This document shows positions 1-64,000 of a DNA stretch of 64,000 nucleotides, in pieces (the stretch's first letter is position 1; the number at the start of each line of letters is the position of its first letter). The notes below the pieces were generated by a model. It ran no database searches, was not told the origin of the DNA, and was given only the letters and a program-made list of their open reading frames with translations. The stretch is from Longimicrobiales bacterium (GTDB lineage: Bacteria; Gemmatimonadota; Gemmatimonadetes; Longimicrobiales; Gaopeijiaceae): the NCBI GenBank assembly GCA_029245345.1, contig JAQWPM010000021.1, forward strand, positions 1 through 64,000, written 5' to 3'. Made by a program: the position numbers and the translations under genes.

Positions 1-942
1 GGCACCGTCCACTTCTCGGTTCACCGCAATCACCGAGCCGAAGGCGCTCATCGGGTCTGTCGCGAGGGCCTTCGTGTAGGCTTCCGCCAAGGTGTCAGCG
101 ATCCCAAGGCCGCAGGGCGTCGTGTGCTTGATGATGCACACAGCGGGACGAGGTGATCGCGCAAAAGGCGACAGGGACAGGAGCGCGCCGTCCAGGTCGA
201 GCAGGTTGTTGTAGGACAGACTCTTCCCATGAAGCTGTTCGAGCGCCGACAGCCCAGCGGGGGTATCAGGGCCGTAGAACGCCGCTTGCTGGTCCGGGTT
301 CTCCCCGTAGCGCAATTCCTGGAGGCGTTTCAGCGACCCCTCTAGACGTTCTGGAAGCGCCTCCCAACCATCGCCCTCCAGGAAGTCCGCGACAGCCTTG
401 TCATAACCACTGATATGCCGAAAAACCTTCGCGGCCAGCCGACGCCGAAGAGGTTCTGCATCGATGGTACCATCGATCGCCGCAATCGCCGCGTCATAGT
501 CCTCCGGATCGACAACAACCAGCACGTCTTTGTGTGACTTGGCCGCTGCACGGATCATGGTAGGACCGCCGATGTCGACCTTCTCCATCGCCTCGTCCAC
601 GGAGACATTGCCCCGCGCGACCGTCTCCCGGAACGGATAGAGGTTCACCGCGACCAGATCAATCGGACCGTAGCCCTGTGCCTCGAGCGCAGCCATGTCG
701 TCTTCGCGATCCCGACGGGCAAGCAACCCGGCATGAATCGCCGGATGCAGCGTCTTCACCCGGCCGTCCATCATCTCGGGATGCTTGGTAACATCAGAGA
801 CGGAGGTCACCTCGAGGCCCGCATCACGGAGCGTCTTGGCGGTTCCACCGGTGGAAAGAAGCTCCCACCCACGTTCGGTGAGTGCACGGCCGAATTCGAC
901 GATAAGTGACTTATCGGATACGCTGAGCAGCGCCCGCTTCAT
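1..942 (-). CDS. purH: PurH, bifunctional AICAR transformylase / IMP cyclohydrolase (3' end outside window)
   Basis: Catalyses the last two steps of de novo IMP synthesis in the cytosol: formylation of AICAR, then ring closure of FAICAR. The visible N-terminal ~314 residues start MKRALLSVSDKS and carry the MGS-like cyclohydrolase domain (STGGT near residue 30, HPEMMDGRVKTLHP near 65). They run into the transformylase domain (LRYGENPDQQAAFYG near 230; NNLLDLDGA). The gene runs off the left edge without a stop, so the C-terminal part is missing from the window rather than from the genome. Its ATG overlaps the purN stop as ATGA, so the two are probably translationally coupled. Confidence 0.97.
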   Translation of the reverse strand, partial: MKRALLSVSDKSLIVEFGRALTERGWELLSTGGTAKTLRDAGLEVTSVSDVTKHPEMMDGRVKTLHPAIHAGLLARRDREDDMAALEAQGYGPIDLVAVNLYPFRETVARGNVSVDEAMEKVDIGGPTMIRAAAKSHKDVLVVVDPEDYDAAIAAIDGTIDAEPLRRRLAAKVFRHISGYDKAVADFLEGDGWEALPERLEGSLKRLQELRYGENPDQQAAFYGPDTPAGLSALEQLHGKSLSYNNLLDLDGALLSLSPFARSPRPAVCIIKHTTPCGLGIADTLAEAYTKALATDPMSAFGSVIAVNREVDGA

Positions 943-1598
943 GACATTTCCTCGGGAAGGATGTGGAGATGGGTTGGTTCTGCCGGGAGGGGCCCCGGCT
1001 CTTCACCGCGCCGAAGCGCGGCACACACGTGATGGAGGGCCGCGGGATAGAGGTTGTGCTCAATCTTCAGGACCCGGGCCTGCAGCGCCTCGGGCGAGTC
1101 ACCAGCCTCAACAGGTACCCGCGACTGCGCGATGATCGACCCTTCGTCGTAACGCTCGTCGACGTAGTGTACGGTCGCGCCTGACCACGTCTCACCTGCC
1201 GCGAGAACGGCCCGGTGCACGTTCATCCCATACATCCCTTTCCCTCCAAAAGATGGAAGCAGCGCAGGGTGGATGTTGAGAATTCGATTCCGAAATCGTG
1301 CAACGACAGCAGCCGGCAACAGTCGCATATATCCGGCGAGACAGATCACATCCGCCTTCCAGTCGTCGAGTGCCGAGAGCATGTCTGAGGCCACTTCACT
1401 TGGATCGCGATCCTTCGTGGGGATCACTTCAGCGGGCGTCTCGACTGTTCTCGCCCTATCGAGCGCTCCGGCGGTGGGGGTGTTCGTGATCAACCCGGCA
1501 ATCCGCCAATGCTCCGCGCCTTGGGCCGCGTCGAGCAAGGCCTGAAAGTTCGTCCCGCCCCCAGATGCGAACACAACAACGTTGATCCGCTCGTTCAC
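939..1598 (-). CDS. purN: PurN, phosphoribosylglycinamide formyltransferase
   Basis: Transfers the formyl group of 10-formyl-THF to GAR in purine synthesis. The 219 residues fit the family size (~190-220). The N-terminal GGGTNFQALLDA loop binds GAR phosphate. NIHPALLPSF (around residue 110) contains the catalytic Asn and His of the NIHP signature. ATVHYVDERYDEGSII gives the later folate-site segment with the conserved Asp. The gene lies directly upstream of purH and overlaps it by 4 bp. At its own 5' end it overlaps the MBL hydrolase stop by 4 bp, so the three genes form one transcript. Confidence 0.97.
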   Translation of the reverse strand: MNERINVVVFASGGGTNFQALLDAAQGAEHWRIAGLITNTPTAGALDRARTVETPAEVIPTKDRDPSEVASDMLSALDDWKADVICLAGYMRLLPAAVVARFRNRILNIHPALLPSFGGKGMYGMNVHRAVLAAGETWSGATVHYVDERYDEGSIIAQSRVPVEAGDSPEALQARVLKIEHNLYPAALHHVCAALRRGEEPGPLPAEPTHLHILPEEMS

Positions 1599-2251
1599 GC
1601 CATTTCCCCGCGGTAGTGCGGAACGAGGAAGGGGTTCCCCACCCGCTCATGCCCCACGGTTGTCGCCGGACCATGGCCGCTATGAAGAACGGTGTCGTCG
1701 GGAAGCGTCAGTACTTCCTCACGGATCGATTTCATGAGCGTCTGAAAATTGCCGCCCGGCAGGTCCGTCCGTCCGATCGACCCCATGAAGACGACATCAC
1801 CGGAAAGGGCTAATGGCTCTCCGACCGCCACGAAGATGACGTGCCCGGGGGAATGCCCCGGAGTAAAGCGTACATCGAATGCGCAGTCGCCGAACGTGTA
1901 CCGCTGCCCGTGCTCGAGTTCGTGTGTCGGCGCCGGCTGATCCTTCGCCGTTAATCCGAACAGGCTCGCCTGCCACGGCAAGGCCATGTAGAGCTCGTAG
2001 TCGTCCCGGTGGAGCCAGATCGGCACCTCAGGAGCGAAGGCGCGAACGTCGTCGACGCCTTCGACATGGTCGAGGTGTGCGTGGGTGAGCAAGATCGCGT
2101 CGAGCTTCAGGTCACTGCCGTGGAGCGCAGCCACGATATCATGTGCGGCACCGCCCGGATCTACGACAACGGCGTGGTTGGTTTCCGAGCAGGCGACCAG
2201 GTAGGCGTTCTCCCCGAACCCTCCACCAGTGAAGGTCCGGACATCCATCAC
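1595..2251 (-). CDS. MBL-fold metallo-hydrolase (glyoxalase II-like, YcbL type)
   Basis: A 218-residue single-domain metallo-beta-lactamase-fold hydrolase of the short glyoxalase II-like group. Metal ligands are visible in order: THAHLDH near residue 56, a His in TPGHSPGH near 130, Asp in LSGDVVF near 150, and HSGHGPATT near 192. The short length, without the extra C-terminal helical domain of true glyoxalase II, favours the YcbL-type thioesterase group; the substrate cannot be told. The start is ATGATG at 2251 or 2248. It is coupled to purN by ATGA, although no known purine step needs it. A role in thiol-ester detoxification is inferred from the family only. Confidence 0.9.
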   Translation of the reverse strand: MMDVRTFTGGGFGENAYLVACSETNHAVVVDPGGAAHDIVAALHGSDLKLDAILLTHAHLDHVEGVDDVRAFAPEVPIWLHRDDYELYMALPWQASLFGLTAKDQPAPTHELEHGQRYTFGDCAFDVRFTPGHSPGHVIFVAVGEPLALSGDVVFMGSIGRTDLPGGNFQTLMKSIREEVLTLPDDTVLHSGHGPATTVGHERVGNPFLVPHYRGEMA

Positions 2252-2284
2252 GTCAGTTGCACCCCGAGAGAGAGACGTCGGAGG

Positions 2285-2614
2285 TCAAACCGTGAAGGAA
2301 CTCCCGCACCCACATCCGCCGCTGGCACTGGGGTTTTTGAACGTGAACCCCTGCCCCATGAGGCTGGTCACGTAGTCGATCTCGATGCCTTCCAAGTACT
2401 GCGCCGAGAACGGATCTACGAAAACCTTCACACCCTGGATCTCGATAACCTCATCGTCCGACTCCGGTGCGTCCTCGATGTTCAGGCCGTATTGGAAGCC
2501 GGAGCAACCACCGGGAAGGACCGCCACGCGAAGACCCGCAGCGTCACCCTCCACACCGTGGTCGGTAATGAAGTCCTGGATTTTGTCCACCGCCGTCACC
2601 GTCAAGTTCATCAT
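2285..2614 (-). CDS. HesB/IscA-family iron-sulfur cluster carrier (ErpA-like)
   Basis: A-type carrier that delivers Fe-S clusters to apo-proteins. The 109-residue product shows the family hallmarks: a central Cys in LPGGCSGFQYG and a C-terminal SGGCGCGSSF with the paired Cys ligands. I placed the start at the ATG ending at 2614 because GGAGGA lies about nine bases upstream and the protein then begins MMNLTVTAVDKIQ. A longer reading frame exists upstream but its first residues look unlike the family. ErpA and IscA cannot be separated from this sequence alone. Confidence 0.92.
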   Translation of the reverse strand: MMNLTVTAVDKIQDFITDHGVEGDAAGLRVAVLPGGCSGFQYGLNIEDAPESDDEVIEIQGVKVFVDPFSAQYLEGIEIDYVTSLMGQGFTFKNPSASGGCGCGSSFTV

Positions 2615-2750
2615 GGTGTCGGGTCCTCCTCGAAGGATGTGGCGAGCACTCGTTCTGCTCGTCTGATGCACTCTCTACTCTCCCCTCCGACCGGTGTCGC
2701 GGCCATATGGGGGGTCAAGGACCGAAAGCTATCCGAGGCCAAAAATCGGG

Positions 2751-3305
2751 TCAACGGCCCAGGCTTTTGACGATGAAAGCCGCAGCCGCCTGGAGGTCGT
2801 CGACAACCGCGATCTGCTCGGGGGCGTCACCCTCCAACTCCGTTCCATACCCTGTCCTCACAAGAATTCCGCGCCCCCCCAGTTCGATCGCAGGCACGAC
2901 ATCGGTGAGCTTGTCACCAATGAAATACGACTTCTCGAAGTCCAGCCCTAATTCTCCCGCCGCCTGCCGATACATCCCGACTCCTGGCTTCCGACAGTCG
3001 CAGGGGCCCGTGGTTTCGGGGTGATGTGGGCAGAAGTACGTGCCATCTAGCGCTGTCCCAGCCTCGCCCAGAATATCGTCGAGCCTCTTCGCGACCGCGT
3101 GATAGTCTTTGACGGAATAATGCCCCTTCGAGATGCCTGCCTGGTTGGTCACGAGAACCAATGCGAAGCCCGCGTCACGAAGCGTGCGCAGCGCCTCCAG
3201 AGCGCCAGGGAAGAGCACAACACCGTCCGGATCCGACAGATAAACCCTCTCCTCGATGACAGTGCCGTCCCGATCGATGAAAACGGCTGGACGCAGTCCA
3301 CTCAT
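2751..3305 (-). CDS. gmhB: GmhB-type D,D-heptose 1,7-bisphosphate phosphatase
   Basis: HAD-superfamily phosphatase that removes the C7 phosphate of D-glycero-D-manno-heptose 1,7-bisphosphate during ADP-heptose synthesis for the LPS inner core. The 184-residue protein begins with FIDRDGTVIEE (HAD motif I, two Asp). It then has LVTNQAGISKG (motif II), the zinc-binding segment CPHHPE ... CDCRKP near residue 92, and FIGDKLTDV (motif IV). The zinc loop distinguishes this class from other HAD enzymes, although HisB-type histidinol phosphatases share it. It sits 3 bp downstream of selA. Its presence implies an outer membrane with heptose-containing LPS. Confidence 0.9.
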   Translation of the reverse strand: MSGLRPAVFIDRDGTVIEERVYLSDPDGVVLFPGALEALRTLRDAGFALVLVTNQAGISKGHYSVKDYHAVAKRLDDILGEAGTALDGTYFCPHHPETTGPCDCRKPGVGMYRQAAGELGLDFEKSYFIGDKLTDVVPAIELGGRGILVRTGYGTELEGDAPEQIAVVDDLQAAAAFIVKSLGR

Positions 3306-3308
3306 CGT

Positions 3309-4712
3309 TCAGGGGGCGCCGGAGACTGGACCGATCGCTTCAACCACCACCCGAATCACATCGACTTCCTGCCCTGGGAGGACAGTCCTGGGGTCCAGGA
3401 CCACCCGGTCGCTCACGATACGGGCGACGACGGGCGGGCTCCCAGCCCTGAGGCGCGCGGCCACTTCGCTCGCGCCCGCGCCGGTAGTTGGCAAGGCGAC
3501 GACGGCGCTGTCGAGCGTCACTCCCGGGTACGTCCCACCTCCGACCGCGCCCATCCCGTCTACGACCTCGGCACTCACTCCCGCTTCGGAGAGCGCCGAA
3601 GCCATCGACTCAGCTCGTTCCGATAACTCCTGCACATCGGCCCCCAGCATGCGCAGCGTCGGAATCTCTACGAGGGCCCTGGATCGGTCCCGGTAGAGCC
3701 GAAGCGTGGCCTCTAATCCTGCCAACGTCATCTTGTCGACACGGAGTGCGCGACAAAGCGGGTTCGCACGTAGCGCCGCGATGTGGTCCTTGCTCCCAAG
3801 GAGCAGGCCAGCCTGCGGCCCGCCCAGCAATTTGTCTCCAGACACGGCGACGACGTCCGCACCGGCCTTGAGCGAATCCACGGCGAGGGGCTCCTCAGGC
3901 AGTCCCAGTTCTTCTGCCCGAACGAATAAGCCCGACCCAAGGTCATGGATGAGGGGCACACCAGCTTCGCGAGCAAGATCCGAGAGCTCGGCGACTTCGA
4001 CGTCTTCAGTGAAGCCGGTGATCCGGAAGTTCGACCGATGCACTTTCAAAATCGCCGCCACACCACCGTTCTCCACGGCTCCCCTGTAGTCCGCGATCCG
4101 AGTCCGGTTCGTGCTCCCCACCTCGACCAAGCCTGCACCGGACCGTTCGAGAATATCCGGAATGCGGAACCCACCACCAATTTCGACCAGCTCTCCTCGG
4201 GACACCACAACCTTTTGACCCCGAGCGAGCGTATTCAACGCAAGAACGAGCGCAGCGGCGTTGTTGTTCACGACCAGCGCGTCTTCAGCCCCAGTCAGCT
4301 CGCGGAGCAGCGACACACAATGGTCGTAGCGCGAACCGCGGGCCCCAGCGTCGATGTCGTACTCTAAGTTCGAATACCCTCGCGCAGCAGCCGCCATGGC
4401 CTGGGCCGCGACATCCGCCAAGGGTGCCCGACCGAGGTTGGTGTGCAACACGACTCCCGTGGCATTCACCACCTCCCTCAAAGAGGGCACCGCATCTCGC
4501 TCCAGCACGTCTGCCACATCAGAGACGTAGGAGGCAATCTCACTTAGTCCGCCTCGTACATCGCCTGCGGCGATCGCCCCACGGACCGCATCGAGGACCC
4601 TCCTCGCGGCCGCCACGACTCGTTCATGTCCGTAGTCACCGACAAGACCAACGAATTCTTCGGCAGCGAGCAACGCGTCGACAGACGGGATACTTCGGCG
4701 AGGATCCGTCAT
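3309..4712 (-). CDS. selA: SelA, L-seryl-tRNA(Sec) selenium transferase
   Basis: PLP enzyme that converts Ser-tRNA(Sec) to Sec-tRNA(Sec) with selenophosphate. The 467 residues match the family length (~460). Visible features are VVNATGVVLHTNLGRAPL near residue 85, NNNAAALVLALN, and the PLP lysine in VSGDKLLGGPQAG near 290. It implies selenocysteine decoding, but selB, selC, selD and any selenoprotein gene are not in this window. Its start overlaps the stop of the upstream Ig-like lipoprotein gene (ATGA), an unexpected partner. No TGA-interrupted frame that looks like a selenoprotein was found nearby. Confidence 0.95.
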   Translation of the reverse strand: MTDPRRSIPSVDALLAAEEFVGLVGDYGHERVVAAARRVLDAVRGAIAAGDVRGGLSEIASYVSDVADVLERDAVPSLREVVNATGVVLHTNLGRAPLADVAAQAMAAAARGYSNLEYDIDAGARGSRYDHCVSLLRELTGAEDALVVNNNAAALVLALNTLARGQKVVVSRGELVEIGGGFRIPDILERSGAGLVEVGSTNRTRIADYRGAVENGGVAAILKVHRSNFRITGFTEDVEVAELSDLAREAGVPLIHDLGSGLFVRAEELGLPEEPLAVDSLKAGADVVAVSGDKLLGGPQAGLLLGSKDHIAALRANPLCRALRVDKMTLAGLEATLRLYRDRSRALVEIPTLRMLGADVQELSERAESMASALSEAGVSAEVVDGMGAVGGGTYPGVTLDSAVVALPTTGAGASEVAARLRAGSPPVVARIVSDRVVLDPRTVLPGQEVDVIRVVVEAIGPVSGAP

Positions 4713-6223
4713 CGCCTCAACCCGAGCACACGCACCGTATCGATGACCTGCGTGGAATCTGCAGCCAGCGTGTCGGTGATGTTGGCCGTGTCCTGAACAG
4801 CGGTCGTGTCTGCCAGAGTCGAATCCTGCGCGGGAGGTGGCTCCATGACTAGCGCCGCACCACCACCACCGAGGGGAATCGCAGCAATGTTCCGGACCCC
4901 GGACACCACGACCTGATAAGCGGTGTTGGGCACGAGTGTCATGTTGAGGATGGCGACGATCTGCTGGCTTGGCAGTTGCTCTCCTCCGGGCCCAGTCAGT
5001 CCTCGCGACGCCGGATTCTGCGAAGTTTCTGAGTCCACCTGGAGCCTCGCTTGAGGCCTTCCGTTCAGCCCTATGGGCGCGCTCCGGCGAGTCGGAGAAT
5101 CGGCCAATACCCCCTCGATGACACCGGCAGTGTCGACCGCGGAAGCGGCAGCGGAATCAGTCACGACGTCACCTGCTTCTGCGGCTGCGATGCTGTCCTG
5201 CCGTTGAGCCTCTACCTTGAGCGAGTCGGCAGCGGCCCGAGCCGCATCACGGGCGACTCCATCGATCGAATCCAGGACAGCAAACGAGTCGGCCACGGCT
5301 TCGGCGTACGCGACGTAATCATGAACGTGCCTGGCCTGCCCGAGACCCACCTCCGTGCTGTCCTCATTGAGGAGGATCGCCACACCGACATTTTGAAGCG
5401 GGATGGTCGGGTCGAGGAAGTCGTCGAATTCGAGAAGAAGCGTAATGGAGTCCAACGCTTCCACACTCGTGATGATGGCCGGTGTGGTATCCGGTCGCAG
5501 CACTGAAATATTGGCGGTAAAAAGCGTGTCACCCACACCGATCAGCTGACGAGTGAAACCTTGGCTCTCAGATGCGTCGATCGTGTCGTTCCTGTTCTGA
5601 TCCTCAAAGGCGGTGATCTGATAACGCCCGTCAGGAATGAACCGGAACGCGTAGACCCCGCCCGTGTCCGTTCTGGCCAGATGCACAGCGGAATCTGCCT
5701 GGTCCCCCCCGATGTTCGCGGGAAGCGCCTGGACTTCATAGTTGGCGGCACCTCGACCGGTAATACGGTCCCACACGACGCCCGCAATGGTCGTGGGCTG
5801 CGGCTGTGGTCCCGTAGAGAACACCAACTCGAACGGGTCACGCATCTGGTTGCTGAACAGGTCCCTCACCTCAGGTAGCAGGGTGACCCGATAGACGTAA
5901 CCTGGCTTGAATCCACCATCGATCTCGATGATTACGCTACGTCGCTCATGCTTCACACGGACGTCACCCGTGCGCGGCGAGATCACCACAGCGTCGTCGA
6001 GTGCCCCCCCAGCGCCTCGTTCGCTGATTCGCTCGTCAAAGTCGAAGCGTACGGGTCCGTTGAAGTCAGGGACGATCGCGAACGTGTCCGGGAACGTTGC
6101 CACGACCACAGGCGGACGGACGTCTTCAGGGCCCCCCGGCGGGACGCCCTGCTGGGCACACGCGGCCACGAAGCCCACGAGCCCCATCGAAAAGCCGGTA
6201 GCCAACAATCGAACGCTCTTCAG
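4709..6223 (-). CDS. Secreted lipoprotein with Ig-like (SbsA/Big_5 type) domain
   Basis: Predicted outer-envelope lipoprotein of unknown function. The start is probably the CTG ending at 6223, which overlaps the valS stop as CTGA, has GGAGG just upstream, and gives a charged n-region (KSVRLLATG) before the lipobox VAAC. The obvious alternative is TTG at 6208, which has no ribosome binding site. After the Cys comes PPGGPEDVRPPVV, the usual opening of Big_5/Ig-like proteins in Bacteroidota and Gemmatimonadota. A CarboxypepD_reg-like segment follows (DRITGRGAANYEVQA ... GVYAFRFIPDGRY, about residues 150-205). The C terminus is rich in Thr, Asp and Ala. It is coupled both to valS upstream and to selA downstream. 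Confidence 0.8.
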   Translation of the reverse strand: MKSVRLLATGFSMGLVGFVAACAQQGVPPGGPEDVRPPVVVATFPDTFAIVPDFNGPVRFDFDERISERGAGGALDDAVVISPRTGDVRVKHERRSVIIEIDGGFKPGYVYRVTLLPEVRDLFSNQMRDPFELVFSTGPQPQPTTIAGVVWDRITGRGAANYEVQALPANIGGDQADSAVHLARTDTGGVYAFRFIPDGRYQITAFEDQNRNDTIDASESQGFTRQLIGVGDTLFTANISVLRPDTTPAIITSVEALDSITLLLEFDDFLDPTIPLQNVGVAILLNEDSTEVGLGQARHVHDYVAYAEAVADSFAVLDSIDGVARDAARAAADSLKVEAQRQDSIAAAEAGDVVTDSAAASAVDTAGVIEGVLADSPTRRSAPIGLNGRPQARLQVDSETSQNPASRGLTGPGGEQLPSQQIVAILNMTLVPNTAYQVVVSGVRNIAAIPLGGGGAALVMEPPPAQDSTLADTTAVQDTANITDTLAADSTQVIDTVRVLGLRR

Positions 6224-8994
6224 GAGGCACCTCCCTCCAACTCGGTCAGCTTCTCTCGAAGCTTCGACGCCTGTTCCTGGAACTGCGCCAATTTGTCGCG
6301 CTCTTTTTGTACCACATCGTCCGGCGCTCGTGAGACAAAATTCTCGTTCTCCAGCTTCTTTGCCGTGCCCGTAGCTTGGCCTTCTAGGCGCGTGATCTCT
6401 GCGGTGAGTCGCGCACGCTCCCGGTCCAAGTCGATGACCCCCTCAAGAGGAAGGAACAACTCCGCCCCACCCGCCAAGACGGCATGCGCGCCGGCACCTG
6501 TGCCGGGCTCGGTCTCGAACCTGTTTACGCGCGCCAGCCGTTCCAGAGACGGGAGCTGGGCAGCGAGCGTCGCCGTAAGATCAGCATCTGCACCGACGCA
6601 GTGAATTGTGATTCGCCCTCCCTCAGGTACCCCGTACTCCTTCCTGAGACGACGCACCTCAACCACGAGTTCCTGCAGAACGGCCATGTCCCTCTCCGCC
6701 GCAGCGTCATCGTGCGCATGCGCGCCTTCCGGCCATGGAGCGATAATCAAATCATTCGGACGATCCGTCCCCGCTGGCCATGGGAGCCGAGCCCACAGTT
6801 CCGTCGTTACAAACGGCATGATCGGATGCAAGAGCCGAAACGCTTGATCGAGAACGAACACCAGTGTGGAACGAGCAGCCTCTCGCGTCGCGGGCTCCGC
6901 GTCATCGAACATCCGTGCCTTCACCAGCTCCAGGTACCAGTCACACACATCACCCCAGAAGAAGTGGTAGAGGCTCTCAGCCACATCGTGCAGCCGGTAC
7001 CGCGCGAGACCGTCTGTCGCGTTTTGAGCAGCCTTCTCCACCCTCGACAGGATCCACCGGTCTTCCAGTGCGAGGTCATTCTCCACCTCTGCCAACGGCT
7101 TCACCGGCCCGTCGCCAATGCTCAGGAGAGCGAATCGTCCGGCATTCCAAATCTTGTTCGCGAAATTGCGCCCATTCGCGAATGACGCCTCAACGTCTTC
7201 GTGGTCGAGGCTGATGTCGGTCCCGACCGCCGCCTGACTGATCAGCGTGTACCGCATCGCATCCGCGCCGAACTGGTTCACGACCTCCAGAGGATCGATC
7301 CCGTTGCCGAGCGACTTGGACATCTTGCGGCCCTTCGCGTCCCGCACGGTTCCATGGAGATACACCTCGGTGAACGGCGGTTCATCGAAGAACTCGTATC
7401 CCATCATGATCATGCGCGCGACCCAGAAGAAGAGGATCTCGGGCGCGGTGACCATTGAGTGCCCCGGGTAGAACGCGTCCACATCAGGCGTCTTCTCAGG
7501 CCATCCGAATACAGAGAACGGCCAGAGTTGCGACGAGAACCATGTGTCCAACACGTCTGGATCTTGCTCAAGCACGGTCGATCCACATTCCCCGCATTCC
7601 GTCGGGTCCTCGCGGCCCACCGTTTCGTGCCCCTGCTCGCAGTACCAAACGGGAATCCGGTGCCCCCACCACAACTGCCTCGAAATGCACCAATCCCGGA
7701 TGGTCTCCATCCAGTGCTCGTACACCTTTTGCCAATGGGGCGGAGTAAACGTGATCGTACCGTCCCGCGACGCCTTGAGGGCCGGCTCTGCCAGCGGGCC
7801 CATTTTCACAAACCACTGTAGGCTCAGACGCGGCTCGACCACGGTGTCGCAGCGATAACAATGCGGCACAGAGTGTGTATGGTCGCTTTCGCCGGACAGG
7901 AGTCCCAACTCGTCGAGCGCCTTGAGGACCGCTTTTCGCGCGGCGAAACGTTCGAGTCCCTGGAACGCCTCCGGAACGTTGTCGTTCATGTGGGCGCCGG
8001 GAGTCATCACGTTGATGACCTCGAGCCCGGTCCGGCCGGCAATATCGAAGTCGTTCGGATCGTGCGCCGGGGTCACCTTGACCATACCTGACCCGAAGGC
8101 GGCATCTACATGGGTGTCCGCCACGATGGGAATCGTCCGACCTGTAAGCGGGAGGCGAGCTTCCGCACCCACGAGCGCCCGATAGCGTTCATCCTTCGGG
8201 CTCACCGCCACGCCAGTGTCACCGAGCATAGTCTCAGGACGAGTCGTAGATACCGTGAGGTACCACGTACCGTCTTCGAGTTGGCCGAGCGCGTCGGCGC
8301 CCGCTTTTGCAGCTGCCTCCGCTGCGCCGAACGCCGATTCTGCGAGGGGGTACCTCAGATGCCAGAGCTTGCCCTGGGACTCGTGGCCCTCCGCTTCCTC
8401 GTTGGAGAGCGCGGTGAGACACCGAGGGCACCAATTGATGATGTACTCGCCGCGGTACACGAGTCCCTTTTCGTACAAATGCACAAAGGTCTCGCGCACG
8501 GCGCGGCTCAGGTCCTCATCTAGAGTGAAGCGCGTGCGATCCCAATCGCACGAGGCCCCAATGGCCTTCAATTGGTCGAGAATGACCCCACCCGTCTCAC
8601 CCACGAAGCGCCACACAGCTTCGACGAACTTGTCCCGACCCAAGTCATCCCGGTGGCATCCCTCTGCGGCGAGGCGACGCTCGACCACGTTCTGCGTCGC
8701 GATGCCCGCATGGTCCGTACCTGGCACCCAAAGGGCGGCCCTACCCCTCATCCGCTGCCAGCGGATGAGCACGTCCTGAATGGTGGTGTTGAGCCCGTGC
8801 CCCATGTGAAGAACAGCGGTCACGTTCGGAGGGGGAATCACGATCACATACGGATCGGCGCCATCCTCCAGCACGCGTGATGCGGGAACGTGGAAGTACC
8901 CGCCGTCCTGCCAAGCCTTGTAGCGGGCAGGCTCGATGGCCTTCGGATCAAGTCGTGGGGCGAGCTCTTCAGACAACTTCACTGCTCCGATCAC
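6220..8994 (-). CDS. valS: ValS, valyl-tRNA synthetase
   Basis: Class Ia aminoacyl-tRNA synthetase charging tRNA(Val). The 924 residues contain the HIGH motif variant HMGH in PPPNVTAVLHMGHG near residue 55. The CP1 editing domain follows (STTRPETMLGDTGVAV near 250). KMSKS lies in GRKMSKSLGNGIDP near 555, and a C-terminal arginine-rich coiled coil that grips tRNA lies at about 855-920. Full length with no missing motif. The upstream 110 bases hold no convincing promoter. Downstream it overlaps the Ig-like lipoprotein gene if that gene starts at CTG. Confidence 0.97.
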   Translation of the reverse strand: MIGAVKLSEELAPRLDPKAIEPARYKAWQDGGYFHVPASRVLEDGADPYVIVIPPPNVTAVLHMGHGLNTTIQDVLIRWQRMRGRAALWVPGTDHAGIATQNVVERRLAAEGCHRDDLGRDKFVEAVWRFVGETGGVILDQLKAIGASCDWDRTRFTLDEDLSRAVRETFVHLYEKGLVYRGEYIINWCPRCLTALSNEEAEGHESQGKLWHLRYPLAESAFGAAEAAAKAGADALGQLEDGTWYLTVSTTRPETMLGDTGVAVSPKDERYRALVGAEARLPLTGRTIPIVADTHVDAAFGSGMVKVTPAHDPNDFDIAGRTGLEVINVMTPGAHMNDNVPEAFQGLERFAARKAVLKALDELGLLSGESDHTHSVPHCYRCDTVVEPRLSLQWFVKMGPLAEPALKASRDGTITFTPPHWQKVYEHWMETIRDWCISRQLWWGHRIPVWYCEQGHETVGREDPTECGECGSTVLEQDPDVLDTWFSSQLWPFSVFGWPEKTPDVDAFYPGHSMVTAPEILFFWVARMIMMGYEFFDEPPFTEVYLHGTVRDAKGRKMSKSLGNGIDPLEVVNQFGADAMRYTLISQAAVGTDISLDHEDVEASFANGRNFANKIWNAGRFALLSIGDGPVKPLAEVENDLALEDRWILSRVEKAAQNATDGLARYRLHDVAESLYHFFWGDVCDWYLELVKARMFDDAEPATREAARSTLVFVLDQAFRLLHPIMPFVTTELWARLPWPAGTDRPNDLIIAPWPEGAHAHDDAAAERDMAVLQELVVEVRRLRKEYGVPEGGRITIHCVGADADLTATLAAQLPSLERLARVNRFETEPGTGAGAHAVLAGGAELFLPLEGVIDLDRERARLTAEITRLEGQATGTAKKLENENFVSRAPDDVVQKERDKLAQFQEQASKLREKLTELEGGAS

Positions 8995-9103
8995 ACGGGT
9001 GCGGGGTTTCTTCGAACATAGGCCCGAAAGATGGCGAGGTCTTCTGAGGTTCGGAACCGGCTATACGGCCTTCCGACCGGGCAAGTTCCCATGTTCCCCT
9101 AGA

Positions 9104-9637
9104 CTAGCTAGCCCCGGCCCTCGGTACACCCCGAGACGCTTCCCCTAGAAAGAGAGGAGCCTCCCGCGTGAAGGGCGACACCTCCTCGAACGGCTCGACC
9201 TCCACCGCTTCGAAGAATCGGGCTGGAATCCTAAGCAAAGAAGCCACTCCCGTTGGGCCGAAATGCACGCCTGAGCAGCGCTTCACTTCCGCGATAGCAT
9301 CAGGGTGCGTCCGCCCCACCCGGTACGCCCAACCTGAAGTGATGCCGTCGTAGTCGTCGCACACCGCCATGATCTGCGAGATCCTCGGAATACGATCGCC
9401 TGACAGTCCCTCCGGATAACCCGTCCCGTCCCAACCATCGTGGTGCTACCAAGCACCCGTCGTCAGGTGCTGCAAGGAGGGGATACTCTTCAGAATGTCG
9501 GCACCGTCTGAAGGATCTTCCCTGATGTACGAGAACTCCTCCTCGGTCAGGCGACCCCGCTTAGTCAGCACGCGAAGAGGCACCGCGAGCTTGCCTAGAT
9601 CATATGGAGCGTCAGGTCCAATATTTACGTGCTGGGA
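9104..9637 (-). pseudogene. Remnant of an HD-GYP domain cyclic-di-GMP phosphodiesterase
   Basis: A decayed C-terminal half of an HD-GYP gene. Translating the minus strand gives LTLH, then after a frame change caused by an extra AT near 9602-9605, DLGKLAVPLRVLTKRGRL (the HDIGK region), then HHDGWDGTGYPEGL (the GYP motif). An in-frame TAG at 9446-9448 sits immediately before HHDGWDG, where Tyr is expected. The frame continues as ISQIMAVCDDYDGITSG to a stop at 9104. The N-terminal part is absent and the neighbouring gene ends one base away. Two independent lesions plus truncation make function very unlikely. Confidence 0.85.
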
Positions 9638-10462
9638 TCAGCGGCGCGCGCGCGTCGTGTCTGGACGTACCGCCCGCTCACGGTTTCGGCGTTCACGGAT
9701 CGCGTCTTGGCGCTCTCTCCACGACTCGATCACTTCGGCGCGGGCGCCCTGCCGCTGGATCTCCTCCCACTGCCACATACGCTCTGCCACCTCATCTCGC
9801 TTGCCTACGGGCACACCGAAGATGTGGGTCCCGGGCAGGACGGTGTCACCCAAGTAAATCTTTCCGTCCGCGAAGCCCCAGCGCTTCCCATCGTCGTCCG
9901 TGAAGGTCCAATCGGTGAGCTTACGTTCGGCCTCCTCAGCGATCGCGAGCGAGTCGTAGAATTCCCCGATACGACCCGCCAAGAGGAGCTCTTCACGCTG
10001 TTGATCAGATAACTTGGTAATCGTCTCCTGGAGCGGCTGCCACAGCCGGGCATCCGAGAAGCGAGGCCGAATACGCTCCGCTCCACTGATTGGCGGCGGG
10101 GCGAACTCCAAGGCACCCGGGTCACCTTCGATGCGCACCGGCAATGGAGTCACGTCTGGGGTCTCGACTTGCTCGATCTCCTCCGGGTCCTCTGGCTCTT
10201 CTGGATCGACGGTTGTCGAGACCTCGACGAGGTCGAGCATCTGAAGGCCTCGTGGCTCCCCTGCGGTGGTCGGTGGCCGGAAGCTCATACCGTCCGGGCG
10301 AAGAAACCGCGTCGCAACGGGGAACATCAAGACGGCCAGGACGTGGATCGCGAAGGACAGAGCGAAGGCGATGGCTACGACTCGGCGTGAACCGAGGCCC
10401 GACCTCCTGTGGTCGTTACCCCGGCCCGAGGACTTTCCCGTTTCGCCAGGCCTTTGATGCAT
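9638..10462 (-). CDS. Membrane-anchored protein with TonB-like N-terminus, function unknown
   Basis: A 274-residue protein with a basic cytoplasmic N-terminus, one transmembrane segment (about residues 28-50: VVAIAFALSFAIHVLAVLM) and an acidic, proline-rich stretch (DPEEPEDPEEIEQVETPDV, about 87-105). That layout resembles TonB/energy transducers. The usual TonB C-terminal domain with a YP-containing core is not visible. Instead there is a tryptophan-containing segment (DWTFTDDDGKRWGFADGKI) and a basic helical tail. It may be a divergent transducer or an unrelated anchored periplasmic protein. It lies between the aminotransferase gene and the HD-GYP remnant. Confidence 0.6.
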   Translation of the reverse strand: MHQRPGETGKSSGRGNDHRRSGLGSRRVVAIAFALSFAIHVLAVLMFPVATRFLRPDGMSFRPPTTAGEPRGLQMLDLVEVSTTVDPEEPEDPEEIEQVETPDVTPLPVRIEGDPGALEFAPPPISGAERIRPRFSDARLWQPLQETITKLSDQQREELLLAGRIGEFYDSLAIAEEAERKLTDWTFTDDDGKRWGFADGKIYLGDTVLPGTHIFGVPVGKRDEVAERMWQWEEIQRQGARAEVIESWRERQDAIRERRNRERAVRPDTTRARR

Positions 10463-10522
10463 TCGTCTTCCTAACCCAGGTCGTGAAGGCGGTTCCTAAA
10501 CCACCGCGCTTCCCCCGCGTCC

Positions 10523-11683
10523 CTAAATAACGCGCCCAAGGCGCTTCGCCGCCTCGACAAGCCGCTCCGCACTCACTGTCAACGCGATCCTGAAGAAGCC
10601 CTCGCCGCCCGCTCCAAGCGAACTGCCCGGCAGCACGATCACTCCCTCTTGTTCCAATGCCCGTGTCGCAAACTGCTCCGAAGCCTCGCCTTTTGGGACC
10701 GGCACCCACACGTACATGGTTGCCTGCGGCGACACGACAGAATATCCGGCGTCATTAAGCGCCTTCACAACGGCATCTCTTCGTCCCTCAAACGCGGCCA
10801 CGTTCCCCGGCACCCATTCGGCCCAGCTCTCCAGTGCTGCGACGCCCGCCGCCTGGATCCCCATGAACTGTCCTGTGTCCATGAAAGACTTCACACGTGA
10901 TAGGACGCCGATGGCCTCTGCATTCCCCACAGCCCAACCCAACCGCCACCCCGTCATGTTGTATGTCTTGGAGAACGAATGGAACTCGACGGAAACGTCC
11001 TTTGCTCCATCGAACTCCAAGATGCTGCGCGGTCGATAGCCGTTAAAGGCGATCTCGGAGTATGCGTTGTCCTGAAGGAGGATCGCATCCTGCTGGCGGC
11101 AGAAGTCGACGGACTCCTCCAGGTAGGTATCCGGCGCGACAGCGGTCGTGGGATTATTCGGGTAGTTCAGATACAGCATGCGGGTGCGGTCTCGGACATC
11201 GCTCGGGATGTCTTCCAGCGGGATCAGAAAGTCATTCTCCGGCCGAAGTGCCACCCTGTGGGCTTCGCCGCCCGAAAGGGCGATGCCACCCGCGTACGCC
11301 TGGTATCCCGGGTCCGGGATTACCGCCACGTCACCGGGATCCAGGTAGCCGAACGGCAGATGCGCGATGCCGTCTTTCGAACCGATGAGGGGCAATATCT
11401 CTGCCCAAGGATCGACCTCCACACCGAAACGCGTGGCCATCCAGGCTGCCACACTCTCACGGAACTCGGGCAGACCAGACTGAAAGCCATACCGACCGTA
11501 TTTCTTTTCGCCGGCCACCTCTCGGAGACGCTCCGTTACGGCCGGGGGCGGATCGAGGTCGGCGTCCCCTGCACCGAGGTCAATCACATCTACCCCCTCT
11601 GCCACCAAGCGCCGCCGGGTCTCCTTCATGGCAAGGAGCGGATACGGGGGCAAATCGCCCATTCTGGAACTCGCTCGGGTCAT
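10523..11683 (-). CDS. dapL: LL-diaminopimelate aminotransferase-like class I/II aminotransferase
   Basis: PLP-dependent aminotransferase, probably converting tetrahydrodipicolinate directly to LL-diaminopimelate in lysine and peptidoglycan synthesis. The 386 residues show the fold-type I pattern: GSKDGIAHLPFGYLDPGD near residue 100, NYPNNPT near 172, DNAYSEI, the PLP lysine in SFSKTYNMTGWRLGW near 235, and Arg in FRIALT near the C-terminus. GDADLDPP and KYGRYGFQSGLPEFR fit the DapL group, but aspartate aminotransferases are close relatives. lysA, the last step of the same pathway, is also in this window. The start overlaps the FAH-family gene by ATGA. Confidence 0.8.
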   Translation of the reverse strand: MTRASSRMGDLPPYPLLAMKETRRRLVAEGVDVIDLGAGDADLDPPPAVTERLREVAGEKKYGRYGFQSGLPEFRESVAAWMATRFGVEVDPWAEILPLIGSKDGIAHLPFGYLDPGDVAVIPDPGYQAYAGGIALSGGEAHRVALRPENDFLIPLEDIPSDVRDRTRMLYLNYPNNPTTAVAPDTYLEESVDFCRQQDAILLQDNAYSEIAFNGYRPRSILEFDGAKDVSVEFHSFSKTYNMTGWRLGWAVGNAEAIGVLSRVKSFMDTGQFMGIQAAGVAALESWAEWVPGNVAAFEGRRDAVVKALNDAGYSVVSPQATMYVWVPVPKGEASEQFATRALEQEGVIVLPGSSLGAGGEGFFRIALTVSAERLVEAAKRLGRVI

Positions 11684-12306
11684 GAAGCCTCCAAGCGGAC
11701 CGGATTGGACACAGACCCGACACCCTCAACACTCACGTGGACCTCATCGCCGTCCGACAGTGGCCCAATACCGTCCGGCGTCCCCGTCGCGATCACATCT
11801 CCAGGGGACAACGTCATGAAACGCGTGATGTGCTCAATCAGGACGGGAATCGAGAATACCATGTCAGACACCGGAGCATCCTGCCGCACCTCTCCATTCA
11901 CTTTCGTGGTCACGCGGAGCCCGTCAACGTCAATGTCTTGGATCGGGGTAACCGAGCCGATGGGGCAAAAGGTGTCGAAGCCTTTCGCACGACTCCACTG
12001 GCCGTCCGAGCGCTGCAGGTCACGAGCAGTCACGTCATTGAGGGGTGCCAGCCCAGCCACATGGGCCCAGGCATCGGCCGCATGCACGTGTCGAGACTCG
12101 ACACCGATTATTACACCGATTTCACCCTCGTAGTCGATCCGGCCAGCCCACGTCGGGATGACGATCGTGTCTCGCTGCCTCACGATGGACGACGGTGGCT
12201 TGAGGAATATCAGGGGCTCGGCGGGGACGTCGTTGCCGAGCTCCGCTGCGTGTTTGGCGTAGTTCCGACCCACGCAGACGATTTTGGACGGGAACGGAAG
12301 GGACAT
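11680..12306 (-). CDS. Fumarylacetoacetate hydrolase-family protein
   Basis: FAH-superfamily enzyme of the short (single domain, 208-residue) type that includes acylpyruvases, oxaloacetate decarboxylases and HpcE-like isomerases. Visible are VCVGRNYAKHAAELGN, FLKPPSSIV, the metal-binding DYEGEIGVIIG (Glu ligands), DVTARDLQ, AKGFDTFCPIG and the C-terminal GDVIATGTPDGIGPL. The start has AGGAGA five bases upstream. The substrate cannot be deduced. It is coupled to the dapL-like gene by a 4-bp overlap, which might hint at a keto-acid clean-up role, but that is inference. Confidence 0.9.
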   Translation of the reverse strand: MSLPFPSKIVCVGRNYAKHAAELGNDVPAEPLIFLKPPSSIVRQRDTIVIPTWAGRIDYEGEIGVIIGVESRHVHAADAWAHVAGLAPLNDVTARDLQRSDGQWSRAKGFDTFCPIGSVTPIQDIDVDGLRVTTKVNGEVRQDAPVSDMVFSIPVLIEHITRFMTLSPGDVIATGTPDGIGPLSDGDEVHVSVEGVGSVSNPVRLEAS

Positions 12307-12331
12307 TCAAATCTCCTAGGGGCACAGCTAT

Positions 12332-12373
12332 AGAAACACGAAGAGGCCGCTCGAACCTAGTCCGAGCGGCCTC
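12332..12373 (-). terminator. Rho-independent-like terminator
   Basis: A perfect 11-bp inverted repeat (gaggccgctcg at 12343-12353 and its complement at 12363-12373) with a 9-base loop. Read on the minus strand it is followed by TTCGTGTTTCT. It lies between the small membrane-protein gene and the FAH-family gene, so it should end the former's transcript. The U-tract is interrupted. Confidence 0.7.
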
Positions 12374-12398
12374 CACAGTCATCCGGTTGCGGCCGGGG

Positions 12399-12599
12399 TC
12401 AGCCCTTGGCCGGCTGGGTATGGATCCACGTCCCGATCAACGCGCCACATCCCGCGATCGCGAGAAAGCCGGCGATCACCATATACCAAAAGCCCAGGTC
12501 GGCGTGGCCATTCGCCCATCCGGCGTTGCCGGTGCGAAAGGCACCGAAGGCCATTCCGAGCCAAACTACGCCCACGCCCATTCCGAAGATCCGTTTCAT
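12399..12599 (-). CDS. Small two-helix membrane protein, unknown
   Basis: A 66-residue hydrophobic protein beginning MKRIFGMGVGVVWLGM with two predicted membrane helices (about residues 3-21 and 33-54) and a short polar tail ending QPAKG. In-frame ATGs at 12608 and 12647 would add 3 or 16 residues, and none has a strong ribosome binding site. I do not recognise the family. It stands alone between the helicase gene and the FAH-family gene and is followed by its own terminator hairpin. Confidence 0.6.
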   Translation of the reverse strand: MKRIFGMGVGVVWLGMAFGAFRTGNAGWANGHADLGFWYMVIAGFLAIAGCGALIGTWIHTQPAKG

Positions 12600-12697
12600 G
12601 GAACCCATCAATTGTTGAGTGACCTGGCGGGCCCAAGGGCCCGGCAACGAAGGAATCTAGGGGCCAGAAGCGGTGCAACCAAGAGGCTCAGACCGAC

Positions 12698-15313
12698 TCA
12701 AGACTCTCCGTAAAACGCAGCAACCTTGCGGCGAACGTCAGTCCAGGCACCCTTCACGAAAGGCGCGTCTGGAAGCGACTCTCGGAGATACCGTCCATAT
12801 CGCTTGGAAACGATACGGTCGTCCAAGATGAGAACCGCCCCGCGATCCGTACGCGACCGAATCAGTCGCCCGAATCCCTGCTTCAAGCGCAATGCTGCAT
12901 GAGGGAGCATGAAGTCGTGGAATGGGTCGCCATTGGCACGTTCTATGGCCTCCATTCTCGCCGCCGTGATGGGTTCGGTCGGGACCCGAAACGGCAGTTT
13001 TTGGATGATGAGCCCCCGGAGCGGATCACCGGGGACATCCACACCCTCCCAAAACGAAGAGGTGCCAAGCAGAATACCGCGGCCAGCCTTCGTAAATCGA
13101 TCCAACAGCCGATGGCGGGTGTCCTCCCCTTGTACGAAAAGTGGCCATTTCCCGTCCGCTCCCCGGACCCTCAATAATTCTGCTACTCGCCTCAGAGCGC
13201 TATGGGACGTGAAGAGGACGAAAAGGCCCCCGTCACTCATCTGGGCGAGCTCGATCGTGATCTCCGTCGTCGCCGCCTGGAACTCACTCGCCCCTCCCTC
13301 CGGAGCGGGCAGGTCGGTCGGCACTACAAGTAGGGACTGCTCCGTGAACTCAAAGGGGGACAGCACCTTACGTTCATGTATCTCAGGCACATTCTCTATG
13401 TGTTTCAGATGCGCTTGGTCTAAGCCGAGCCTGCCTTTGAGAAAATCGAAGCGGTTCCGGGTCGTCAGCGTGGCCGAAGTAAGTACGGTCGTATCGGCTC
13501 GGGTGAATAGGCCATCCACGAGTAGCTCCCCAAGGTCGATCGGAGCCGCTGCCATGACGATGTTCCGGTGCTTCCCCTGCCCCCGAGTCTCAAGCCAACG
13601 AACGAAGGTGTGAGACTCCTCGTCCGGGGCGAGGACCACTTGGAGTCCATGCGTAGCCCCGGAAATGCGCCGTTCGACAGAGCGGATGTCCAACACCCTT
13701 CCCTGTAGCGCGTCCGTGATCTCTTCAAACACTTCGATGCGCGTGCGCAATTCTCTCAATTCACGCTCGAGTGTGTTCAGCGACGACACCGTCGCGTTCA
13801 GCCGTTCCCGGATATCCTCACGATCTGCTGGCTCCCCAATACCGGACGGCCCAAGCCGCACAGTGCTCTCCCCAGGAGGCACGAAGAACTCCATCGTCTC
13901 AATGAAGCCTTCGACGCTGCCGCGAGCACGGGAAAGCGCTGGCCGCACCCGATTCTCCAGCCGTTCACGGAGATCAGGGCCTTGGTCGAATCCCGCCAAG
14001 GCCTCGTGAACCGCGGTGAGGACGCCCCGCCCCCTACGATCGAGCCTCGAGAGCATCCGAAAGAGGCCAACTCGGGTCAGTTCGACACCAAGGTGCGACG
14101 TAGCTGCGTCTTCAACATTGTGGGCCTCGTCCAGTACGACCCGAGTATATGCCGGGAGCACCGCGGCTTGGGTGTAGTTCTGCGTGGCACGACGGACGGC
14201 AAGGTCGGTGAACAGCAGGTGGTGGTTCACGATCAGGACCTCAGCCGATGCCGCTTTCCGCCGCGCATTCTGATAAAAACAGGCCTGGAAGTGCGGACAG
14301 CGGGCCCGGAGGCACATATCCGGGTCGCTTCGGACCTCATCCCAGGTGTCGTTCTGCGGCGTAAACGGGAGGTCCGACCGGGAACCGTCTTCGGTCGATT
14401 CAACCCACTCCAGCAGCGCTCGCATCTCTTCGGCCCTGTCATCCTCGAATAGTGAGGCCTGGCCCTCCGCCGCCAGAAAAGCCCGGCGGATGGATATGTA
14501 GTTGCCCCGCCCCTTTACCAGAGCCCATCGGACATCCCCGACGATCGACTGGACCAGCGGTAGGTCCTTCCTGGCGAGCTGTTCCTGGAGGTTGATGGTA
14601 TTCGTGGAGAGGACCGTGCGTTCGCCGTTTTCCTGTGCCCATCGCACCGCGGGAATGAGGTACGCGAGGGACTTGCCCGTCCCCGTCCCCGCCTCAACGA
14701 TGGAGACGCCCCCTTCGTTGAACCGATCCACCACGCTTCGGAGCATCTCTCGTTGCCCCGGACGGTTTTCATACCCCGGAAACCTTGCGGCCAGGGCCCC
14801 TCCAGGCGCGATGAGCGCATCTAGGCCGTCAGCGTCGAGGGGCACTACGACGCGCGGCGCCGGCGGCTCGACCACGACATACAACTTTGTCGCGGCATTA
14901 TCCACGATCGCCGTCCCCATACCCTGTTCATACAGGTGCGCCGCAACGTTCATATCCGCGTCGGATGGCTCGAGCACTCCGCTCGGGTGGTTATGAATCA
15001 TGACCCCACCTTCTTCGGCGTCTCGGGCTGCAACGAGGACAGCGTCGAAGTTGCCGCGAGATACCGCTCGAGGCTCCGTGATCACTCGGTCCACGTCGAC
15101 CTTGGCAAGGAAGCATACCTCCCGCCCCCCCGCACGCTCGATCTCCGCACTGATCCGAGCACTCGCGTCACTCGACAGTGACAAGGGTGTGGGAGGAGGG
15201 GCGGAGCGTTTGGGCCCCGCAGGCACATCCTCCTCCTCCAAACCGTCCAACCCGACCAGGACTTCCTTAGGAAGACGCAGAGGGAAACCGTCTGGGACGT
15301 CGCCGGGGCTCAA
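12698..15313 (-). CDS. JAMM (RadC-like) domain fused to DinG-family DNA helicase
   Basis: An 871-residue fusion. Residues ~50-150 hold a RadC/JAMM-type metal site: HNHPSG at 107-112, then SDAD at 117-120. Residues ~185-870 form an XPD/DinG superfamily 2 helicase: Walker A AGTGTGKS (208-215), NLQEQLA, DEAH (395-398), GTSSFWEGVDVPG and QGFGRLIRSRTDRG (motif VI). The Fe-S cluster region keeps three Cys (334, 339, 345; spacing x4, x5), but the first ligand position, after KGRGNY, is Ser274 (codon TCC). DinG helicases unwind branched DNA and R-loops. The N-terminal JAMM replaces the exonuclease found in some Firmicute DinG proteins. The start overlaps the upstream GATase1-like gene by ATGA. Confidence 0.9.
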   Translation of the reverse strand: MSPGDVPDGFPLRLPKEVLVGLDGLEEEDVPAGPKRSAPPPTPLSLSSDASARISAEIERAGGREVCFLAKVDVDRVITEPRAVSRGNFDAVLVAARDAEEGGVMIHNHPSGVLEPSDADMNVAAHLYEQGMGTAIVDNAATKLYVVVEPPAPRVVVPLDADGLDALIAPGGALAARFPGYENRPGQREMLRSVVDRFNEGGVSIVEAGTGTGKSLAYLIPAVRWAQENGERTVLSTNTINLQEQLARKDLPLVQSIVGDVRWALVKGRGNYISIRRAFLAAEGQASLFEDDRAEEMRALLEWVESTEDGSRSDLPFTPQNDTWDEVRSDPDMCLRARCPHFQACFYQNARRKAASAEVLIVNHHLLFTDLAVRRATQNYTQAAVLPAYTRVVLDEAHNVEDAATSHLGVELTRVGLFRMLSRLDRRGRGVLTAVHEALAGFDQGPDLRERLENRVRPALSRARGSVEGFIETMEFFVPPGESTVRLGPSGIGEPADREDIRERLNATVSSLNTLERELRELRTRIEVFEEITDALQGRVLDIRSVERRISGATHGLQVVLAPDEESHTFVRWLETRGQGKHRNIVMAAAPIDLGELLVDGLFTRADTTVLTSATLTTRNRFDFLKGRLGLDQAHLKHIENVPEIHERKVLSPFEFTEQSLLVVPTDLPAPEGGASEFQAATTEITIELAQMSDGGLFVLFTSHSALRRVAELLRVRGADGKWPLFVQGEDTRHRLLDRFTKAGRGILLGTSSFWEGVDVPGDPLRGLIIQKLPFRVPTEPITAARMEAIERANGDPFHDFMLPHAALRLKQGFGRLIRSRTDRGAVLILDDRIVSKRYGRYLRESLPDAPFVKGAWTDVRRKVAAFYGES

Positions 15314-16575
15314 GTCTTGAGCTTCTGCTTCTTCGCGGCCGGGAAGAGGACGTTGTTGAGAATCAGGCGATATCCAGCCGAATTCGGATGCAGAGCCAGG
15401 TCCGTCGGAGGATCCCCAATTTGGTGCTCTGGATCTTCGGGGTCATGGCCGCCGAAATACGTCCAAGTGCCTTCACCCAGATTGCCATGCACGTACTTCG
15501 CCCAGCCACCCTCCTGGGCGAGAACGATTGTGCCGGACTTGATGCGGTCCTCACGGAACGACGTCGTGAGTCCGTAAAAATCGGGCAAAACCGACTCATG
15601 GTTCTGAGTCAGCATGGAGGGAACCGGGTCGAACTTGGCGGAAAAATCGAAGAGCGTATAGACACCAAGCTCCTTCCGCCACGGCGTGTTCACCTGATGC
15701 CCGTCGATGTCGGAAAAGGAACTCACCGACGGCGCGATCTGCACCTCCGCACCTTCAAAAGCGAGCGTTTGCCCCCAGTCCAGTTGAGCTGAAGCGTTCG
15801 CGTCAGGGGGAGTTCCGTCCGAATAGGCGGCAGAGATGTCCACGTCTCGCGCTGCCAAGGCGAGTTCGAGCGTTTCAGTCGCTGAACACATGGCAAAGAG
15901 GAACCCGCCGTTCTCGACGTATGCGCGCATGCGCGCGGCAACCTCTTTTTTCAACGCGGGCACATCGGAGAAGCCACCAGAGCGCGCCACCTCCTGATTA
16001 CGTGCCACCTCCTCCTGAAGCCACGGTGCCCCCGCGTACGTCAGATAGAACTTCGAGTACTGACCGGTGAAGTCCTCATGGTGCAGATGGATCCACTCAT
16101 AGTCGTTCAGGTCCTCGTTCAGCACTTGAGGGTCCCAAATCGTCTCGTATTCAATGCCGGCGTACTCCAGTACCATGGTGACCGCATCATCCCACGGGGT
16201 GGAATTTGGCGGTGTGTAGATCGCGACCTTTGGGGCACGCTCGAGCGGAACAGCCTCCATGTTCGAGCCCGCAATCGTCGCTCTAATACGTGCCTCCGCA
16301 GAAGCATCAACCGTGGAAATCGATACGCCCCTGACGGCTGCCTCACGCCGCAACTCAGGTGTGTCCGGCAATAAGAACGAGCCCCCGCGGTAGTTGAGGA
16401 GCCATTCGCTCTTCTCGTCCTGTTGGAGCGCCCAGTAGGTCAGGCCGTAGGCTCGTAGATGGTTCTGTTGCTGCCCGTCCATAGGCACCAGGAGCCACTG
16501 TGCCTCTATGGAAGCCGGCGACAACGCCACAACCATCATCAGGGTGGCAGAGACCACGATCCACAGGCGCTTCAT
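15310..16575 (-). CDS. Secreted GATase1-like protein (often auto-labelled asparagine synthetase B)
   Basis: A 421-residue protein with a signal peptide (MKRLWIVVSATLMMVVAL ... EAQ) and therefore predicted periplasmic. It opens with LLVPMDGQQQNHLRAYGL and then has a GATase1-like Rossmann unit: KVAIYTPPN, DYEWIHLHHEDFTGQ, then RAYVENGGFLFAMCSATE with a Cys (residue ~229) at a nucleophile-elbow position. The C-terminal half contains GGHDPEDPEHQIGD and NSAGYRLILNNVLFP. Relatives in Bacteroidota carry the label asparagine synthetase B, but no Asn synthetase domain is visible, so I reject that name. Coupled by ATGA at both ends to the TPR-like and helicase genes. Confidence 0.8.
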   Translation of the reverse strand: MKRLWIVVSATLMMVVALSPASIEAQWLLVPMDGQQQNHLRAYGLTYWALQQDEKSEWLLNYRGGSFLLPDTPELRREAAVRGVSISTVDASAEARIRATIAGSNMEAVPLERAPKVAIYTPPNSTPWDDAVTMVLEYAGIEYETIWDPQVLNEDLNDYEWIHLHHEDFTGQYSKFYLTYAGAPWLQEEVARNQEVARSGGFSDVPALKKEVAARMRAYVENGGFLFAMCSATETLELALAARDVDISAAYSDGTPPDANASAQLDWGQTLAFEGAEVQIAPSVSSFSDIDGHQVNTPWRKELGVYTLFDFSAKFDPVPSMLTQNHESVLPDFYGLTTSFREDRIKSGTIVLAQEGGWAKYVHGNLGEGTWTYFGGHDPEDPEHQIGDPPTDLALHPNSAGYRLILNNVLFPAAKKQKLKT

Positions 16576-18341
16576 CGGGTACGTGCTCTCAGGCGCTCGA
16601 GTTCGAGGCGGGCATCGGGAACCACAGCAGCGTTCGGTCGCGCGACAATGAGGCTCTCGAGCAAGAGGATGGCTTCTGCCACCCCACCGGGAGTACGCGC
16701 CTTATGGCGGGCCAGAGAGAGGGACGCTTCGCCGAACTCCGGCGTGTCTTCATAGGTGGCCACCAAGATTTCTCGAATGGAGGCGGCAACTCCACTGGCG
16801 CCTGCGCGGTCAGCGATGCGAGCCGCCTCCGCTACCAAAGGCGCACGCTCCTCTTCTTCGAGTTCGCCGGCGGCCTCCGCCAGTATCTGCGCGGCAGCGG
16901 CGCCTTGACCTCGATGCGCGAGGACGCCCGCTTCGGCAAGCAAAACCGCACCGGTCTCGGAAGCCCTCCCCATGAGCCCTGCGAACTGAATGATGTCGGT
17001 GGCCTCTGTGGGGGGAAGCCCACCAATGGCCAGGAGAAGAGCTCTTCGTCCAGCTTCGAGTTCACCCGCGTCCAAGAGCAAGTAGCCCCTTTCCAGGCCG
17101 CTCTTCGGACCTTCGATACCCTCGAGGACTGCCGCGGCGCCTCCTAGGTCGCCGCGTGCTTGAAGGCCGCCAGCTACCGTGGCCGCCAAGTCGTCCAACT
17201 CCGGCGCGTTCGGGAAGGCATCCCTGAAGTCCCTCAGAAGTACACCTAGGCGACCCGGGTCGGACTCTGTACTCTCGAGGCGAATCACCTGCGCGGTCGC
17301 ACGCCTGCGGTCGACCGATCCTGGAGAGAAGGAATCCGCGACCCGCCGCTGGGCCTCCAGAGCCGTTGCTGTATCTCCGTTGGCGAGCGCCACATCGATG
17401 ATTCGTTGGTCGAATTGTCGCCGCTCGGACGGGCTGGAGGCATCTTGACCCAGTTCGTCGTACGCCCACGAAGCGGTGCGCGCGAGGTCACCTTCACGGG
17501 CACGCCGTGCAACGTCGGCCAGGAAGCTGGCTCGCGCCCTCTCTTCCAGATCGGCAGCCACCGACTGCGCGAGGTCGAACGACTCTTCCTCCAAGCGGAG
17601 ATCGAGCGCGACGCGCGCGCCCGCAAGGCGCCTGGCAAGCACGTCAGACTCCCCGAGAAGCCCCACGAGTTGTTTGCCGGCCTCCTCTGCCCCTTCGGTC
17701 AAACCCTGCACTCTCCGAGCGATGGCGGCCGCCTGTGCCCCATCATCGCCAACCGCGAGCGCCCACTCTTCGACGGCGTCCTCACGGTCGCCCATGGCTG
17801 CGTGGAGATCTCCCACCTCCAGGGCGAGCGCCTCTGGGCGGTCCATTTCGCGTCGTCCCTTGAGCAGGACGCTCAAGGCTCGTTCGGATCCAAACGCCCG
17901 TTCGTACACCCGAGCGACCTCCCGATAGGGGACCTCACTGTCCTCATCGAGTTCGAACCACAGTTCAGCCTCTCGCTCCAACTCGTCGAGCGAGTCCAGC
18001 TCCATGAGGAGTCGGAGCTTCAAGTAGCGGACGCCCGAGGAAGACGGCTCGTGTTCCAAAAAGGTGTCCACCGCGGGAAGAATCCTGGCGGTCTCACCCC
18101 TCGCGCGAAGCACCCGCTCCAGGGCGTGTAGTCCTCCGGACGAAGCTGGATCCTCCTCGAGGAGTTGCCTAAGGAGCTCCTCGGCCCCGGAGAAGTCTCC
18201 TCGGGACTCACGGGCCGCGGCGTCCCGAAGAAGGCGCCCTTCACTACTGTTGCGACGACTCTGGGCGGAGCCGGCCGCAGCCGTCAGCGCGAGAGCGATC
18301 ATGGCAATGCCGAGCAAGCGGAAGTCGAAGAAGCGTCTCAT
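16572..18341 (-). CDS. Secreted TPR-like repeat protein
   Basis: A 589-residue protein with a signal peptide (MRRFFDFRLLGIAMIALAL ... GSAQ), then helical Ala/Leu/Glu-rich repeats. The first part reads like tetratricopeptide units (AAARESRGDFSGAEELLRQ, PASSGGLHALERVLRARGE). Later repeats are divergent (GYLLLDAGELEAGRRALLL; LEAQRRVADSFSP). It probably acts as a periplasmic scaffold. It is coupled by 4-bp overlaps to the DUF4175-like gene upstream and the GATase1-like gene downstream, so a structural role together with those proteins is the simplest reading. Confidence 0.75.
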   Translation of the reverse strand: MRRFFDFRLLGIAMIALALTAAAGSAQSRRNSSEGRLLRDAAARESRGDFSGAEELLRQLLEEDPASSGGLHALERVLRARGETARILPAVDTFLEHEPSSSGVRYLKLRLLMELDSLDELEREAELWFELDEDSEVPYREVARVYERAFGSERALSVLLKGRREMDRPEALALEVGDLHAAMGDREDAVEEWALAVGDDGAQAAAIARRVQGLTEGAEEAGKQLVGLLGESDVLARRLAGARVALDLRLEEESFDLAQSVAADLEERARASFLADVARRAREGDLARTASWAYDELGQDASSPSERRQFDQRIIDVALANGDTATALEAQRRVADSFSPGSVDRRRATAQVIRLESTESDPGRLGVLLRDFRDAFPNAPELDDLAATVAGGLQARGDLGGAAAVLEGIEGPKSGLERGYLLLDAGELEAGRRALLLAIGGLPPTEATDIIQFAGLMGRASETGAVLLAEAGVLAHRGQGAAAAQILAEAAGELEEEERAPLVAEAARIADRAGASGVAASIREILVATYEDTPEFGEASLSLARHKARTPGGVAEAILLLESLIVARPNAAVVPDARLELERLRARTR

Positions 18342-21300
18342 CGTCCGCTCCCCCCAGATCCGCCTCGATTCAATCGGTCGAAGTACTGAATGACGAGTTG
18401 TCGCACCGCCGGACTGAGATTCTGAAGCTGGCTTGCGTCCGGGAGTTGGAATCGGAGCGCCCCCATTTGGTCGGCAGTGAGTGGAATCACCTGGCCCCGC
18501 TCGAATGCTTCAGGGGTTTCCGATTCACGTTCGTCGGAGTACTCCTCACGCTCAAGGGAGCGGCCGGCGTCAAGCAGCCTATGAAAGAGCCGCTCCTGCC
18601 TCTGCGTCATATCCGGAGTGAGACGTCCTTGGGCGAGTTGTTGCGCGATCGCGGCGGCTTCATCGGCGAGCTGCTGGAGGTCTCCGAGTGATTCCTCAGC
18701 CCCCGGCTCGTCCGCGAGTTCGCCGAGTTCGTCGGCTACGGACTCCTGACCCTGCGCCATCTCTTGCATCTGTTCAGCCATCGCCTGCTCCCCCAGCTCC
18801 ATGGGCATGACTTGGCTGGTCTGATTCATCAACTCCGCCTGCTGCTGGGCAAGCTGCTCAAGCTGCTCGGAGACCTCTTCACCGCTCTGGCCCTCACCCT
18901 GCTGGCTCATCTGCTCTGCTCCAGCGATGGCCATGAGGGCAAGTTGGTTCAGGTCACCTACCGTTTGTTCGGCTTGTGCGGTCGGCGACGGAGTAGCTCC
19001 GCGACGATTCTCCATCGCCGCGATGGTTTTCTGGATGGACTCCATGCTCATGCCCATCTGCGCAGACAATTCCCGCTGTCCCTGCACGCCACCCTGAGAC
19101 GCCATCTGAAGATTGTCGGCCATATTCTGCACGCCCTGAAGCAACGAAGCCTCGTCCGCGCGCATCGCGGAGATTCGTTCCTGGCTAGCACCCCTCATCT
19201 GCTCTCGGAGCTCCGTCTGTCGGCGCGCCAGCGATAGCGCATCGTCCGCCGTCTGCCGGAGGGCCGCCTGAGCCTGCTCCATTTGCTGCTGAGCCATCTC
19301 CTGTTGGGCTTCCTGAAGTTCTTCCGCCACGTCCTGCATTTCCTCGGCGGCCTCTTCAGCGGTCTCACCCGCTTCTTGGTTTTCACCTTGGTCGGCCTGC
19401 TGCTGCGCCTGCTGCATCTGCTGTTGAGCCTGCTCCAACGACTCTCGCGCCTTCTGCACACCCTCCTGGGCGTCCTGCTCGTCAATCTGACCCAGGCGTT
19501 CCTCTAGCCGTTCCATCTGGTCCTCAAGCTGTTCTGAGCGCTCGGCCAGTTCCTCTTGCTGCTCGGCACGAAGTTCGGGGTTGTCCTCTTCGCGCATCGC
19601 GTCAGCCAGGGCCTCTTCTTGGCGTGCGAGCTCTTCTGCTTCGCTCGTCGTCGCTCGGAAGTCCTGTTCCACTGCAGCTCTGCGGAAGCGTTCCAGTGAC
19701 TCCTCCAGACGCGCCTGGAAGTCCTCCTGCTCTTCCGCCATCTCGCTCAGCGATTCGTTCGCCTGCTCCAGGTCGTCTTCCTCCAGAGCGTCCGACAGCT
19801 CCTCCATACGCTGTTGGAGATCGCTGCCGTTCAACTGCTCCATCAACTCCTGAAGTTCCTTGAGGTCGTCGGAGAGCTCTGGGTCCGCCTGGCCCGCATT
19901 CTCCATCATCCTCTCGAGCTCTTCTAGCTCGGCGCGGAGAGAGTCCACCTCGCTTGCAAGCTGCTCCTGACTCTCGAGCGCATTCTCCAGCTCTTCCCGC
20001 TCCTCGAATCCGGCCTGGTCCTGTCTTTGATTCTGCTGCCCCTCATTGGCAGCAGTTTCCATGGCCTGATCCCGGTTGGCCTCAGCTTGTTTGGCTGCCT
20101 CTGCCGCCAACTCCTCCAATCGATTCGCAACATCGTCCAGCTCCTCTTCGGCCGCACGCTGCATCTCCACTGCATCCGGCATTCGGAGGATGTACTCGCG
20201 CGTGACCGCCGTCTGCGCACCAGGCGCGTTGTCTACGGCTCGTGCGAAGTATCGAATCGTGTCGCCCGGGAGCAGCCCCCACGTCCTCAGGTCGAGAAGC
20301 GGTCGCGCCAAGGCCGCTCGGGTCCCGCCCAGGTCCATGGCTTGAACCGTTGGCTCCAGTCGATCGCCGAACGAGGTCACGCGGTATGCGACCAGTTCCA
20401 CGCGCCGGAGGCCATAGTCGTCGGTGGCCTCAAGAATCAGCGGCTGACGCAGATTGAGGGGGAGAATCGTGTCGCGCCCTGGCAGCGGGATCCCCACATG
20501 GGGTGCCAAGTCAGGGACGACCGACACCATCAATGGCTCAGGTTGGATCTCCGCCGGATCACCCTGATCGTCTACGAAGTCCCAGTCGAATACCCCATCA
20601 ACCCTCGGCGACCACGAGCCTTGGAACGTGGCCCCAGAGACACTCAAAGAGACGGCCTGGGCTCCGGTGGAGTCCACAAGAGCCGCTGTCACAAGGGCGC
20701 GACTCGCACGACCCTCAAAACTGACCGTCGTTCCGACCGGAAGCCGGAGCGAAGGCGGGTCTCCCCGATACTCGTCGGGCGCCAATCCCGTATGAGGCGG
20801 ATACACCACGCTGACGATCAAGTCGCTCACGAAGAGCGGATCGATGGGAGAGATGCGGAAGCGCTCTGTTTCCGACCCGTCATCCCCGGTGACGTGGTAA
20901 TCGATCGGGGCACCGACCGAACGGAACAGGTAGCCCCCGCGTTCCTCGATCAGTTCGAGGACTTCTGTGCGGGCGACGTCGCCTGCGGCTTGCCAAGAGA
21001 GCACCGCCCCGAGTCGGCCGGGAGCCTGAACCATGACTTGCACGTCGGAGCCTCGGAGAACTTCGACAGTACCAGGTGAGACCACGATCGGGAGCAGAAC
21101 TGGATCTCGCATCGTCCCGATTGGAGACGACAAGGAGGACCAAGCAAGGGCCGATCGGGTTGGTGATGCCACAGCAAGACCAATCAAGACGATCGCAATC
21201 GTCCCGAACACACCCAAGCCACGCTTCGTCCACAGCGAAACCGTCTCCCCCAACCCACCTGCCAGCTCCTTAGGCACTCTGTCCCCAAGGTCAGCTACGG

Positions 21301-21688
21301 TGCGTTCGGCAGCCCGGCCGGCCAGGGCAGCAGACACCCCGTCGGGAAGTGACCGCGCCAGCTCAATGGACCCACGCACGACACCTGGGCGAAGCCCAGC
21401 AGCCGTTTCGATCGCGGAAGAGAGGGGTGCCTCAGCGAACCACTCCGACACACGCCCTCTATAGAACAGCGTCCCGCCTACCACGAGAACGAGGGCGATG
21501 CCGTCGAGAATCGCGGGCACGTCGCTCCCTGGCCTCCATCCATTCGGGCCGGCCAGAAACCACGCGACGACCAGGAGCAGGCTGACACCTGTGACAGTCC
21601 AAATCACCGCGGCCGTCGCAGCTCTCTTCTTGAGATGCTCACGGACGGCACGAACGCGACCGTCCAAGTTCCCCGATGCTGGACTCAA
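18338..21688 (-). CDS. DUF4175-like membrane protein with long Gln/Glu coiled coil
   Basis: A 1116-residue protein. I start it at TTG 21688, which overlaps the DUF4159 stop as TTGA and has AGGGGGT upstream; the open frame extends further but begins with a Cys/Arg-rich, non-protein-like stretch. Three membrane segments follow: TAAVIWTVTGVSLLLVVAW (~25-48), AILDGIALVLVVGGTLF (~57-75) and GVFGTIAIVLIGLAVAS (~160-178). Residues ~200-500 look like Ig-type beta domains (VLLPIVVSPGTVEVLRGSD). Residues ~510-1010 are a very Glu/Gln/Ala-rich coiled coil with NxxMQQAQQQ-type runs. This matches the DUF4175 layout; the function of that family is not known. Confidence 0.82.
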   Translation of the reverse strand: MSPASGNLDGRVRAVREHLKKRAATAAVIWTVTGVSLLLVVAWFLAGPNGWRPGSDVPAILDGIALVLVVGGTLFYRGRVSEWFAEAPLSSAIETAAGLRPGVVRGSIELARSLPDGVSAALAGRAAERTVADLGDRVPKELAGGLGETVSLWTKRGLGVFGTIAIVLIGLAVASPTRSALAWSSLSSPIGTMRDPVLLPIVVSPGTVEVLRGSDVQVMVQAPGRLGAVLSWQAAGDVARTEVLELIEERGGYLFRSVGAPIDYHVTGDDGSETERFRISPIDPLFVSDLIVSVVYPPHTGLAPDEYRGDPPSLRLPVGTTVSFEGRASRALVTAALVDSTGAQAVSLSVSGATFQGSWSPRVDGVFDWDFVDDQGDPAEIQPEPLMVSVVPDLAPHVGIPLPGRDTILPLNLRQPLILEATDDYGLRRVELVAYRVTSFGDRLEPTVQAMDLGGTRAALARPLLDLRTWGLLPGDTIRYFARAVDNAPGAQTAVTREYILRMPDAVEMQRAAEEELDDVANRLEELAAEAAKQAEANRDQAMETAANEGQQNQRQDQAGFEEREELENALESQEQLASEVDSLRAELEELERMMENAGQADPELSDDLKELQELMEQLNGSDLQQRMEELSDALEEDDLEQANESLSEMAEEQEDFQARLEESLERFRRAAVEQDFRATTSEAEELARQEEALADAMREEDNPELRAEQQEELAERSEQLEDQMERLEERLGQIDEQDAQEGVQKARESLEQAQQQMQQAQQQADQGENQEAGETAEEAAEEMQDVAEELQEAQQEMAQQQMEQAQAALRQTADDALSLARRQTELREQMRGASQERISAMRADEASLLQGVQNMADNLQMASQGGVQGQRELSAQMGMSMESIQKTIAAMENRRGATPSPTAQAEQTVGDLNQLALMAIAGAEQMSQQGEGQSGEEVSEQLEQLAQQQAELMNQTSQVMPMELGEQAMAEQMQEMAQGQESVADELGELADEPGAEESLGDLQQLADEAAAIAQQLAQGRLTPDMTQRQERLFHRLLDAGRSLEREEYSDERESETPEAFERGQVIPLTADQMGALRFQLPDASQLQNLSPAVRQLVIQYFDRLNRGGSGGSGR

Positions 21689-22353
21689 GACACCCCCTGA
21701 CCCAGTACAAAAAGGAACAGATTCACGCCCATACGAATCGCCTGCTCGCGCACATCTGCAGGATCCTCGTGAACACCTGCATCCTCCCACCCATCTCCCA
21801 GATCCGACTCAAACGAGTAGAACACCACCATTCGTCCCTCGTAGAAGATCCCAAACGCCTGAGGCGGTGCGCCATCATGCTCGTGGATCTTCGGCAACCC
21901 TTCCGGGAAGTCATAGAACGTATGGAAGACAGGATGCTCGGGCGGGATCTCCGTGAGTTCAGCATCCGGAAAGATCTTCGCGATCTCCTCCCGGAACGAT
22001 TCATCGAGCCCATAGTTGTCATCCGCGTGCAGGAATCCGCCTGCAAGCAGGTATTCGCGTATCGTCGCCCGTTCTGCGTTGGAGAATCGGACGTCACCGT
22101 GACCCGTCATGTACAAATATGGATGATCGAACAAACCCGGATCGAGAGGGCGAACATTAGTTTCTTCGCGCGCTACGGAAATGCCGGATCGTTCTCGAAT
22201 CGCGGACAACAGATTCGAGAGTGACGACGGGTTTGCGTACCAATCTCCACCACCTTCGTACTGTAGCCGCGCGATCGTTATCGAATCGGTGGCAACGGGT
22301 ACTGAAGGTGTGATGGGACCCGCCAACAGGGCTGTCAGGAGCATCCAACTCAT
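21685..22353 (-). CDS. DUF4159 family secreted protein
   Basis: A 222-residue protein with a short signal sequence (MSWMLLTALLAGPITPSVP) and the DUF4159 core: ITIARLQYEGGGDWYANPS, HPYLYMTGHGDVRFSNAE, then REYLLAGGFLHADDNYG and HPVFHTFYDFPEGLP. The fold is GATase1-like, but the nucleophile-elbow position is Asp rather than Cys, so catalysis is doubtful. DUF4159 genes often sit with MoxR, DUF58 and vWA genes in other bacteria; none of those is here. The start overlaps rsmI by ATGA, and its stop overlaps the TTG of the DUF4175-like gene. Confidence 0.88.
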   Translation of the reverse strand: MSWMLLTALLAGPITPSVPVATDSITIARLQYEGGGDWYANPSSLSNLLSAIRERSGISVAREETNVRPLDPGLFDHPYLYMTGHGDVRFSNAERATIREYLLAGGFLHADDNYGLDESFREEIAKIFPDAELTEIPPEHPVFHTFYDFPEGLPKIHEHDGAPPQAFGIFYEGRMVVFYSFESDLGDGWEDAGVHEDPADVREQAIRMGVNLFLFVLGQGVS

Positions 22354-23207
22354 ACGTCTTCTGTGTCCTCACGGAGGCTTTGGACGATACGGTACGCGTC
22401 GTTCCGCGATAGGTCGAGACGGGCGGCCAAATCCTTTGCAGCCTCAGAAGGCTTGACCCCCTCGGAGAGGAGGTCACGAGCCACTTCCCGCCCCCGGTCC
22501 ATCAGCTGCGCGTGAACCTCTTCGGACTCCTCATCACCGCTCGGAGCAACGACGAACGTGACCTCGCCCCGCGGCTCATTCTCCTGGTAGTAGGCGAGCA
22601 CCTCCACGAGAGTGCCTCTCTGGAACTCTTCATAGATCTTCGTCAACTCACGCGCTACGGCGACTTCTCGCTGTGCCCCACAGGCGTCCATCAGGTCTTG
22701 AAGCAGACGGACGGTACGTTGCGGAGATTCGAAGAGTACAACGGTCTCGTTCGACGTCCTCACACGCTCGAGCAGAGCCCGTCGCCCACCTCCCTTTTTG
22801 TCCGGAAAGCCGAGGAAGGCAAAACGCTCCGTCGGAAGACCCGACCCGACCAACGCCGCGAGCACGGCTGAAGCACCTGGAATCGGCACGACGTCGTGTC
22901 CGGCGTCGGCGACTCGCTTCACCAACGACTCGCCCGGGTCGGACACCAATGGAGTCCCTGCGTCGGACACGAGCGCGACATTCTCTCCGGAATCGAGCCA
23001 TCCCATGACGGACGCCACTCGCCCTCTTTCGTTGTGTTGATGCAGCGACACGAGACGTGCCTCAGCGCCCACGCGCTCAGCTAAAGGTCGCGTGCGGCGG
23101 GTATCCTCGGCGAGAATCCGGTCCACCGAACGAAGCACAGCTTCGGCTCGCGCGGACAGATCGCCCAGGTTTCCAATCGGGGTGCTGACGAGATAGAGGG
23201 TAGCCAC
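22350..23207 (-). CDS. rsmI: RsmI, 16S rRNA (cytidine-1402 2'-O)-methyltransferase
   Basis: SAM-dependent enzyme that methylates the ribose of C1402 in 16S rRNA. The 285-residue protein carries the tetrapyrrole-methylase-like fold: LYLVSTPIGNLGDLSARA at the N-terminus, DRILAEDTRRTRPL near residue 30, and LVSDAGTPLVSDPGE near 80. PIPGASAVLAALVGSGLP, GFPDKKGGGRR and AVARELTKIYEEFQRG follow. The start is GTG at 23207, with no Shine-Dalgarno, two bases after the U-tract of the trxA terminator. It heads the coupled chain that ends with the JAMM-DinG gene. Confidence 0.95.
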   Translation of the reverse strand: MATLYLVSTPIGNLGDLSARAEAVLRSVDRILAEDTRRTRPLAERVGAEARLVSLHQHNERGRVASVMGWLDSGENVALVSDAGTPLVSDPGESLVKRVADAGHDVVPIPGASAVLAALVGSGLPTERFAFLGFPDKKGGGRRALLERVRTSNETVVLFESPQRTVRLLQDLMDACGAQREVAVARELTKIYEEFQRGTLVEVLAYYQENEPRGEVTFVVAPSGDEESEEVHAQLMDRGREVARDLLSEGVKPSEAAKDLAARLDLSRNDAYRIVQSLREDTEDV

Positions 23208-23209
23208 GC

Positions 23210-23257
23210 AAAAACATACAGCGAGAGACCAGCCAGGGGGCCCCCGGCCGGCCTCTC
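23210..23257 (-). terminator. Strong Rho-independent terminator after trxA
   Basis: Minus-strand hairpin with a 12-bp stem (two G-U wobbles): GAGAGGCCGGCC at 23257-23246 pairs with the segment at 23223-23234. The loop is itself GGGGG/CCCCC self-complementary. A U-tract of five follows at 23214-23210. It should end the trxA transcript. The tract stops only two bases before the rsmI start codon. Confidence 0.8.
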
Positions 23258-23311
23258 ATGTATCAATCGTTAGGGCGCACGGGCCGCCGAGGCAGCCCCT
23301 ATTCCAACTCC

Positions 23312-23647
23312 CTATAGATGCTGTTGGATCTTCTCTTCCAGGTGGGGACGCGGAACCGCGCCGATCACCTTATCCACCAACTCACCATCCTTGAAGAACA
23401 GGATGCTCGGAATCGACGTCACCCGGAAGCGTGTCGTCACGCTCGGGTTCGAATCCACGTTCAACTTCCCAACCCGAAGTCCCTTGTCCGCGTATTCGCC
23501 GGCAAGTTCCTCAACGATGGGTGCTACCATCTTACACGGGCCGCACCATGTGGCCCAGAAGTCGATCATCTGCAGCCCCTCACCGGCTTCAATCTCGTCG
23601 GCGAAGTTTGCATCCGTGACTTCCAAAATCGCGTCACTCGTTGCCAT
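23312..23647 (-). CDS. trxA: TrxA, thioredoxin
   Basis: Small cytosolic dithiol-disulfide oxidoreductase. The 111 residues include the active-site WATWCGPCKM (Cys-Gly-Pro-Cys, around residue 35), FWATW before it, the cis-proline loop SIPSILFFKDGE near 78, and KVNVD-like GKLNVDSNP. AGGAGA lies about seven bases upstream of the ATG. It is transcribed divergently from the methylmalonyl-CoA epimerase gene, with 84 bases between the two starts, and is followed by a strong terminator. Confidence 0.97.
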   Translation of the reverse strand: MATSDAILEVTDANFADEIEAGEGLQMIDFWATWCGPCKMVAPIVEELAGEYADKGLRVGKLNVDSNPSVTTRFRVTSIPSILFFKDGELVDKVIGAVPRPHLEEKIQQHL

Positions 23648-23731
23648 TTAGGCTCTCCTTTGTGTCCTTTCGACGGGCCGACGCGTGTCCGTCAGCCCAC
23701 ATCCCATACCAAGCCAAGTCGGCACAGGACC

Positions 23732-24139
23732 ATGTCGCAATTATTCGAAACCGCTCTACCGCTCGATCACGTCGCGATGGCCGTTCAGTCTATCGACGAA
23801 GCTCTTCGCCTCTTCGAACTCATATCAGGGGAAACCGGTTCCCCGCCCCAGACCATCGAATCTCAAGGAGTCCGTGTCACCTTTGTCGGCATGATCGAAC
23901 TCCTTGAACCTCTCGGTCCGGACACCACAGTGGGGCGTTTTCTCAAGCGTCGCGGATCCGGGCTCCACCACGTGGCATACCGAACCAACAACATCGTTTC
24001 AGAACTCGCCCGACTCAATTCGGAAGGCATTCGACTCATCGACTCGGAGCCTCGCCCCGGAGCCCATGGTCTCGTCGCCTTCCTGCACCCTTCCAGCACC
24101 GGTGGGGTGTTGGTCGAGCTCGTACAGCACTCGGACTGA
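23732..24139 (+). CDS. mce: Methylmalonyl-CoA epimerase (VOC family)
   Basis: Interconverts (R)- and (S)-methylmalonyl-CoA in propionate and odd-chain metabolism. The 135-residue VOC-fold protein has LDHVAMAVQSIDEAL at residue ~11 (metal His), VRVTFVGMIELLEP (Glu ligand), FLKRRGSGLHHVAYR with the second His near 85, and GVLVELVQH near the C-terminus (last Glu ligand). I chose the ATG at 23732; upstream in-frame codons overlap the trxA region and look unlike the family. The mutase genes are not in the window. Confidence 0.9.
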   Translation: MSQLFETALPLDHVAMAVQSIDEALRLFELISGETGSPPQTIESQGVRVTFVGMIELLEPLGPDTTVGRFLKRRGSGLHHVAYRTNNIVSELARLNSEGIRLIDSEPRPGAHGLVAFLHPSSTGGVLVELVQHSD

Positions 24140-24187
24140 CCCATCAGGTCGCCCGTAGATCAAATACTTTGCGGTTCCCAGCAGCAG

Positions 24188-24649
24188 TTAGCGGCCAGCC
24201 ATCACCATCGCTAGGTCTACTTGCTCTACCAGCCAGCGGCCGTCATTCGTCTGGACCACAACGAAGGGGACGTTGCTGATCGCCTTGTTCCCCACCGTCA
24301 ACGTCACGTAGATCCTCGTCGCCGGAACCGATCGCCCAGCAACCATTTCTTCCCGGACAATCCGGTAATCTTGGTGTTCGAGAATCGACGAGATCGCTTC
24401 CATTTGGATCTCGACATCTTCGCGACGGCGAGTCTCCATGTAGTCGCCGTCCGTCGTCCCGAAGATCCGCCCCATACCGTGGAGGTCCCGGGAATTAGCA
24501 GCCTGCAAGAACCGCTCAACAGAGATTTGCGGGAGCACAGCCGCTGCGGCACCAGACTCGATAATCGTCGTCGTGCATGCGGAGAGCAACGTCGTCAGCA
24601 GCACAAGTCCGAGGATCACAAATCTGGGGTCACGCGCGGTCTGAGGCAT
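24188..24649 (-). CDS. Putative lipoprotein, unknown function
   Basis: A 153-residue predicted lipoprotein. The ATG at 24649 has AGGAG five bases upstream and gives MPQTARDPRFVILGLVLL ... LLSAC with a clear lipobox. An upstream GTG at 24721 overlaps the clpB stop (GTGA) but would create an implausibly long, Cys-containing leader. The mature part has ISVERFLQAANSRDLHGMG and RIFGTTDGDYM, then a beta-rich C-terminus ending LVEQVDLAMVMAGR. It resembles small NTF2-like or DUF4878-type ligand-binding lipoproteins, but I do not recognise a specific family. Confidence 0.75.
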   Translation of the reverse strand: MPQTARDPRFVILGLVLLTTLLSACTTTIIESGAAAAVLPQISVERFLQAANSRDLHGMGRIFGTTDGDYMETRRREDVEIQMEAISSILEHQDYRIVREEMVAGRSVPATRIYVTLTVGNKAISNVPFVVVQTNDGRWLVEQVDLAMVMAGR

Positions 24650-24717
24650 GCTGCTCCTAGGCCAGGGATTCCGTCCGCCGACGCAATCTCGACAAATCGG
24701 GCGTGTCGAGGAAGGTG

Positions 24718-27348
24718 TCACCCTACGGATGGCGGGCTGTCGGCCAACGCGTTCGGTGGAACTGCTTCGAAGTCCAACCCAGTGCGGTCTTTGGCCACAT
24801 CGACGAGGACCTTGGTCCCTTCCGGAACCTCCTCCTCCAACAGGTATAGCGCCAGCGGATCCTGAATCGAACCTTGGATGGCGCGCTTCAAGGGGCGTGC
24901 ACCGTAGGCCGGTTCATAGCCTTCCTCCGCCAGGTACAGCTGCGCGGCAGGCGTAACCTCAAGGACGATACCGAGATCGCTTGTCAACTCGGACACGCGC
25001 TCCAGTTGGAGTTTGACAATGCGCGCGAGTTCGGGGGTCCCTAGGGGCCGGAAGACGACGATGTCGTCGACCCGGTTGAGGAACTCGGGTCGGAAGTGAC
25101 TGTTGAGTTGGCCCCGCACCGCCCCATCTACAGCCTCCCAATCAGCACCGTCGGCCAACTCGAGGATGTCTTGGCTTCCGATGTTCGAGGTCATGATGAT
25201 CACGACATTACGGAAGTCGACCGTTCTCCCTTGTGCGTCTGTGAGTCGCCCGTCGTCCAAGATCTGCAGGAGGACGTTGAACACCTCGGGGTGCGCCTTC
25301 TCGATTTCGTCAAAGAGCACCACAGCGTGTGGCCTTCTCCTCACGGCTTCGGTGAGTTGACCGCCTTCTTCATATCCGACGTAGCCGGGAGGCGCTCCAA
25401 TCAGCCGTGCTACCGCGTGCTTCTCCATGTATTCGGACATGTCGATGCGGACCATCGCGCGATCGTCATCAAAGATGAACTCCGCCAACCCGCGAGCGGT
25501 CTCAGTCTTTCCGACGCCCGTGGGCCCCAGGAAGATGAAGGATCCGACAGGCCGGTCAGGATCTTGTAACCCAGCCCGGGAACGACGTACCGCGTTCGAC
25601 ACAGCCGTCACCGCCTCCGCCTGCCCGACGATCCGCTCGCCAAGGTGTTCTTCCAGGTGTGTGAGTCGTTGGCGCTCTGACTCCATGAGGCGAGTGACAG
25701 GAATCCCAGTCCACTCCGCGACGACACCCGCGATGTCGTCCGCCTCCACCTCTTCCTTCAGGAACTTGTGGTCTTTCTGTAGCTCGGCTAAACGGGCGGC
25801 CAGCACCTCAACCTCTTCCTCGGCATTCGGAATTTCACCGTAGTTGATTTCGGCGGCGCGGTTCAGCTCGCCAGTTCGTGTCGTGCGGTCGGCCTCGCCA
25901 CGCAATTCGTCGATGGAAGTCCTCAATGCCTGAATCTGTTCGATCACGTCCTTCTCTGCCTGCCAGCGCGCCTTCATACCCTGGCCCTTCTCCGTGAGCT
26001 CGCCAAGCTCCGCCTCGATCACCCGTCGTCGTTCGCGGGCAGGCCCATCGGTCTCCTCCTGCAGCGCCTGCCGCTCGATCTCGAGTTGGACACGACGACG
26101 CTCCACCTCATCGATCTCTTGGGGTAGCGAGTCGATCTCGATACGCAGTCTGCTCCCGGCTTCATCGATGAGATCGATCGCCTTGTCCGGAAGAAAACGC
26201 CCGCCGATGTAACGATCCGACAGCTTCGCAGCAGCGATAACCGCGTCGTCTGTGATGCGGACGCCGTGATGGACTTCGTAGCGCTCTTTGAGGCCACGAA
26301 GAATGGCGACCGTATCTTCAACCGATGGCGGGGCGATGTAGACCGGCTGAAACCTGCGCTCTAGAGCTGGGTCCTTCTCGATGCGCTTTCGGTATTCATC
26401 CAGGGTCGTCGCACCTACGAGACGTAGTTCGCCGCGCGCTAGGGCTGGCTTGAGCATGTTTCCAGCGTCCACCGCGCCTTCTGCAGCCCCCGCACCTACG
26501 ATGGTGTGTATCTCGTCGATGAACATCACGTAGCGACCGTCCGCGGCAGTGATCTCCTTCAACACTGCTTTCATTCGTTCCTCGAATTCACCCCGGTACT
26601 TGGCCCCAGCGAGCATCGACGCGATATCCAACTGCAACAGCTTCTTGTTGGCCAACGAGGTCGGCACATCACCTTCGACCATTCGCTGGGCTAGGCCCTC
26701 CACGATCGCAGTCTTACCCACTCCGGGCTCACCAATCAGCACCGGATTGTTCTTCGTGCGACGAGCCAGAACCTTGATGACGCGACGAATCTCTTCGTCA
26801 CGGCCGATCACCGGATCGAGTTTCCCCCGCCTGGCCGTCTCGGTGAGATCACGCGAGAACCGAGCCAGAGCTCGATAGCTGTCTTCGGGGGTGTCGTCGG
26901 TCACACGATGCGAGCCCCGGACCGCCTCCACGGCTGCTCGCACTTCGGACAGCGTTGCCCCCACGTCTCTCAGGATCCTCCCCGCGTCGTCCTTTTCCCC
27001 CGTCAGGGCCAAGAGGAGATGCTCGGTCGACACAAACTCATCTCCGAGTTCGCGGGACATGTCCTCGGCTCCATCCAGGGCCACTCTCAGATCTCTGGAT
27101 AGATTGGCGTCGGAACCGCCCTCGATCCGGGCCATACGATCGAGCGCCTCCTTGGCCCTGGACTGCACAAGCCCAACCGGCACCTCGAGCTTCTGCAGGA
27201 TGGGCACGACGATGCCCTCTTCCTGGCCGAGCAGTACATCCAAGAGGTGGACGCCATGGATTTCGGCATTACCGCGCTGACGCGCCTCAAGGGCGGCACC
27301 TTGGAGTGCCGCTGAAGCCTTCACCGTGAGTCTGTCTGCACTGAGCAT
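24718..27348 (-). CDS. clpB: ClpB, AAA+ disaggregase
   Basis: Hexameric ATP-driven chaperone that rescues aggregated proteins with DnaK. The start is ATG 27348, preceded by AGGGGGT, giving 876 residues (family ~860). In order: Clp-N repeats (~1-145), NBD1 with GEPGVGKTA near 205 and [17 protein letters not shown] near 275, a long middle coiled coil (~390-530), and NBD2 with GPTGVGKTE near 610 and [14 protein letters not shown] near 680. The C-terminus is acidic and ends with a short tail. A symmetric -10-like element lies 45 bases upstream. No obvious heat-shock operator (CIRCE) was seen. Confidence 0.96.
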
Positions 27349-27390
27349 ATCTACCCCCTGCCATATCGGCAGCCTTGTTTCGGTTCCCCC

Positions 27391-27398
27391 GTTATAAT
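27391..27398. promoter_or_regulatory. Overlapping -10-like elements for divergent clpB and lipoprotein genes
   Basis: The bases gttataat read TATAAT on the plus strand (27393-27398) and TATAAC on the minus strand (27396-27391). They lie 43 bases from the clpB start and 97 bases from the lipoprotein ATG. No good -35 was found on either strand, so this rests on the -10 match only. Confidence 0.35.
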
Positions 27399-27494
27399 CG
27401 CAAGACCGGGCCAAAACCACATGCCCCGGATCTCTCAACGTCGTTCGGGATATCACTCGCACACCAATCACACAAACCCGGTGGCGTCATTTCG

Positions 27495-27839
27495 ATGCAT
27501 AGATCCTCAAGCACATCGTGGCTCGCCGTTCTCGCGGTCGGCGCCTTGTTCTTTGGCTGCGGAGGCAGTACGTCGGGGCCAGCACCGGCGGAGGTCCCCG
27601 ATCGTGAGGTGTTCATCGCCGCTTACATTGATCTGCGCGTCGAAGCCCTGACCACCGCCGAGGGTGAGCTGACCGACGAAGGACGAGCGGAAGTTCTCGC
27701 CCGTCACACCGTCACCGAAGATCAACTCGTAGCGTTCGTGAACTACCACGGTGAGAACATCACCTTCATGCGGGACGTGTGGAACGACGTCGAATTGAGA
27801 CTCGATGCGCAGCGCCCTTCAGTCGATGAAGGTCGCTAG
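27495..27839 (+). CDS. Small putative lipoprotein
   Basis: A 114-residue protein: MHRSSSTSWLAVLAVGAL then FFGCGG, a lipobox-like end of a signal peptide with Cys near residue 22. The mature part is acidic and helical (PDREVFIAAYIDLRVEAL; TAEGELTDEGRAEVLARH). The segment FIAAYIDLRVEAL...RAEVLARHTVTEDQL resembles the DUF4296 or small helical lipoproteins of Gemmatimonadota and Bacteroidota, but I cannot name the family. It is transcribed divergently from clpB, from which it is separated by about 146 bases. Confidence 0.75.
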   Translation: MHRSSSTSWLAVLAVGALFFGCGGSTSGPAPAEVPDREVFIAAYIDLRVEALTTAEGELTDEGRAEVLARHTVTEDQLVAFVNYHGENITFMRDVWNDVELRLDAQRPSVDEGR

Positions 27840-28191
27840 CTCCGCCACTTAATTCTGTGCGCGCCCTGATCCACTGGGGATTCGTACTCCGATCGCCCGC
27901 GCATTGCGACTCTCAGGGGACCCGAGATGTCGATCCCGGCGGCGATCGCCATGGGTCCGGACGCGCCCTCGCCCACCATGGCCCGATCGCCCATATCCGG
28001 CGTCCCCCGCCGATGGAGCCGAGTCGCAAGCGCGCCGAGACCACTCCCCGGCGAGGACTCAGTACGAATACGGGAAAGTCAGTCGGGGGCGCCGGCCCCA
28101 CGAGTGAGGGCCCCTCCGAAGCGATCTGAGCAGAGGCCGGAGCTGCGGCGCAGAGGACGAAGAGTGCAGCGGTCATGGCGAACTTGCGCAC
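27836..28191 (-). pseudogene. Frameshifted remnant of a small secreted or outer-membrane protein
   Basis: A GTG at 28191 with GGGAG eight bases upstream opens VRKFAMTAALFVLCAAAP then ASAQ, a textbook signal peptide. That frame continues to a stop at 27913, but after about residue 45 it turns into Trp/Arg/Pro-rich text. The next frame from about 28060 reads GLGALATRL ... MVGEGASGPMAIAAGID, then ISGPLRVAMRGRSEY, ending at a TAG at 27836, and looks coding. A single-base shift near 28040-28080 would join the two into one ~118-residue protein. Alternatively the intact 92-residue frame is real. No family recognised. Confidence 0.5.
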
Positions 28192-28278
28192 AGACGAATC
28201 TCCCGGTTGCAACAGAATCGAGATTCGGTCAAAGTGAAGGAGCCATTCGGGCTCAGTAGCGTGAACACAGAGGTGCGA

Positions 28279-28689
28279 GTGTCGTTCCAACGTGTCTTCA
28301 GTGGTGCTCCATGGGAGAAGCGTGTAGGCTATTGCCGTGCGCTCCGAGTGGGCGATCGCGTCTTCGTGACGGGCACAGCGGCGGTAAACGAAGACGGATC
28401 CGCGTTCGCCCCCGGAGATGCTTACGCCCAGGCGCAGCGCTGTTTCGAGCTCATGGCAACGGCGCTTAGCGCGGTTGGCGCGGGATTTGCAGATGTCACC
28501 CGCACCAGAATGTTCGTTACTGACATTGATCGATGGGAAGAGTACGGTCGTGCTCACGGGGAGGTGTTTGGTGAATTTCCCCCGACCACGACCATGGTGG
28601 AAGTTAGGCGACTGATCGACCCGGACATGCTAATCGAGATCGAAGCGGACGCGGTCGTCTTGAGCGACGCATCCGACAACCTGGAGTAG
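28279..28689 (+). CDS. RidA/YjgF-family protein
   Basis: Family members deaminate reactive enamine/imine intermediates or act as related hydrolases. The start is placed at GTG 28279, which has GAGGT four bases upstream and yields 136 residues, near the usual ~130. In-frame starts at 28207, 28261 and 28273 lack a good site. Features are APWEKRVGYCRALRVGDRV (the subgroup with this motif), VFVTGTAAVNEDG, FAPGDAYAQAQRCFELM, TRTRMFVTDIDRWEEYG and the C-terminal DMLIEIEADAVV, where RidA proteins carry the conserved Glu. It is followed after 8 bp by the PPC-like gene. Confidence 0.88.
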   Translation: MSFQRVFSGAPWEKRVGYCRALRVGDRVFVTGTAAVNEDGSAFAPGDAYAQAQRCFELMATALSAVGAGFADVTRTRMFVTDIDRWEEYGRAHGEVFGEFPPTTTMVEVRRLIDPDMLIEIEADAVVLSDASDNLE

Positions 28690-28697
28690 AAGACATC

Positions 28698-29489
28698 ATG
28701 ATCAAATCTAGACAGTTGTGGTTCGCTGCATTCCTCGGCCTGCTCCCGATGAGCGCGAGCGCCCAGGCGGTTCTCCCGATGGGTGAAACCTCGAGTGGGA
28801 GCGCCGCCCCCGGCTCTCCGGCCGAATTCAGCGTCACCTTAGATGGACCGGGCTTCCTGACGGTCGTCGTGCGTGAAGAAAAGGGGGGCGAGGAGGACTT
28901 GCTCCTCTCGGTGACCGACAACGAGTATCAGACGCTCCCGGATGGACGCTCCGATCAAGATCTGGGCGGCGTCATGAGCGCCGAGCAAGTCGTCGTGCGT
29001 ATCCCGCAGGCAGGTACGTACGTCACCATCGTCGAGCTCCCCTACGGCGACGCCACTGTCGATTTCGAAATCGGCGGGGCGTTCCTGAGCACAGCCCTCG
29101 CCGCCGGCATTCCTGATCCGGACGGGCGTCCGAGCGGAGCGCTTTCGCTTACTGTCGGCACCATGCACGAGGCCACAATCGATCCTTCCGTCGGTGATGC
29201 GTGGGACTGGTTCAGTATCACAGCGAAGTCGGCAGGTGTGCTGATCGTGTTCACCCGGGCGAACAACACGGCGGAGGGTGACCTAAAGCTCGAGATCTTC
29301 CGAGCGGACGACTTTCGAGACCCCTTCGACAGCTCGGATCAAGATCAGAGCGGAGTGCTCACGAACGAGTCGCTGAACGCCGATGTCGCCGCAGGTGAGA
29401 CGGTGTACATCAAGGTCTCGCCGTCATTCGGATTCGGGGGTGGTGGCCCCGTCGCGTTCAAAATGGGATCGGTGATCGTCCCTGGCTGA
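28698..29489 (+). CDS. Secreted protein with two PPC-like beta domains
   Basis: A 263-residue protein with a signal peptide (MIKSRQLWFAAFLGLLPM ... SAQ) and two similar beta-sandwich halves. Each contains a repeated signature: SDQDLGGVMSAEQVVVRI then AGTYVTIVE in the first, and SDQDQSGVLTNESLNADV then AGETVYIKVS in the second. This resembles the bacterial pre-peptidase C-terminal (PPC) domain found on secreted enzymes, but no catalytic domain is attached. The repeat is visible in the sequence; the family label is inferred. It lies 8 bp downstream of the RidA-family gene. Confidence 0.7.
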   Translation: MIKSRQLWFAAFLGLLPMSASAQAVLPMGETSSGSAAPGSPAEFSVTLDGPGFLTVVVREEKGGEEDLLLSVTDNEYQTLPDGRSDQDLGGVMSAEQVVVRIPQAGTYVTIVELPYGDATVDFEIGGAFLSTALAAGIPDPDGRPSGALSLTVGTMHEATIDPSVGDAWDWFSITAKSAGVLIVFTRANNTAEGDLKLEIFRADDFRDPFDSSDQDQSGVLTNESLNADVAAGETVYIKVSPSFGFGGGGPVAFKMGSVIVPG

Positions 29490-29496
29490 CCAATCG

Positions 29497-29537
29497 GCGC
29501 GGCCGCCCATTTCCACTCCGACTTTGGCGGTCGCGCC
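29497..29537. terminator. Inverted repeat between convergent genes
   Basis: ggcgcggccgcc at 29497-29508 pairs with ggcggtcgcgcc at 29526-29537 (12 bp, one G-U pair) around an 18-base loop. It sits between the plus-strand PPC-like gene and the minus-strand guaA stop. There is no U-tract on either side, so termination is only possible, perhaps Rho-dependent. Confidence 0.5.
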
Positions 29538-29539
29538 AC

Positions 29540-31090
29540 TTACTCCCACTCGATGGTCGCGGGCGGCTTCGAACTCACGTCGTACGTGACCCGGTTCACG
29601 CCTTTGACCTCGTTGATGATCCGCGTCGAGATCCGTGCCAGCACGTCGTGCGGGAACGGATACCAATCGGCCGTCATCCCGTCACGGGACGTCACCGCTC
29701 GAAGGGCAAGGACATTCTCGTAGGTCCGTGCGTCACCCATCACCCCGACAGACTGAACCGGTAGCAGCACGGCGAACGCCTGCCAGATCTCGTCATAGAG
29801 GCCGGCCTCGCGGATCTCATCAAGGTAGATCGCGTCGGCCTCCCGAAGCACGGCGAGGCGTTCCTCGGTGATGTCCCCGAGGACGCGAATGGCGAGGCCG
29901 GGCCCCGGGAATGGGTGACGGCCCACGAAGTCCTCGGGCAGACCGAGCTCTCGACCTACCTGACGCACCTCGTCCTTGAACAATTCCCGGAGAGGCTCTA
30001 TCAGGTCGAAGGGCACGTCCTCTGGAAGACCCCCCACGTTGTGGTGGCTCTTGATGGTCACCGATGGGCCTCCGGCGGAAACCGACTCGATCACGTCCGG
30101 ATAAAGAGTGCCTTGCACCAGGAAACCCGCGCCAGTCTCCTCACTCTTCGCGGTCGCATCAAACACTTGAATGAATCGACTCCCGATGGCTTTTCGTTTC
30201 GCCTCGGGTTCCGTGACCCCCTCCAGGTCACCTAAGAAAGCCTCGCTGGCATCCACAACCACAAGCTTCATGTTGTAGTGATGCCGGAACATCCGCTCGA
30301 CCTGATCGCGCTCATTTTTCCGCATCATGCCATGATCGACGAAGATGCACGTGAGTCGATCCCCGATCGCGCGGTGGACGAGTACTGCTGCGACCGACGA
30401 GTCCACGCCTCCGGACAGTCCACATACAGCCGCACCCTCTCCGACCTGGTCGCGAATGCGAGCGATGGTATCGTCGATGAAGGCACCAGCTGTCCAAGTG
30501 GGCCGTACCGCCGCGACTTTGAAGAGGAAGTTGGAAATGATCTCGCCGCCGCGATGGGTGTGGGCCACCTCGGGGTGGAACTGCACCGCATGTATGGGCC
30601 GATCCTCCGAGCGAAAGCCTGCGCATGGCAAGGTCGCGGTCGAGGCGGTCTTCACGTATCCCGGAGGCGGCTCATCCACATGATCGCCGTGGGAACACCA
30701 CACCTGCGTGCCTTCGTCCATCGAGAAGCCTGCGAACAGGCCCTCGTCCGTCTCCACGCGCAACTCGGCCCGTCCGTACTCGCGGTGCCCGTGGACAACC
30801 TCGGCACCTTCCATGTGGGCGATCAGCTGCATCCCGTAACAGATCCCGAGCACAGGGATCCCTAGCGTCAGAATCGCGGGATCCGTCGTCGGGACGCCCT
30901 CGTCATAAACGGACGAGGGCCCACCACTGAGAATGATGGCCGCAGGCACCCACTCTTGTATCCACTCAAGAGAACGTGTCGACGGATGGATCTCGCAGTA
31001 CACACGTTCCTCGCGAATCCGGCGCGCGATGAGCTGGGTGAACTGGGAGCCGAAATCCAGAATCAGGACTCGATCATGCTCTTGGGTCAT
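29540..31090 (-). CDS. guaA: GuaA, GMP synthase (glutamine-hydrolysing)
   Basis: Converts XMP to GMP using glutamine amide nitrogen and ATP. The 516 residues comprise a class I GATase ([11 protein letters not shown] with nucleophile Cys near residue 84; QFHPEVAHT with His and Glu near 175), an ATP-pyrophosphatase domain with the PP-loop [14 protein letters not shown] near 225, and a C-terminal dimerisation domain ending [18 protein letters not shown]. Length matches the family. The start overlaps lysA by ATGA, so nucleotide and lysine synthesis genes are coupled. Confidence 0.97.
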
Positions 31091-32349
31091 TCTTCCCCTC
31101 GGATGAGGTCTTCTAAGGTCTCGCGACGCCGTATGAGTTCGATCTCGTAACCGTACACCAATGCCTCGGCAGGTCGGAGGCGGCCGTTGTAGTTGGAGGC
31201 CATGGTGAAGCCGTAGGCGCCCACCGTCTGGACCGCGAGGAGGTCCCCCGCTCGGGGGAGGGGCAACGTCCGATCCAGTGCCAGAAAATCTCCGGTCTCA
31301 CAGATCGGTCCGACGACGTCTACCACGTCCTCCGGGAGTTGCGCCGGGTCCGCCACGTGCTCGATGGCGTGATAGCCACCGTAGTGACTCGGCCGGATGA
31401 GTTCACTCATCCCCCCATCCACGATGACGAAGGTTTTCCCTTCCGTCTTCTTCACATATTGGACGCGCGTGAGCAAGGCGCCGGCGTCTCCAACGATGGA
31501 GCGGCCCGGCTCCAGGACCAGCCGCAGTCCTGCGGCCTGTACCCGAGGGATTACCTCAGCTGCCAACTGATGTATGTCCAAGCCGGGGTCGTCGTCATAC
31601 TGAATGCCATAACCACCCCCAATGTCGAGATATTCGAGTGTGATCCCAGCCTCACTCAACTCGAACACGAGCTTGAGGACTCTCTCCAACGCGTGGACAT
31701 AGGGACGCGGGTCAATAATCTGAGAGCCGATGTGCATATCGATACCGATCGGCTTGAGCGCTGCTCTGCCCCGGGCCCATAGGTAGAGTTCGCGCGTCTC
31801 ATTCCAAGGCACGCCGAACTTCGTCGCCCTCGTACCGGTCCGTGTGTAGTCGTGCGGAGTCGCCGCGAACACATCTGGATTCACCCGAACGCCGAATGAA
31901 GCGACGACACCCATTCGGCCAGCCACCGAATCGATTCGCTCCAACTCTTCCCGGCTTTCGACGTTGAACGCATAGATCCGTTCTTTAAGAGCCGTCTCGA
32001 TCTCTTCTTCGGTCTTTCCAACGCCCGCAAACACAATGTGCTCAGGGGCGAAGCCGGCACGCCTGGCCCGAAAGAGCTCACCGAGGCTTGTGATGTCCGC
32101 CCCGCATCCCAGCGCCTGCAGGCGTTTTAGAATCGACAGATTACCGTTCGCTTTGACCGAGTACGCGATCAGGTGGTCCACCCCCGCAAACGCGGAGCGG
32201 AAGGCTTGGACACGTTCCTCGATTCGGCGGGCGTCATACACATACAGCGGGGTACCAAAGCGCTCGGCCAACTCCGCCGCGGGCACGTCACCGCAGTGGA
32301 GCTGGCCGTTTACACGGCCGAAGGGCGGCGTTAGTAAGCTCTCGCCCAA
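31087..32349 (-). CDS. lysA: LysA, diaminopimelate decarboxylase
   Basis: PLP enzyme that decarboxylates meso-diaminopimelate to lysine. The 420 residues contain the PLP lysine in [13 protein letters not shown] near residue 63, [10 protein letters not shown], the HIGSQI segment near 200, [11 protein letters not shown], and the substrate-side CETGDFLA near the C-terminus. The start is TTG at 32349: GGAGG lies four bases upstream, and the only other in-frame start is a later GTG. This overlaps the proS stop by 19 bases, an unusually long overlap. The dapL-like gene elsewhere in the window feeds the same pathway. Confidence 0.95.
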
Positions 32350-33791
32350 GCCACCTCCGTCACCGAGTCGCCTTCACCCGAGACACACTTGGTCGGCGTA
32401 TCCGTCGAACGGAACTCCTCACTCGGGAGCACGCGGATTGTTGCCTTCATGCGTTCCTTCACAATCTCTTCGACTGCACCGTCACCACTCCAGCCCGTGT
32501 ACACGAAGCCCGCTCCGTCCTTGAAGGCTTCCTCGAGCTCGCTCAAGGATTTCACACCCCGAACGGAGTTCTCTTCGCGGCGGGCGAGAGCCGCCTGCAT
32601 GAGCTCGGTCTGGAAACCCTCCAATCGGTCAGGCAACTCACCGAGCACCTGTGCCTCGGGAAGGAATGCCTTTCGCTTTTCTCCCTCGGGAACCAGGCGC
32701 CTCGCCAGAGCGAGCTGCCCCTGTTCGAGATCCTTCGGCCCGATCTCAATACGGAAGGGCACTCCCTTTCGCTCCCACTCGAAGTACTTCGCCCCGGGGG
32801 AGATATGGTCACGCGCGTCAATCTTGGCGCGAATGCCCTGGTCCTTAAGACGCAGCCGGACCTCTTCGGCCTTCTCAAGGACAGGAGTCACGTCGTCCCC
32901 GCGGAGGATCGGGATGATGACCACCTGGACGGGAGCGAGTCGCGGCGGAATGATCAAGCCATCATCGTCACCGTGGGTCATGATGAGCCCACCGACCAAC
33001 CGGGTCGACACCCCCCATGATGTGTTCCACGCGTACTCTTCCTGACCGTCCTCCGTCTGAAACTTCAACTCGAACTGCTTCGAGAAGTTCTGCCCTAGGA
33101 AGTGAGACGTCCCGGCTTGAAGCGCTTTGTTGTCCTTCATGAGCGCTTCGCAGGCATAACTCCGCACCGCACCCGCAAATTTCTCGGACTCAGACTTCAG
33201 CCCTGTCAGCGGGGGCATGCCAATCCACTCTTCCATGAACTTTCGGTACACGCCGAGAATCAACAGAGTCTCTTCTTCCGCTTCCTCGGCCGTCGCATGC
33301 GCTGTGTGGCCTTCCTGCCAAAGGAATTCGGACGTGCGGAGGAAGAGACGGGTACGCATCTCCCAGCGCATGACGTTCGCCCATTGGTTCATCAGAATGG
33401 GCAGGTCGCGGTAGCTCTGGACCCATTTGGCATACATGTGATAGATGATCGTCTCGGAGGTCGGCCGGATCACATAAGGCTCTTCGAGCTCCTTGCCGCC
33501 TGCTTGAGTCACCACCGCAAGTTCAGGAGCAAACCCCTCAATGTGCTCCTTCTCGCGCTCAATGAAGCTCATTGGGATCAAAAGCGGGAAGTATGCGTTC
33601 TCATGTCCAGTCTCCTTGAACATGTCGTCCAAAGCACGCTGCATGAGTTCCCAGATTCCGTACCCCCAGGGTCGGATCACCATACTCCCGCGCACAGGGG
33701 AGTGATCGGCAAGCTCTGCCCGCTGGACCACTTCGTTATACCAGGCGGAAAAATCCTCGGCCTGGGGCGTCAGTTTTTTATCTTTAGCCAT
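32331..33791 (-). CDS. proS: ProS, prolyl-tRNA synthetase (short archaeal/eukaryote-like type)
   Basis: Class II synthetase for tRNA(Pro). The 486 residues lack the bacterial INS editing domain. Visible motifs are PWGYGIWELMQRALD (motif 1), then EPYVIRPTSETIIYH, WANVMRWEMRTRLFLRTSEF (motif 2), WGVSTRLVGGLIMTHGDDDG (motif 3), and a C-terminus ending ARAY with the terminal Tyr typical of this ProRS class. This form occurs in several bacterial lineages. It overlaps lysA by 19 bases at the 3' end and the small membrane-protein gene by 8 at the 5' end. Confidence 0.96.
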   Translation of the reverse strand: MAKDKKLTPQAEDFSAWYNEVVQRAELADHSPVRGSMVIRPWGYGIWELMQRALDDMFKETGHENAYFPLLIPMSFIEREKEHIEGFAPELAVVTQAGGKELEEPYVIRPTSETIIYHMYAKWVQSYRDLPILMNQWANVMRWEMRTRLFLRTSEFLWQEGHTAHATAEEAEEETLLILGVYRKFMEEWIGMPPLTGLKSESEKFAGAVRSYACEALMKDNKALQAGTSHFLGQNFSKQFELKFQTEDGQEEYAWNTSWGVSTRLVGGLIMTHGDDDGLIIPPRLAPVQVVIIPILRGDDVTPVLEKAEEVRLRLKDQGIRAKIDARDHISPGAKYFEWERKGVPFRIEIGPKDLEQGQLALARRLVPEGEKRKAFLPEAQVLGELPDRLEGFQTELMQAALARREENSVRGVKSLSELEEAFKDGAGFVYTGWSGDGAVEEIVKERMKATIRVLPSEEFRSTDTPTKCVSGEGDSVTEVAWARAY

Positions 33792-34095
33792 CGTTCTCTT
33801 CGTTGTTTCGGTCGATCGTGGTTCGCCAAGAATCGGCGTCGCGTCGCAAGCGGTATAAGGCGATGGATCCCGGGACTATGAACAAAAATAGGGATGCCAC
33901 CACCCAAGTAGGTCGGAAGCCGAATCCCGACGGCTCCCCGGTGAGCCATGCGACGACTGCCCCGCCTGCCGTCGCTAGGAGCATCGCACCCCCCATGATG
34001 ACCCACTCCAGAATATCGAGACGGCGAATCGCCCGCCTGGTCACACGCTTGGCTGCCTCGGCAGCCTCACGATCCGCGCTACGAACGCTGGTCAC
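33784..34095 (-). CDS. Small membrane protein, unknown
   Basis: A 103-residue protein with a basic N-terminus (MTSVRSADREAAEAAKRV ... IRRLD) and two predicted membrane helices (IMGGAMLLATAGGAVVAWL, about 34-52, and TWVVASLFLFIVPGSIALY, about 63-81). The tail is basic and polar, ending in NNEENDG. It is wedged between hisS (ATGA overlap) and proS (8-base overlap), so it is co-transcribed with both. I do not recognise the family; its context suggests no more than co-expression with synthetases. Confidence 0.7.
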   Translation of the reverse strand: MTSVRSADREAAEAAKRVTRRAIRRLDILEWVIMGGAMLLATAGGAVVAWLTGEPSGFGFRPTWVVASLFLFIVPGSIALYRLRRDADSWRTTIDRNNEENDG

Positions 34096-35372
34096 AGTGA
34101 GTCGAGAGCGATCTCCCGCTCCTCACCCGTCACCATATCACGCGCCATCACGGAGCCCCGCGCAAGTTCGTCTGGGCCGACAATGAACACCTGGCGGGCG
34201 CCTTCCTTCGCGGCCGCCTTCATCTGCTTGCCGACACCTTGCTCGCGCAGGCCGTACGCGACGCTGTGACCGGCGGCGCGCAAGCGCGTGGCAATCCGTA
34301 GAGCCTCCGTTCGTTCTTCTTCGCCGACGATCACAAGGTAGTAGTCGACGGCCCGCTCGTATTCCGGCAGGAGGCCACGATCCTTCAAGAGTTCGCCCAG
34401 TACAACGTCACCCATTCCGAAGCCCACAGCTGGAAGGGGATCTCCCCCTACGAACTCGAGCAGGCGGTCGTACCGTCCACCACCACAAATCGCCCTCAGT
34501 TCACCCTTCCGGTCGAAGAGCTCGAACACGATGCCCGTGTAGTACGCCAGACCACGAACAATGCGGAGGTCGACCTCCACGTAGTCCCCCAACCCCATCG
34601 CCTCCAGCATTACCAGATATTCGGAGAGTGGCTCAAGGGCCGTGGCAACCGCCTCGTCCTCACCGAAGTGCTCCCGGATCTGATCCAATCCCGTGGTGTC
34701 GAGTAGCGTGAGCAATGCATCTGCGGCGTCCTCGGTGAGTCCGCACTCGGCCACGAGACGCTGTTGCGACTTCTCCTTCGGCGCGCGCTCCATCTTGTCG
34801 ACGATTCCAAACGCCGCCTGGAGCCCCTCGCCATCGATTCCCGATGCATTGAGAACAGCAGTCAGAAGGCGGCGATCCGAAACACGCGCATAGAAGTCGA
34901 CTGCTGTGAGGCCGAGCTCGCGCAGGGCGTCGATGCTGACTGCAACAATCTCGACGTCCGCGGCGACGGAGCCTTCGCCCACGATATCAACATTCAGCTG
35001 GAAGTGTTCGCGAAGCCGTCCCCTCTGTTGCCGTTCGTACCGGAACAGCTGCGGGATCGAGAACCACCGAATCGGCTTGCTCATTCCGCGTGAACGATCT
35101 CCGAGAATGCGCGCCAACGACGGAGTCATCTCGGGGCGCAAGGACACGCCGCGGTCCCCCTTGTCTACGAAGTTGTAGAGCTGCCCCACGATCTCTTCAC
35201 CGCTCTTCTCCACATAGAGGCCGAGTGGCTCTAGCGGAGGACCATCATACTCCAAAAACCCGTAGCGTCGGGAGACCCGTCGCCACGCGTCGAAGATGTA
35301 AGAACGGAGTGCGAAGTCCTCAGGGGCGAAGTCCCGAAACCCCGGAAGCCGCGAAAAAGCTGAGCTTGCCAT
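34092..35372 (-). CDS. hisS: HisS, histidyl-tRNA synthetase
   Basis: Class II synthetase for tRNA(His). The 426 residues show LPGFRDFAPEDF at the start, the class II motif 2 region SLRPEMTPSLARI near 77 and RWFSIPQLFRYERQQRGR near 105, and AYYTGIVFELFD near 270. ICGGGRYDRLLE carries the histidine-A motif/motif 3, and the C-terminal anticodon domain starts around 330 (YYLVIVGEEERTEALRIA). HisZ-type regulatory paralogues lack some of these motifs, so HisS is preferred. It heads a run of overlapping genes. Confidence 0.95.
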   Translation of the reverse strand: MASSAFSRLPGFRDFAPEDFALRSYIFDAWRRVSRRYGFLEYDGPPLEPLGLYVEKSGEEIVGQLYNFVDKGDRGVSLRPEMTPSLARILGDRSRGMSKPIRWFSIPQLFRYERQQRGRLREHFQLNVDIVGEGSVAADVEIVAVSIDALRELGLTAVDFYARVSDRRLLTAVLNASGIDGEGLQAAFGIVDKMERAPKEKSQQRLVAECGLTEDAADALLTLLDTTGLDQIREHFGEDEAVATALEPLSEYLVMLEAMGLGDYVEVDLRIVRGLAYYTGIVFELFDRKGELRAICGGGRYDRLLEFVGGDPLPAVGFGMGDVVLGELLKDRGLLPEYERAVDYYLVIVGEEERTEALRIATRLRAAGHSVAYGLREQGVGKQMKAAAKEGARQVFIVGPDELARGSVMARDMVTGEEREIALDSL

Positions 35373-35441
35373 GGTGGCGCGGAATCTAGCAGACTCAGAC
35401 TGGTGTTCAACCAGCCCAGGTCGGAAAGAGCTTTGGTCCCT

Positions 35442-36782
35442 TTACCACTTGCTCAGTGGCTCAAGGCCTAGGACGCTCAACGCCGAACCAACGGTGTGCA
35501 CCGAACCGGTAACGAGCACCGTACCCTTCCCTGCCTCGGCGCGAGCCTTTTGCATGGCCCGTTCGAAGTCTTCCTCCACCGTCACGTGCGTAATGGTCCC
35601 TACTGAGTCCCCCGCATCTCTCACCGACCAACGCCTCTCAGGAGGAGCAGACGGAGCCTGCGTCAGAATCGCCTGGTCTGCCCTCGAGAACAAAGGAGGC
35701 AGCATGCCTCGCCAATCCTTATCACCGAGTACTCCCACAACCATGACGAGCGGGCGAGGAAGTTCGAGCCGGTCGATGGTGTCCACCAGGGACCGGGTCC
35801 CTGCGACGTTGTGAGCTACATCGAACAACCACGTCCCACCCTCGTCGACTTCAATCTGGTCCCGACCGTGATACTCAACGGAGCGGATACCCGATTGCAC
35901 GGCCTCGGCTGTGGGCCGCAGTTCATCAGGCAGATACTCCAGCACCGCAATCGCCAAAGCGGCATTGGTTGCCTGGTGACGCCCCACAAGAGGGGTACGG
36001 ACCCTAAGATCACCCCAAGCCCTCGTGGGCAGCGTAAACGCCGTGTGATCTGCGGCGACCTCGACCTCCCCCAATGCGTCCGGATCAACTGCAACGAAGG
36101 GCGCACCAACTGACCTCGTGACCTCCCGGAAGACATCAACCAACTCCGGACGAGCCTCCGCGGTCACGAGGGGTACACCCGGCTTCACGATGCCGGCCTT
36201 CTCGCGAGCGATCAGCTCCAACGTGGAGCCAAGGTACTCAGCGTGATCCTTAGCGATATTCGTCACCGCTGCGACCTCCGGTCGAACCACATTGGTCGCA
36301 TCGAGCCTACCACCGAGACCAACCTCGAACACACCTACATCAACGCCCGCCCGTGCAAACGCCTGAAAGCCGAGGACGGTGATCGCTTCGAAGAAGGTCA
36401 GTCCGAACCGGAGGACCGGCTCCCGAACTTCTTCTGCACAGGCGAGGATCTCCTCTTCGGACAAAGGTCCCCCTCCCACGAGCATCCGTTCCCGAAAAGA
36501 ACAGAGATGCGGTGAGGTAAAACAGCCTGCTCGGAGTCCCGAGGCATTGAGGACTGAAGCGAGGGTTGTGACAACTGAGCCCTTTCCGTTCGTGCCCCCG
36601 ACATGGATCGTGCGGTATGCTCGATGGGGATCGCCCAGCGCCTCCAAGGCTCGCGCCGTGCGCTCGAGTCCCCAGTGCACACCGGTGGCCAACGGTGGGA
36701 AGAGCCGCACCACCAGAGGATCCGAGAAGGGTCGATCCAGGCGATCCGGCGCAACGATGTGTGAGCCGGCTAGTCGGTCCAT
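35442..36782 (-). CDS. folC: FolC, dihydrofolate/folylpolyglutamate synthase
   Basis: Adds the first and later glutamates to folates. The 446-residue Mur-ligase-like protein has the P-loop HVGGTNGKGSVVTTLA near residue 47, ITVLGFQAFARAGVDVGVFEVGLGGR with the catalytic region, NIAKDHAEYLG, and a C-terminal domain with LFDVAHNVAGT and LVTGSVHTVG. Its start lies 13 bases inside the accD coding sequence. The accD-folC pairing is common in bacteria. Confidence 0.95.
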   Translation of the reverse strand: MDRLAGSHIVAPDRLDRPFSDPLVVRLFPPLATGVHWGLERTARALEALGDPHRAYRTIHVGGTNGKGSVVTTLASVLNASGLRAGCFTSPHLCSFRERMLVGGGPLSEEEILACAEEVREPVLRFGLTFFEAITVLGFQAFARAGVDVGVFEVGLGGRLDATNVVRPEVAAVTNIAKDHAEYLGSTLELIAREKAGIVKPGVPLVTAEARPELVDVFREVTRSVGAPFVAVDPDALGEVEVAADHTAFTLPTRAWGDLRVRTPLVGRHQATNAALAIAVLEYLPDELRPTAEAVQSGIRSVEYHGRDQIEVDEGGTWLFDVAHNVAGTRSLVDTIDRLELPRPLVMVVGVLGDKDWRGMLPPLFSRADQAILTQAPSAPPERRWSVRDAGDSVGTITHVTVEEDFERAMQKARAEAGKGTVLVTGSVHTVGSALSVLGLEPLSKW

Positions 36783-37618
36783 CCCGCATACTGATGTCGG
36801 AGAATGAGTGCGATCGTTTCTTTGAGTTCTCGACGATCTACGACGCGGTCGACCATCCCGTGCTCGAGTAGGAACTCGGCTCGCTGAAAGCCCTTAGGCA
36901 AGTCCTGCTTGATGGTCTCTTCAATGACTCGGGGCCCCGCAAACCCGATCAACGCCTCAGGTTCGGCAATGTTCACGTCACCCAGCATTGCGTATGAGGC
37001 CGTAACACCACCCGTAGTGGGGTGGGTCAGTACGGAGACAAACGGAATGCCTGCCTCGTGCAGCCGGGCCAACACGGTGGACGACTTCGCCATCTGCATG
37101 AGGGAATAGATCCCCTCTTGCATGCGAGCTCCCCCCGACGCGGACACGATGATCAGTGGAATCTTCTGCTTCAACGCCGCGTGCGCGGCCCGCGTGATCT
37201 TCTCCCCGACCACCGAACCCATCGAGCCACCGATGTAGCCGAAGTCCATGACCGCGACCGCGACGGCGATCCCTTCGAGTTCGCCAGTGCCAGAGATCAG
37301 AGCCTCGTTTGTGCCCTTCGCCTCGGCCGCCGCGATCCGGTCTGCGTACAGCTTCAGGTCGCGGAACTCGAGGGGATCGGAGGCACGTAGGCCTGCGTCC
37401 ATCTCCGTGAACGTCCCGCTGTCGATAAGAATCGACAGATACGCCTCAGCCCCGATGCGGAGGTGGTGACCGCATGTGGGACAGACATTGAGATTCTGCG
37501 CGAGGCGCTCCCTGTACAGGATCTCACCACACGCCTGACACTTGTCGAATACGTCGGAGGGAAGATCCCGCTTGTCCTGCGCCTTGAGCGGCTTTTTGTC
37601 CTTACGGAACCAGGCCAT
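36770..37618 (-). CDS. accD: AccD, acetyl-CoA carboxylase carboxyltransferase beta subunit
   Basis: Transfers carboxyl from carboxybiotin to acetyl-CoA, the first step of fatty-acid synthesis, with AccA. The 282-residue protein has an N-terminal zinc ribbon (CQACGEILYRE ... CPTCGHH, about 29-52) and the crotonase-like core: DFGYIGGSMGSVVGEKI, IIVSASGGARMQEGIYSLM and LTHPTTGGVTASYAMLGDV. accA is not in the window. It is preceded by rodA with a 24-base gap and overlaps folC. Confidence 0.96.
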   Translation of the reverse strand: MAWFRKDKKPLKAQDKRDLPSDVFDKCQACGEILYRERLAQNLNVCPTCGHHLRIGAEAYLSILIDSGTFTEMDAGLRASDPLEFRDLKLYADRIAAAEAKGTNEALISGTGELEGIAVAVAVMDFGYIGGSMGSVVGEKITRAAHAALKQKIPLIIVSASGGARMQEGIYSLMQMAKSSTVLARLHEAGIPFVSVLTHPTTGGVTASYAMLGDVNIAEPEALIGFAGPRVIEETIKQDLPKGFQRAEFLLEHGMVDRVVDRRELKETIALILRHQYAGWTD

Positions 37619-37642
37619 GCAGTCCGATGGTCATGGAGCGAG

Positions 37643-38878
37643 CTAACGCTCGTGAGCCACCCTCACGGCAATTGCGACAGCCACCCAAGACATCAGGAGG
37701 AACGTGCCGCCATAGCTGACGAAGGGCAGAGGAATACCGGTAATGGGCACAACACCCACAGTCATACCGACGTTCACAAAAATATGGACCAGCCAAGCTC
37801 CGAAGATACCGAGTAGGACTAGGCCGGCAAAGGGATCAGAAGACTGCTCCGCCATGCGCACCAGACGCGAAAGAATGAACGCAAATCCCAGGATGGCTCC
37901 TGCGGTCCCGATAAACCCGAGTTCCTCCCCTACCACGCTAAAAATAAAGTCAGTGTGCTGCTCGGGCAGGAAATCGAAACGCTTCTGTGGGCCCATTGTG
38001 AACCCTTGTCCGGTCATGCCCCCGCTTCCGATCGCCACCTTGGACTGGATGACCTGATAGCCCGCCCCTCGTGGATCCACTTCAGGGTCCAAATACACCA
38101 AGATGCGGTTCTGCTGGTACTCCTTCAGAGATCGCCACAGCGGTCCCGAAATCGTGCCGGCCGCCATATTCGCCAACACAACGGCCACCGACTCGAAGAG
38201 AAAGAGCCGATAGCGGTAGAAGTAGAGAAATCCGACTACTCCGACGATGTATGCAGACCAGATCAAGGTGTCGAACGAGAGGATCAACCCCACAATCGGA
38301 CTCGCTACCAACAAAAGGAGTGCAACCGGCGTACTCGCCCAAAAGAGCATGGCGAAGAGGATTCCACCGAACGCCATCGCCGTGCCCAGGTCCGGCTGCA
38401 GCATGACGAGCGCGAGCGGGGCCCCCACAAGCAGGGACGGGACCAAGAGCTCGCGGAGCGTCGTCAGAGGCTCCTTCCGCTGCGACAGCAGTCGTGCCAG
38501 CACCAGCACGGTAGAGATCTTCGCGACCTCTGACGGCTGAAAGCGGAATCCACCAAAGCCGAGGAAGCTCTTCACGCCTGCCGCGGTGCCGGCACCGGTA
38601 CCAATCGCCAGCGTCGCCACCAATAGAATGAGTGAGAACACATAAGCCGGGACCGCGACCCATTCGATCCATCGAAGCGGCACTCGGGAGAGGACCGAGA
38701 ACGCGACGAGCGCGATAACGAGCCATCTGGCCTGTCGGAGCCAAGCGAGCTCAGTCACGTCGTTCGGCACGTAAATGGCACCCGCCGAGTAGATCATGGC
38801 GATACCAAAGAGCGTCATCCCCAGAATCGCGAAGACGAGCGGCGGGTCGATGGCCCACTTCTCCAGCAGTCGCATCAT
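37643..38878 (-). CDS. rodA: RodA, SEDS peptidoglycan glycosyltransferase
   Basis: Elongasome lipid II polymerase, an integral membrane protein of about ten helices. The start was placed at ATG 38878, which forms ATGA with the mrdA stop, giving 411 residues; longer frames read into mrdA. Visible features are FAILGMTLFGIAMIYSAGA (TM1), FRFQPSEVAKISTVLVLA (family signature near 135), MLQPDLGTAMAF, and GMTVGVVPITGIPLPFVSYGG near the C-terminus. It is the fifth gene of the mreB-C-D-mrdA-rodA set. Confidence 0.95.
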   Translation of the reverse strand: MMRLLEKWAIDPPLVFAILGMTLFGIAMIYSAGAIYVPNDVTELAWLRQARWLVIALVAFSVLSRVPLRWIEWVAVPAYVFSLILLVATLAIGTGAGTAAGVKSFLGFGGFRFQPSEVAKISTVLVLARLLSQRKEPLTTLRELLVPSLLVGAPLALVMLQPDLGTAMAFGGILFAMLFWASTPVALLLLVASPIVGLILSFDTLIWSAYIVGVVGFLYFYRYRLFLFESVAVVLANMAAGTISGPLWRSLKEYQQNRILVYLDPEVDPRGAGYQVIQSKVAIGSGGMTGQGFTMGPQKRFDFLPEQHTDFIFSVVGEELGFIGTAGAILGFAFILSRLVRMAEQSSDPFAGLVLLGIFGAWLVHIFVNVGMTVGVVPITGIPLPFVSYGGTFLLMSWVAVAIAVRVAHER

Positions 38879-40758
38879 CCGCCGGGTGCGGCTCTTGGGC
38901 GGTACCGGTCGCGGTACCATTGGGGTACGGTACCGCGCCGAAGGTGCTCCCCATACGTCTGGATCGTATCGATGGGGATGTTGTGCTTCTTCCTTAAATA
39001 GAAGTCCGCCGTCTTGGCCATGATGGGAGCAGCCATTCCCGACCCACTCTCCCCGTATTCGATGAGCGCGGCCACCACGATCTCGGGCCGCTCACCCCAT
39101 GGCCCTGCCATGCCCACGAACCACGCATGGTTGCCAGCTGTTCCCTGGACACTCTGCGCGTTCTGCCCGGTGCCTGTCTTTCCCACAACCTGCCAGTGCT
39201 CAAGCGAAGTGCCCACATGTGCCGTCCCGCCCTGCGCGGTCACCGCCGCAAGCCCCTGATAGATCGACCCGATGTCCTCTGCCTGAAGATCGAGCACCCA
39301 CCCTGGGCCCAGGTCCATGTTTCGCGCCAAGGCGGGTGTCGGCGCTGAACCGTCGCGCGCAAGAGCCAAATAGAACTGGGCCATCTTGAGCGGCGTCTGT
39401 GAGTTGGGCCCCTGCCCGATCGAAAGCGAGAGGACCTCGTTCTCGAGCGGCCTGTACCCAAAGCGGTCTTCAAAGAACTGCGGTCCTGCGGGGAAGACGC
39501 CCTCCATCTCCTGAGGAAGGTCGACGCCACAACGCTCGCTGAATCCGATCTCGGTCGCCCGTTGCATGAGCGGTTCAAAACCGATTCTCAGGCCAAGCTG
39601 ATAGAAGTAGACGTTGCAGGAGTTTCCGATGGCCTCAGAGAGATTGTTGAAGCCATGCCCCGCAGGGTTCCAACACCTGCGATAATCGGAACCAAAGGAC
39701 ATGCCTCCCGTGCACGGGATCGGCATCTCTTCGTCCGCGGTGATCACCCCGAGATCCAGACCTATCGCTGCCGCCGCCAACTTCCACGTGGACGCAGGTG
39801 GATAGAGTCCCATCACGGTCCGGTTGTACAACGGCAAGCGCTCGTTCTGGTTGAGCGCGGTCCAATACTCGTTGTCTACGCCGCCAACAAACGCGTTCGG
39901 GTCGTACGAAGGCGCCGAATACATCGCCAAGATCCCGCCGTCCTCGACATCGAGCGCAACTACCGCCCCCGACATCGAATCTGGGAAGATGGAGTGGATC
40001 CACTCCTGCAGCTCGATATCGACGTTCAGATGGAGATCCTGGCCGGACTCGCCGGGATCCGTGCGGAAGGCCGCAAAGTCGCCCACGATGCGCCCGCGAG
40101 CATCAACTTCGACGTACTTCAGGCCCTGGCGACCCTGCAAAAGAGCCTCGTACTGCTTCTCGATTCCGGTCTTCCCGACGACCATGCCCTGCTCGTAGCG
40201 CTCGTCAGCGTACTCATCGTACTCGAGTTCCTCGCGAGTGATCTCGCCCACATAGCCGAGCACGTGTCCGGTAGCTTCACCGGTCAGGTACCGACGCCTG
40301 GGGCGCATCTCTATGTGGACGTCCGGGAACTCAACTCTTCGTTCTTCGAGCGCACTTACGACCCGGAAGTCTGCGTCCGTGTCTACGACGAGCGCCTGCC
40401 TCCCGTAGCGAGCCAGGAAACCGAGCAGCCGATCGATCCTCGCCTCGGACATCTCCATGTGTTCGCGCATCCGCTCGAGTGTAGCACGAATGGAGTCGGG
40501 AGGCCCCGGCATTAGCGTGATCGCATATCCGGGCGCGTTGTCCGCGATGATGCGGCCGTTCCGGTCATAGATCGTGCCGCGGGGCGCCGGGACGGGGAGC
40601 TGTCGGATCCGGTTCGAACGCGCGCGCAATTCCCAGCGATCCGAACCGAGCACCTGGATTCGAAAGAAGGACACGGAGAGCCCACCCATGAAGAGCGCAA
40701 TGATGACGTAGGCGCCCATCGCACGCCGACGGCGTTCGTGCGAATGGTACACGTTCAT
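38875..40758 (-). CDS. mrdA: MrdA, penicillin-binding protein 2
   Basis: Class B PBP that cross-links peptidoglycan during elongation. I start it at ATG 40758 (ATGA with the mreD stop); 627 residues. In order: cytoplasmic basic tail, TM helix (AMGAYVIIALFMGGLSVSFF), the PBP dimer domain (EEREVEFP-like region to ~250), then the transpeptidase with ASTWK (SxxK, near 340), GNSCNVYF (SxN) and VGKTGTGQNAQ (KTG, near 560). The ANAPGYAITLM and DRNGRIIADN segments are typical. Confidence 0.95.
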   Translation of the reverse strand: MNVYHSHERRRRAMGAYVIIALFMGGLSVSFFRIQVLGSDRWELRARSNRIRQLPVPAPRGTIYDRNGRIIADNAPGYAITLMPGPPDSIRATLERMREHMEMSEARIDRLLGFLARYGRQALVVDTDADFRVVSALEERRVEFPDVHIEMRPRRRYLTGEATGHVLGYVGEITREELEYDEYADERYEQGMVVGKTGIEKQYEALLQGRQGLKYVEVDARGRIVGDFAAFRTDPGESGQDLHLNVDIELQEWIHSIFPDSMSGAVVALDVEDGGILAMYSAPSYDPNAFVGGVDNEYWTALNQNERLPLYNRTVMGLYPPASTWKLAAAAIGLDLGVITADEEMPIPCTGGMSFGSDYRRCWNPAGHGFNNLSEAIGNSCNVYFYQLGLRIGFEPLMQRATEIGFSERCGVDLPQEMEGVFPAGPQFFEDRFGYRPLENEVLSLSIGQGPNSQTPLKMAQFYLALARDGSAPTPALARNMDLGPGWVLDLQAEDIGSIYQGLAAVTAQGGTAHVGTSLEHWQVVGKTGTGQNAQSVQGTAGNHAWFVGMAGPWGERPEIVVAALIEYGESGSGMAAPIMAKTADFYLRKKHNIPIDTIQTYGEHLRRGTVPQWYRDRYRPRAAPGG

Positions 40759-41237
40759 GCGGGCGTCTTCCTCCACAGTCCGGTGATCGCCATGAGCGCG
40801 ATCCCGACTGCGGCTGCGTACAACCCTCCCACGAGACCCTGCACCATCACCTGATCGACGAACGGCTGTCTCAGGTCTTCTCCGACCATCACCCAGCGGA
40901 CCAAATCCCCCAGCCACTTCCCGAGCACGAAGTAGGAGACCAGGAAGACAAGTGAATCGCCCACAAAGAGGTCTCGTGTCCCCGCGCCCAACACTCCAAT
41001 CACGGTCATCGCAACGGTGTTGGCGCCAAAGGCGAGAACGCTCAAGGCGTCTTCAATCAGCCCGAAGCAGAGCCCTACTCCCGCGGCACGTCCCATGCCG
41101 ATTTCTCGGGCCGAGAGGAGCAACGCAACCGTCAGCATGTCAGGCGCGCCGGACTCAAATCCGAGACCGACGTGAAGAAAAAAGTGCAAGACGAAAAGAA
41201 CCAGGACCGAAAGCCACATTCGGCTGCTCGTCCTCAC
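40755..41237 (-). CDS. mreD: MreD, rod-shape-determining membrane protein
   Basis: Polytopic elongasome protein. The start is GTG 41237, which overlaps the mreC stop as GTGA and gives 160 residues; the longer frame has an N-terminal stretch unlike the family. Five hydrophobic segments are visible, for example WLSVLVLFVLHFFLHVGL, VGLCFGLIEDALSVLAFG and GLVGGLYAAAVGIALMAIT. FGLIEDALS fits the GxxxD-containing MreD signature. The weak family conservation makes operon position the main evidence. Confidence 0.9.
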   Translation of the reverse strand: MRTSSRMWLSVLVLFVLHFFLHVGLGFESGAPDMLTVALLLSAREIGMGRAAGVGLCFGLIEDALSVLAFGANTVAMTVIGVLGAGTRDLFVGDSLVFLVSYFVLGKWLGDLVRWVMVGEDLRQPFVDQVMVQGLVGGLYAAAVGIALMAITGLWRKTPA

Positions 41238-42118
41238 GGCACCCGTCCCGTGATCGCCTCGTCCCTCGTCAACAGAGAATCTGCGACCCACCGATCCGTG
41301 ACATCAGACCCAGAATCGTGAGTCGCGACCAAGATATGCGTCACCGAACCCGGTTCAATCATCGGCCTGAGCCAATAACTCTTGCGCCATCCTCCTTGCA
41401 CCTCCTCTACCCCGTCGATTTTGCCGATCGGAATACCGCGCGGGATCACGCCTAAGCCACTCGTGAGTACGACCGTGCCCGCCGGAGCAGATTCATGGTA
41501 TGCCGTCCCATTCAGGATGAGTCGGTCGTCTTCACGGAAGCTCCCTCTCCTCACCTCGACCATCCCATACGTAGTCCCATCGGCCAGCATGGCGCTCACG
41601 CGAAAATCCGGATGGGTCCAGTCCATCCCGACCGAGATACCTTCTCGCACTTCACGAATCACTCCGACCAGACCGTAAAGGCCTAGAACAGGTGCACCTA
41701 CCCTAATTCCATCGGCAGAGCCCAGTTCCACCAAGAACATGCTCTCAGATCCCGGCGTGCCGGGACGAATCACGGTGGCAGAAAGGAACGACGGCCCGAC
41801 CCGGGCTCCCAAATCGAGCGATTCCCGCAGGGTGCGATTCTCATCGAGTAACATCCCGTGAGTGGACGTCACAGCGATGAGTGAGTCGACCTGCTCTTGG
41901 AGACCCTCAACCTGGCTCGCACGAAAGCGCGCCGTCACCAAGCGCTCTTGGATCGCGATGAACGGGCGCAAAATCGTCATTTGCAGCCCGAAAGCGACGC
42001 GCTGTTGCGCGATTTCTGGGAGGTAGGAAGTTGCGAGAGCGAGGATCAGAACGATGATGGCTAGCATGCCCTGACGGCGGACCCCCGCGCGCTCCGGCTC
42101 AGAAACGTACGCCGGCAC
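41234..42118 (-). CDS. mreC: MreC, rod-shape-determining protein
   Basis: Single-pass periplasmic scaffold of the elongasome that activates PBP2. The 294 residues show a TM segment (MLAIIVLILALATSYL, ~17-34), a coiled coil (QVEGLQEQVDSLIAVTS ... LDENRTLRESLD), and the beta-domain with VIRPGTPGSESMFLVELG, GIRVGAPVLGLYGLVG and GVIPRGIPIGKIDGVEE. The C-terminal Thr/Ser-rich tail is short. It is in the canonical position between mreB and mreD. Confidence 0.94.
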   Translation of the reverse strand: MPAYVSEPERAGVRRQGMLAIIVLILALATSYLPEIAQQRVAFGLQMTILRPFIAIQERLVTARFRASQVEGLQEQVDSLIAVTSTHGMLLDENRTLRESLDLGARVGPSFLSATVIRPGTPGSESMFLVELGSADGIRVGAPVLGLYGLVGVIREVREGISVGMDWTHPDFRVSAMLADGTTYGMVEVRRGSFREDDRLILNGTAYHESAPAGTVVLTSGLGVIPRGIPIGKIDGVEEVQGGWRKSYWLRPMIEPGSVTHILVATHDSGSDVTDRWVADSLLTRDEAITGRVP

Positions 42119-42145
42119 TCCGCTCTATCCTCGCACCCGGCCGAC

Positions 42146-43189
42146 CTACGGAACCAGGACGGTGCGGAACTTGTGCAGGTCGTCGAGGATTCTGCCCGCC
42201 CCTCGCACCACACACGTGAGTGGCTCTTCGTCCACGTGAATCGGGAGGTTGGTCTCGTGCTGGAGTAGCTTGTCTAACCCACGGATGAGAGATCCACCGC
42301 CGGTCATCACGATACCACGATCGACGATGTCCGACGACAACTCCGGAGGCGTGATCTCGAGCGCTCTCCGGGTTGCTTCCACGATCGCCTGGATGGGCTC
42401 CTGGATGCACTCGCGTACCTCTTGAGAGTGCACAAGGACCGTCTTCGGGATCCCGGAAACGAGATCACGACCCTTCACGTCCATCTCGCGGTCCTCGCCA
42501 AAATCGAACGCGGAGCCGATCTGAATCTTGACGGCCTCAGCGGTGGGTTCACCGATGAGGAGATTGTAGTTCTTGCGCAAGAAGGTCACGATGGCTCTGT
42601 CCAGCTCGTCGCCACCGACCCGGATCGACGTATTCGAGACGATACCCGAGAGCGCGATAACAGCGATTTCGGTGGTCCCTCCGCCGATATCGATGACCAT
42701 GTTTCCGGTGGGAGTCTCCACAGGAAGCCCAACGCCGATCGCAGCCGCCATGGGCTCATCGACCATGTACACACCTTTGGCCCCCGCGGACATAGCCGAC
42801 GAACGAACGGCCCGTCGCTCCAGCTCGGTGATCCCGGATGGCACACCAACAATCACCCTTGGCTTGATGCGGAAGACCCGCTTCTGAGTGACCTGCTTCA
42901 GGAAGTGCCGAAGCATCATCTCGGTCACATCAACGTCGGCGATTACGCCGTCTTTGAGCGGCCGGATCGCCTCGATTCCCTCAGGCGTGCGCCCGAGCAT
43001 CCGCTTCGCCTCGAGCCCGATGCCCATGATCTTCCGGTTGCCCCTCTCTACTGCAACAACCGAGGGTTCATTGAGGACGATCCCCTCACCTTTGACATAG
43101 ACGAGGGTATTCGCCGTGCCTAGATCGACGGCAATGTCATTGACCGGGACGATACGCCCCGAGTTAATCCAGTTGCTCAGTGCGGACAA
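42146..43189 (-). CDS. mreB: MreB, bacterial actin homologue
   Basis: Cytoskeletal ATPase that organises lateral wall synthesis. The 347 residues contain the phosphate-1 motif DIAVDLGTANTLVYVK at ~19, the connect-1 region, phosphate-2 VIDIGGGTTEIAV near 172, and the adenosine motif VMTGGGSLIRGLDKLL near 300. ISNWINSGRIVP-like residues precede the core. It heads the mreB-C-D-mrdA-rodA run; the gap to dut is 118 bases and holds a palindrome that may be an operator. Confidence 0.97.
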   Translation of the reverse strand: MSALSNWINSGRIVPVNDIAVDLGTANTLVYVKGEGIVLNEPSVVAVERGNRKIMGIGLEAKRMLGRTPEGIEAIRPLKDGVIADVDVTEMMLRHFLKQVTQKRVFRIKPRVIVGVPSGITELERRAVRSSAMSAGAKGVYMVDEPMAAAIGVGLPVETPTGNMVIDIGGGTTEIAVIALSGIVSNTSIRVGGDELDRAIVTFLRKNYNLLIGEPTAEAVKIQIGSAFDFGEDREMDVKGRDLVSGIPKTVLVHSQEVRECIQEPIQAIVEATRRALEITPPELSSDIVDRGIVMTGGGSLIRGLDKLLQHETNLPIHVDEEPLTCVVRGAGRILDDLHKFRTVLVP

Positions 43190-43261
43190 AATCAGTTTCC
43201 AAGCTGTGTTTTGGGCTCAATCAAGCCCTTATTTTCCGTCGATTCAGGGCGGATGGGCCTG

Positions 43262-43275
43262 AGAACATATGTTTT
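43262..43275. promoter_or_regulatory. LexA-box-like palindrome upstream of mreB
   Basis: agaacatatgtttt matches 12 of 14 positions of the Bacillus-type SOS box CGAACRNRYGTTYC, with a perfect AACATATGTT core (43264-43273). It lies about 72 bases upstream of the mreB start and 33 bases beyond the dut stop. Chance occurrence is possible, and the LexA box of this organism is unknown. Confidence 0.3.
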
Positions 43276-43307
43276 CTTCTGCCGGGATGCCAGTGTCCCG
43301 TATGGCT

Positions 43308-43751
43308 TTACGCCGTACCGGTTGAACCGAACCCTCCGGCACCCCGTTCGGTGTCCGACAATCCGTCGACTTCTTCGACATCCAGGGCTTCAAATCGCGC
43401 AAACACCAACTGCGCGACTCGCTCGCCCCGAGACAAGGTGACGGACTTCGTCCCCGAGTTCTGCATGATAATTTTGACTTCACCACGGTAATCAGGATCG
43501 ATCGTGCCGGGACTGTTGGGAAGGGTGATCCCGTGTTTCAGCGCCAGACCCGACCGAGGGCGCACTTGGCATTCGACGCCCTCAGGTAATTCCATGAGCA
43601 AACCCGTGCCCACCAACCTGATTTCCCCCGGGGCGAGCACAACTTCATCCTCAGCTGATCGAATATCGTACCCTGCCGCTTGAGGTGTGGCCCGTTCTGG
43701 GAGCGGCAAATCAGGGTTCGATGGCAGTCGCTGAAATCGCACTAGGCCCAC
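43308..43751 (-). CDS. dut: Dut, dUTP pyrophosphatase
   Basis: Hydrolyses dUTP to dUMP, keeping uracil out of DNA. The start is GTG 43751 with GAGGAG five bases upstream, yielding 147 residues (typical ~145-150); the longer frame begins in the ald 3' end. All five dUTPase motifs are present: AAGYDIRSAED, RPRSGLALKHGI, GTIDPDYRGEV, RVAQLVFA, and the C-terminal arm RGAGGFGSTG. Located just downstream of ald. Confidence 0.95.
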   Translation of the reverse strand: MGLVRFQRLPSNPDLPLPERATPQAAGYDIRSAEDEVVLAPGEIRLVGTGLLMELPEGVECQVRPRSGLALKHGITLPNSPGTIDPDYRGEVKIIMQNSGTKSVTLSRGERVAQLVFARFEALDVEEVDGLSDTERGAGGFGSTGTA

Positions 43752-43791
43752 ATCATCTCCTCGGTGATCGATTGTCGAAGTGACCCAACTC

Positions 43792-44907
43792 TTAAGCCAG
43801 GAAGTCGTCCACGTTGCGGCATTCCATATCGAAGGCGTCCGCAACGCCCCGATAGGTCACGTGCCCGTCCACGACGTTGACGCCTAATTTGAGCGCTGCG
43901 TTGTCCGAGCAGGCCTGCTTCCAACCCTTACCCGCGAGGGACATGGCGTACGGAAGCGTTGCGTTCGTGAGCGCAAGCGTACTCGTGCGCGGCACGCCGC
44001 CCGGCATGTTGGCCACGGCATAGTGGATGACGCCATCGACCGTATAGACCGGGTCATGGTGTGTGGTGGGTTTGACTGTCTCGACACAGCCGCCCTGGTC
44101 TACCGCGACATCGACGATGACCGTTCCCGGCCGCATCTGACCGAGGTCTTCTCTCGTAATAAGGCTCGGCGCCTTCGCTCCCGGGATCAGGACCGCGCCG
44201 ATGATGAGGTCGGAATCCTGAATCTGCTTACGGATGGCGTAGCGCGTGCTGTAGAGCATATGGACGTTGGCCGGCATCGTGTCGTCCAGATAGCGCAGCC
44301 GCTCGAGGTTGATGTCCATGATGTGGACCCTAGCGCCCAGGCCAGCCGCCATCTTCGCGGCTTGTGTCCCCACGACACCACCACCCAAGATCAGGACCTT
44401 TCCCGGGAGAACGCCCGGGACTCCGCCCAGCAGCACACCGAGACCGCCCTGAGGCTTCTCGAGATACTTGGCGCCTTCCTGAATCGCCATCCGCCCAGCG
44501 ACTTCGCTCATGGGTGTCAGGAGCGGAAGTTCACCGGTCGAGAGTTCAACGGTTTCGTAGGCGATCGCGGTCGCGCCCGAGGCAACACATGCGTCGGTCA
44601 GCGGCTGGTCGGCGGCGAAATGGAAGTAGGTGAACAGCAGCTGCCCCTTCCGCATCCGGGGCCATTCAGGAGCGATCGGCTCCTTGACCTTCATGATCAT
44701 TTCGGCCTTGGCCCAGACTTCGTCTGCCGTGTCGAGAATCGTGGCTCCGGCACCCTCGTAGAAGTCGTCTGTAAATCCGCTCCCCACGCCGGCGTCCTTT
44801 TCAACCACTACCTCGTGGCCAGCCTGGCTGAGCATTTCAGCGCCAGCGGGCGTCAAAGCGACCCGGTATTCGTCGGGTTTGATCTCCTTCGGTACACCGA
44901 TCAGCAT
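43792..44907 (-). CDS. ald: Ald, alanine dehydrogenase
   Basis: NAD-dependent oxidative deamination of L-alanine to pyruvate. The 371-residue protein has [20 protein letters not shown] (substrate Arg15-type residue), MIMKVKEPI with catalytic Lys near 75, [15 protein letters not shown], and the Rossmann [20 protein letters not shown] near 170, plus [13 protein letters not shown] and the late [12 protein letters not shown]-like helix. Full length, no missing motif. It is separated from the M16 peptidase gene by 85 bases. Confidence 0.96.
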
Positions 44908-44992
44908 TTGTATCTCGCTGTTGTTGCGTTTCGTTGGTTTCGAGCGTGCAAAGTCACTAAAAGTATCGGCGTTTCCCGCTTATCGGAACGAC

Positions 44993-46312
44993 CTAACTCG
45001 CCTGCGTCGGGCCCAGTCGCAGCACCATCTGGCGACTCGGGTCGAAGTATCTCCGACACACCCGTTTCACCTCCTCGGCTGTCACCGCGTCGATGCGTTC
45101 GAGCAGGTCGTCGAGGGTGAGAAACGACTCCCCGTGAAGCGCGAACGACGCGAGGCGGTACAACCGCGACCCGGTCGATTCCAGGGCAAGCATGACCTGT
45201 CCCTTCATCTGCTGCTTGGCCGTGGCGAGTTCCTCGTCAGCCAGGCCGTCCTCCGCCAACCGTGTGAGTTCGCCTTCGATCGCAGACACTGCCGCATCCG
45301 CAGTGGCCGGGCGGGTCCCCACGTAGACGCCCGAAACTCCGGAGGCGCTATAGAACGACTGATAGCTGTATACCGAATAACAGAGTCCCATCTCTTCCCG
45401 GACCTTCTGAAAGAGCCTCGAACTCATTCCACCGCCAAGAGCCGAAGAGGCCAGTGACAGCGGGTACCGATCTTCGTGCCCTCGTCCAGGCACATCGGTG
45501 CCGAAAACGACGTGAGTCTGGGCGCTATCGCGATGCGCCACTTCACGTCCAGATCGCGTACTCAGCGGCGTGGACACCGCCTCGGCAGGCTCTCCGCCTC
45601 CTGCCTGAGCAAAGAGATCACCTACGGAGTCGACCAACGTATCGTGATCGATATTCCCAGCCGCCGCGACGATCAGATTCTCACCCCGGTAACGGCGTTG
45701 ATGGAGCGCACGCAGGGTGTCCGACGACATCTCCGCTACCGACTCCTTGCTCCCGAGAATCGGCTTTCCGTATGCATGCCCATCCCACATGAGGCTCGAG
45801 TGCATCTCATAGACGAGGTCGTCTGGGGTGTCCTCTACTTGGGCGATTTCCTCGAGTACGACCTCACGTTCCAACGCTAGATCATCCGGCTCAATCGTCG
45901 GTGTCAACACCATGTCCGCCAACACATCGAGCGCCTCTCCGAGGTTCTCATCAAGGACCCGGGCTTGGTAGGCGGTGTGCTCCCGACTCGTATACGCGTC
46001 GAGTGAACCACCGAGACTCTCCAGCGCCATCGCGATATCAGCCGCGCTTCGCTTCCGAGTCCCCTTGAACACCATGTGCTCTAGCAGGTGGCTGGCCCCA
46101 TGCTCATCCAGACCTTCGTGCGCACCACCCTGCCGAACCCACACCCCGACCGATGCGGATCGCACCGACGGGATCCGTTCGCTGAGCACGCGCACGCCAT
46201 TGTCGAGTTCAGTCTCCGACACGAACTCCTCATCACCGACACGCAGGTCGATGGACGACGAAGGGGGCACGGACAAGCGCCCGTGCCCCCTCGTGCTCCT
46301 GCTGTGCTTCAT
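44993..46312 (-). CDS. M16-family zinc peptidase (processing-peptidase-like)
   Basis: Insulinase-family metallopeptidase. The start is ATG 46312, four bases beyond the pnp stop; longer frames run into pnp. The inverted zinc motif HxxEH is in SHLLEHMVFKGT near residue 74, and the third ligand Glu follows in LEREVVLEEIAQVEDTPDD near 145. The C-terminal half has the usual inactive lobe and QQMKGQVMLALESTGSRLYR near 365. A pnp-M16 pairing is frequent in bacteria. The 439 residues form one two-domain subunit. Confidence 0.94.
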   Translation of the reverse strand: MKHSRSTRGHGRLSVPPSSSIDLRVGDEEFVSETELDNGVRVLSERIPSVRSASVGVWVRQGGAHEGLDEHGASHLLEHMVFKGTRKRSAADIAMALESLGGSLDAYTSREHTAYQARVLDENLGEALDVLADMVLTPTIEPDDLALEREVVLEEIAQVEDTPDDLVYEMHSSLMWDGHAYGKPILGSKESVAEMSSDTLRALHQRRYRGENLIVAAAGNIDHDTLVDSVGDLFAQAGGGEPAEAVSTPLSTRSGREVAHRDSAQTHVVFGTDVPGRGHEDRYPLSLASSALGGGMSSRLFQKVREEMGLCYSVYSYQSFYSASGVSGVYVGTRPATADAAVSAIEGELTRLAEDGLADEELATAKQQMKGQVMLALESTGSRLYRLASFALHGESFLTLDDLLERIDAVTAEEVKRVCRRYFDPSRQMVLRLGPTQAS

Positions 46313-46316
46313 GCGG

Positions 46317-48449
46317 TCAGGCGTCGCCTTCAGCATCAGCGTCATCCGAACCAGCGGCTTCCTCGGCGAGTGCGGCCTTCCGGGACAACCGGAGGCGACC
46401 CTTCTCGTCGATCGACAGGAGCTTCACTTTGACGATGTCACCCTTCTTGACCACGTCCTCGGTGTTCTCCGTCCGCGCTTCCTGCAGCTCTGAGATGTGG
46501 CACAGGCCTTCGGTGCCAGGCATGATCTCGATGAAGGCGCCAAAGGTCGTCGTGTTCTTGACCGGCCCCTCGTAGATGCGACCCACCTCGGGATCCTTCA
46601 CGATCGCCTCGATCATCTCGCGTGCACGCGCACCGGCTTCACCGGACACGGCTGCGATCTTCACGATACCACTGTCATCGATGTCGATCTGCGCACCCGA
46701 CTCCTCTTGGATGGCGCGAATCGTCTTACCCTTTGGCCCAATGATCTCACCGATCTTCTCCGGGTTGATCTGGATGGACACGATGGTCGGTGCGTAGTCG
46801 GACAGTTCAGTTCGCCCGGCACTCAACGTCTCATCCATGAGGTTCAGGATGTGCATGCGGCCCTTGTTGGCCCGCTGCAGCGCTTCCTTCATGATGTCGA
46901 CTGTGAGGCCATCGATCTTGATGTCCATCTGGATCGAAGTCACACCATCACGCGTACCGGCAATCTTGAAGTCCATGTCGCCGAGTGCGTCTTCAAGACC
47001 GAGAATATCGGTCAGGATCGCGATGTCGTCCCCTTCTTTGATCAGGCCCATCGCAACACCTGCACACGGCGCCTTCATCGGCACACCCGCGTCCATCAGG
47101 GCGAGCGAAGAACCACAGACGCTGGCCATCGACGAAGAACCGTTCGACTCGAGCACGTCAGAGACGACACGAATCGTGTAAGGAAAGTCGTCGTACGCTG
47201 GCAGGAGCGGCTGAATCGCGCGCTCCGCCAAGTTTCCGTGACCGATCTCGCGACGAGACGTGCCGCGGAACGGTTTCGCCTCACCCACGCAGAACGGCGG
47301 GAAGTTGTAATGAAGCATGAAGGACTTCTTGATCTCTTCGCGCGAATCGATCGAGTCGATGCGCTGCTCGTCACGCGAGGTACCGAGCGTGATCACGGCC
47401 AACGCCTGTGTCTGACCGCGCGTGAAGAGGGCAGAACCGTGCGTCCGGGGAAGAACACCCACCTCGGAAGTGATCGGCCGGATGTCGTCGACACCGCGTC
47501 CATCTGGACGAACACCCGTCTCGAGAATCACACGACGCAGCGTCGTCTTCTCGACGTCGCGGACGATCTCGCCGATGTCCTTGCTCTGATCAGCGTATGC
47601 TTCGTCCTCTGCAGTAAGCGTCGCAATGACCTCTGCGGTAACCGCAGACATTGCCGCGCCGCGCTCAGCCTTATCACCGTGCGTCAGCGCTTCCGCAACA
47701 CCAGCGGCCGCCAGCTCGGAAACCTTGGCCTGAAGATCAGCGTCAGGCGCGACTGAGGTCCACTCCATGTCCGGAACGGTGTGTCCGTCCAGGAACTCGA
47801 GCTGCATGGCGCACAGCTCTTTGATGCCATCGTGCGCGACTTGAAGCGCTTCGAGGATCTCGTCTTCCGGCACCTCAATCGCGCCACCTTCGACCATCGT
47901 GATGGCGTCAGCGGTACCCGAAATGACGATGTCGACGTCCGAGTACTCAAGCTGCTGGAACGTCGGGTTCAGCACCCAGTTGCCAGCGATGCGGCCCACG
48001 CGGACCGACGCGACAGGCGTGCTGAACGGGATCTTCGACATGTTGAGGGCCACGGAGGCAGCCAACAGCGCGATCGTGTCCGCGTCGTTTTCCTGATCTG
48101 CCGAGAGGATGAAGCACGCGACCTGCGTCTCGTACTTGAATCCCTTCGGGAAGAGCGGCCGGATGGGCCGATCGATGCAGCGGGCGGAGAGAATTTCTTT
48201 CTCTCCGGGGCGGCCTTCACGCTTGAAGAAGCCACCCGGGATCTTCCCTGCTGCGTAAGACTTCTCACGGTACTCGACCGTGAGCGGGAAGAAAGGAAGG
48301 TGTGACGGTTTGTTTTGTACCGTAACGGCACAAAGAACGACGGTGTCGCCATACTGAACGAGGCAGGAACCCTGCGCGAGCTTGGCCATGCGGCCGAACT
48401 CGAGCGAGAGCGTCCGACCTGCGAACTGGCGCTCTATCCGTTGAATCAT
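46317..48449 (-). CDS. pnp: Pnp, polynucleotide phosphorylase
   Basis: 3'-to-5' phosphorolytic exoribonuclease of the RNA degradosome. The 710 residues contain two RNase PH-like domains (LSLEFGRMAKLAQGSCLV and EVGVLPRTHGSALFTRGQTQ), an all-alpha linker, a KH domain (IGEIIGPKGKTIRAIQ near 570) and an S1 domain (GRIYEGPVKNTTTFGAFIEI near 635). It ends with an acidic tail. It follows rpsO, separated by a clear terminator hairpin. Confidence 0.97.
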   Translation of the reverse strand: MIQRIERQFAGRTLSLEFGRMAKLAQGSCLVQYGDTVVLCAVTVQNKPSHLPFFPLTVEYREKSYAAGKIPGGFFKREGRPGEKEILSARCIDRPIRPLFPKGFKYETQVACFILSADQENDADTIALLAASVALNMSKIPFSTPVASVRVGRIAGNWVLNPTFQQLEYSDVDIVISGTADAITMVEGGAIEVPEDEILEALQVAHDGIKELCAMQLEFLDGHTVPDMEWTSVAPDADLQAKVSELAAAGVAEALTHGDKAERGAAMSAVTAEVIATLTAEDEAYADQSKDIGEIVRDVEKTTLRRVILETGVRPDGRGVDDIRPITSEVGVLPRTHGSALFTRGQTQALAVITLGTSRDEQRIDSIDSREEIKKSFMLHYNFPPFCVGEAKPFRGTSRREIGHGNLAERAIQPLLPAYDDFPYTIRVVSDVLESNGSSSMASVCGSSLALMDAGVPMKAPCAGVAMGLIKEGDDIAILTDILGLEDALGDMDFKIAGTRDGVTSIQMDIKIDGLTVDIMKEALQRANKGRMHILNLMDETLSAGRTELSDYAPTIVSIQINPEKIGEIIGPKGKTIRAIQEESGAQIDIDDSGIVKIAAVSGEAGARAREMIEAIVKDPEVGRIYEGPVKNTTTFGAFIEIMPGTEGLCHISELQEARTENTEDVVKKGDIVKVKLLSIDEKGRLRLSRKAALAEEAAGSDDADAEGDA

Positions 48450-48623
48450 GTTGTGTTACTCACTTCGGTGTCGCCGGGGAACGTCCCCAGCTTGGATTGA
48501 ATGCCGAAGCGTCGTGGAACTGGAGGAGAGAGCGACCGCCGCGCGGGGCACGTTTAAACCCGTGGGCCCGGTTCTGCAGCAGGTTGTAGGCCGTCTCCCA
48601 ACCGAGACGCACAACGTTCGGCT

Positions 48624-48662
48624 AAAAAACAGCGACGACCGCCTTCGTGACGGCCGACACTG
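48624..48662 (-). terminator. Rho-independent terminator between rpsO and pnp
   Basis: Minus-strand hairpin: a 14-bp stem with one mismatch and three G-U pairs (arms 48649-48662 and 48630-48643), loop of five, then a run of six U at 48629-48624. It starts only six bases after the rpsO stop. In enterobacteria the same gap carries a terminator and an RNase III site that autoregulates pnp. Confidence 0.85.
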
Positions 48663-48668
48663 GTACTT

Positions 48669-48929
48669 CTAGTGTCTCAGGCCGAGGTCCTTAATCAGCC
48701 CGCGGTACCCTTCGAGGTCCATGCGCTTGTAGTATTCGAGGAGGCGACGGCGACGTCCTACCATTTTCAGCAGGCCGCGACGGCTGTGATGATCCTTCTT
48801 GTGCGCGTCGAAGTGGCTCCGCAGATCGTTGAGGCGTTCGGTGAGGAGCGCGATCTGGACCGGGGCGCTTCCACGATCGTTCTCGTGGAGTTGGTACTTC
48901 TTGATTGTTTCTTCCTTGACGATCGCCAT
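48669..48929 (-). CDS. rpsO: RpsO, 30S ribosomal protein S15
   Basis: Binds 16S rRNA helices near the central junction early in 30S assembly. The 86-residue protein is slightly shorter than E. coli S15 (89). It shows [60 protein letters not shown] and the C-terminal [28 protein letters not shown]-type site (CTGAGGAGGCACGACGCCC) precedes the ATG. The ~110 bases upstream to ribF contain a small TTAGC/GCTAA hairpin but no obvious promoter. Confidence 0.97.
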
Positions 48930-49043
48930 GGGCGTCGTGCCTCCTCAGGAGTCAGTATGCTACAGGGGAAGCGATGCGGGACCCGCAGAGTGCGTGTCCG
49001 TTGTCGTGTTAGCCTAAAAAGCTAATCAATCGGAGGCTTGCGT

Positions 49044-49997
49044 CTACGGCCGGGCGTTGTCGTCAATGGCCAGCACGTCCCTCGCCTTGGCGACGTCTGC
49101 GCTCATCTGAAACACCAACGCTTCCACACTGTCGAAAGGGAGCACCGGGCGCAGGTATTCAACGAAGTCCACGCGCAGCTCTTCCCCATAGATGTCCGCG
49201 TCGAAATCCATCAAGAAGAGCTCGACCGACGGAGGCGAGCCCTTAAAGGTCGGTCGCGGCCCTAGGTGTAGGGCACCATCGAACGTCCCAGACTTCAGAA
49301 TACCACGTACGGCATAGATCCCTGCGGGGGGAATCAGCTTCCCTCCCCCGTCAACGCGCAGATTCGCCGTCGGAAAGCCGAGTTCCCTTCCTCTACCTTC
49401 GCCCCGAACCACGATGCCGCGGACCGAGTAGGGACGACCGAGACATCGGTGTGCCTCATCCATGCGCCCCTCGGCAACCGCGCTTCTGATCCGAGTCGAG
49501 GAAATCGCTTCAGAATCGGCTTGAACCGGGGGAACCACATCCACGTCGAAGCCCAGATCAACACCGATCTCCCGAAGAGTATCTGCGTTTCCGGAGCGAT
49601 CCCGTCCGAACCCGTGGTCGTACCCGATGACCAGTTCTTCCACATTGAGGCGACCGAGAAGAATTTCTTCGACGAATCGTCGTGGTTCGTAGCGACTCAG
49701 CGTCTCTGTAAACGACACGAAGACCGCGTAGTCGAGGCCACTCTCGGCGAGGATCTCCTTCTTTTCAGTGGGCGTCGTCAACAACGGCGGAGCTTGGTCC
49801 GGTCGGACCACACGAAGCGGGTGCGGATCGAACGTTACCAAGACGCTTCGCCGTCCTGTTAATGCCGCACGCGCGCGGATCTCCTGCAGCACGGCCCAAT
49901 GCCCTCGGTGCACACCATCGAAGGTCCCCACAGTCACAACCGTCCCCCGATCGGTCGGGATCCCCGGGCCGTGCTCCCATCGGACCGAGGCGGTCAT
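49044..49997 (-). CDS. ribF: RibF, bifunctional riboflavin kinase / FAD synthetase
   Basis: Makes FMN and FAD from riboflavin. The 317 residues contain the N-terminal nucleotidyltransferase domain with VGTFDGVHRGHWAV near 24, VTFDPHPLRVVRP, YEPRRFVEEILLG and IGYDHGFGRDRSG. The C-terminal kinase domain follows, with YSVRGIVVRGEGRGRELGF, PTANLR, the GIYAVRG strand and HLGPRPTF, then ELFLMDFDADIYGE. It overlaps truB by ATGA. The truB-ribF-rpsO order is the standard one. Confidence 0.96.
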   Translation of the reverse strand: MTASVRWEHGPGIPTDRGTVVTVGTFDGVHRGHWAVLQEIRARAALTGRRSVLVTFDPHPLRVVRPDQAPPLLTTPTEKKEILAESGLDYAVFVSFTETLSRYEPRRFVEEILLGRLNVEELVIGYDHGFGRDRSGNADTLREIGVDLGFDVDVVPPVQADSEAISSTRIRSAVAEGRMDEAHRCLGRPYSVRGIVVRGEGRGRELGFPTANLRVDGGGKLIPPAGIYAVRGILKSGTFDGALHLGPRPTFKGSPPSVELFLMDFDADIYGEELRVDFVEYLRPVLPFDSVEALVFQMSADVAKARDVLAIDDNARP

Positions 49998-50863
49998 GTC
50001 ACAAAGACCTTCTTAGGACGGAGCCTACCATCATTAACCTCTCCCACCGCCACGAGATCTTCACCGAAGGCGACCGCTACCGGACCGTCAGGCTCGCCCT
50101 CCACAGTGACCTTCTGGCCGTGGGAGATGCGGGTCACATCGTCCTGTCCCACCGCGAGCGTGCGTAGATGCGCCATCGCCGCCAACGGTGCGATCGCAGC
50201 GGTATCGACAGCTCCGGGATCCTGAATCGTGTCGACAGAAACCGAGTCGGTCACAGAGAAGCGGCCAATAGACGTCCGCCGCAGTTCGGTGAGGTGTGCA
50301 CCCACACCGAGCGCCTCACCAAGGTCGCGCGCTAAAGACCTCACATACGTCCCTGACGAACAAACGGTGCGAAAACGCACGAACGGTGCAGAGAACTCGA
50401 TCAACTCGAGTTCATGCACGGTGATGGACCGCGCCGGGAGTTCCACGTGTTCTCCACGGCGAGCCCGTTCGTGCATCCGAACGCCGTCTACTTTCTTCGC
50501 CGAGAACTGCGGTGGGATCTGATCGATGGTCCCCGTGAAGTCGGTCATGGCAGCACGAATGTAGTCCTCTGTCAGAGACTCCCAGCCGGACCGTTCTTCG
50601 ACGATCTCACCCTGATGGTCCTCCGTGTCAGTCGAGACCCCGAGTCGCGCAACCGCTTCGTATCCTTTCGCGAGCCCGGTCAGGTATTCAGCGAGCCGCG
50701 TCGCACGTCCCACGCACAGCAATAGCAGACCCGAAGCGAACGGGTCGAGTGTGCCCGTGTGTCCGATCCGCGGGACGTTCAAGTCGCGGCGAGCCCGGGC
50801 AACGATGTCATGAGACGTCGGACCTACGGGCTTATCCACCGGAAGGATGAAGTTCCCGCTCAC
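49994..50863 (-). CDS. truB: TruB, tRNA pseudouridine-55 synthase
   Basis: Isomerises U55 in the T-loop of most tRNAs. The 289 residues have ILPVDKPVGPTSHDIVARA, then RIGHTGTLDPFASGLLLLC with the catalytic Asp near 40, KGYEAVARLGVSTDTEDHQ, QIPPQFSAKKVDGVRMHE and CSSGTYVRSLARDLGEALG, and a C-terminal PUA-like region. It overlaps rbfA and ribF by 4 bases each. All family motifs are in place. Confidence 0.96.
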   Translation of the reverse strand: MSGNFILPVDKPVGPTSHDIVARARRDLNVPRIGHTGTLDPFASGLLLLCVGRATRLAEYLTGLAKGYEAVARLGVSTDTEDHQGEIVEERSGWESLTEDYIRAAMTDFTGTIDQIPPQFSAKKVDGVRMHERARRGEHVELPARSITVHELELIEFSAPFVRFRTVCSSGTYVRSLARDLGEALGVGAHLTELRRTSIGRFSVTDSVSVDTIQDPGAVDTAAIAPLAAMAHLRTLAVGQDDVTRISHGQKVTVEGEPDGPVAVAFGEDLVAVGEVNDGRLRPKKVFVT

Positions 50864-51264
50864 GCCTCTTCGCTCGGCTGTTCCTCCGAGGGGGCCGCTG
50901 CGTCTTCGTCTTCCGAGGATTCCTCCGAGATCACTTCAGACAGGATCTGCTCAATACGTTGGGCACGATCCAGCGAACGATCTTCTCGAAATCGAAGCTC
51001 AGGTACTTTCCTAAGGCGCAGGACCTGACCCAACTGATGCCGCAGGAACACCGCCGCGGCTTCCAAGCCCGCCACAGACTCAGCGACTTGGCCCTCATCT
51101 CCGATGATCCGCACATAGATCTTGGCCGACCCAATATCACCCGCCGTGTCGACGGCGGTTACGGTCACTGGCCCCACCCTGGGATCTCGAACCTGGACGC
51201 GGATCATGTCCGACAATTCGCGCTTGAGCTGCTCGTTCAGTCTGGCGATGCGTTTGCTGGCCAC
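50860..51264 (-). CDS. rbfA: RbfA, ribosome-binding factor A
   Basis: Late 30S maturation and cold-adaptation factor. The 134 residues start from GTG 51264, which shares one base with the ylxP stop (TAGTG). Visible are MASKRIARLNEQLKREL, MIRVQVRDPRVGPVTVTAVD, SAKIYVRI, AVFLRHQLGQVLRLRKVPEL with RFREDRSLD, then an acidic, Ser/Glu-rich tail (SEESSEDEDAAAPSEEQ). The KH-like core is complete. It is part of the infB operon. Confidence 0.94.
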   Translation of the reverse strand: MASKRIARLNEQLKRELSDMIRVQVRDPRVGPVTVTAVDTAGDIGSAKIYVRIIGDEGQVAESVAGLEAAAVFLRHQLGQVLRLRKVPELRFREDRSLDRAQRIEQILSEVISEESSEDEDAAAPSEEQPSEEA

Positions 51265-51545
51265 TAGTAGCTTTCCCTTCGGACGGACGTAATCAACGCG
51301 CCGCTGTACTCTTCAACGAAGTGGTCGAGTTTATCGAGCATGGACTCCGCAAGCCGACCATCGGAGGCCACGAGCGCCACGGTGACTTGGGCGCGGGCAT
51401 GAACGTCCTGATGGGCAGTCTCAGCGACCGACACGTTGAACTTGTGCGCCAACCGGTCCCGAAGAGAACGTACCACAGAGCGTTTCTCCTTCAACGAGCT
51501 ACAGCCTGGCAACGCCAAGTCCCACGTCAACGAAGCCACAACCAT
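51264..51545 (-). CDS. ylxP: YlxP, DUF503 family protein
   Basis: A 93-residue DUF503 protein: MVVASLTWDLALPGCSSLK, KEKRSVVRSLRDRLAHKFN, VSVAETAHQDVHARAQVTVA and YSGALITSVRRESY. YlxP occurs between infB and rbfA in Gram-positives and other lineages; in B. subtilis it has been reported to bind ribosomes. It is 21 bases downstream of infB and one base overlaps rbfA. Confidence 0.92.
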   Translation of the reverse strand: MVVASLTWDLALPGCSSLKEKRSVVRSLRDRLAHKFNVSVAETAHQDVHARAQVTVALVASDGRLAESMLDKLDHFVEEYSGALITSVRRESY

Positions 51546-51566
51546 GTCCGAGCCCTAACCCCGGAC

Positions 51567-54227
51567 TCAGCGCGTTTGGGCGAGAGTCCGCGCAAACTCC
51601 TCAATGGTGTAGCACTCGATGACGTCGCCGACCTTGAGGTCGTTGAAGTTCAGAATACCGATTCCACACTCGAAGCTCTCACGGACTTCCTTGACGTCAT
51701 CCTTGAAGCGCTTGAGCGAGGAAATCGCACCGTCATAGACCACGATTCCCTCGCGAACAACCCGACCGTGTCCCTTCCGGTCAATGCGACCGTCCGTGAC
51801 ATACGAACCCGCGATCGTCCCGACCTTGCTGACCTTGAACACTTCGCGGACCTCAGCGCTACCCTCGACGGTCTCACGCTTCTCTGGTGAAAGAAGTCCT
51901 TCGAGCGCTGCGGTGATCTCGTCGACGGCCTCATAGATGACCTCGTACACATTGATCTCGACGTCCTCTCGCTCGGCTTGTAGTCGCGCCGCTGTCTGCG
52001 GACGGACCCGGAAGCCGATGATGACTGCACCTGCGGTCTGCGCCAGGAGTACGTCGGACTCATTGATCGCACCCACGCCGCTGTGGATGATCTCGACCTG
52101 CACTTCCTTGGTTCCGAGAGCTTCGAGCGAATCCGAAAGCGCCTGAACCGAACCGTCCACATCTCCCTTGATGACCAAGGGAAGCGTTGAGAGTTGACCG
52201 CGTGCGGCCAAAGCTCCGAAGTCTCCGAGCTTGACACCACGCTCGCGAATCCGGAGCTGCTTCTCACGATCCAGACGCTGACGCGTGCCCGCGATCTCAG
52301 CAGCCTTATCGGCCTCCATCGCCTGGAACCAGTCACCGGCCTGCGGCACCCCGCCAGCACCAAGCACCTGAACCGGCGTGGAAGGACCGGCGGCTTCGAT
52401 GGGGTGGCCTCGCTCGTCGAGCATAGCGCGGACACGCCCGTCGAACATGCCGCAGATGAACGAGTCACCCACTTTCAGTGTTCCTGCCTGTACGAGCACT
52501 GTGACCACGGCGCCCTTACCCACGTCCAACTGAGCTTCGACCACCGTACCGGTGCCTTCCCTGTTCGGGTTCGCGGTCAGCTCGAGCATCTCGGCCTGCA
52601 GAAGGACCTTGTCTAGCAACTCATCGATCCCCTGCCCCGTCTTAGCCGAGATCTCGGAGACCATGACGTCACCACCGAAGTCCTCAACATTGATCGAGTG
52701 CTGCAGGAGTTCCTGCTTCACCCGCATCGGATCCGCAGCCGGCAGATCACACTTGTTGATCGCAACGATGAGAGGCACACCGGCGTTCTTGGCGTGACTG
52801 ATCGCCTCGATCGTCTGAGGCATGACGGAGTCGTCTGCCGCAACGATCAAGATGACCACGTCGGTGATGTCCGCACCGCGAGCACGCATAGCGGTAAACG
52901 CGGCGTGACCGGGCGTATCGAGGAAAGCGACACTGCGGCCGTCCGGCAATTCGACGTGATACGCACCAATGTGCTGCGTGATGCCGCCAGCCTCACCGGC
53001 AACCACGTTCGTCTCTCGGATGCGGTCGAGGAGGAGCGTCTTACCGTGATCGACGTGACCCATCACCGTAACGACCGGCCAACGCGGCTCGAGAGACTCG
53101 GGAGCGTCTAGAATGACGTCAACGACTTCTTCGGCCTCGTACGCTTCTTCTTTCACCGCGGTGAAGTTGAACGCGTCGAGCAGCAGTTCGATCTGGTCGA
53201 AGTCCAGACGTTGATTGATTGTGACGAGCAACCCGAGGTTCTTGAACGCAGACCCGATGATCTCGGTCGACGAAACATCGACGAGCTCTGACAATTCAGC
53301 GACCGTCAGGAACTCATTGACACGAACCGTGGTGCGCTCGCGCTCCTGCTCCTCGGCATGCTGCGCCTCCTGCGCCTCGGCCTCCTCGGCAGAGATCCGG
53401 CCCTTCTTGCGACGACGCTTCTTACCGCCGCCTTTGATCTCGGCCATGACCCGCTGGATATTGGACTGCACGGAATTCTGATCGACGCCCTTCTTTCGGC
53501 TCTTCTTGCCTTTGTCCTTCTGCTCACGTCGTCCGTCAGGGGTATACCCCGAGGCTTGAATGCGAACCTGCCCGCCGGGACCCGCGCTGGCTGCAGGAGC
53601 CGGAGTCGGGCGACGAATCGTGCGGACCGCACCATCCGGAGCGCCAAGTCTCGCGGGCGCAGGTGTGTCGGCGGCGGCCGGGGCCGCGGCTTCACTCGCA
53701 GGAACGGCCTCGACGGGGTCAGCCTCAACCTCGACCTCGACGACTACTTCTTCAGCTTCGGCGGTTTCCGGCTCAGCCGTCTTTTCAGCCGCAGGAGGTT
53801 CCGCAGTCGCTACTTCTTCCACCTCGACTTCGACTTCAGCCTCGGATTCCGTGACGACATCAATATCGACCGACTCGGGCACAGCCTCGACGGACTCTTG
53901 GCCCCCAGCCTCTTCGCCTTCCGCCTCAGCCTCCGCTTCGAGCGGAGCCTCCTCGGTGGGCTCTGGTTCGGGCGTTTCTTCGACCTTGCGGCGGCGGCGG
54001 CGGCGAGTCGCCGGCGCTGCAGACTCCCCCATGGCCGCTTGAATCGCCTCAGAGGGATCTTCATGCCCCGCGCGCCGTTCCCGCTCTACCTTCGCGAGCA
54101 CCTTGGCATGCTGGCCACTGGTGATCTCCGCGTCCGCATCCGAGACAGGAATACCCATCTGGCGCAGCAAGGCGATAAGCGCCCCCACGTCGACTTTTAG
54201 TTCCTGCGCTAGCTCAATAACCCGCAT
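51567..54227 (-). CDS. infB: InfB, translation initiation factor IF-2
   Basis: GTPase that places fMet-tRNA on the 30S subunit. The 886 residues begin with an IF2_N-type helical unit (MRVIELAQELKVDVGALIAL), followed by a 200-residue acidic Glu/Val/Ala linker. Lys-rich and Arg-rich segments and a second IF2_N (RVNEFLTVAELSELVDVSS near 305) follow. The G domain has PVVTVMGHVDHGKTLLLD near 385, DTPGHAAF and NKCD. Domains II-IV run to the C-terminus. It follows ylxQ and precedes ylxP. Confidence 0.96.
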   Translation of the reverse strand: MRVIELAQELKVDVGALIALLRQMGIPVSDADAEITSGQHAKVLAKVERERRAGHEDPSEAIQAAMGESAAPATRRRRRRKVEETPEPEPTEEAPLEAEAEAEGEEAGGQESVEAVPESVDIDVVTESEAEVEVEVEEVATAEPPAAEKTAEPETAEAEEVVVEVEVEADPVEAVPASEAAAPAAADTPAPARLGAPDGAVRTIRRPTPAPAASAGPGGQVRIQASGYTPDGRREQKDKGKKSRKKGVDQNSVQSNIQRVMAEIKGGGKKRRRKKGRISAEEAEAQEAQHAEEQERERTTVRVNEFLTVAELSELVDVSSTEIIGSAFKNLGLLVTINQRLDFDQIELLLDAFNFTAVKEEAYEAEEVVDVILDAPESLEPRWPVVTVMGHVDHGKTLLLDRIRETNVVAGEAGGITQHIGAYHVELPDGRSVAFLDTPGHAAFTAMRARGADITDVVILIVAADDSVMPQTIEAISHAKNAGVPLIVAINKCDLPAADPMRVKQELLQHSINVEDFGGDVMVSEISAKTGQGIDELLDKVLLQAEMLELTANPNREGTGTVVEAQLDVGKGAVVTVLVQAGTLKVGDSFICGMFDGRVRAMLDERGHPIEAAGPSTPVQVLGAGGVPQAGDWFQAMEADKAAEIAGTRQRLDREKQLRIRERGVKLGDFGALAARGQLSTLPLVIKGDVDGSVQALSDSLEALGTKEVQVEIIHSGVGAINESDVLLAQTAGAVIIGFRVRPQTAARLQAEREDVEINVYEVIYEAVDEITAALEGLLSPEKRETVEGSAEVREVFKVSKVGTIAGSYVTDGRIDRKGHGRVVREGIVVYDGAISSLKRFKDDVKEVRESFECGIGILNFNDLKVGDVIECYTIEEFARTLAQTR

Positions 54228-54234
54228 ACTGTCG

Positions 54235-54567
54235 CTAATCCTCTACTTCGCTGGCTGCTTCGAGATAATCCAGAAGCAGTTTTGCGAACGATTCGTCTGT
54301 CACTGCTATCGCCGAAGTCGGACCCTTCCCGATCGCAGCGCCCAACGTGGCTCGATCCCCCAACACTGCCTGAGGGATCGGCCGCTTCACCATCAATTTC
54401 CTAACCTTATCCATCTGGACACTCGAAGCGTCCCTAGCCACCAAAACCAATCGGGCCTCGCCCCTACGGATTGATCGGCGCGTAGCATCCGTGCCTGGAG
54501 CCACTGCGCCGGCCCGTCGGGCCAGGCCCAAGAGCCGAAAGGCGCTAGGCCTCTGGCTCTCCTTCAT
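54235..54567 (-). CDS. ylxQ: YlxQ, L7Ae/L30e-like RNA-binding protein
   Basis: A 110-residue L7Ae-family protein: AFRLLGLARRAGAVAPGTD, VRKLMVKRPIPQAVLGDRATL and AIAVTDESFAKLLLDYLEA. In B. subtilis YlxQ sits between ylxR and infB; here its start lies 23 bases inside nusA, so ylxR (DUF448) is absent from its usual place. Kink-turn RNA binding is inferred from the family. RLVLVARDASSVQMDKVR carries the L7Ae core. Confidence 0.88.
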   Translation of the reverse strand: MKESQRPSAFRLLGLARRAGAVAPGTDATRRSIRRGEARLVLVARDASSVQMDKVRKLMVKRPIPQAVLGDRATLGAAIGKGPTSAIAVTDESFAKLLLDYLEAASEVED

Positions 54568-55984
54568 CCGTCTCCTCCGGGGCTTCGGCTACCGCCTCTT
54601 CCCCGGACTCCTTTCCATCAACCTCGGCCGTCACTTCTGCAAGCTCACCCACTGGCTCTTCAGCCGCCGCTTCCTCGCCCTCAGCCGCATCGCCCTCGAC
54701 GACCGTCAACTCGTCGATCAACTGTAAGAGTCGATCGGCGTCCGGCTCGCCAAGTCCTTCAATCACAAGGAAATCCCGACGCTCCAGGTCAATGATCTGC
54801 AAAAAAGTATCATATCCAGCGTCCCGGAGAGCCGCCAGAGTCGGAAGCTCCAGATCCAGCTCAGAAAGCGGGAAATCCGCAGTCTCATACTGATCTTCAG
54901 GGGACACTGTAAGGAGGGCCAAGTCCTGGCCCTTTTCGAGCCACTCACGCGACCCGTAGAGGTCCAGCTGCCACCCGATTAGCTGAGACGCGAGTCGCAC
55001 ATTTTGTCCGTTTCGTCCGATCGCCAGCGAGAGCTGATCCTCGTCCACGATCGCAGTGATGACCTGACGCTCGACGTCACTGATGACCTTAGACACCCGA
55101 GCGGGGGCCAAAGCCCGACGGGCGAAGACTTCGGTGTCCGGATGCCACGGCACGATATCGATTCGCTCACCGCCCAACTCGGAAACAACCGCCTGGACCC
55201 GAGTACCCTTGAGCCCTACGCAGGCGCCCACAGGATCGATCGACTCGTCAGAGCTGTACACCGCGATCTTCGTGCGCCCACCGACCTCTCGAGCGATCTC
55301 CCGAATGTCGACGATACCCTGATGGATCTCAGGGACCTCGAGCTTAAAGAGCGCAGCAACGAACAGAGGATCGGCCCGGGACAAGATCAGACGAGGGCCC
55401 TTCGGCGTCTCGTCTACTTTCTTAAGCACCGCACGGATCGGATCACCCTGACGGAAACGCTCGCGCGGATTTTGGTCTTTCCACGGGATGATCGCATCGG
55501 CATCCCTGGAACGATTCAGTAAAACGACGAGCTTGCCCCTTTCGGTCTGCTGGACTTCACCGGAGAGGAGTTCGCCAACCTCGCCGGTGAACTCGTCCCG
55601 GATGCGCTCGCGCTCGGTTTCCCGAACTCGCTGCACAATGCGCTGTTTCACGGCCATCACAGCATTTCGGCCGAACTCCTGAAAGTTCACCGGAATTTCC
55701 ATGACGTCTCCGACTTCGAAGGTCTCATCATCCCAGTGAGCCTCTTCGAGCGAAATCTCACACGCGGAGTCTTCGACCTCAGCTACGACGCGACGAAGCA
55801 CCACCATGTCGAACTCGCCGGTGATGTCGTTGATGTCGATTTCAGCCTGCACGGTGGGACCATAGATCCTTCCGAGGCCAGCAAGCATACCGTCCTTGAC
55901 GAGATCGGTCATCTCGTCGTCGGTCAGGTTCTTGGTGGCCGCAACATCTCTAAACGCCGCAACGATCAGGGCCGCGTTCGCCAT
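54545..55984 (-). CDS. nusA: NusA, transcription elongation/antitermination factor
   Basis: Binds RNA polymerase to regulate pausing, termination and antitermination. The 479 residues contain the N-terminal RNAP-binding domain (~1-135), S1 (~136-200, RESGEVQQTERGKLVVLLN-like region), KH1 and KH2 (DPVGACVGLKGTRVQAVV near 250; LSLAIGRNGQNVRLASQL near 325). A C-terminal helix-hairpin-helix unit (FLVIEGLGEPDADRLL) and a long acidic tail follow. It is 10 bases downstream of rimP. Confidence 0.95.
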   Translation of the reverse strand: MANAALIVAAFRDVAATKNLTDDEMTDLVKDGMLAGLGRIYGPTVQAEIDINDITGEFDMVVLRRVVAEVEDSACEISLEEAHWDDETFEVGDVMEIPVNFQEFGRNAVMAVKQRIVQRVRETERERIRDEFTGEVGELLSGEVQQTERGKLVVLLNRSRDADAIIPWKDQNPRERFRQGDPIRAVLKKVDETPKGPRLILSRADPLFVAALFKLEVPEIHQGIVDIREIAREVGGRTKIAVYSSDESIDPVGACVGLKGTRVQAVVSELGGERIDIVPWHPDTEVFARRALAPARVSKVISDVERQVITAIVDEDQLSLAIGRNGQNVRLASQLIGWQLDLYGSREWLEKGQDLALLTVSPEDQYETADFPLSELDLELPTLAALRDAGYDTFLQIIDLERRDFLVIEGLGEPDADRLLQLIDELTVVEGDAAEGEEAAAEEPVGELAEVTAEVDGKESGEEAVAEAPEETDEGEPEA

Positions 55985-55994
55985 TTCTATTCCC

Positions 55995-56486
55995 TCACTT
56001 CCAGGTGAAGACCAGGTGCGCTTTCCGGATCTTCGATCGCGGAACCGTCACCTCGTCACCATTGGCCAGCCGAAGCACAACTGCCTCTGCCTCGCCCTCC
56101 TTTTTTTCTAATCCAAGGAGCTCGCCCTCAAGCCTAGTCGCTCGATCAGCCAGCACCCCGTCTCCGTTCACAGCGATTTTCTCGCCGCGAAATCGTTCAA
56201 AATCTTGCGACTTCGTCAACGGACGATCCAGTCCCGGAGACGAAACCTCGAGCACATACCTCTCAGACAACCCTTCATGCTCATCCAACCAAGCCTCGAG
56301 AGCCCGGCTCACCACGGCGCAGTCGTCAACATTGACGCCCTCTCCCGGTAGCGAGTCCGGCCTATCGATCCGCAACTGCAACTGAGGCCGCCTCTTGCTG
56401 CCACCCCAGCGCAGTTCAACGAGCTCGTAGCCGAGGTCTTCCACCCTGGCTTCGAGGTCACGCTCAACTTTCGCTACAGCGCGCAT
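55995..56486 (-). CDS. rimP: RimP, ribosome maturation factor
   Basis: 30S assembly factor. The start is ATG 56486 with GGGAG six bases upstream, giving 163 residues that begin MRAVAKVERDLEARVEDLGY, the typical RimP opening. An upstream ATG at 56528 has its GGGGG only one base away. Features are YELVELRWGGSKRRPQLQLR, VDDCAVVSRALEAWLDE, YVLEVSSPGLDRPLTKSQDF and the C-terminal SH3-like DEVTVPRSKIRKAHLV. It heads the rimP-nusA-infB operon. Confidence 0.92.
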   Translation of the reverse strand: MRAVAKVERDLEARVEDLGYELVELRWGGSKRRPQLQLRIDRPDSLPGEGVNVDDCAVVSRALEAWLDEHEGLSERYVLEVSSPGLDRPLTKSQDFERFRGEKIAVNGDGVLADRATRLEGELLGLEKKEGEAEAVVLRLANGDEVTVPRSKIRKAHLVFTWK

Positions 56487-56550
56487 CAACGGCTCCCAAT
56501 CAACAGGGGTACACCGCCGGAGCGACATACCCCCAAAATTCTCATCGAAC

Positions 56551-56580
56551 AAAAAAGCGGGGGCGGAACTGCTCCCCCAC
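56551..56580 (-). terminator. Rho-independent terminator after the coiled-coil gene
   Basis: Minus-strand GTGGGGG at 56580-56574 pairs with CCCCCGC at 56563-56557 (one G-U pair) around a ten-base loop and is followed by six U at 56556-56551. It lies between the coiled-coil gene and rimP, so the rimP operon should have its own promoter just downstream, in the short leader. Confidence 0.8.
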
Positions 56581-56704
56581 TTCAAAAATCCGCCCGATGG
56601 CGGCCCCTTCCTGCGCGATAATATAGGCGAGGCCCGAAATGCACTCAAGGTTGGCGTTCCGGGCCTCTCGGTTGATACTCCGTCGTGGACTCCTCCGCGC
56701 CTTC

Positions 56705-57082
56705 TTACGCTTCAGTTGATTGGCCTTCTGCCGCGACCGCAGCGGAGCCGTCACCCTCCGCCTCCGCAGTAGTGTCATCCCCCTTTAGGTGGGCCTCGAG
56801 CGCACTGACTCGATCCTTCACAGCATCAACGGCGTCGCGAAGCCCGTCGAACTCCTTCTGATGCACAAGGTCGAGCTTCTCTTTAGCACCTTCCGCGGCC
56901 ATATGGGCTTTGTCCAGAGCATCTTTCATGACCTCCTTGGCGCGGTCTGTGGACAGATCTCCGCGCTCGCGCGCTTCATTGATCGTCTCCTCCAAGGCTT
57001 CCTTGAACGCGGACAGGACCCCGATTCCTTGCTTAATACCGTCGGACACCTTGTCCTTGGCACTTTTCGTGTCGTCAGTCAT
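56705..57082 (-). CDS. Helical coiled-coil protein, phasin-like, unknown
   Basis: A 125-residue, highly charged helical protein: SAKDKVSDGIKQGIGVLS, AFKEALEETINEARERGDLS, DRAKEVMKDALDKAHMAAEG and VDAVKDRVSALEAHLKGDD. The tail is Ala/Glu-rich. The heptad spacing and DxxxE pattern resemble phasins and apolipoprotein-like helix proteins that coat granules, but no phaC or other polyester gene is here. It has its own terminator. I do not assign a family. Confidence 0.75.
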   Translation of the reverse strand: MTDDTKSAKDKVSDGIKQGIGVLSAFKEALEETINEARERGDLSTDRAKEVMKDALDKAHMAAEGAKEKLDLVHQKEFDGLRDAVDAVKDRVSALEAHLKGDDTTAEAEGDGSAAVAAEGQSTEA

Positions 57083-57171
57083 GACAACCCCTTAGGTCAA
57101 TTGGCTTGGCAGCGTTTCGCCACTCCCAAACCCTACGTAATTCGTGGACGATGTGCTTCAACACAAGGTGT

Positions 57172-58461
57172 CTAATCAGACCCATCGTCTTCGCGAACAA
57201 TCTTCGCTCCAAGCGCAGACAGTCGACTGTCGATGGACTCATAACCCCGTTCGATCTGGCGGATATTGCGAATCCGACTCGTGCCGTGGGCACCTAGTGC
57301 GGCGATCAAGAGTGCCATGCCCGCTCGAATGTCAGGACTCTCAACCACACCAGCCTGCAATGGAGTCGGGCCGACAACTACAGCTCGGTGCGGGTCGCAT
57401 AGGATGATGGAGGCGCCCATCCCGACCAGCTTGTCGGTGAAGAACATTCGCGATTCGAACATCTTTTCGTGGAGCAACACGGTGCCCTTGCACTGTGTTG
57501 CCGCCACGACTGCGATCGAGGTCAGGTCCGCCGGGAATGCGGGCCACGGCCCGTCGTCGAGCTTAGGCACGTGACCAAATGCGTCGTTTTGCACCACGTG
57601 TTCGGCTGATCCGTTGACGTGTAGGTCGGTGCCATCGATCTCGCAGTTGATCCCGAGGCGACGAAACCCCAAGAGCGTCGAGTCGAGATGCTCAATTGGA
57701 GCACCCTCGATGATGAGATCGCTGCCAGTCACCGCGGCCAAGCCGATGAACGATCCCGTTTCGATGTGGTCCGCTCCGATGGTGTACTCTGCACCATGGA
57801 TCTCATCCACACCCTCGATTTCGAGGATGTGCGTTCCGATACCGCTGATTCGAGCGCCCATGGCATTCAGGAGGTGACACAAATCCTGAACGTGTGGCTC
57901 AGATGCCGTGTTCCGAATGCGCGTCATCCCCTTGGCGCCGACGGCGGCCATGATCGCGTTCTCGCTCCCCGTGACCGACGGCTCATCAAGGAATATGTCC
58001 GCGCCGGCCAGCCGATCCGCAAAGATCGTGAAATCACCGCTCAACTCGACCGTGGCCCCGAGGGCCTCGAACGCGAGGAAGTGTGTGTCCATTCGCCTTC
58101 GCCCGATGACATCACCACCCGGCGGCGGAAGCTGGACGTGACCGAAGCGCGCCAAAAGTGGGCCCGCCAAGAGGAGGGACGCACGAATGCGCTCTGCCAG
58201 GTCTCGGTCCACCGCGCCTGTTCGCACACCTGATGCGTCGACCACGACGGTGTTGGGCCCGTCCCAACGCACATCAGCACCCAATGAGGTGACGATCTCG
58301 AGGAAGGTCAGAACATCCCGAATGCGCGGAATGTTGTGCAGTGTGACCGGCTCGGATGCGAGCACTGTCGCCGCGAGACACGGAAGAGCTGCGTTCTTAT
58401 TACCGGCTGGGCGGATTCGTCCTTCAAGGCGAAGTCCCCCTTCGACCGCAAATGTCCCCAT
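57172..58461 (-). CDS. murA: MurA, UDP-GlcNAc enolpyruvyltransferase (Asp in place of Cys115)
   Basis: First committed step of peptidoglycan synthesis. I start it at ATG 58461, giving 429 residues and a canonical opening MGTFAVEGGLRLEGRIRP; ATG 58578 has a better ribosome binding site (GGAG, six bases) and would add a 39-residue extension. AGNKNAALPC holds the catalytic Lys. In RASLLLAGPLLARFGHV followed by PPPGGDVIGRRR the residue equivalent to E. coli Cys115 is Asp117 (codon GAT at 58113-58111), the fosfomycin-insensitive form known in mycobacteria and chlamydiae. ENAIMAAV and GYESIDSRLSALG complete the C-terminal lobe. Confidence 0.95.
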   Translation of the reverse strand: MGTFAVEGGLRLEGRIRPAGNKNAALPCLAATVLASEPVTLHNIPRIRDVLTFLEIVTSLGADVRWDGPNTVVVDASGVRTGAVDRDLAERIRASLLLAGPLLARFGHVQLPPPGGDVIGRRRMDTHFLAFEALGATVELSGDFTIFADRLAGADIFLDEPSVTGSENAIMAAVGAKGMTRIRNTASEPHVQDLCHLLNAMGARISGIGTHILEIEGVDEIHGAEYTIGADHIETGSFIGLAAVTGSDLIIEGAPIEHLDSTLLGFRRLGINCEIDGTDLHVNGSAEHVVQNDAFGHVPKLDDGPWPAFPADLTSIAVVAATQCKGTVLLHEKMFESRMFFTDKLVGMGASIILCDPHRAVVVGPTPLQAGVVESPDIRAGMALLIAALGAHGTSRIRNIRQIERGYESIDSRLSALGAKIVREDDGSD

Positions 58462-58751
58462 AGTCTCCGAAAATCGGGGTGGTGCAGAGGCGTGCGGAGC
58501 CTTGGGCTGGATCGCTTGAGGCGCCCACGCGGGCCCCGGAAGATACCGCTCGTCGCCCTTCCATACCAACCGACTCATCATCCCCTCCCCCACCGAATTC
58601 ATATGCCTGACGGCACGGATCCCGAAGCCGCCTATGGAGACCCTCTCCATGTTTCTGAATAAGTGCAGGATGCGTGCCGAAGCTGTCTTGCTCGGTGTCA
58701 CGCTACCGTCTTAAGATCGCTTGTCCTGCCCCCACTCAACTGCCGACGCCC

Positions 58752-59202
58752 ATGCGCCTCAGCGACTTTCTACGATCCGATTTTGTCGTCCCCGACCTGC
58801 AGGGTCGAGATGTGGAGAGCGCCGCAGAAGAACTCTCGTTCGGCGCGGCTCAAGCCGGTATTGCAAGCCAAGAAGTCATTGCTGGGAAGCTCCTTGCACG
58901 CGAGCGCTCACATCCCACGGCCATAGGGGCGGGTCTCGCCATTCCGCACGCGACGGCCCCTGGCATGTTCCCGTCTGCCCCCGGGGTGGCGCTCGCGAGT
59001 AGTCCCGTCACATTTGGGTCAGCGGACGATGGACGCGGTGCGGGTCTTCTTTGTGCTCCTGTCGCCTCCGGGCACTGAGCGCCAGCACGTGAAGCTTCTG
59101 GCCCGCATCTGTCGGTTGGTTCGCCAAGACAACTTCGTTGATCGACTAGAAGAGGCCGCCGTGGTCGAGGTCATAGAATCAGAGGACGCATTGCTCGTAT
59201 GA
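58752..59202 (+). pseudogene. ptsN: PtsN-like PTS EIIA(Ntr) with one-base frameshift
   Basis: Nitrogen-type EIIA, a phosphorelay regulator. The first frame from ATG 58752 reads MRLSDFLRSDFVVPDL, then EELSFGAAQAGIASQEVIAG and AGLAIPHATAPGM with the phospho-His. Near 59028-59033 it shifts, ending early at 59078. The next frame continues with AVRVFFVLLSPPGTERQHVK, LLARICRLVRQDNFVDRLEE and EVIESEDALLV to a stop at 59202. Removing one G from the GATGGAC there restores a single ~149-residue PtsN. The repaired stop overlaps the next ATG as ATGA. It may be a sequencing/assembly error, a fresh mutation or a programmed shift. Confidence 0.8.
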
Positions 59203-59573
59203 GTGACCGACCCGAGACACGCCTCCTCGTTGCCGTGATCAACGACCCAGAGAAAGTCGATGAAATCCTCTCTGGGTTCGTCGAATTAGGCATCACCGGC
59301 GCAACCGTCCTGCAGAGCGAGGGCATGGGGAGTGTCTTGTCCCACGATATCCCGATTTTCGCAGGCCTGCAGACCCTCATTAGCGGCTCGAAACCACAGA
59401 ATAGGATGATCTTCAGCGTCGTCCCCCTGGAAAGAGTCGACTCCGTAATCGCGTTGATGCAGGAGATCATGGGAAACCTGGCTGCGCCAGCGACCGGAAT
59501 CGTGTTCACGCTGCCCGTGGATCGGGTCGTCGGCCTCGCTCCGGAGTTGGGGGACGAAGGCAGCCCCATTTGA
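59199..59573 (+). CDS. PII-like signalling protein
   Basis: A 124-residue ferredoxin-like-fold protein with PII-family strands: TRLLVAVINDPEKVDEILS, FVELGITGATVLQSEGMGS, RMIFSVVPLERVDSVIALM and TGIVFTLPVDRVVGL. The middle (HDIPIFAGLQTLISGSKPQ) takes the place of the T-loop and lacks the Tyr of GlnB/GlnK, so it resembles PII-like transporter regulators. Its ATG overlaps the ptsN stop, and the antiporter gene follows after 22 bases. Regulation of that antiporter is inferred. Confidence 0.75.
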   Translation: MSDRPETRLLVAVINDPEKVDEILSGFVELGITGATVLQSEGMGSVLSHDIPIFAGLQTLISGSKPQNRMIFSVVPLERVDSVIALMQEIMGNLAAPATGIVFTLPVDRVVGLAPELGDEGSPI

Positions 59574-59595
59574 TGGGTCCATCCCGGTAGATCGA

Positions 59596-60897
59596 ATGGA
59601 TCCTCTCATCGGGCCACTGGTCCTCATCCTGGTGGCGCTTTTAGGCGCCCGCGTCTCTTTTTCTGCCGACCGCGTTCCCCCGGGGCCCCGCCTGCTCCTA
59701 AAGACCGGCACACACTTTCTTGTGATCGGGTTCGCCCTGGGTCCCGCTGGACTCGGTCTGGTGACCGAAGATGCTACCGCCCAACTGTCTCCCTTTCTCG
59801 CCCTTGGATTGGGATGGGTGGGATTCCATTTCGGCCTCCAACTAGACCGAACGACCCTACGGCGCTTTCCCAGGAGCCATCACCTATTCGCGATGGGCCA
59901 GGCTGCGATAGCGTTTGCGGTGTTCTACGCCGGCGGTCGTATTGTGCTCGACCTGCTGGATCTCACAACTGACACGTCGCGCCTCCTGTTGCTCGGGGCG
60001 GCCAGCACAGCCTCGGTCTCGACGCCCGCCGGCATCGCGATGGTCTCATCGAATTTCCTCGTAAAGGGGAAGGTCCGGGACCTTCTCTTTTTCGTTGGGT
60101 CACTCGACGCGTGGATCGGCATTGTGGCGCTCCAGGTCACGTATTCGCTGTATCGCCCGGAGGAGATCAGCGCCGGGCTCCCTCTGACACCCCAACTCGC
60201 GCTCATCGGGCTTGCTACAGGTCTCGGGCTCGTGTGTGGCATCGTCTTCGTGTGGCTCGTGCGAGTCCGACCACCCGGCGAAGAGTTGGTCCTCTTCCTG
60301 CTCGGTATGTGCGCGTTTGCTGCCGGCGCCGCCCTCCAATGGGGCGTCTCGCCGCTCTTCGTCTCTGTGACGATGGGCGCAGTGGTGGCAAACCTCGGGC
60401 GATCCACCCAGCGCATCCTCGCGGTCCTGCAACGATGGGAGAAGATGATCTATGTGACGTTCCTCCTGTTAGCTGGGGCATTACTTCAGGTGCCCACGTG
60501 GTGGGTGTTTCCGTTGGCACTTGGATACGCTGCCCTGAGGTTCGTTGCCAAGTCCGCGGGCGGGGCCGCGATGGCGACACTCGTAACGTTCGACCACCAC
60601 GTCCCTCGTCGAGTGGGCCTTGGGCTGATCCCGCAGGGTGGCATCTCACTGACAATGGCTGTGTCAGGAGTACTGATGTACTCGGACCTTGTCGTCCGGG
60701 GCCTAGACGCGGGGGCGACCCTCTTCACGATCATCGTCATCGGGGTGATGATCTCGGAACTCTCCGGCCCCTTCCTAACGGTCCAACTCCTCCGACGAGC
60801 CGGTGAGATCACCCCACGGGTTGAGCAAGCGCTGGCGGAGGGCGACGCAGACAAAGCGCGGCGTGAGGCATTCCGACGCGACACGCCGACGGGTTAG
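59596..60897 (+). CDS. Cation/proton antiporter (CPA-type, Na+/H+ exchanger domain)
   Basis: A 433-residue integral membrane protein with about 12 hydrophobic segments. Family features include LLLKTGTHFLVIGFALGPAG (TM with GxxLGP-type loop), FLALGLGWVGFHFGLQLD, LLLGAASTASVSTPAGIAMV near 125 (the core helix break; discriminates CPA exchangers), and LFFVGSLDAWIGIVALQ with an Asp. The last 50 residues are hydrophilic. The ion (Na+ or K+) cannot be told from sequence. Lying beside PtsN and PII-like genes suggests K+ homeostasis. Confidence 0.85.
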   Translation: MDPLIGPLVLILVALLGARVSFSADRVPPGPRLLLKTGTHFLVIGFALGPAGLGLVTEDATAQLSPFLALGLGWVGFHFGLQLDRTTLRRFPRSHHLFAMGQAAIAFAVFYAGGRIVLDLLDLTTDTSRLLLLGAASTASVSTPAGIAMVSSNFLVKGKVRDLLFFVGSLDAWIGIVALQVTYSLYRPEEISAGLPLTPQLALIGLATGLGLVCGIVFVWLVRVRPPGEELVLFLLGMCAFAAGAALQWGVSPLFVSVTMGAVVANLGRSTQRILAVLQRWEKMIYVTFLLLAGALLQVPTWWVFPLALGYAALRFVAKSAGGAAMATLVTFDHHVPRRVGLGLIPQGGISLTMAVSGVLMYSDLVVRGLDAGATLFTIIVIGVMISELSGPFLTVQLLRRAGEITPRVEQALAEGDADKARREAFRRDTPTG

Positions 60898-60905
60898 ACT
60901 TGAGT

Positions 60906-61496
60906 ATGGTCATCTTCCCACTTTTCGTCGTGACACTTCAAAGCCCTGCGGCCGCACGGGACAATCTCGCCTTAGCGGCAGATGTCTCCATGGTCGTCGT
61001 CGGCGTCTCGATCCTCATCCTCGCGGCCGTTCTGATCTTCCTCCTCCTAAAGGTGAACAGGACGCTCGACAGCGTCCGAACCGGAGTGAATCAGAGCCTC
61101 GGCCCGGTTTCGGACCGGGCCAAATCGATCTCAGACAACGTGGAGTTCATCACACAGGCTTTGCGCACCGATGTCGAGCGGTTGAATGCCTCCGTCCGGG
61201 GACTGACTGACCGTCTCCATCTCGCGTCAGAACGCATGGAAGAACGAATCGAGGAATTCAACGCCCTCATGGAAGTCGTCCAAGGCGAGGCGGAGGACAT
61301 CTTCATAGACACAGCCGCGACCGTTCGAGGTGTGAAAGAAGGAGCCCTCTCGATCGTTCGATCGGAGACCAAAGCGGCCCCGGCGCCTCCCACCGAGACC
61401 GAAGCCCAAACGCCTGAGTCACCTGAGTCGCCTGACACTGCCGAGGAGATCACTGCCAATCCCGTGATTGTCCCGGTGGGAGAAGGCGGAGCCTAG
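60906..61496 (+). CDS. DUF948-like membrane coiled-coil protein
   Basis: A 196-residue protein with an N-terminal TM segment (DVSMVVVGVSILILAAVLIF) then LLLKVNRTLDSVRTGVNQSL and a helical coiled coil (RAKSISDNVEFITQALRTDV; ERMEERIEEFNALMEVVQGE) of the DUF948/YtxG type. A Pro/Glu-rich tail (APPTETEAQTPESPESP) follows. The start is ATG 60906; a TTG six bases earlier is possible. It follows the antiporter gene after 8 bases and precedes the phospholipase-like pseudogene. Confidence 0.8.
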   Translation: MVIFPLFVVTLQSPAAARDNLALAADVSMVVVGVSILILAAVLIFLLLKVNRTLDSVRTGVNQSLGPVSDRAKSISDNVEFITQALRTDVERLNASVRGLTDRLHLASERMEERIEEFNALMEVVQGEAEDIFIDTAATVRGVKEGALSIVRSETKAAPAPPTETEAQTPESPESPDTAEEITANPVIVPVGEGGA

Positions 61497-61506
61497 GGTT
61501 TTCCCA

Positions 61507-62179
61507 GTGGCATCGACAATCCTCATTGCGCTCGCGTGGCTGGCACTGACAGCTGCACCGGCAGCCGCGTGGGGACGCGCACACGTCGCGCTTGGACAAG
61601 CCGTCCTGGGATTGCTCTACCTACTGCCGCCCGCCACCCGGATGATCCTGGAGCACCACCCTCTGCACTTCCTCTAGGGCTCGATCGCTGCCGACATCTC
61701 GTTCGCGAAGAAGTACGTCTCCGAGGGTCGACATTGTCCCAGCTAGCCTGTCGGGGAGGAGATCTTCAATTCCGCGGAGAGCGTGGCGCACAACATCTTC
61801 GTTCTGCGTCAGCTCCTGATGACCAGTACGACCTGGGCACTAGGCCACACGTACTGGGAACACAGAATGGATTTGCACTTGGGGGAGAGTTCCTGCGTCA
61901 GGCCCAATCGAACAAGTATTGGCCAAATCACGATTTGACCTCCCGGATGCCGAGGTCGACCGCTACTTCGAACGCTCCTTCGAGTCCGTGGCCGAGCACC
62001 TCACCCGTGAGCCGACTTCCGCACCTGACGAACTAGATCCGGTCGGCGAGTTGAGTCTCGAGTTGGCCAAGAAGGTGCGCCGGCGCGCACTCTCGGACGG
62101 TACGGCGGACCACCCTGAGGCCCTCAAAGATCTGGCCGACGCATTCTTCCCCTTCCCCGACACACCATTGGTCCATTGA
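61507..62179 (+). pseudogene. Remnant of a zinc-dependent phospholipase C-like protein
   Basis: The GTG at 61507 opens a signal peptide-like ASTILIALAWLALTAAPAAA, then WGRAHVALGQAVLGLLYLLP and HHPLHFL, followed by TAG at 61675-61677 where Tyr is expected. The same frame goes on with GSIAADISFAKKYVSEGRH, a second TAG near 61735 where Trp is expected, EEIFNSAESVAHNIFVLRQL, and ALGHTYWEHRMDLHLGE. At least two later frameshifts (near 61885 and 61915) lead to LAKSRFDLPDAEVDRYFERS and an intact C-terminus ending at 62179. A deletion is likely between AES and VAHN. Clearly non-functional. Confidence 0.8.
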
Positions 62180-62249
62180 CCACGCATAAAGGACCCGGAC
62201 TTCGGCGCGGGCGTCACATCGCGCAGGGCCGCTAAGCACGCGCTGGGCG

Positions 62250-63680
62250 CTATCTGTCCAACCGGCCAACAAGTAGTTCGTTCACTCGTCGAGGATCAGC
62301 CTGCCCCTTGGATCGCTTCATGACCTGTCCCATGAGGAAGCCCAAGATTTTCTTTTCTCCCCCACGGTAGCGATCTGCCTCAGCTGGATGTGCCTCGAGG
62401 GTCGCGTCCACCCAAGACAAGAGTGGTCCTTCGTCACGGACCTGAAGGAGCCCCATGGCTTGGACAACAGCGCGAGGCTCACCGCCCTGTTCCGCGATCG
62501 CGGCGAGTACCTTCTTCGCTCCACCTTCGGACACCGTCCCGTCCAGAACGAGGCCAATCAGGTCAGCAAGTTGCGCGGGCCGCACAGGTAATGTGATCGC
62601 GTCGCAGCCGCGGTCGTTCATGAGCGCCTGCACCGGGCCCATCATCCAGTTGGCCGCCACCTTCGCGTCACCTACCTGCGCCGAGACGTTCTCGAAATAA
62701 TCGGCGGTCACACGGGACTGCGTGAGCACACCCGCGTCATACGGCACGAGGCCCAACTGATTCTGTAGACGATGCCGGCGCGCACGGGGGAGTTCTGGGA
62801 GGGCCTTCTTCGCCTCGCGAATGGCCTCTGGCGCCACCCGCAGAGGAGGGAGGTCGGGATCAGGGAAGTAGCGATAGTCGTGACTCTCTTCCTTGGATCG
62901 CATGGGGCGAACCTCACCCTTGTGATCGTCCCATAAAAGCGTCTGCTGTTGGATCGTGCCTCCCCCATCAAGAACGTGCCTCTGGCGTTCAATCTCAATT
63001 TCGAGAGCACGCTGAATGCCCGAGAACGAGTTGACGTTCTTGATCTCGGTCTTCACTCCCAACTCTGAAGAACCCGTAGGACGTAGCGAGATGTTCGCAT
63101 CGGCTCGAAGCGATCCTTCCTCCATGTTGCAATCGCTGACTTCCACGTACTCGAGTGTCTGCTTGAGCGCACTCAAAAACGCACGGGTGTCCGCAGGAGA
63201 ATGGAGATCGGGTTCGGTCACGATCTCGACCAGCGGAGTCCCCGCCCGATTGAGGTCGACAGCCGTCGATCCAGGAATCCGATCGTGTAGTGACTTCCCG
63301 GCGTCTTCCTCCATGTGAACCCTTCGGATTCGCACGGACTTTTCTCCATCGTCGGTATCGAAGACCACCGTGCCACCGGTCGCGATCGGACGATCGAACT
63401 GGGTGACCTGATATCCCTTTGGCAGGTCCGGGTAGAAGTAGTTCTTGCGGGCCCAAACACTCTCGGTGTGAACCGTGCAGCCGAGAGACAGCGCCGATCT
63501 CACAGCGAGTCTGACAGCCTCCGGATTGGTCGCAGGCAGGGCTCCAGGAAGCCCGAGGCATACCGGGCACACGTGGGTGTTGGGCGCGTCCCCAAAGACG
63601 ACTTCGTCGGCGCAAAACAGCTTCCGGTCGGTTCGAAGTTGGGCATGCACCTCGATGCCGATCACGGCTTCCCATGTCAT
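62250..63680 (-). CDS. gatB: GatB, Asp-tRNA(Asn)/Glu-tRNA(Gln) amidotransferase subunit B
   Basis: Subunit of the GatCAB amidotransferase that converts Glu-tRNA(Gln) or Asp-tRNA(Asn). The start is ATG 63680, which overlaps the gatA stop as ATGA; 476 residues (typical ~475). Visible are MTWEAVIGIEVHAQLRTDRK, then CPVCLGLPGALPATN, KNYFYPDLPKGYQVTQFDRP, ADANISLRP and GVKTEIKNVNSFSGIQRAL. The C-terminal YqeY-like tail ends NELLVGRLDR. Full length. Implies indirect glutaminylation or asparaginylation. Confidence 0.97.
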   Translation of the reverse strand: MTWEAVIGIEVHAQLRTDRKLFCADEVVFGDAPNTHVCPVCLGLPGALPATNPEAVRLAVRSALSLGCTVHTESVWARKNYFYPDLPKGYQVTQFDRPIATGGTVVFDTDDGEKSVRIRRVHMEEDAGKSLHDRIPGSTAVDLNRAGTPLVEIVTEPDLHSPADTRAFLSALKQTLEYVEVSDCNMEEGSLRADANISLRPTGSSELGVKTEIKNVNSFSGIQRALEIEIERQRHVLDGGGTIQQQTLLWDDHKGEVRPMRSKEESHDYRYFPDPDLPPLRVAPEAIREAKKALPELPRARRHRLQNQLGLVPYDAGVLTQSRVTADYFENVSAQVGDAKVAANWMMGPVQALMNDRGCDAITLPVRPAQLADLIGLVLDGTVSEGGAKKVLAAIAEQGGEPRAVVQAMGLLQVRDEGPLLSWVDATLEAHPAEADRYRGGEKKILGFLMGQVMKRSKGQADPRRVNELLVGRLDR

Positions 63681-64000
63681 GTCGATTCCTCCGCGAACGA
63701 CGCCTCTAGCGCGCCCGCAGCCGCAATCATGGTTTGTTCTTCCCACCAAGGAGCGAGGAACTGCCCGCCTACCGGAAGTCCCCCCAACTCGCCGATCGGA
63801 ACCGACATGCCCGGAATACCAGCGAGGTTGGCAGTCACCGTAAAGACGTCGGATAGATACATCGCGACCGGATCGTCCGTGTTCTCGCCGAGGTTGAACG
63901 CCGGCGTCGGCGCGGTGGGTGTGAAGAGCACATCGACATCTTTGAAAACGGCTTCGAAGTCCTGCGCGATCAGGCCACGAGCTCTTTGAGCGGTCCCGTA
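63677..64000 (-). CDS. gatA: GatA, amidotransferase subunit A (C-terminal part only)
   Basis: Only the last ~107 residues are inside the window; the gene continues past the right edge. The visible text YGTAQRARGLIAQDFEAVF, then LFTPTAPTPAF and TVTANLAGIPGMSVPIGELG with GLPVGGQFLAPWWEE is the typical amidase-signature C-terminus, in which the conserved NLAGIPxxSxP motif shapes the active site. It lies directly upstream of gatB and overlaps it by four bases. The missing part lies outside the window. Confidence 0.93.
   Translation of the reverse strand, partial: YGTAQRARGLIAQDFEAVFKDVDVLFTPTAPTPAFNLGENTDDPVAMYLSDVFTVTANLAGIPGMSVPIGELGGLPVGGQFLAPWWEEQTMIAAAGALEASFAEEST

Follow-up and report, generated by a model that had tools for sequence, protein, structure and literature searches.

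A conserved set of four genes for exported and membrane proteins (DUF4159, DUF4175-like, TPR and GATase-fold) in Gemmatimonadota and other phyla

A six-gene chain and its encoded proteins

The window, i.e., the whole stretch of 64,000 nt analysed here, bears on its minus strand a chain of six open reading frames at positions 12698-23207, and all six were located together with the five 4-bp NTGA overlaps that the initial annotation had described between them (Table 1). Among the six encoded proteins, Pfam and NCBIfam recognise RsmI, DUF4159 and RadC with a DinG-type helicase; the 1116-aa DUF4175-like protein, the TPR-like protein and the GATase-fold protein, hereafter GAT, have no match of their own in either collection. 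Since 4-bp overlaps are common in the window, where they occur at 6 of the 28 remaining same-strand junctions, five consecutive ones constitute suggestive but modest evidence, and it is conservation that carries the real weight. Over 39 Gemmatimonadota loci, such an overlap is found at the junctions DUF4159-DUF4175 (25/30), TPR-GAT (25/32), rsmI-DUF4159 (19/29) and DUF4175-TPR (17/32), and at GAT-DinG in just 12/32.

Table 1. Genes of the minus-strand chain and features of the GAT gene, in window positions
Feature	Position	Strand	Remarks
rsmI	22350..23207	-	TIGR00096, E=5.3e-66; overlapping neighbour, outside core
DUF4159 protein, 222 aa	21685..22353	-	PF13709, E=4.9e-68; N-terminal signal-like segment; core gene 1
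DUF4175-like inner-membrane protein, 1116 aa	18338..21688	-	TTG start; core gene 2
TPR-like secreted protein, 589 aa	16572..18341	-	signal peptide in sequence; core gene 3
GAT, GATase-fold secreted protein, 421 aa	15310..16575	-	core gene 4
GAT signal peptide, residues 1-25	16501..16575	-	direct reading of sequence
GAT Cys230 codon, proposed nucleophile	15886..15888	-	invariant in 50/50 homologues
GAT His377-Asp-Pro-Glu380 codons	15436..15447	-	all four invariant in 50/50 homologues
RadC/JAMM-DinG helicase	12698..15313	-	TTG start; PF04002 + PF13307; overlapping neighbour, outside core

The DUF4159 protein reaches 229 bits against a Pfam gathering cut-off of 25.9 (PF13709) and has a relative of solved structure, namely Hoch_4089 (4i66, E=6.9e-13). 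Its motifs GGGDWY, GHG, GGFL..DD and HEHD are invariant across FCB, the third standing where GAT has GGFLFAMC, and a profile comparison of DUF4159 with GAT gave a weak match (47% over 21 columns). The 1116-aa protein itself does not match PF13779 (DUF4175), yet 15 of its 24 aligned homologues do (E<=0.01, best 2.4e-28), the proteins of loci L127 (Neomarinimicrobiota) and L103 (Eisenbacteria) exceed the Pfam gathering cut-off, and BLASTP links the window protein to that of L127 at 1e-54. In its AlphaFold model (pLDDT 81.5, pTM 0.41), helices 3-45, 57-83 and 144-174, taken as three N-terminal transmembrane segments, precede a beta (Ig-like) ectodomain at about 202-502 and a coiled coil at about 506-1050; a C-terminal RQERLF..LDAGRSLE motif is conserved, and Foldseek returned generic Ig/FN3-like ectodomains only. 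As for the TPR-like protein, its positional homologue in L127 is a TPR protein according to Pfam, with a BLASTP value of 5e-10 between the two.

GAT is single-copy and about 50% identical between phyla. Neither the window protein nor any of 50 aligned members has a credible Pfam match, the window protein has none in NCBIfam, and searches of PDB sequences (with GAT alone or its profile) and of a plasmid collection returned nothing. Its predicted model (pLDDT 89.5, pTM 0.89) has as best Foldseek match 2gk3 (3.6e-6), i.e., STM3548 (TMt 0.57, 10% identity), which we take to belong to PF07090 (GATase1_like) and which is described as a cytoplasmic protein of 248 residues, in contrast with the exported, longer GAT. 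Further matches are PdxT (2nv2) and the glutamine amidotransferase TM1158, and the predicted structure displays the feature of these class-I enzymes, namely a GATase fold with a Cys at the nucleophile elbow, Cys230 being located at the elbow of strand 225-229 and helix 230-241. The H-D-P-E motif resembles the H-P-E of class-I GATases, and His377 and Glu380 are proposed as the candidate His and Glu of a catalytic triad. Unlike PdxT and TM1158, GAT is exported, has no synthase-like gene recognised as a neighbour and would be expected to act on another substrate. Read from sequence, the N-termini are Tat-like, with RR, in the homologues of L052, L060 and L070 and Sec-like in the others, which indicates export. 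Bacteroidota homologues presumably carry the label "asparagine synthetase B". An AsnB identity, i.e., a class-II Ntn GATase with synthetase domains, was rejected given the class-I-type fold and the lack of NCBIfam or credible Pfam matches. A Bizionia "asparagine synthetase B", which may or may not be a GAT protein, appears in an iron-regulator transcriptome (PMC9478572).

Gene order and joint loss across phyla

Across 35 class-level Gemmatimonadota loci, the order trx-rsmI-DUF4159-DUF4175-TPR-GAT-DinG-FAA is broadly conserved, with the tightest coupling within DUF4159-DUF4175-TPR-GAT; rsmI is likewise tight, and DinG is frequently 600-2400 bp off or absent. A scan of genome contigs yielded at least 591 GAT relatives, of which the best 80 belong to Gemmatimonadota, Bacteroidota, Neomarinimicrobiota, KSB1, Cloacimonadota, Latescibacterota, Eisenbacteria, Calditrichota and Stahlbacteria. 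The phyla of these best 80 correspond to the FCB group and its allies.

The initial annotation had regarded an order restricted to one lineage as counting against a functional unit; the order was found in other phyla as well. The four-gene order is complete or almost complete in Neomarinimicrobiota (L127, L131, L153), KSB1 (L105) and L108, Pfam identifying DUF4159 (1.8e-70), DUF4175 (5.6e-14) and TPR in L127, and GAT has DUF4159-DUF4175 upstream in Eisenbacteria (L103) as well as in L096 and L149. The TPR-GAT pair stands alone in L067-L069, L097 and L142 and, with genes named from translations, in lineages of the phylum Bacteroidota (L232-L236), where the arrangement TPR-clpX-GAT was likewise read in L229, L230 and L237. 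DUF4159 and DUF4175 are adjacent in 38 of 108 Bacteroidota genomes, GAT being mostly elsewhere in the genome; its linkage to either gene within 60 kb in this phylum barely exceeds our chance expectation and was not used as evidence.

The proposal of an undescribed functional unit thus holds for DUF4159, DUF4175, TPR and the GATase-like protein, and it very probably consists of these four adjacent genes, whose products are exported or membrane proteins. The initial annotation had extended the unit to six genes, with the helicase at one end and the rRNA methylase at the other, both of which would work together with the envelope genes. The rsmI-core-DinG order is indeed kept across most of the class, but RadC-DinG is decoupled from the core, being present without it in six genomes (G016, G021, G023, G032, G052, G127) and missing beside it in three (G001, G003, G097). 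Moreover, rsmI adjoins DUF4159, and DinG the core, in Gemmatimonadota loci only, the core of other phyla occurring without either gene, so that a six-gene unit appears extremely unlikely. In view of its independent gain and loss, the RadC-DinG helicase was rejected as a member.

Independently of gene order, the co-occurrence of DUF4159, DUF4175 and GAT, which the initial annotation had suggested checking, is nearly perfect in Gemmatimonadota and Bacteroidota, even where the genes are unlinked. GAT is present in 134 of 150 sampled Gemmatimonadota genomes, nearly always single-copy and with 47-85% identity. With chain-type DUF4159 defined in this phylum by at least 200 bits (other copies reach at most 187 bits), it was found in 131 of the 134 genomes with GAT against 1 of the 16 without, the remaining 15 lacking it (Fisher p = 8e-17, uncorrected for phylogeny). 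As for DUF4175, these 16 genomes comprise 7 with no match, 8 with weak paralogue-type matches only and 1 (G131) with a fragment. The exceptions to co-occurrence in Gemmatimonadota are mostly fragmented assemblies.

In Bacteroidota, GAT was found in 108 of 148 genomes and DUF4159 and DUF4175 in 109 each; these 109 comprise the 108 with GAT and, in addition, G255, which has copies of paralogous type. High-scoring DUF4159 was also present in all 30 non-Gemmatimonadota genomes reached via named GAT loci. Such a pattern could merely reflect phylogeny, with one or a few ancestral losses and no functional tie, and the Bacteroidota losses could indeed be a single Bacteroidales event. Against this, GAT, DUF4159 and DUF4175 were lost jointly at least three separate times at family level in Gemmatimonadota (f3, part of f5, and G125 of f7). 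The single-contig genome G125 lacks all three chain types, and in its genus-mate G120 about 13 kb separates GAT from DUF4159, the two genes being on different strands. SprA, taken as a control, was detected in 117 of 148 Bacteroidota genomes, 9 of them without GAT, as well as in 11 GAT-less Gemmatimonadota genomes, and is thus retained in 20 genomes devoid of GAT. A purely phylogenetic origin of the co-occurrence is, all in all, improbable. The four-gene envelope unit is ancient, and was kept or lost jointly by many bacteria of the Bacteroidota-Gemmatimonadota group. A component of, or link to, type IX secretion was also considered and rejected, the profile of the three genes diverging from that of SprA.

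Relation to MoxR loci

The absence of the MoxR, DUF58 and vWA partners, pointed out in the initial annotation, is true locally, as neither the chain nor the ORFs on its flanks were found to encode a MoxR AAA+ ATPase, DUF58 or BatA/vWA; it does not extend to the genome, where two complete loci lie elsewhere. One (L071, C24) encodes MoxR-DUF58-BatA and, after these, a protein of 955 aa whose C-terminal domain is DUF4159. The other (L072/L154, C12) reads DUF4159-GATase1_like(PF07090)-x-TPR-DUF4159-MoxR-DUF58-BatA/vWA-DUF4175, and its 1167-aa protein matches the window DUF4175-like protein weakly (9e-14), partly through coiled coil. DUF4159 is common to the window module and to MoxR-DUF58-BatA/vWA operons such as RL3499-RL3502 (cmdA-D) of R. 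leguminosarum and Bat of Bacteroides; the MoxR locus of this genome additionally shares DUF4175, TPR and a GATase1-like protein, and both systems involve exported or membrane proteins. The window module differs in having neither MoxR ATPase nor DUF58 nor vWA and in its separate distribution, and GAT is of a different family from the GATase1-like protein of the MoxR locus and far more conserved. As it stands, the module resembles a sister system of the MoxR-DUF58-BatA-DUF4159-DUF4175 machinery that does without MoxR. Loss of the RL3499-3502 operon is cited as leading to morphology and envelope defects (in PMC3893208, PMC5700661); a literature search for DUF4159 together with MoxR found nothing.

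This kinship raises the alternative of a MoxR-like chaperone or maturation unit, which would serve one envelope enzyme complex, e.g., respiratory or metalloenzyme, with no catalysis of its own. A role as maturation chaperones has been described for MoxR proteins (PMC3893208), a homologous set with MoxR, DUF58 and BatA resides in the same genome, and in Latescibacterota (L099) DUF4175-TPR-GAT adjoins MoxR-DUF58. The module nevertheless has no ATPase, and the conservation of GAT is centred on enzyme-like site residues, which makes the maturation role rather unlikely.

A possible role in cell-wall synthesis or division

The envelope location of the core proteins is well supported by their sequences, and some relatives are found next to wall and division genes. 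The order murC-(murB)-ftsQ-ftsA-ftsZ-DUF4159-DUF4175 occurs in L191, L193, L199, L200 and L201, i.e., 5 of the 24 examined Bacteroidota-phylum loci where DUF4159 and DUF4175 are adjacent, with FtsZ, FtsA and MurC confirmed by NCBIfam in L191. In L067 and L069, TPR-GAT is followed by murE with gaps of 15-43 bp (MurE, TIGR01085 5e-144 and 4e-147). These dcw and murE adjacencies are limited to certain lineages and compete with other neighbours, namely the rRNA/tRNA genes rsmG (in L167 and in five loci of the phylum Bacteroidota), rsmE (L160-L162, L166), ybeY (beside DUF4175) and mnmG, as well as rsmI, dnaB and clpX; with neighbours so varied, synteny gives no single direction. The literature search found no paper on DUF4159, a single one on DUF4175 and no experiment on any of the four core proteins. 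The 1116-aa protein can be likened, by description alone, to AdvA of A. baumannii, i.e., a reported DUF4175 domain and an inner-membrane location, and we know of no DUF4159 or GAT context for AdvA. In Acinetobacter, AdvA is reported to be essential and to act in division at mid-cell (PMC7481262); with the defects cited for loss of RL3499-3502, it counts in favour of a wall or division role.

From the gene order across phyla, the co-occurrence, the predicted folds, the conserved residues and the dcw and murE synteny of some relatives, we infer a physical complex, amidase chemistry, a substrate and a part in division. That GAT acts as a cysteine amidase in cell-wall synthesis or division is a reasonable possibility, if one we would stop short of calling probable. 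The fuller proposal, i.e., an undescribed FCB-wide periplasmic complex for wall synthesis or division comprising GAT as an exported cysteine amidase family, a DUF4175 scaffold, DUF4159 and a TPR adaptor, is tentative and as a whole somewhat doubtful. The DUF4175-like protein would be the inner-membrane scaffold, extending its beta ectodomain and long coiled coil into the periplasm, and the exported TPR protein would serve as adaptor. GAT, its class-I GATase fold carrying a putative triad of Cys230, His377 and Glu380, would be the catalytic subunit and could hydrolyse an amide bond in some component of the envelope; the likeliest substrates are a peptide of peptidoglycan, a precursor or a protein bound to the wall. 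The general fold class of DUF4159 may be that of GAT, with Asp replacing Cys, which suggests a partner or regulator. The complex would then act in wall synthesis or constriction, a wall function that would not be essential since many Bacteroidota lack GAT, DUF4159 and DUF4175.

A real unit could instead act in glycan or outer-membrane homeostasis, with GAT and DUF4159 as sugar-binding or glycan-processing GATase/ThuA-like proteins on LPS or exopolysaccharide. Foldseek with GAT also yields GH42 beta-galactosidases and further glycosidases, but their TM-scores are low, at most about 0.3 on the query, and an invariant Cys at the elbow combined with HDPE is characteristic of cysteine amidases. DUF4159 adjoins an LpxH-like gene in Cloacimonadota, but no CAZyme cluster was found around the module, and a glycan role appears unlikely, if worth keeping in mind.

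Returning to the wall or division reading, it predicts one shared wall or division phenotype, whichever of GAT, DUF4159 and DUF4175 is lost. GAT, present in most sampled Gemmatimonadota and Bacteroidota, is exported and enzyme-like and belongs to no Pfam or NCBIfam family; its near-perfect co-occurrence with two DUF families offers a handle on the function of three uncharacterised families at once.

Genes adjoining the core

At its N-terminal end, the DinG helicase of the window (12698-15313) carries a RadC/JAMM domain, which seems to be absent or diverged in the core-less genomes of the Gemmatimonadota family f5 (loci L173-L176), because there the DinG matches begin only at query residue 117-158. 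On the other side, a 16S rRNA methyltransferase gene is recurrently found upstream of DUF4159 (loci L160-L162, L166, L167, L192, L211, L214, L215, and L217; window 22350-23207), namely RsmI, RsmE or RsmG depending on the lineage. In several Flavobacteria-type loci, YbeY comes after DUF4175.

Related loci and SprA_N-like matches in Gemmatimonadota

Outside the window, the MoxR-DUF58-BatA set occurs at two loci of the same genome (G000), accompanied by genes for DUF4159, DUF4175-type, and GATase1_like proteins; the locus on contig C24 encodes a 955-aa protein with the DUF4159 domain at its C-terminal end.

MoxR-DUF58-BatA loci of G000
Locus	Contig	Positions
L072, L154	C12	502000-523500
L071	C24	190000-196200

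SprA_N-like matches within very long ORFs, in G000 (C21:369008-369361) and 95 further Gemmatimonadota genomes, suggest that the type IX secretion machinery is widespread across this phylum.

Doubtful taxon labels

Two loci are probably mis-binned, i.e., L128 (VHBC01000008.1), labelled Sphingomonadales yet exhibiting the gene order of Crocinitomicaceae loci, and L149 (JABDJQ010000717.1), labelled Gemmatimonadetes yet similar to other FCB phyla.
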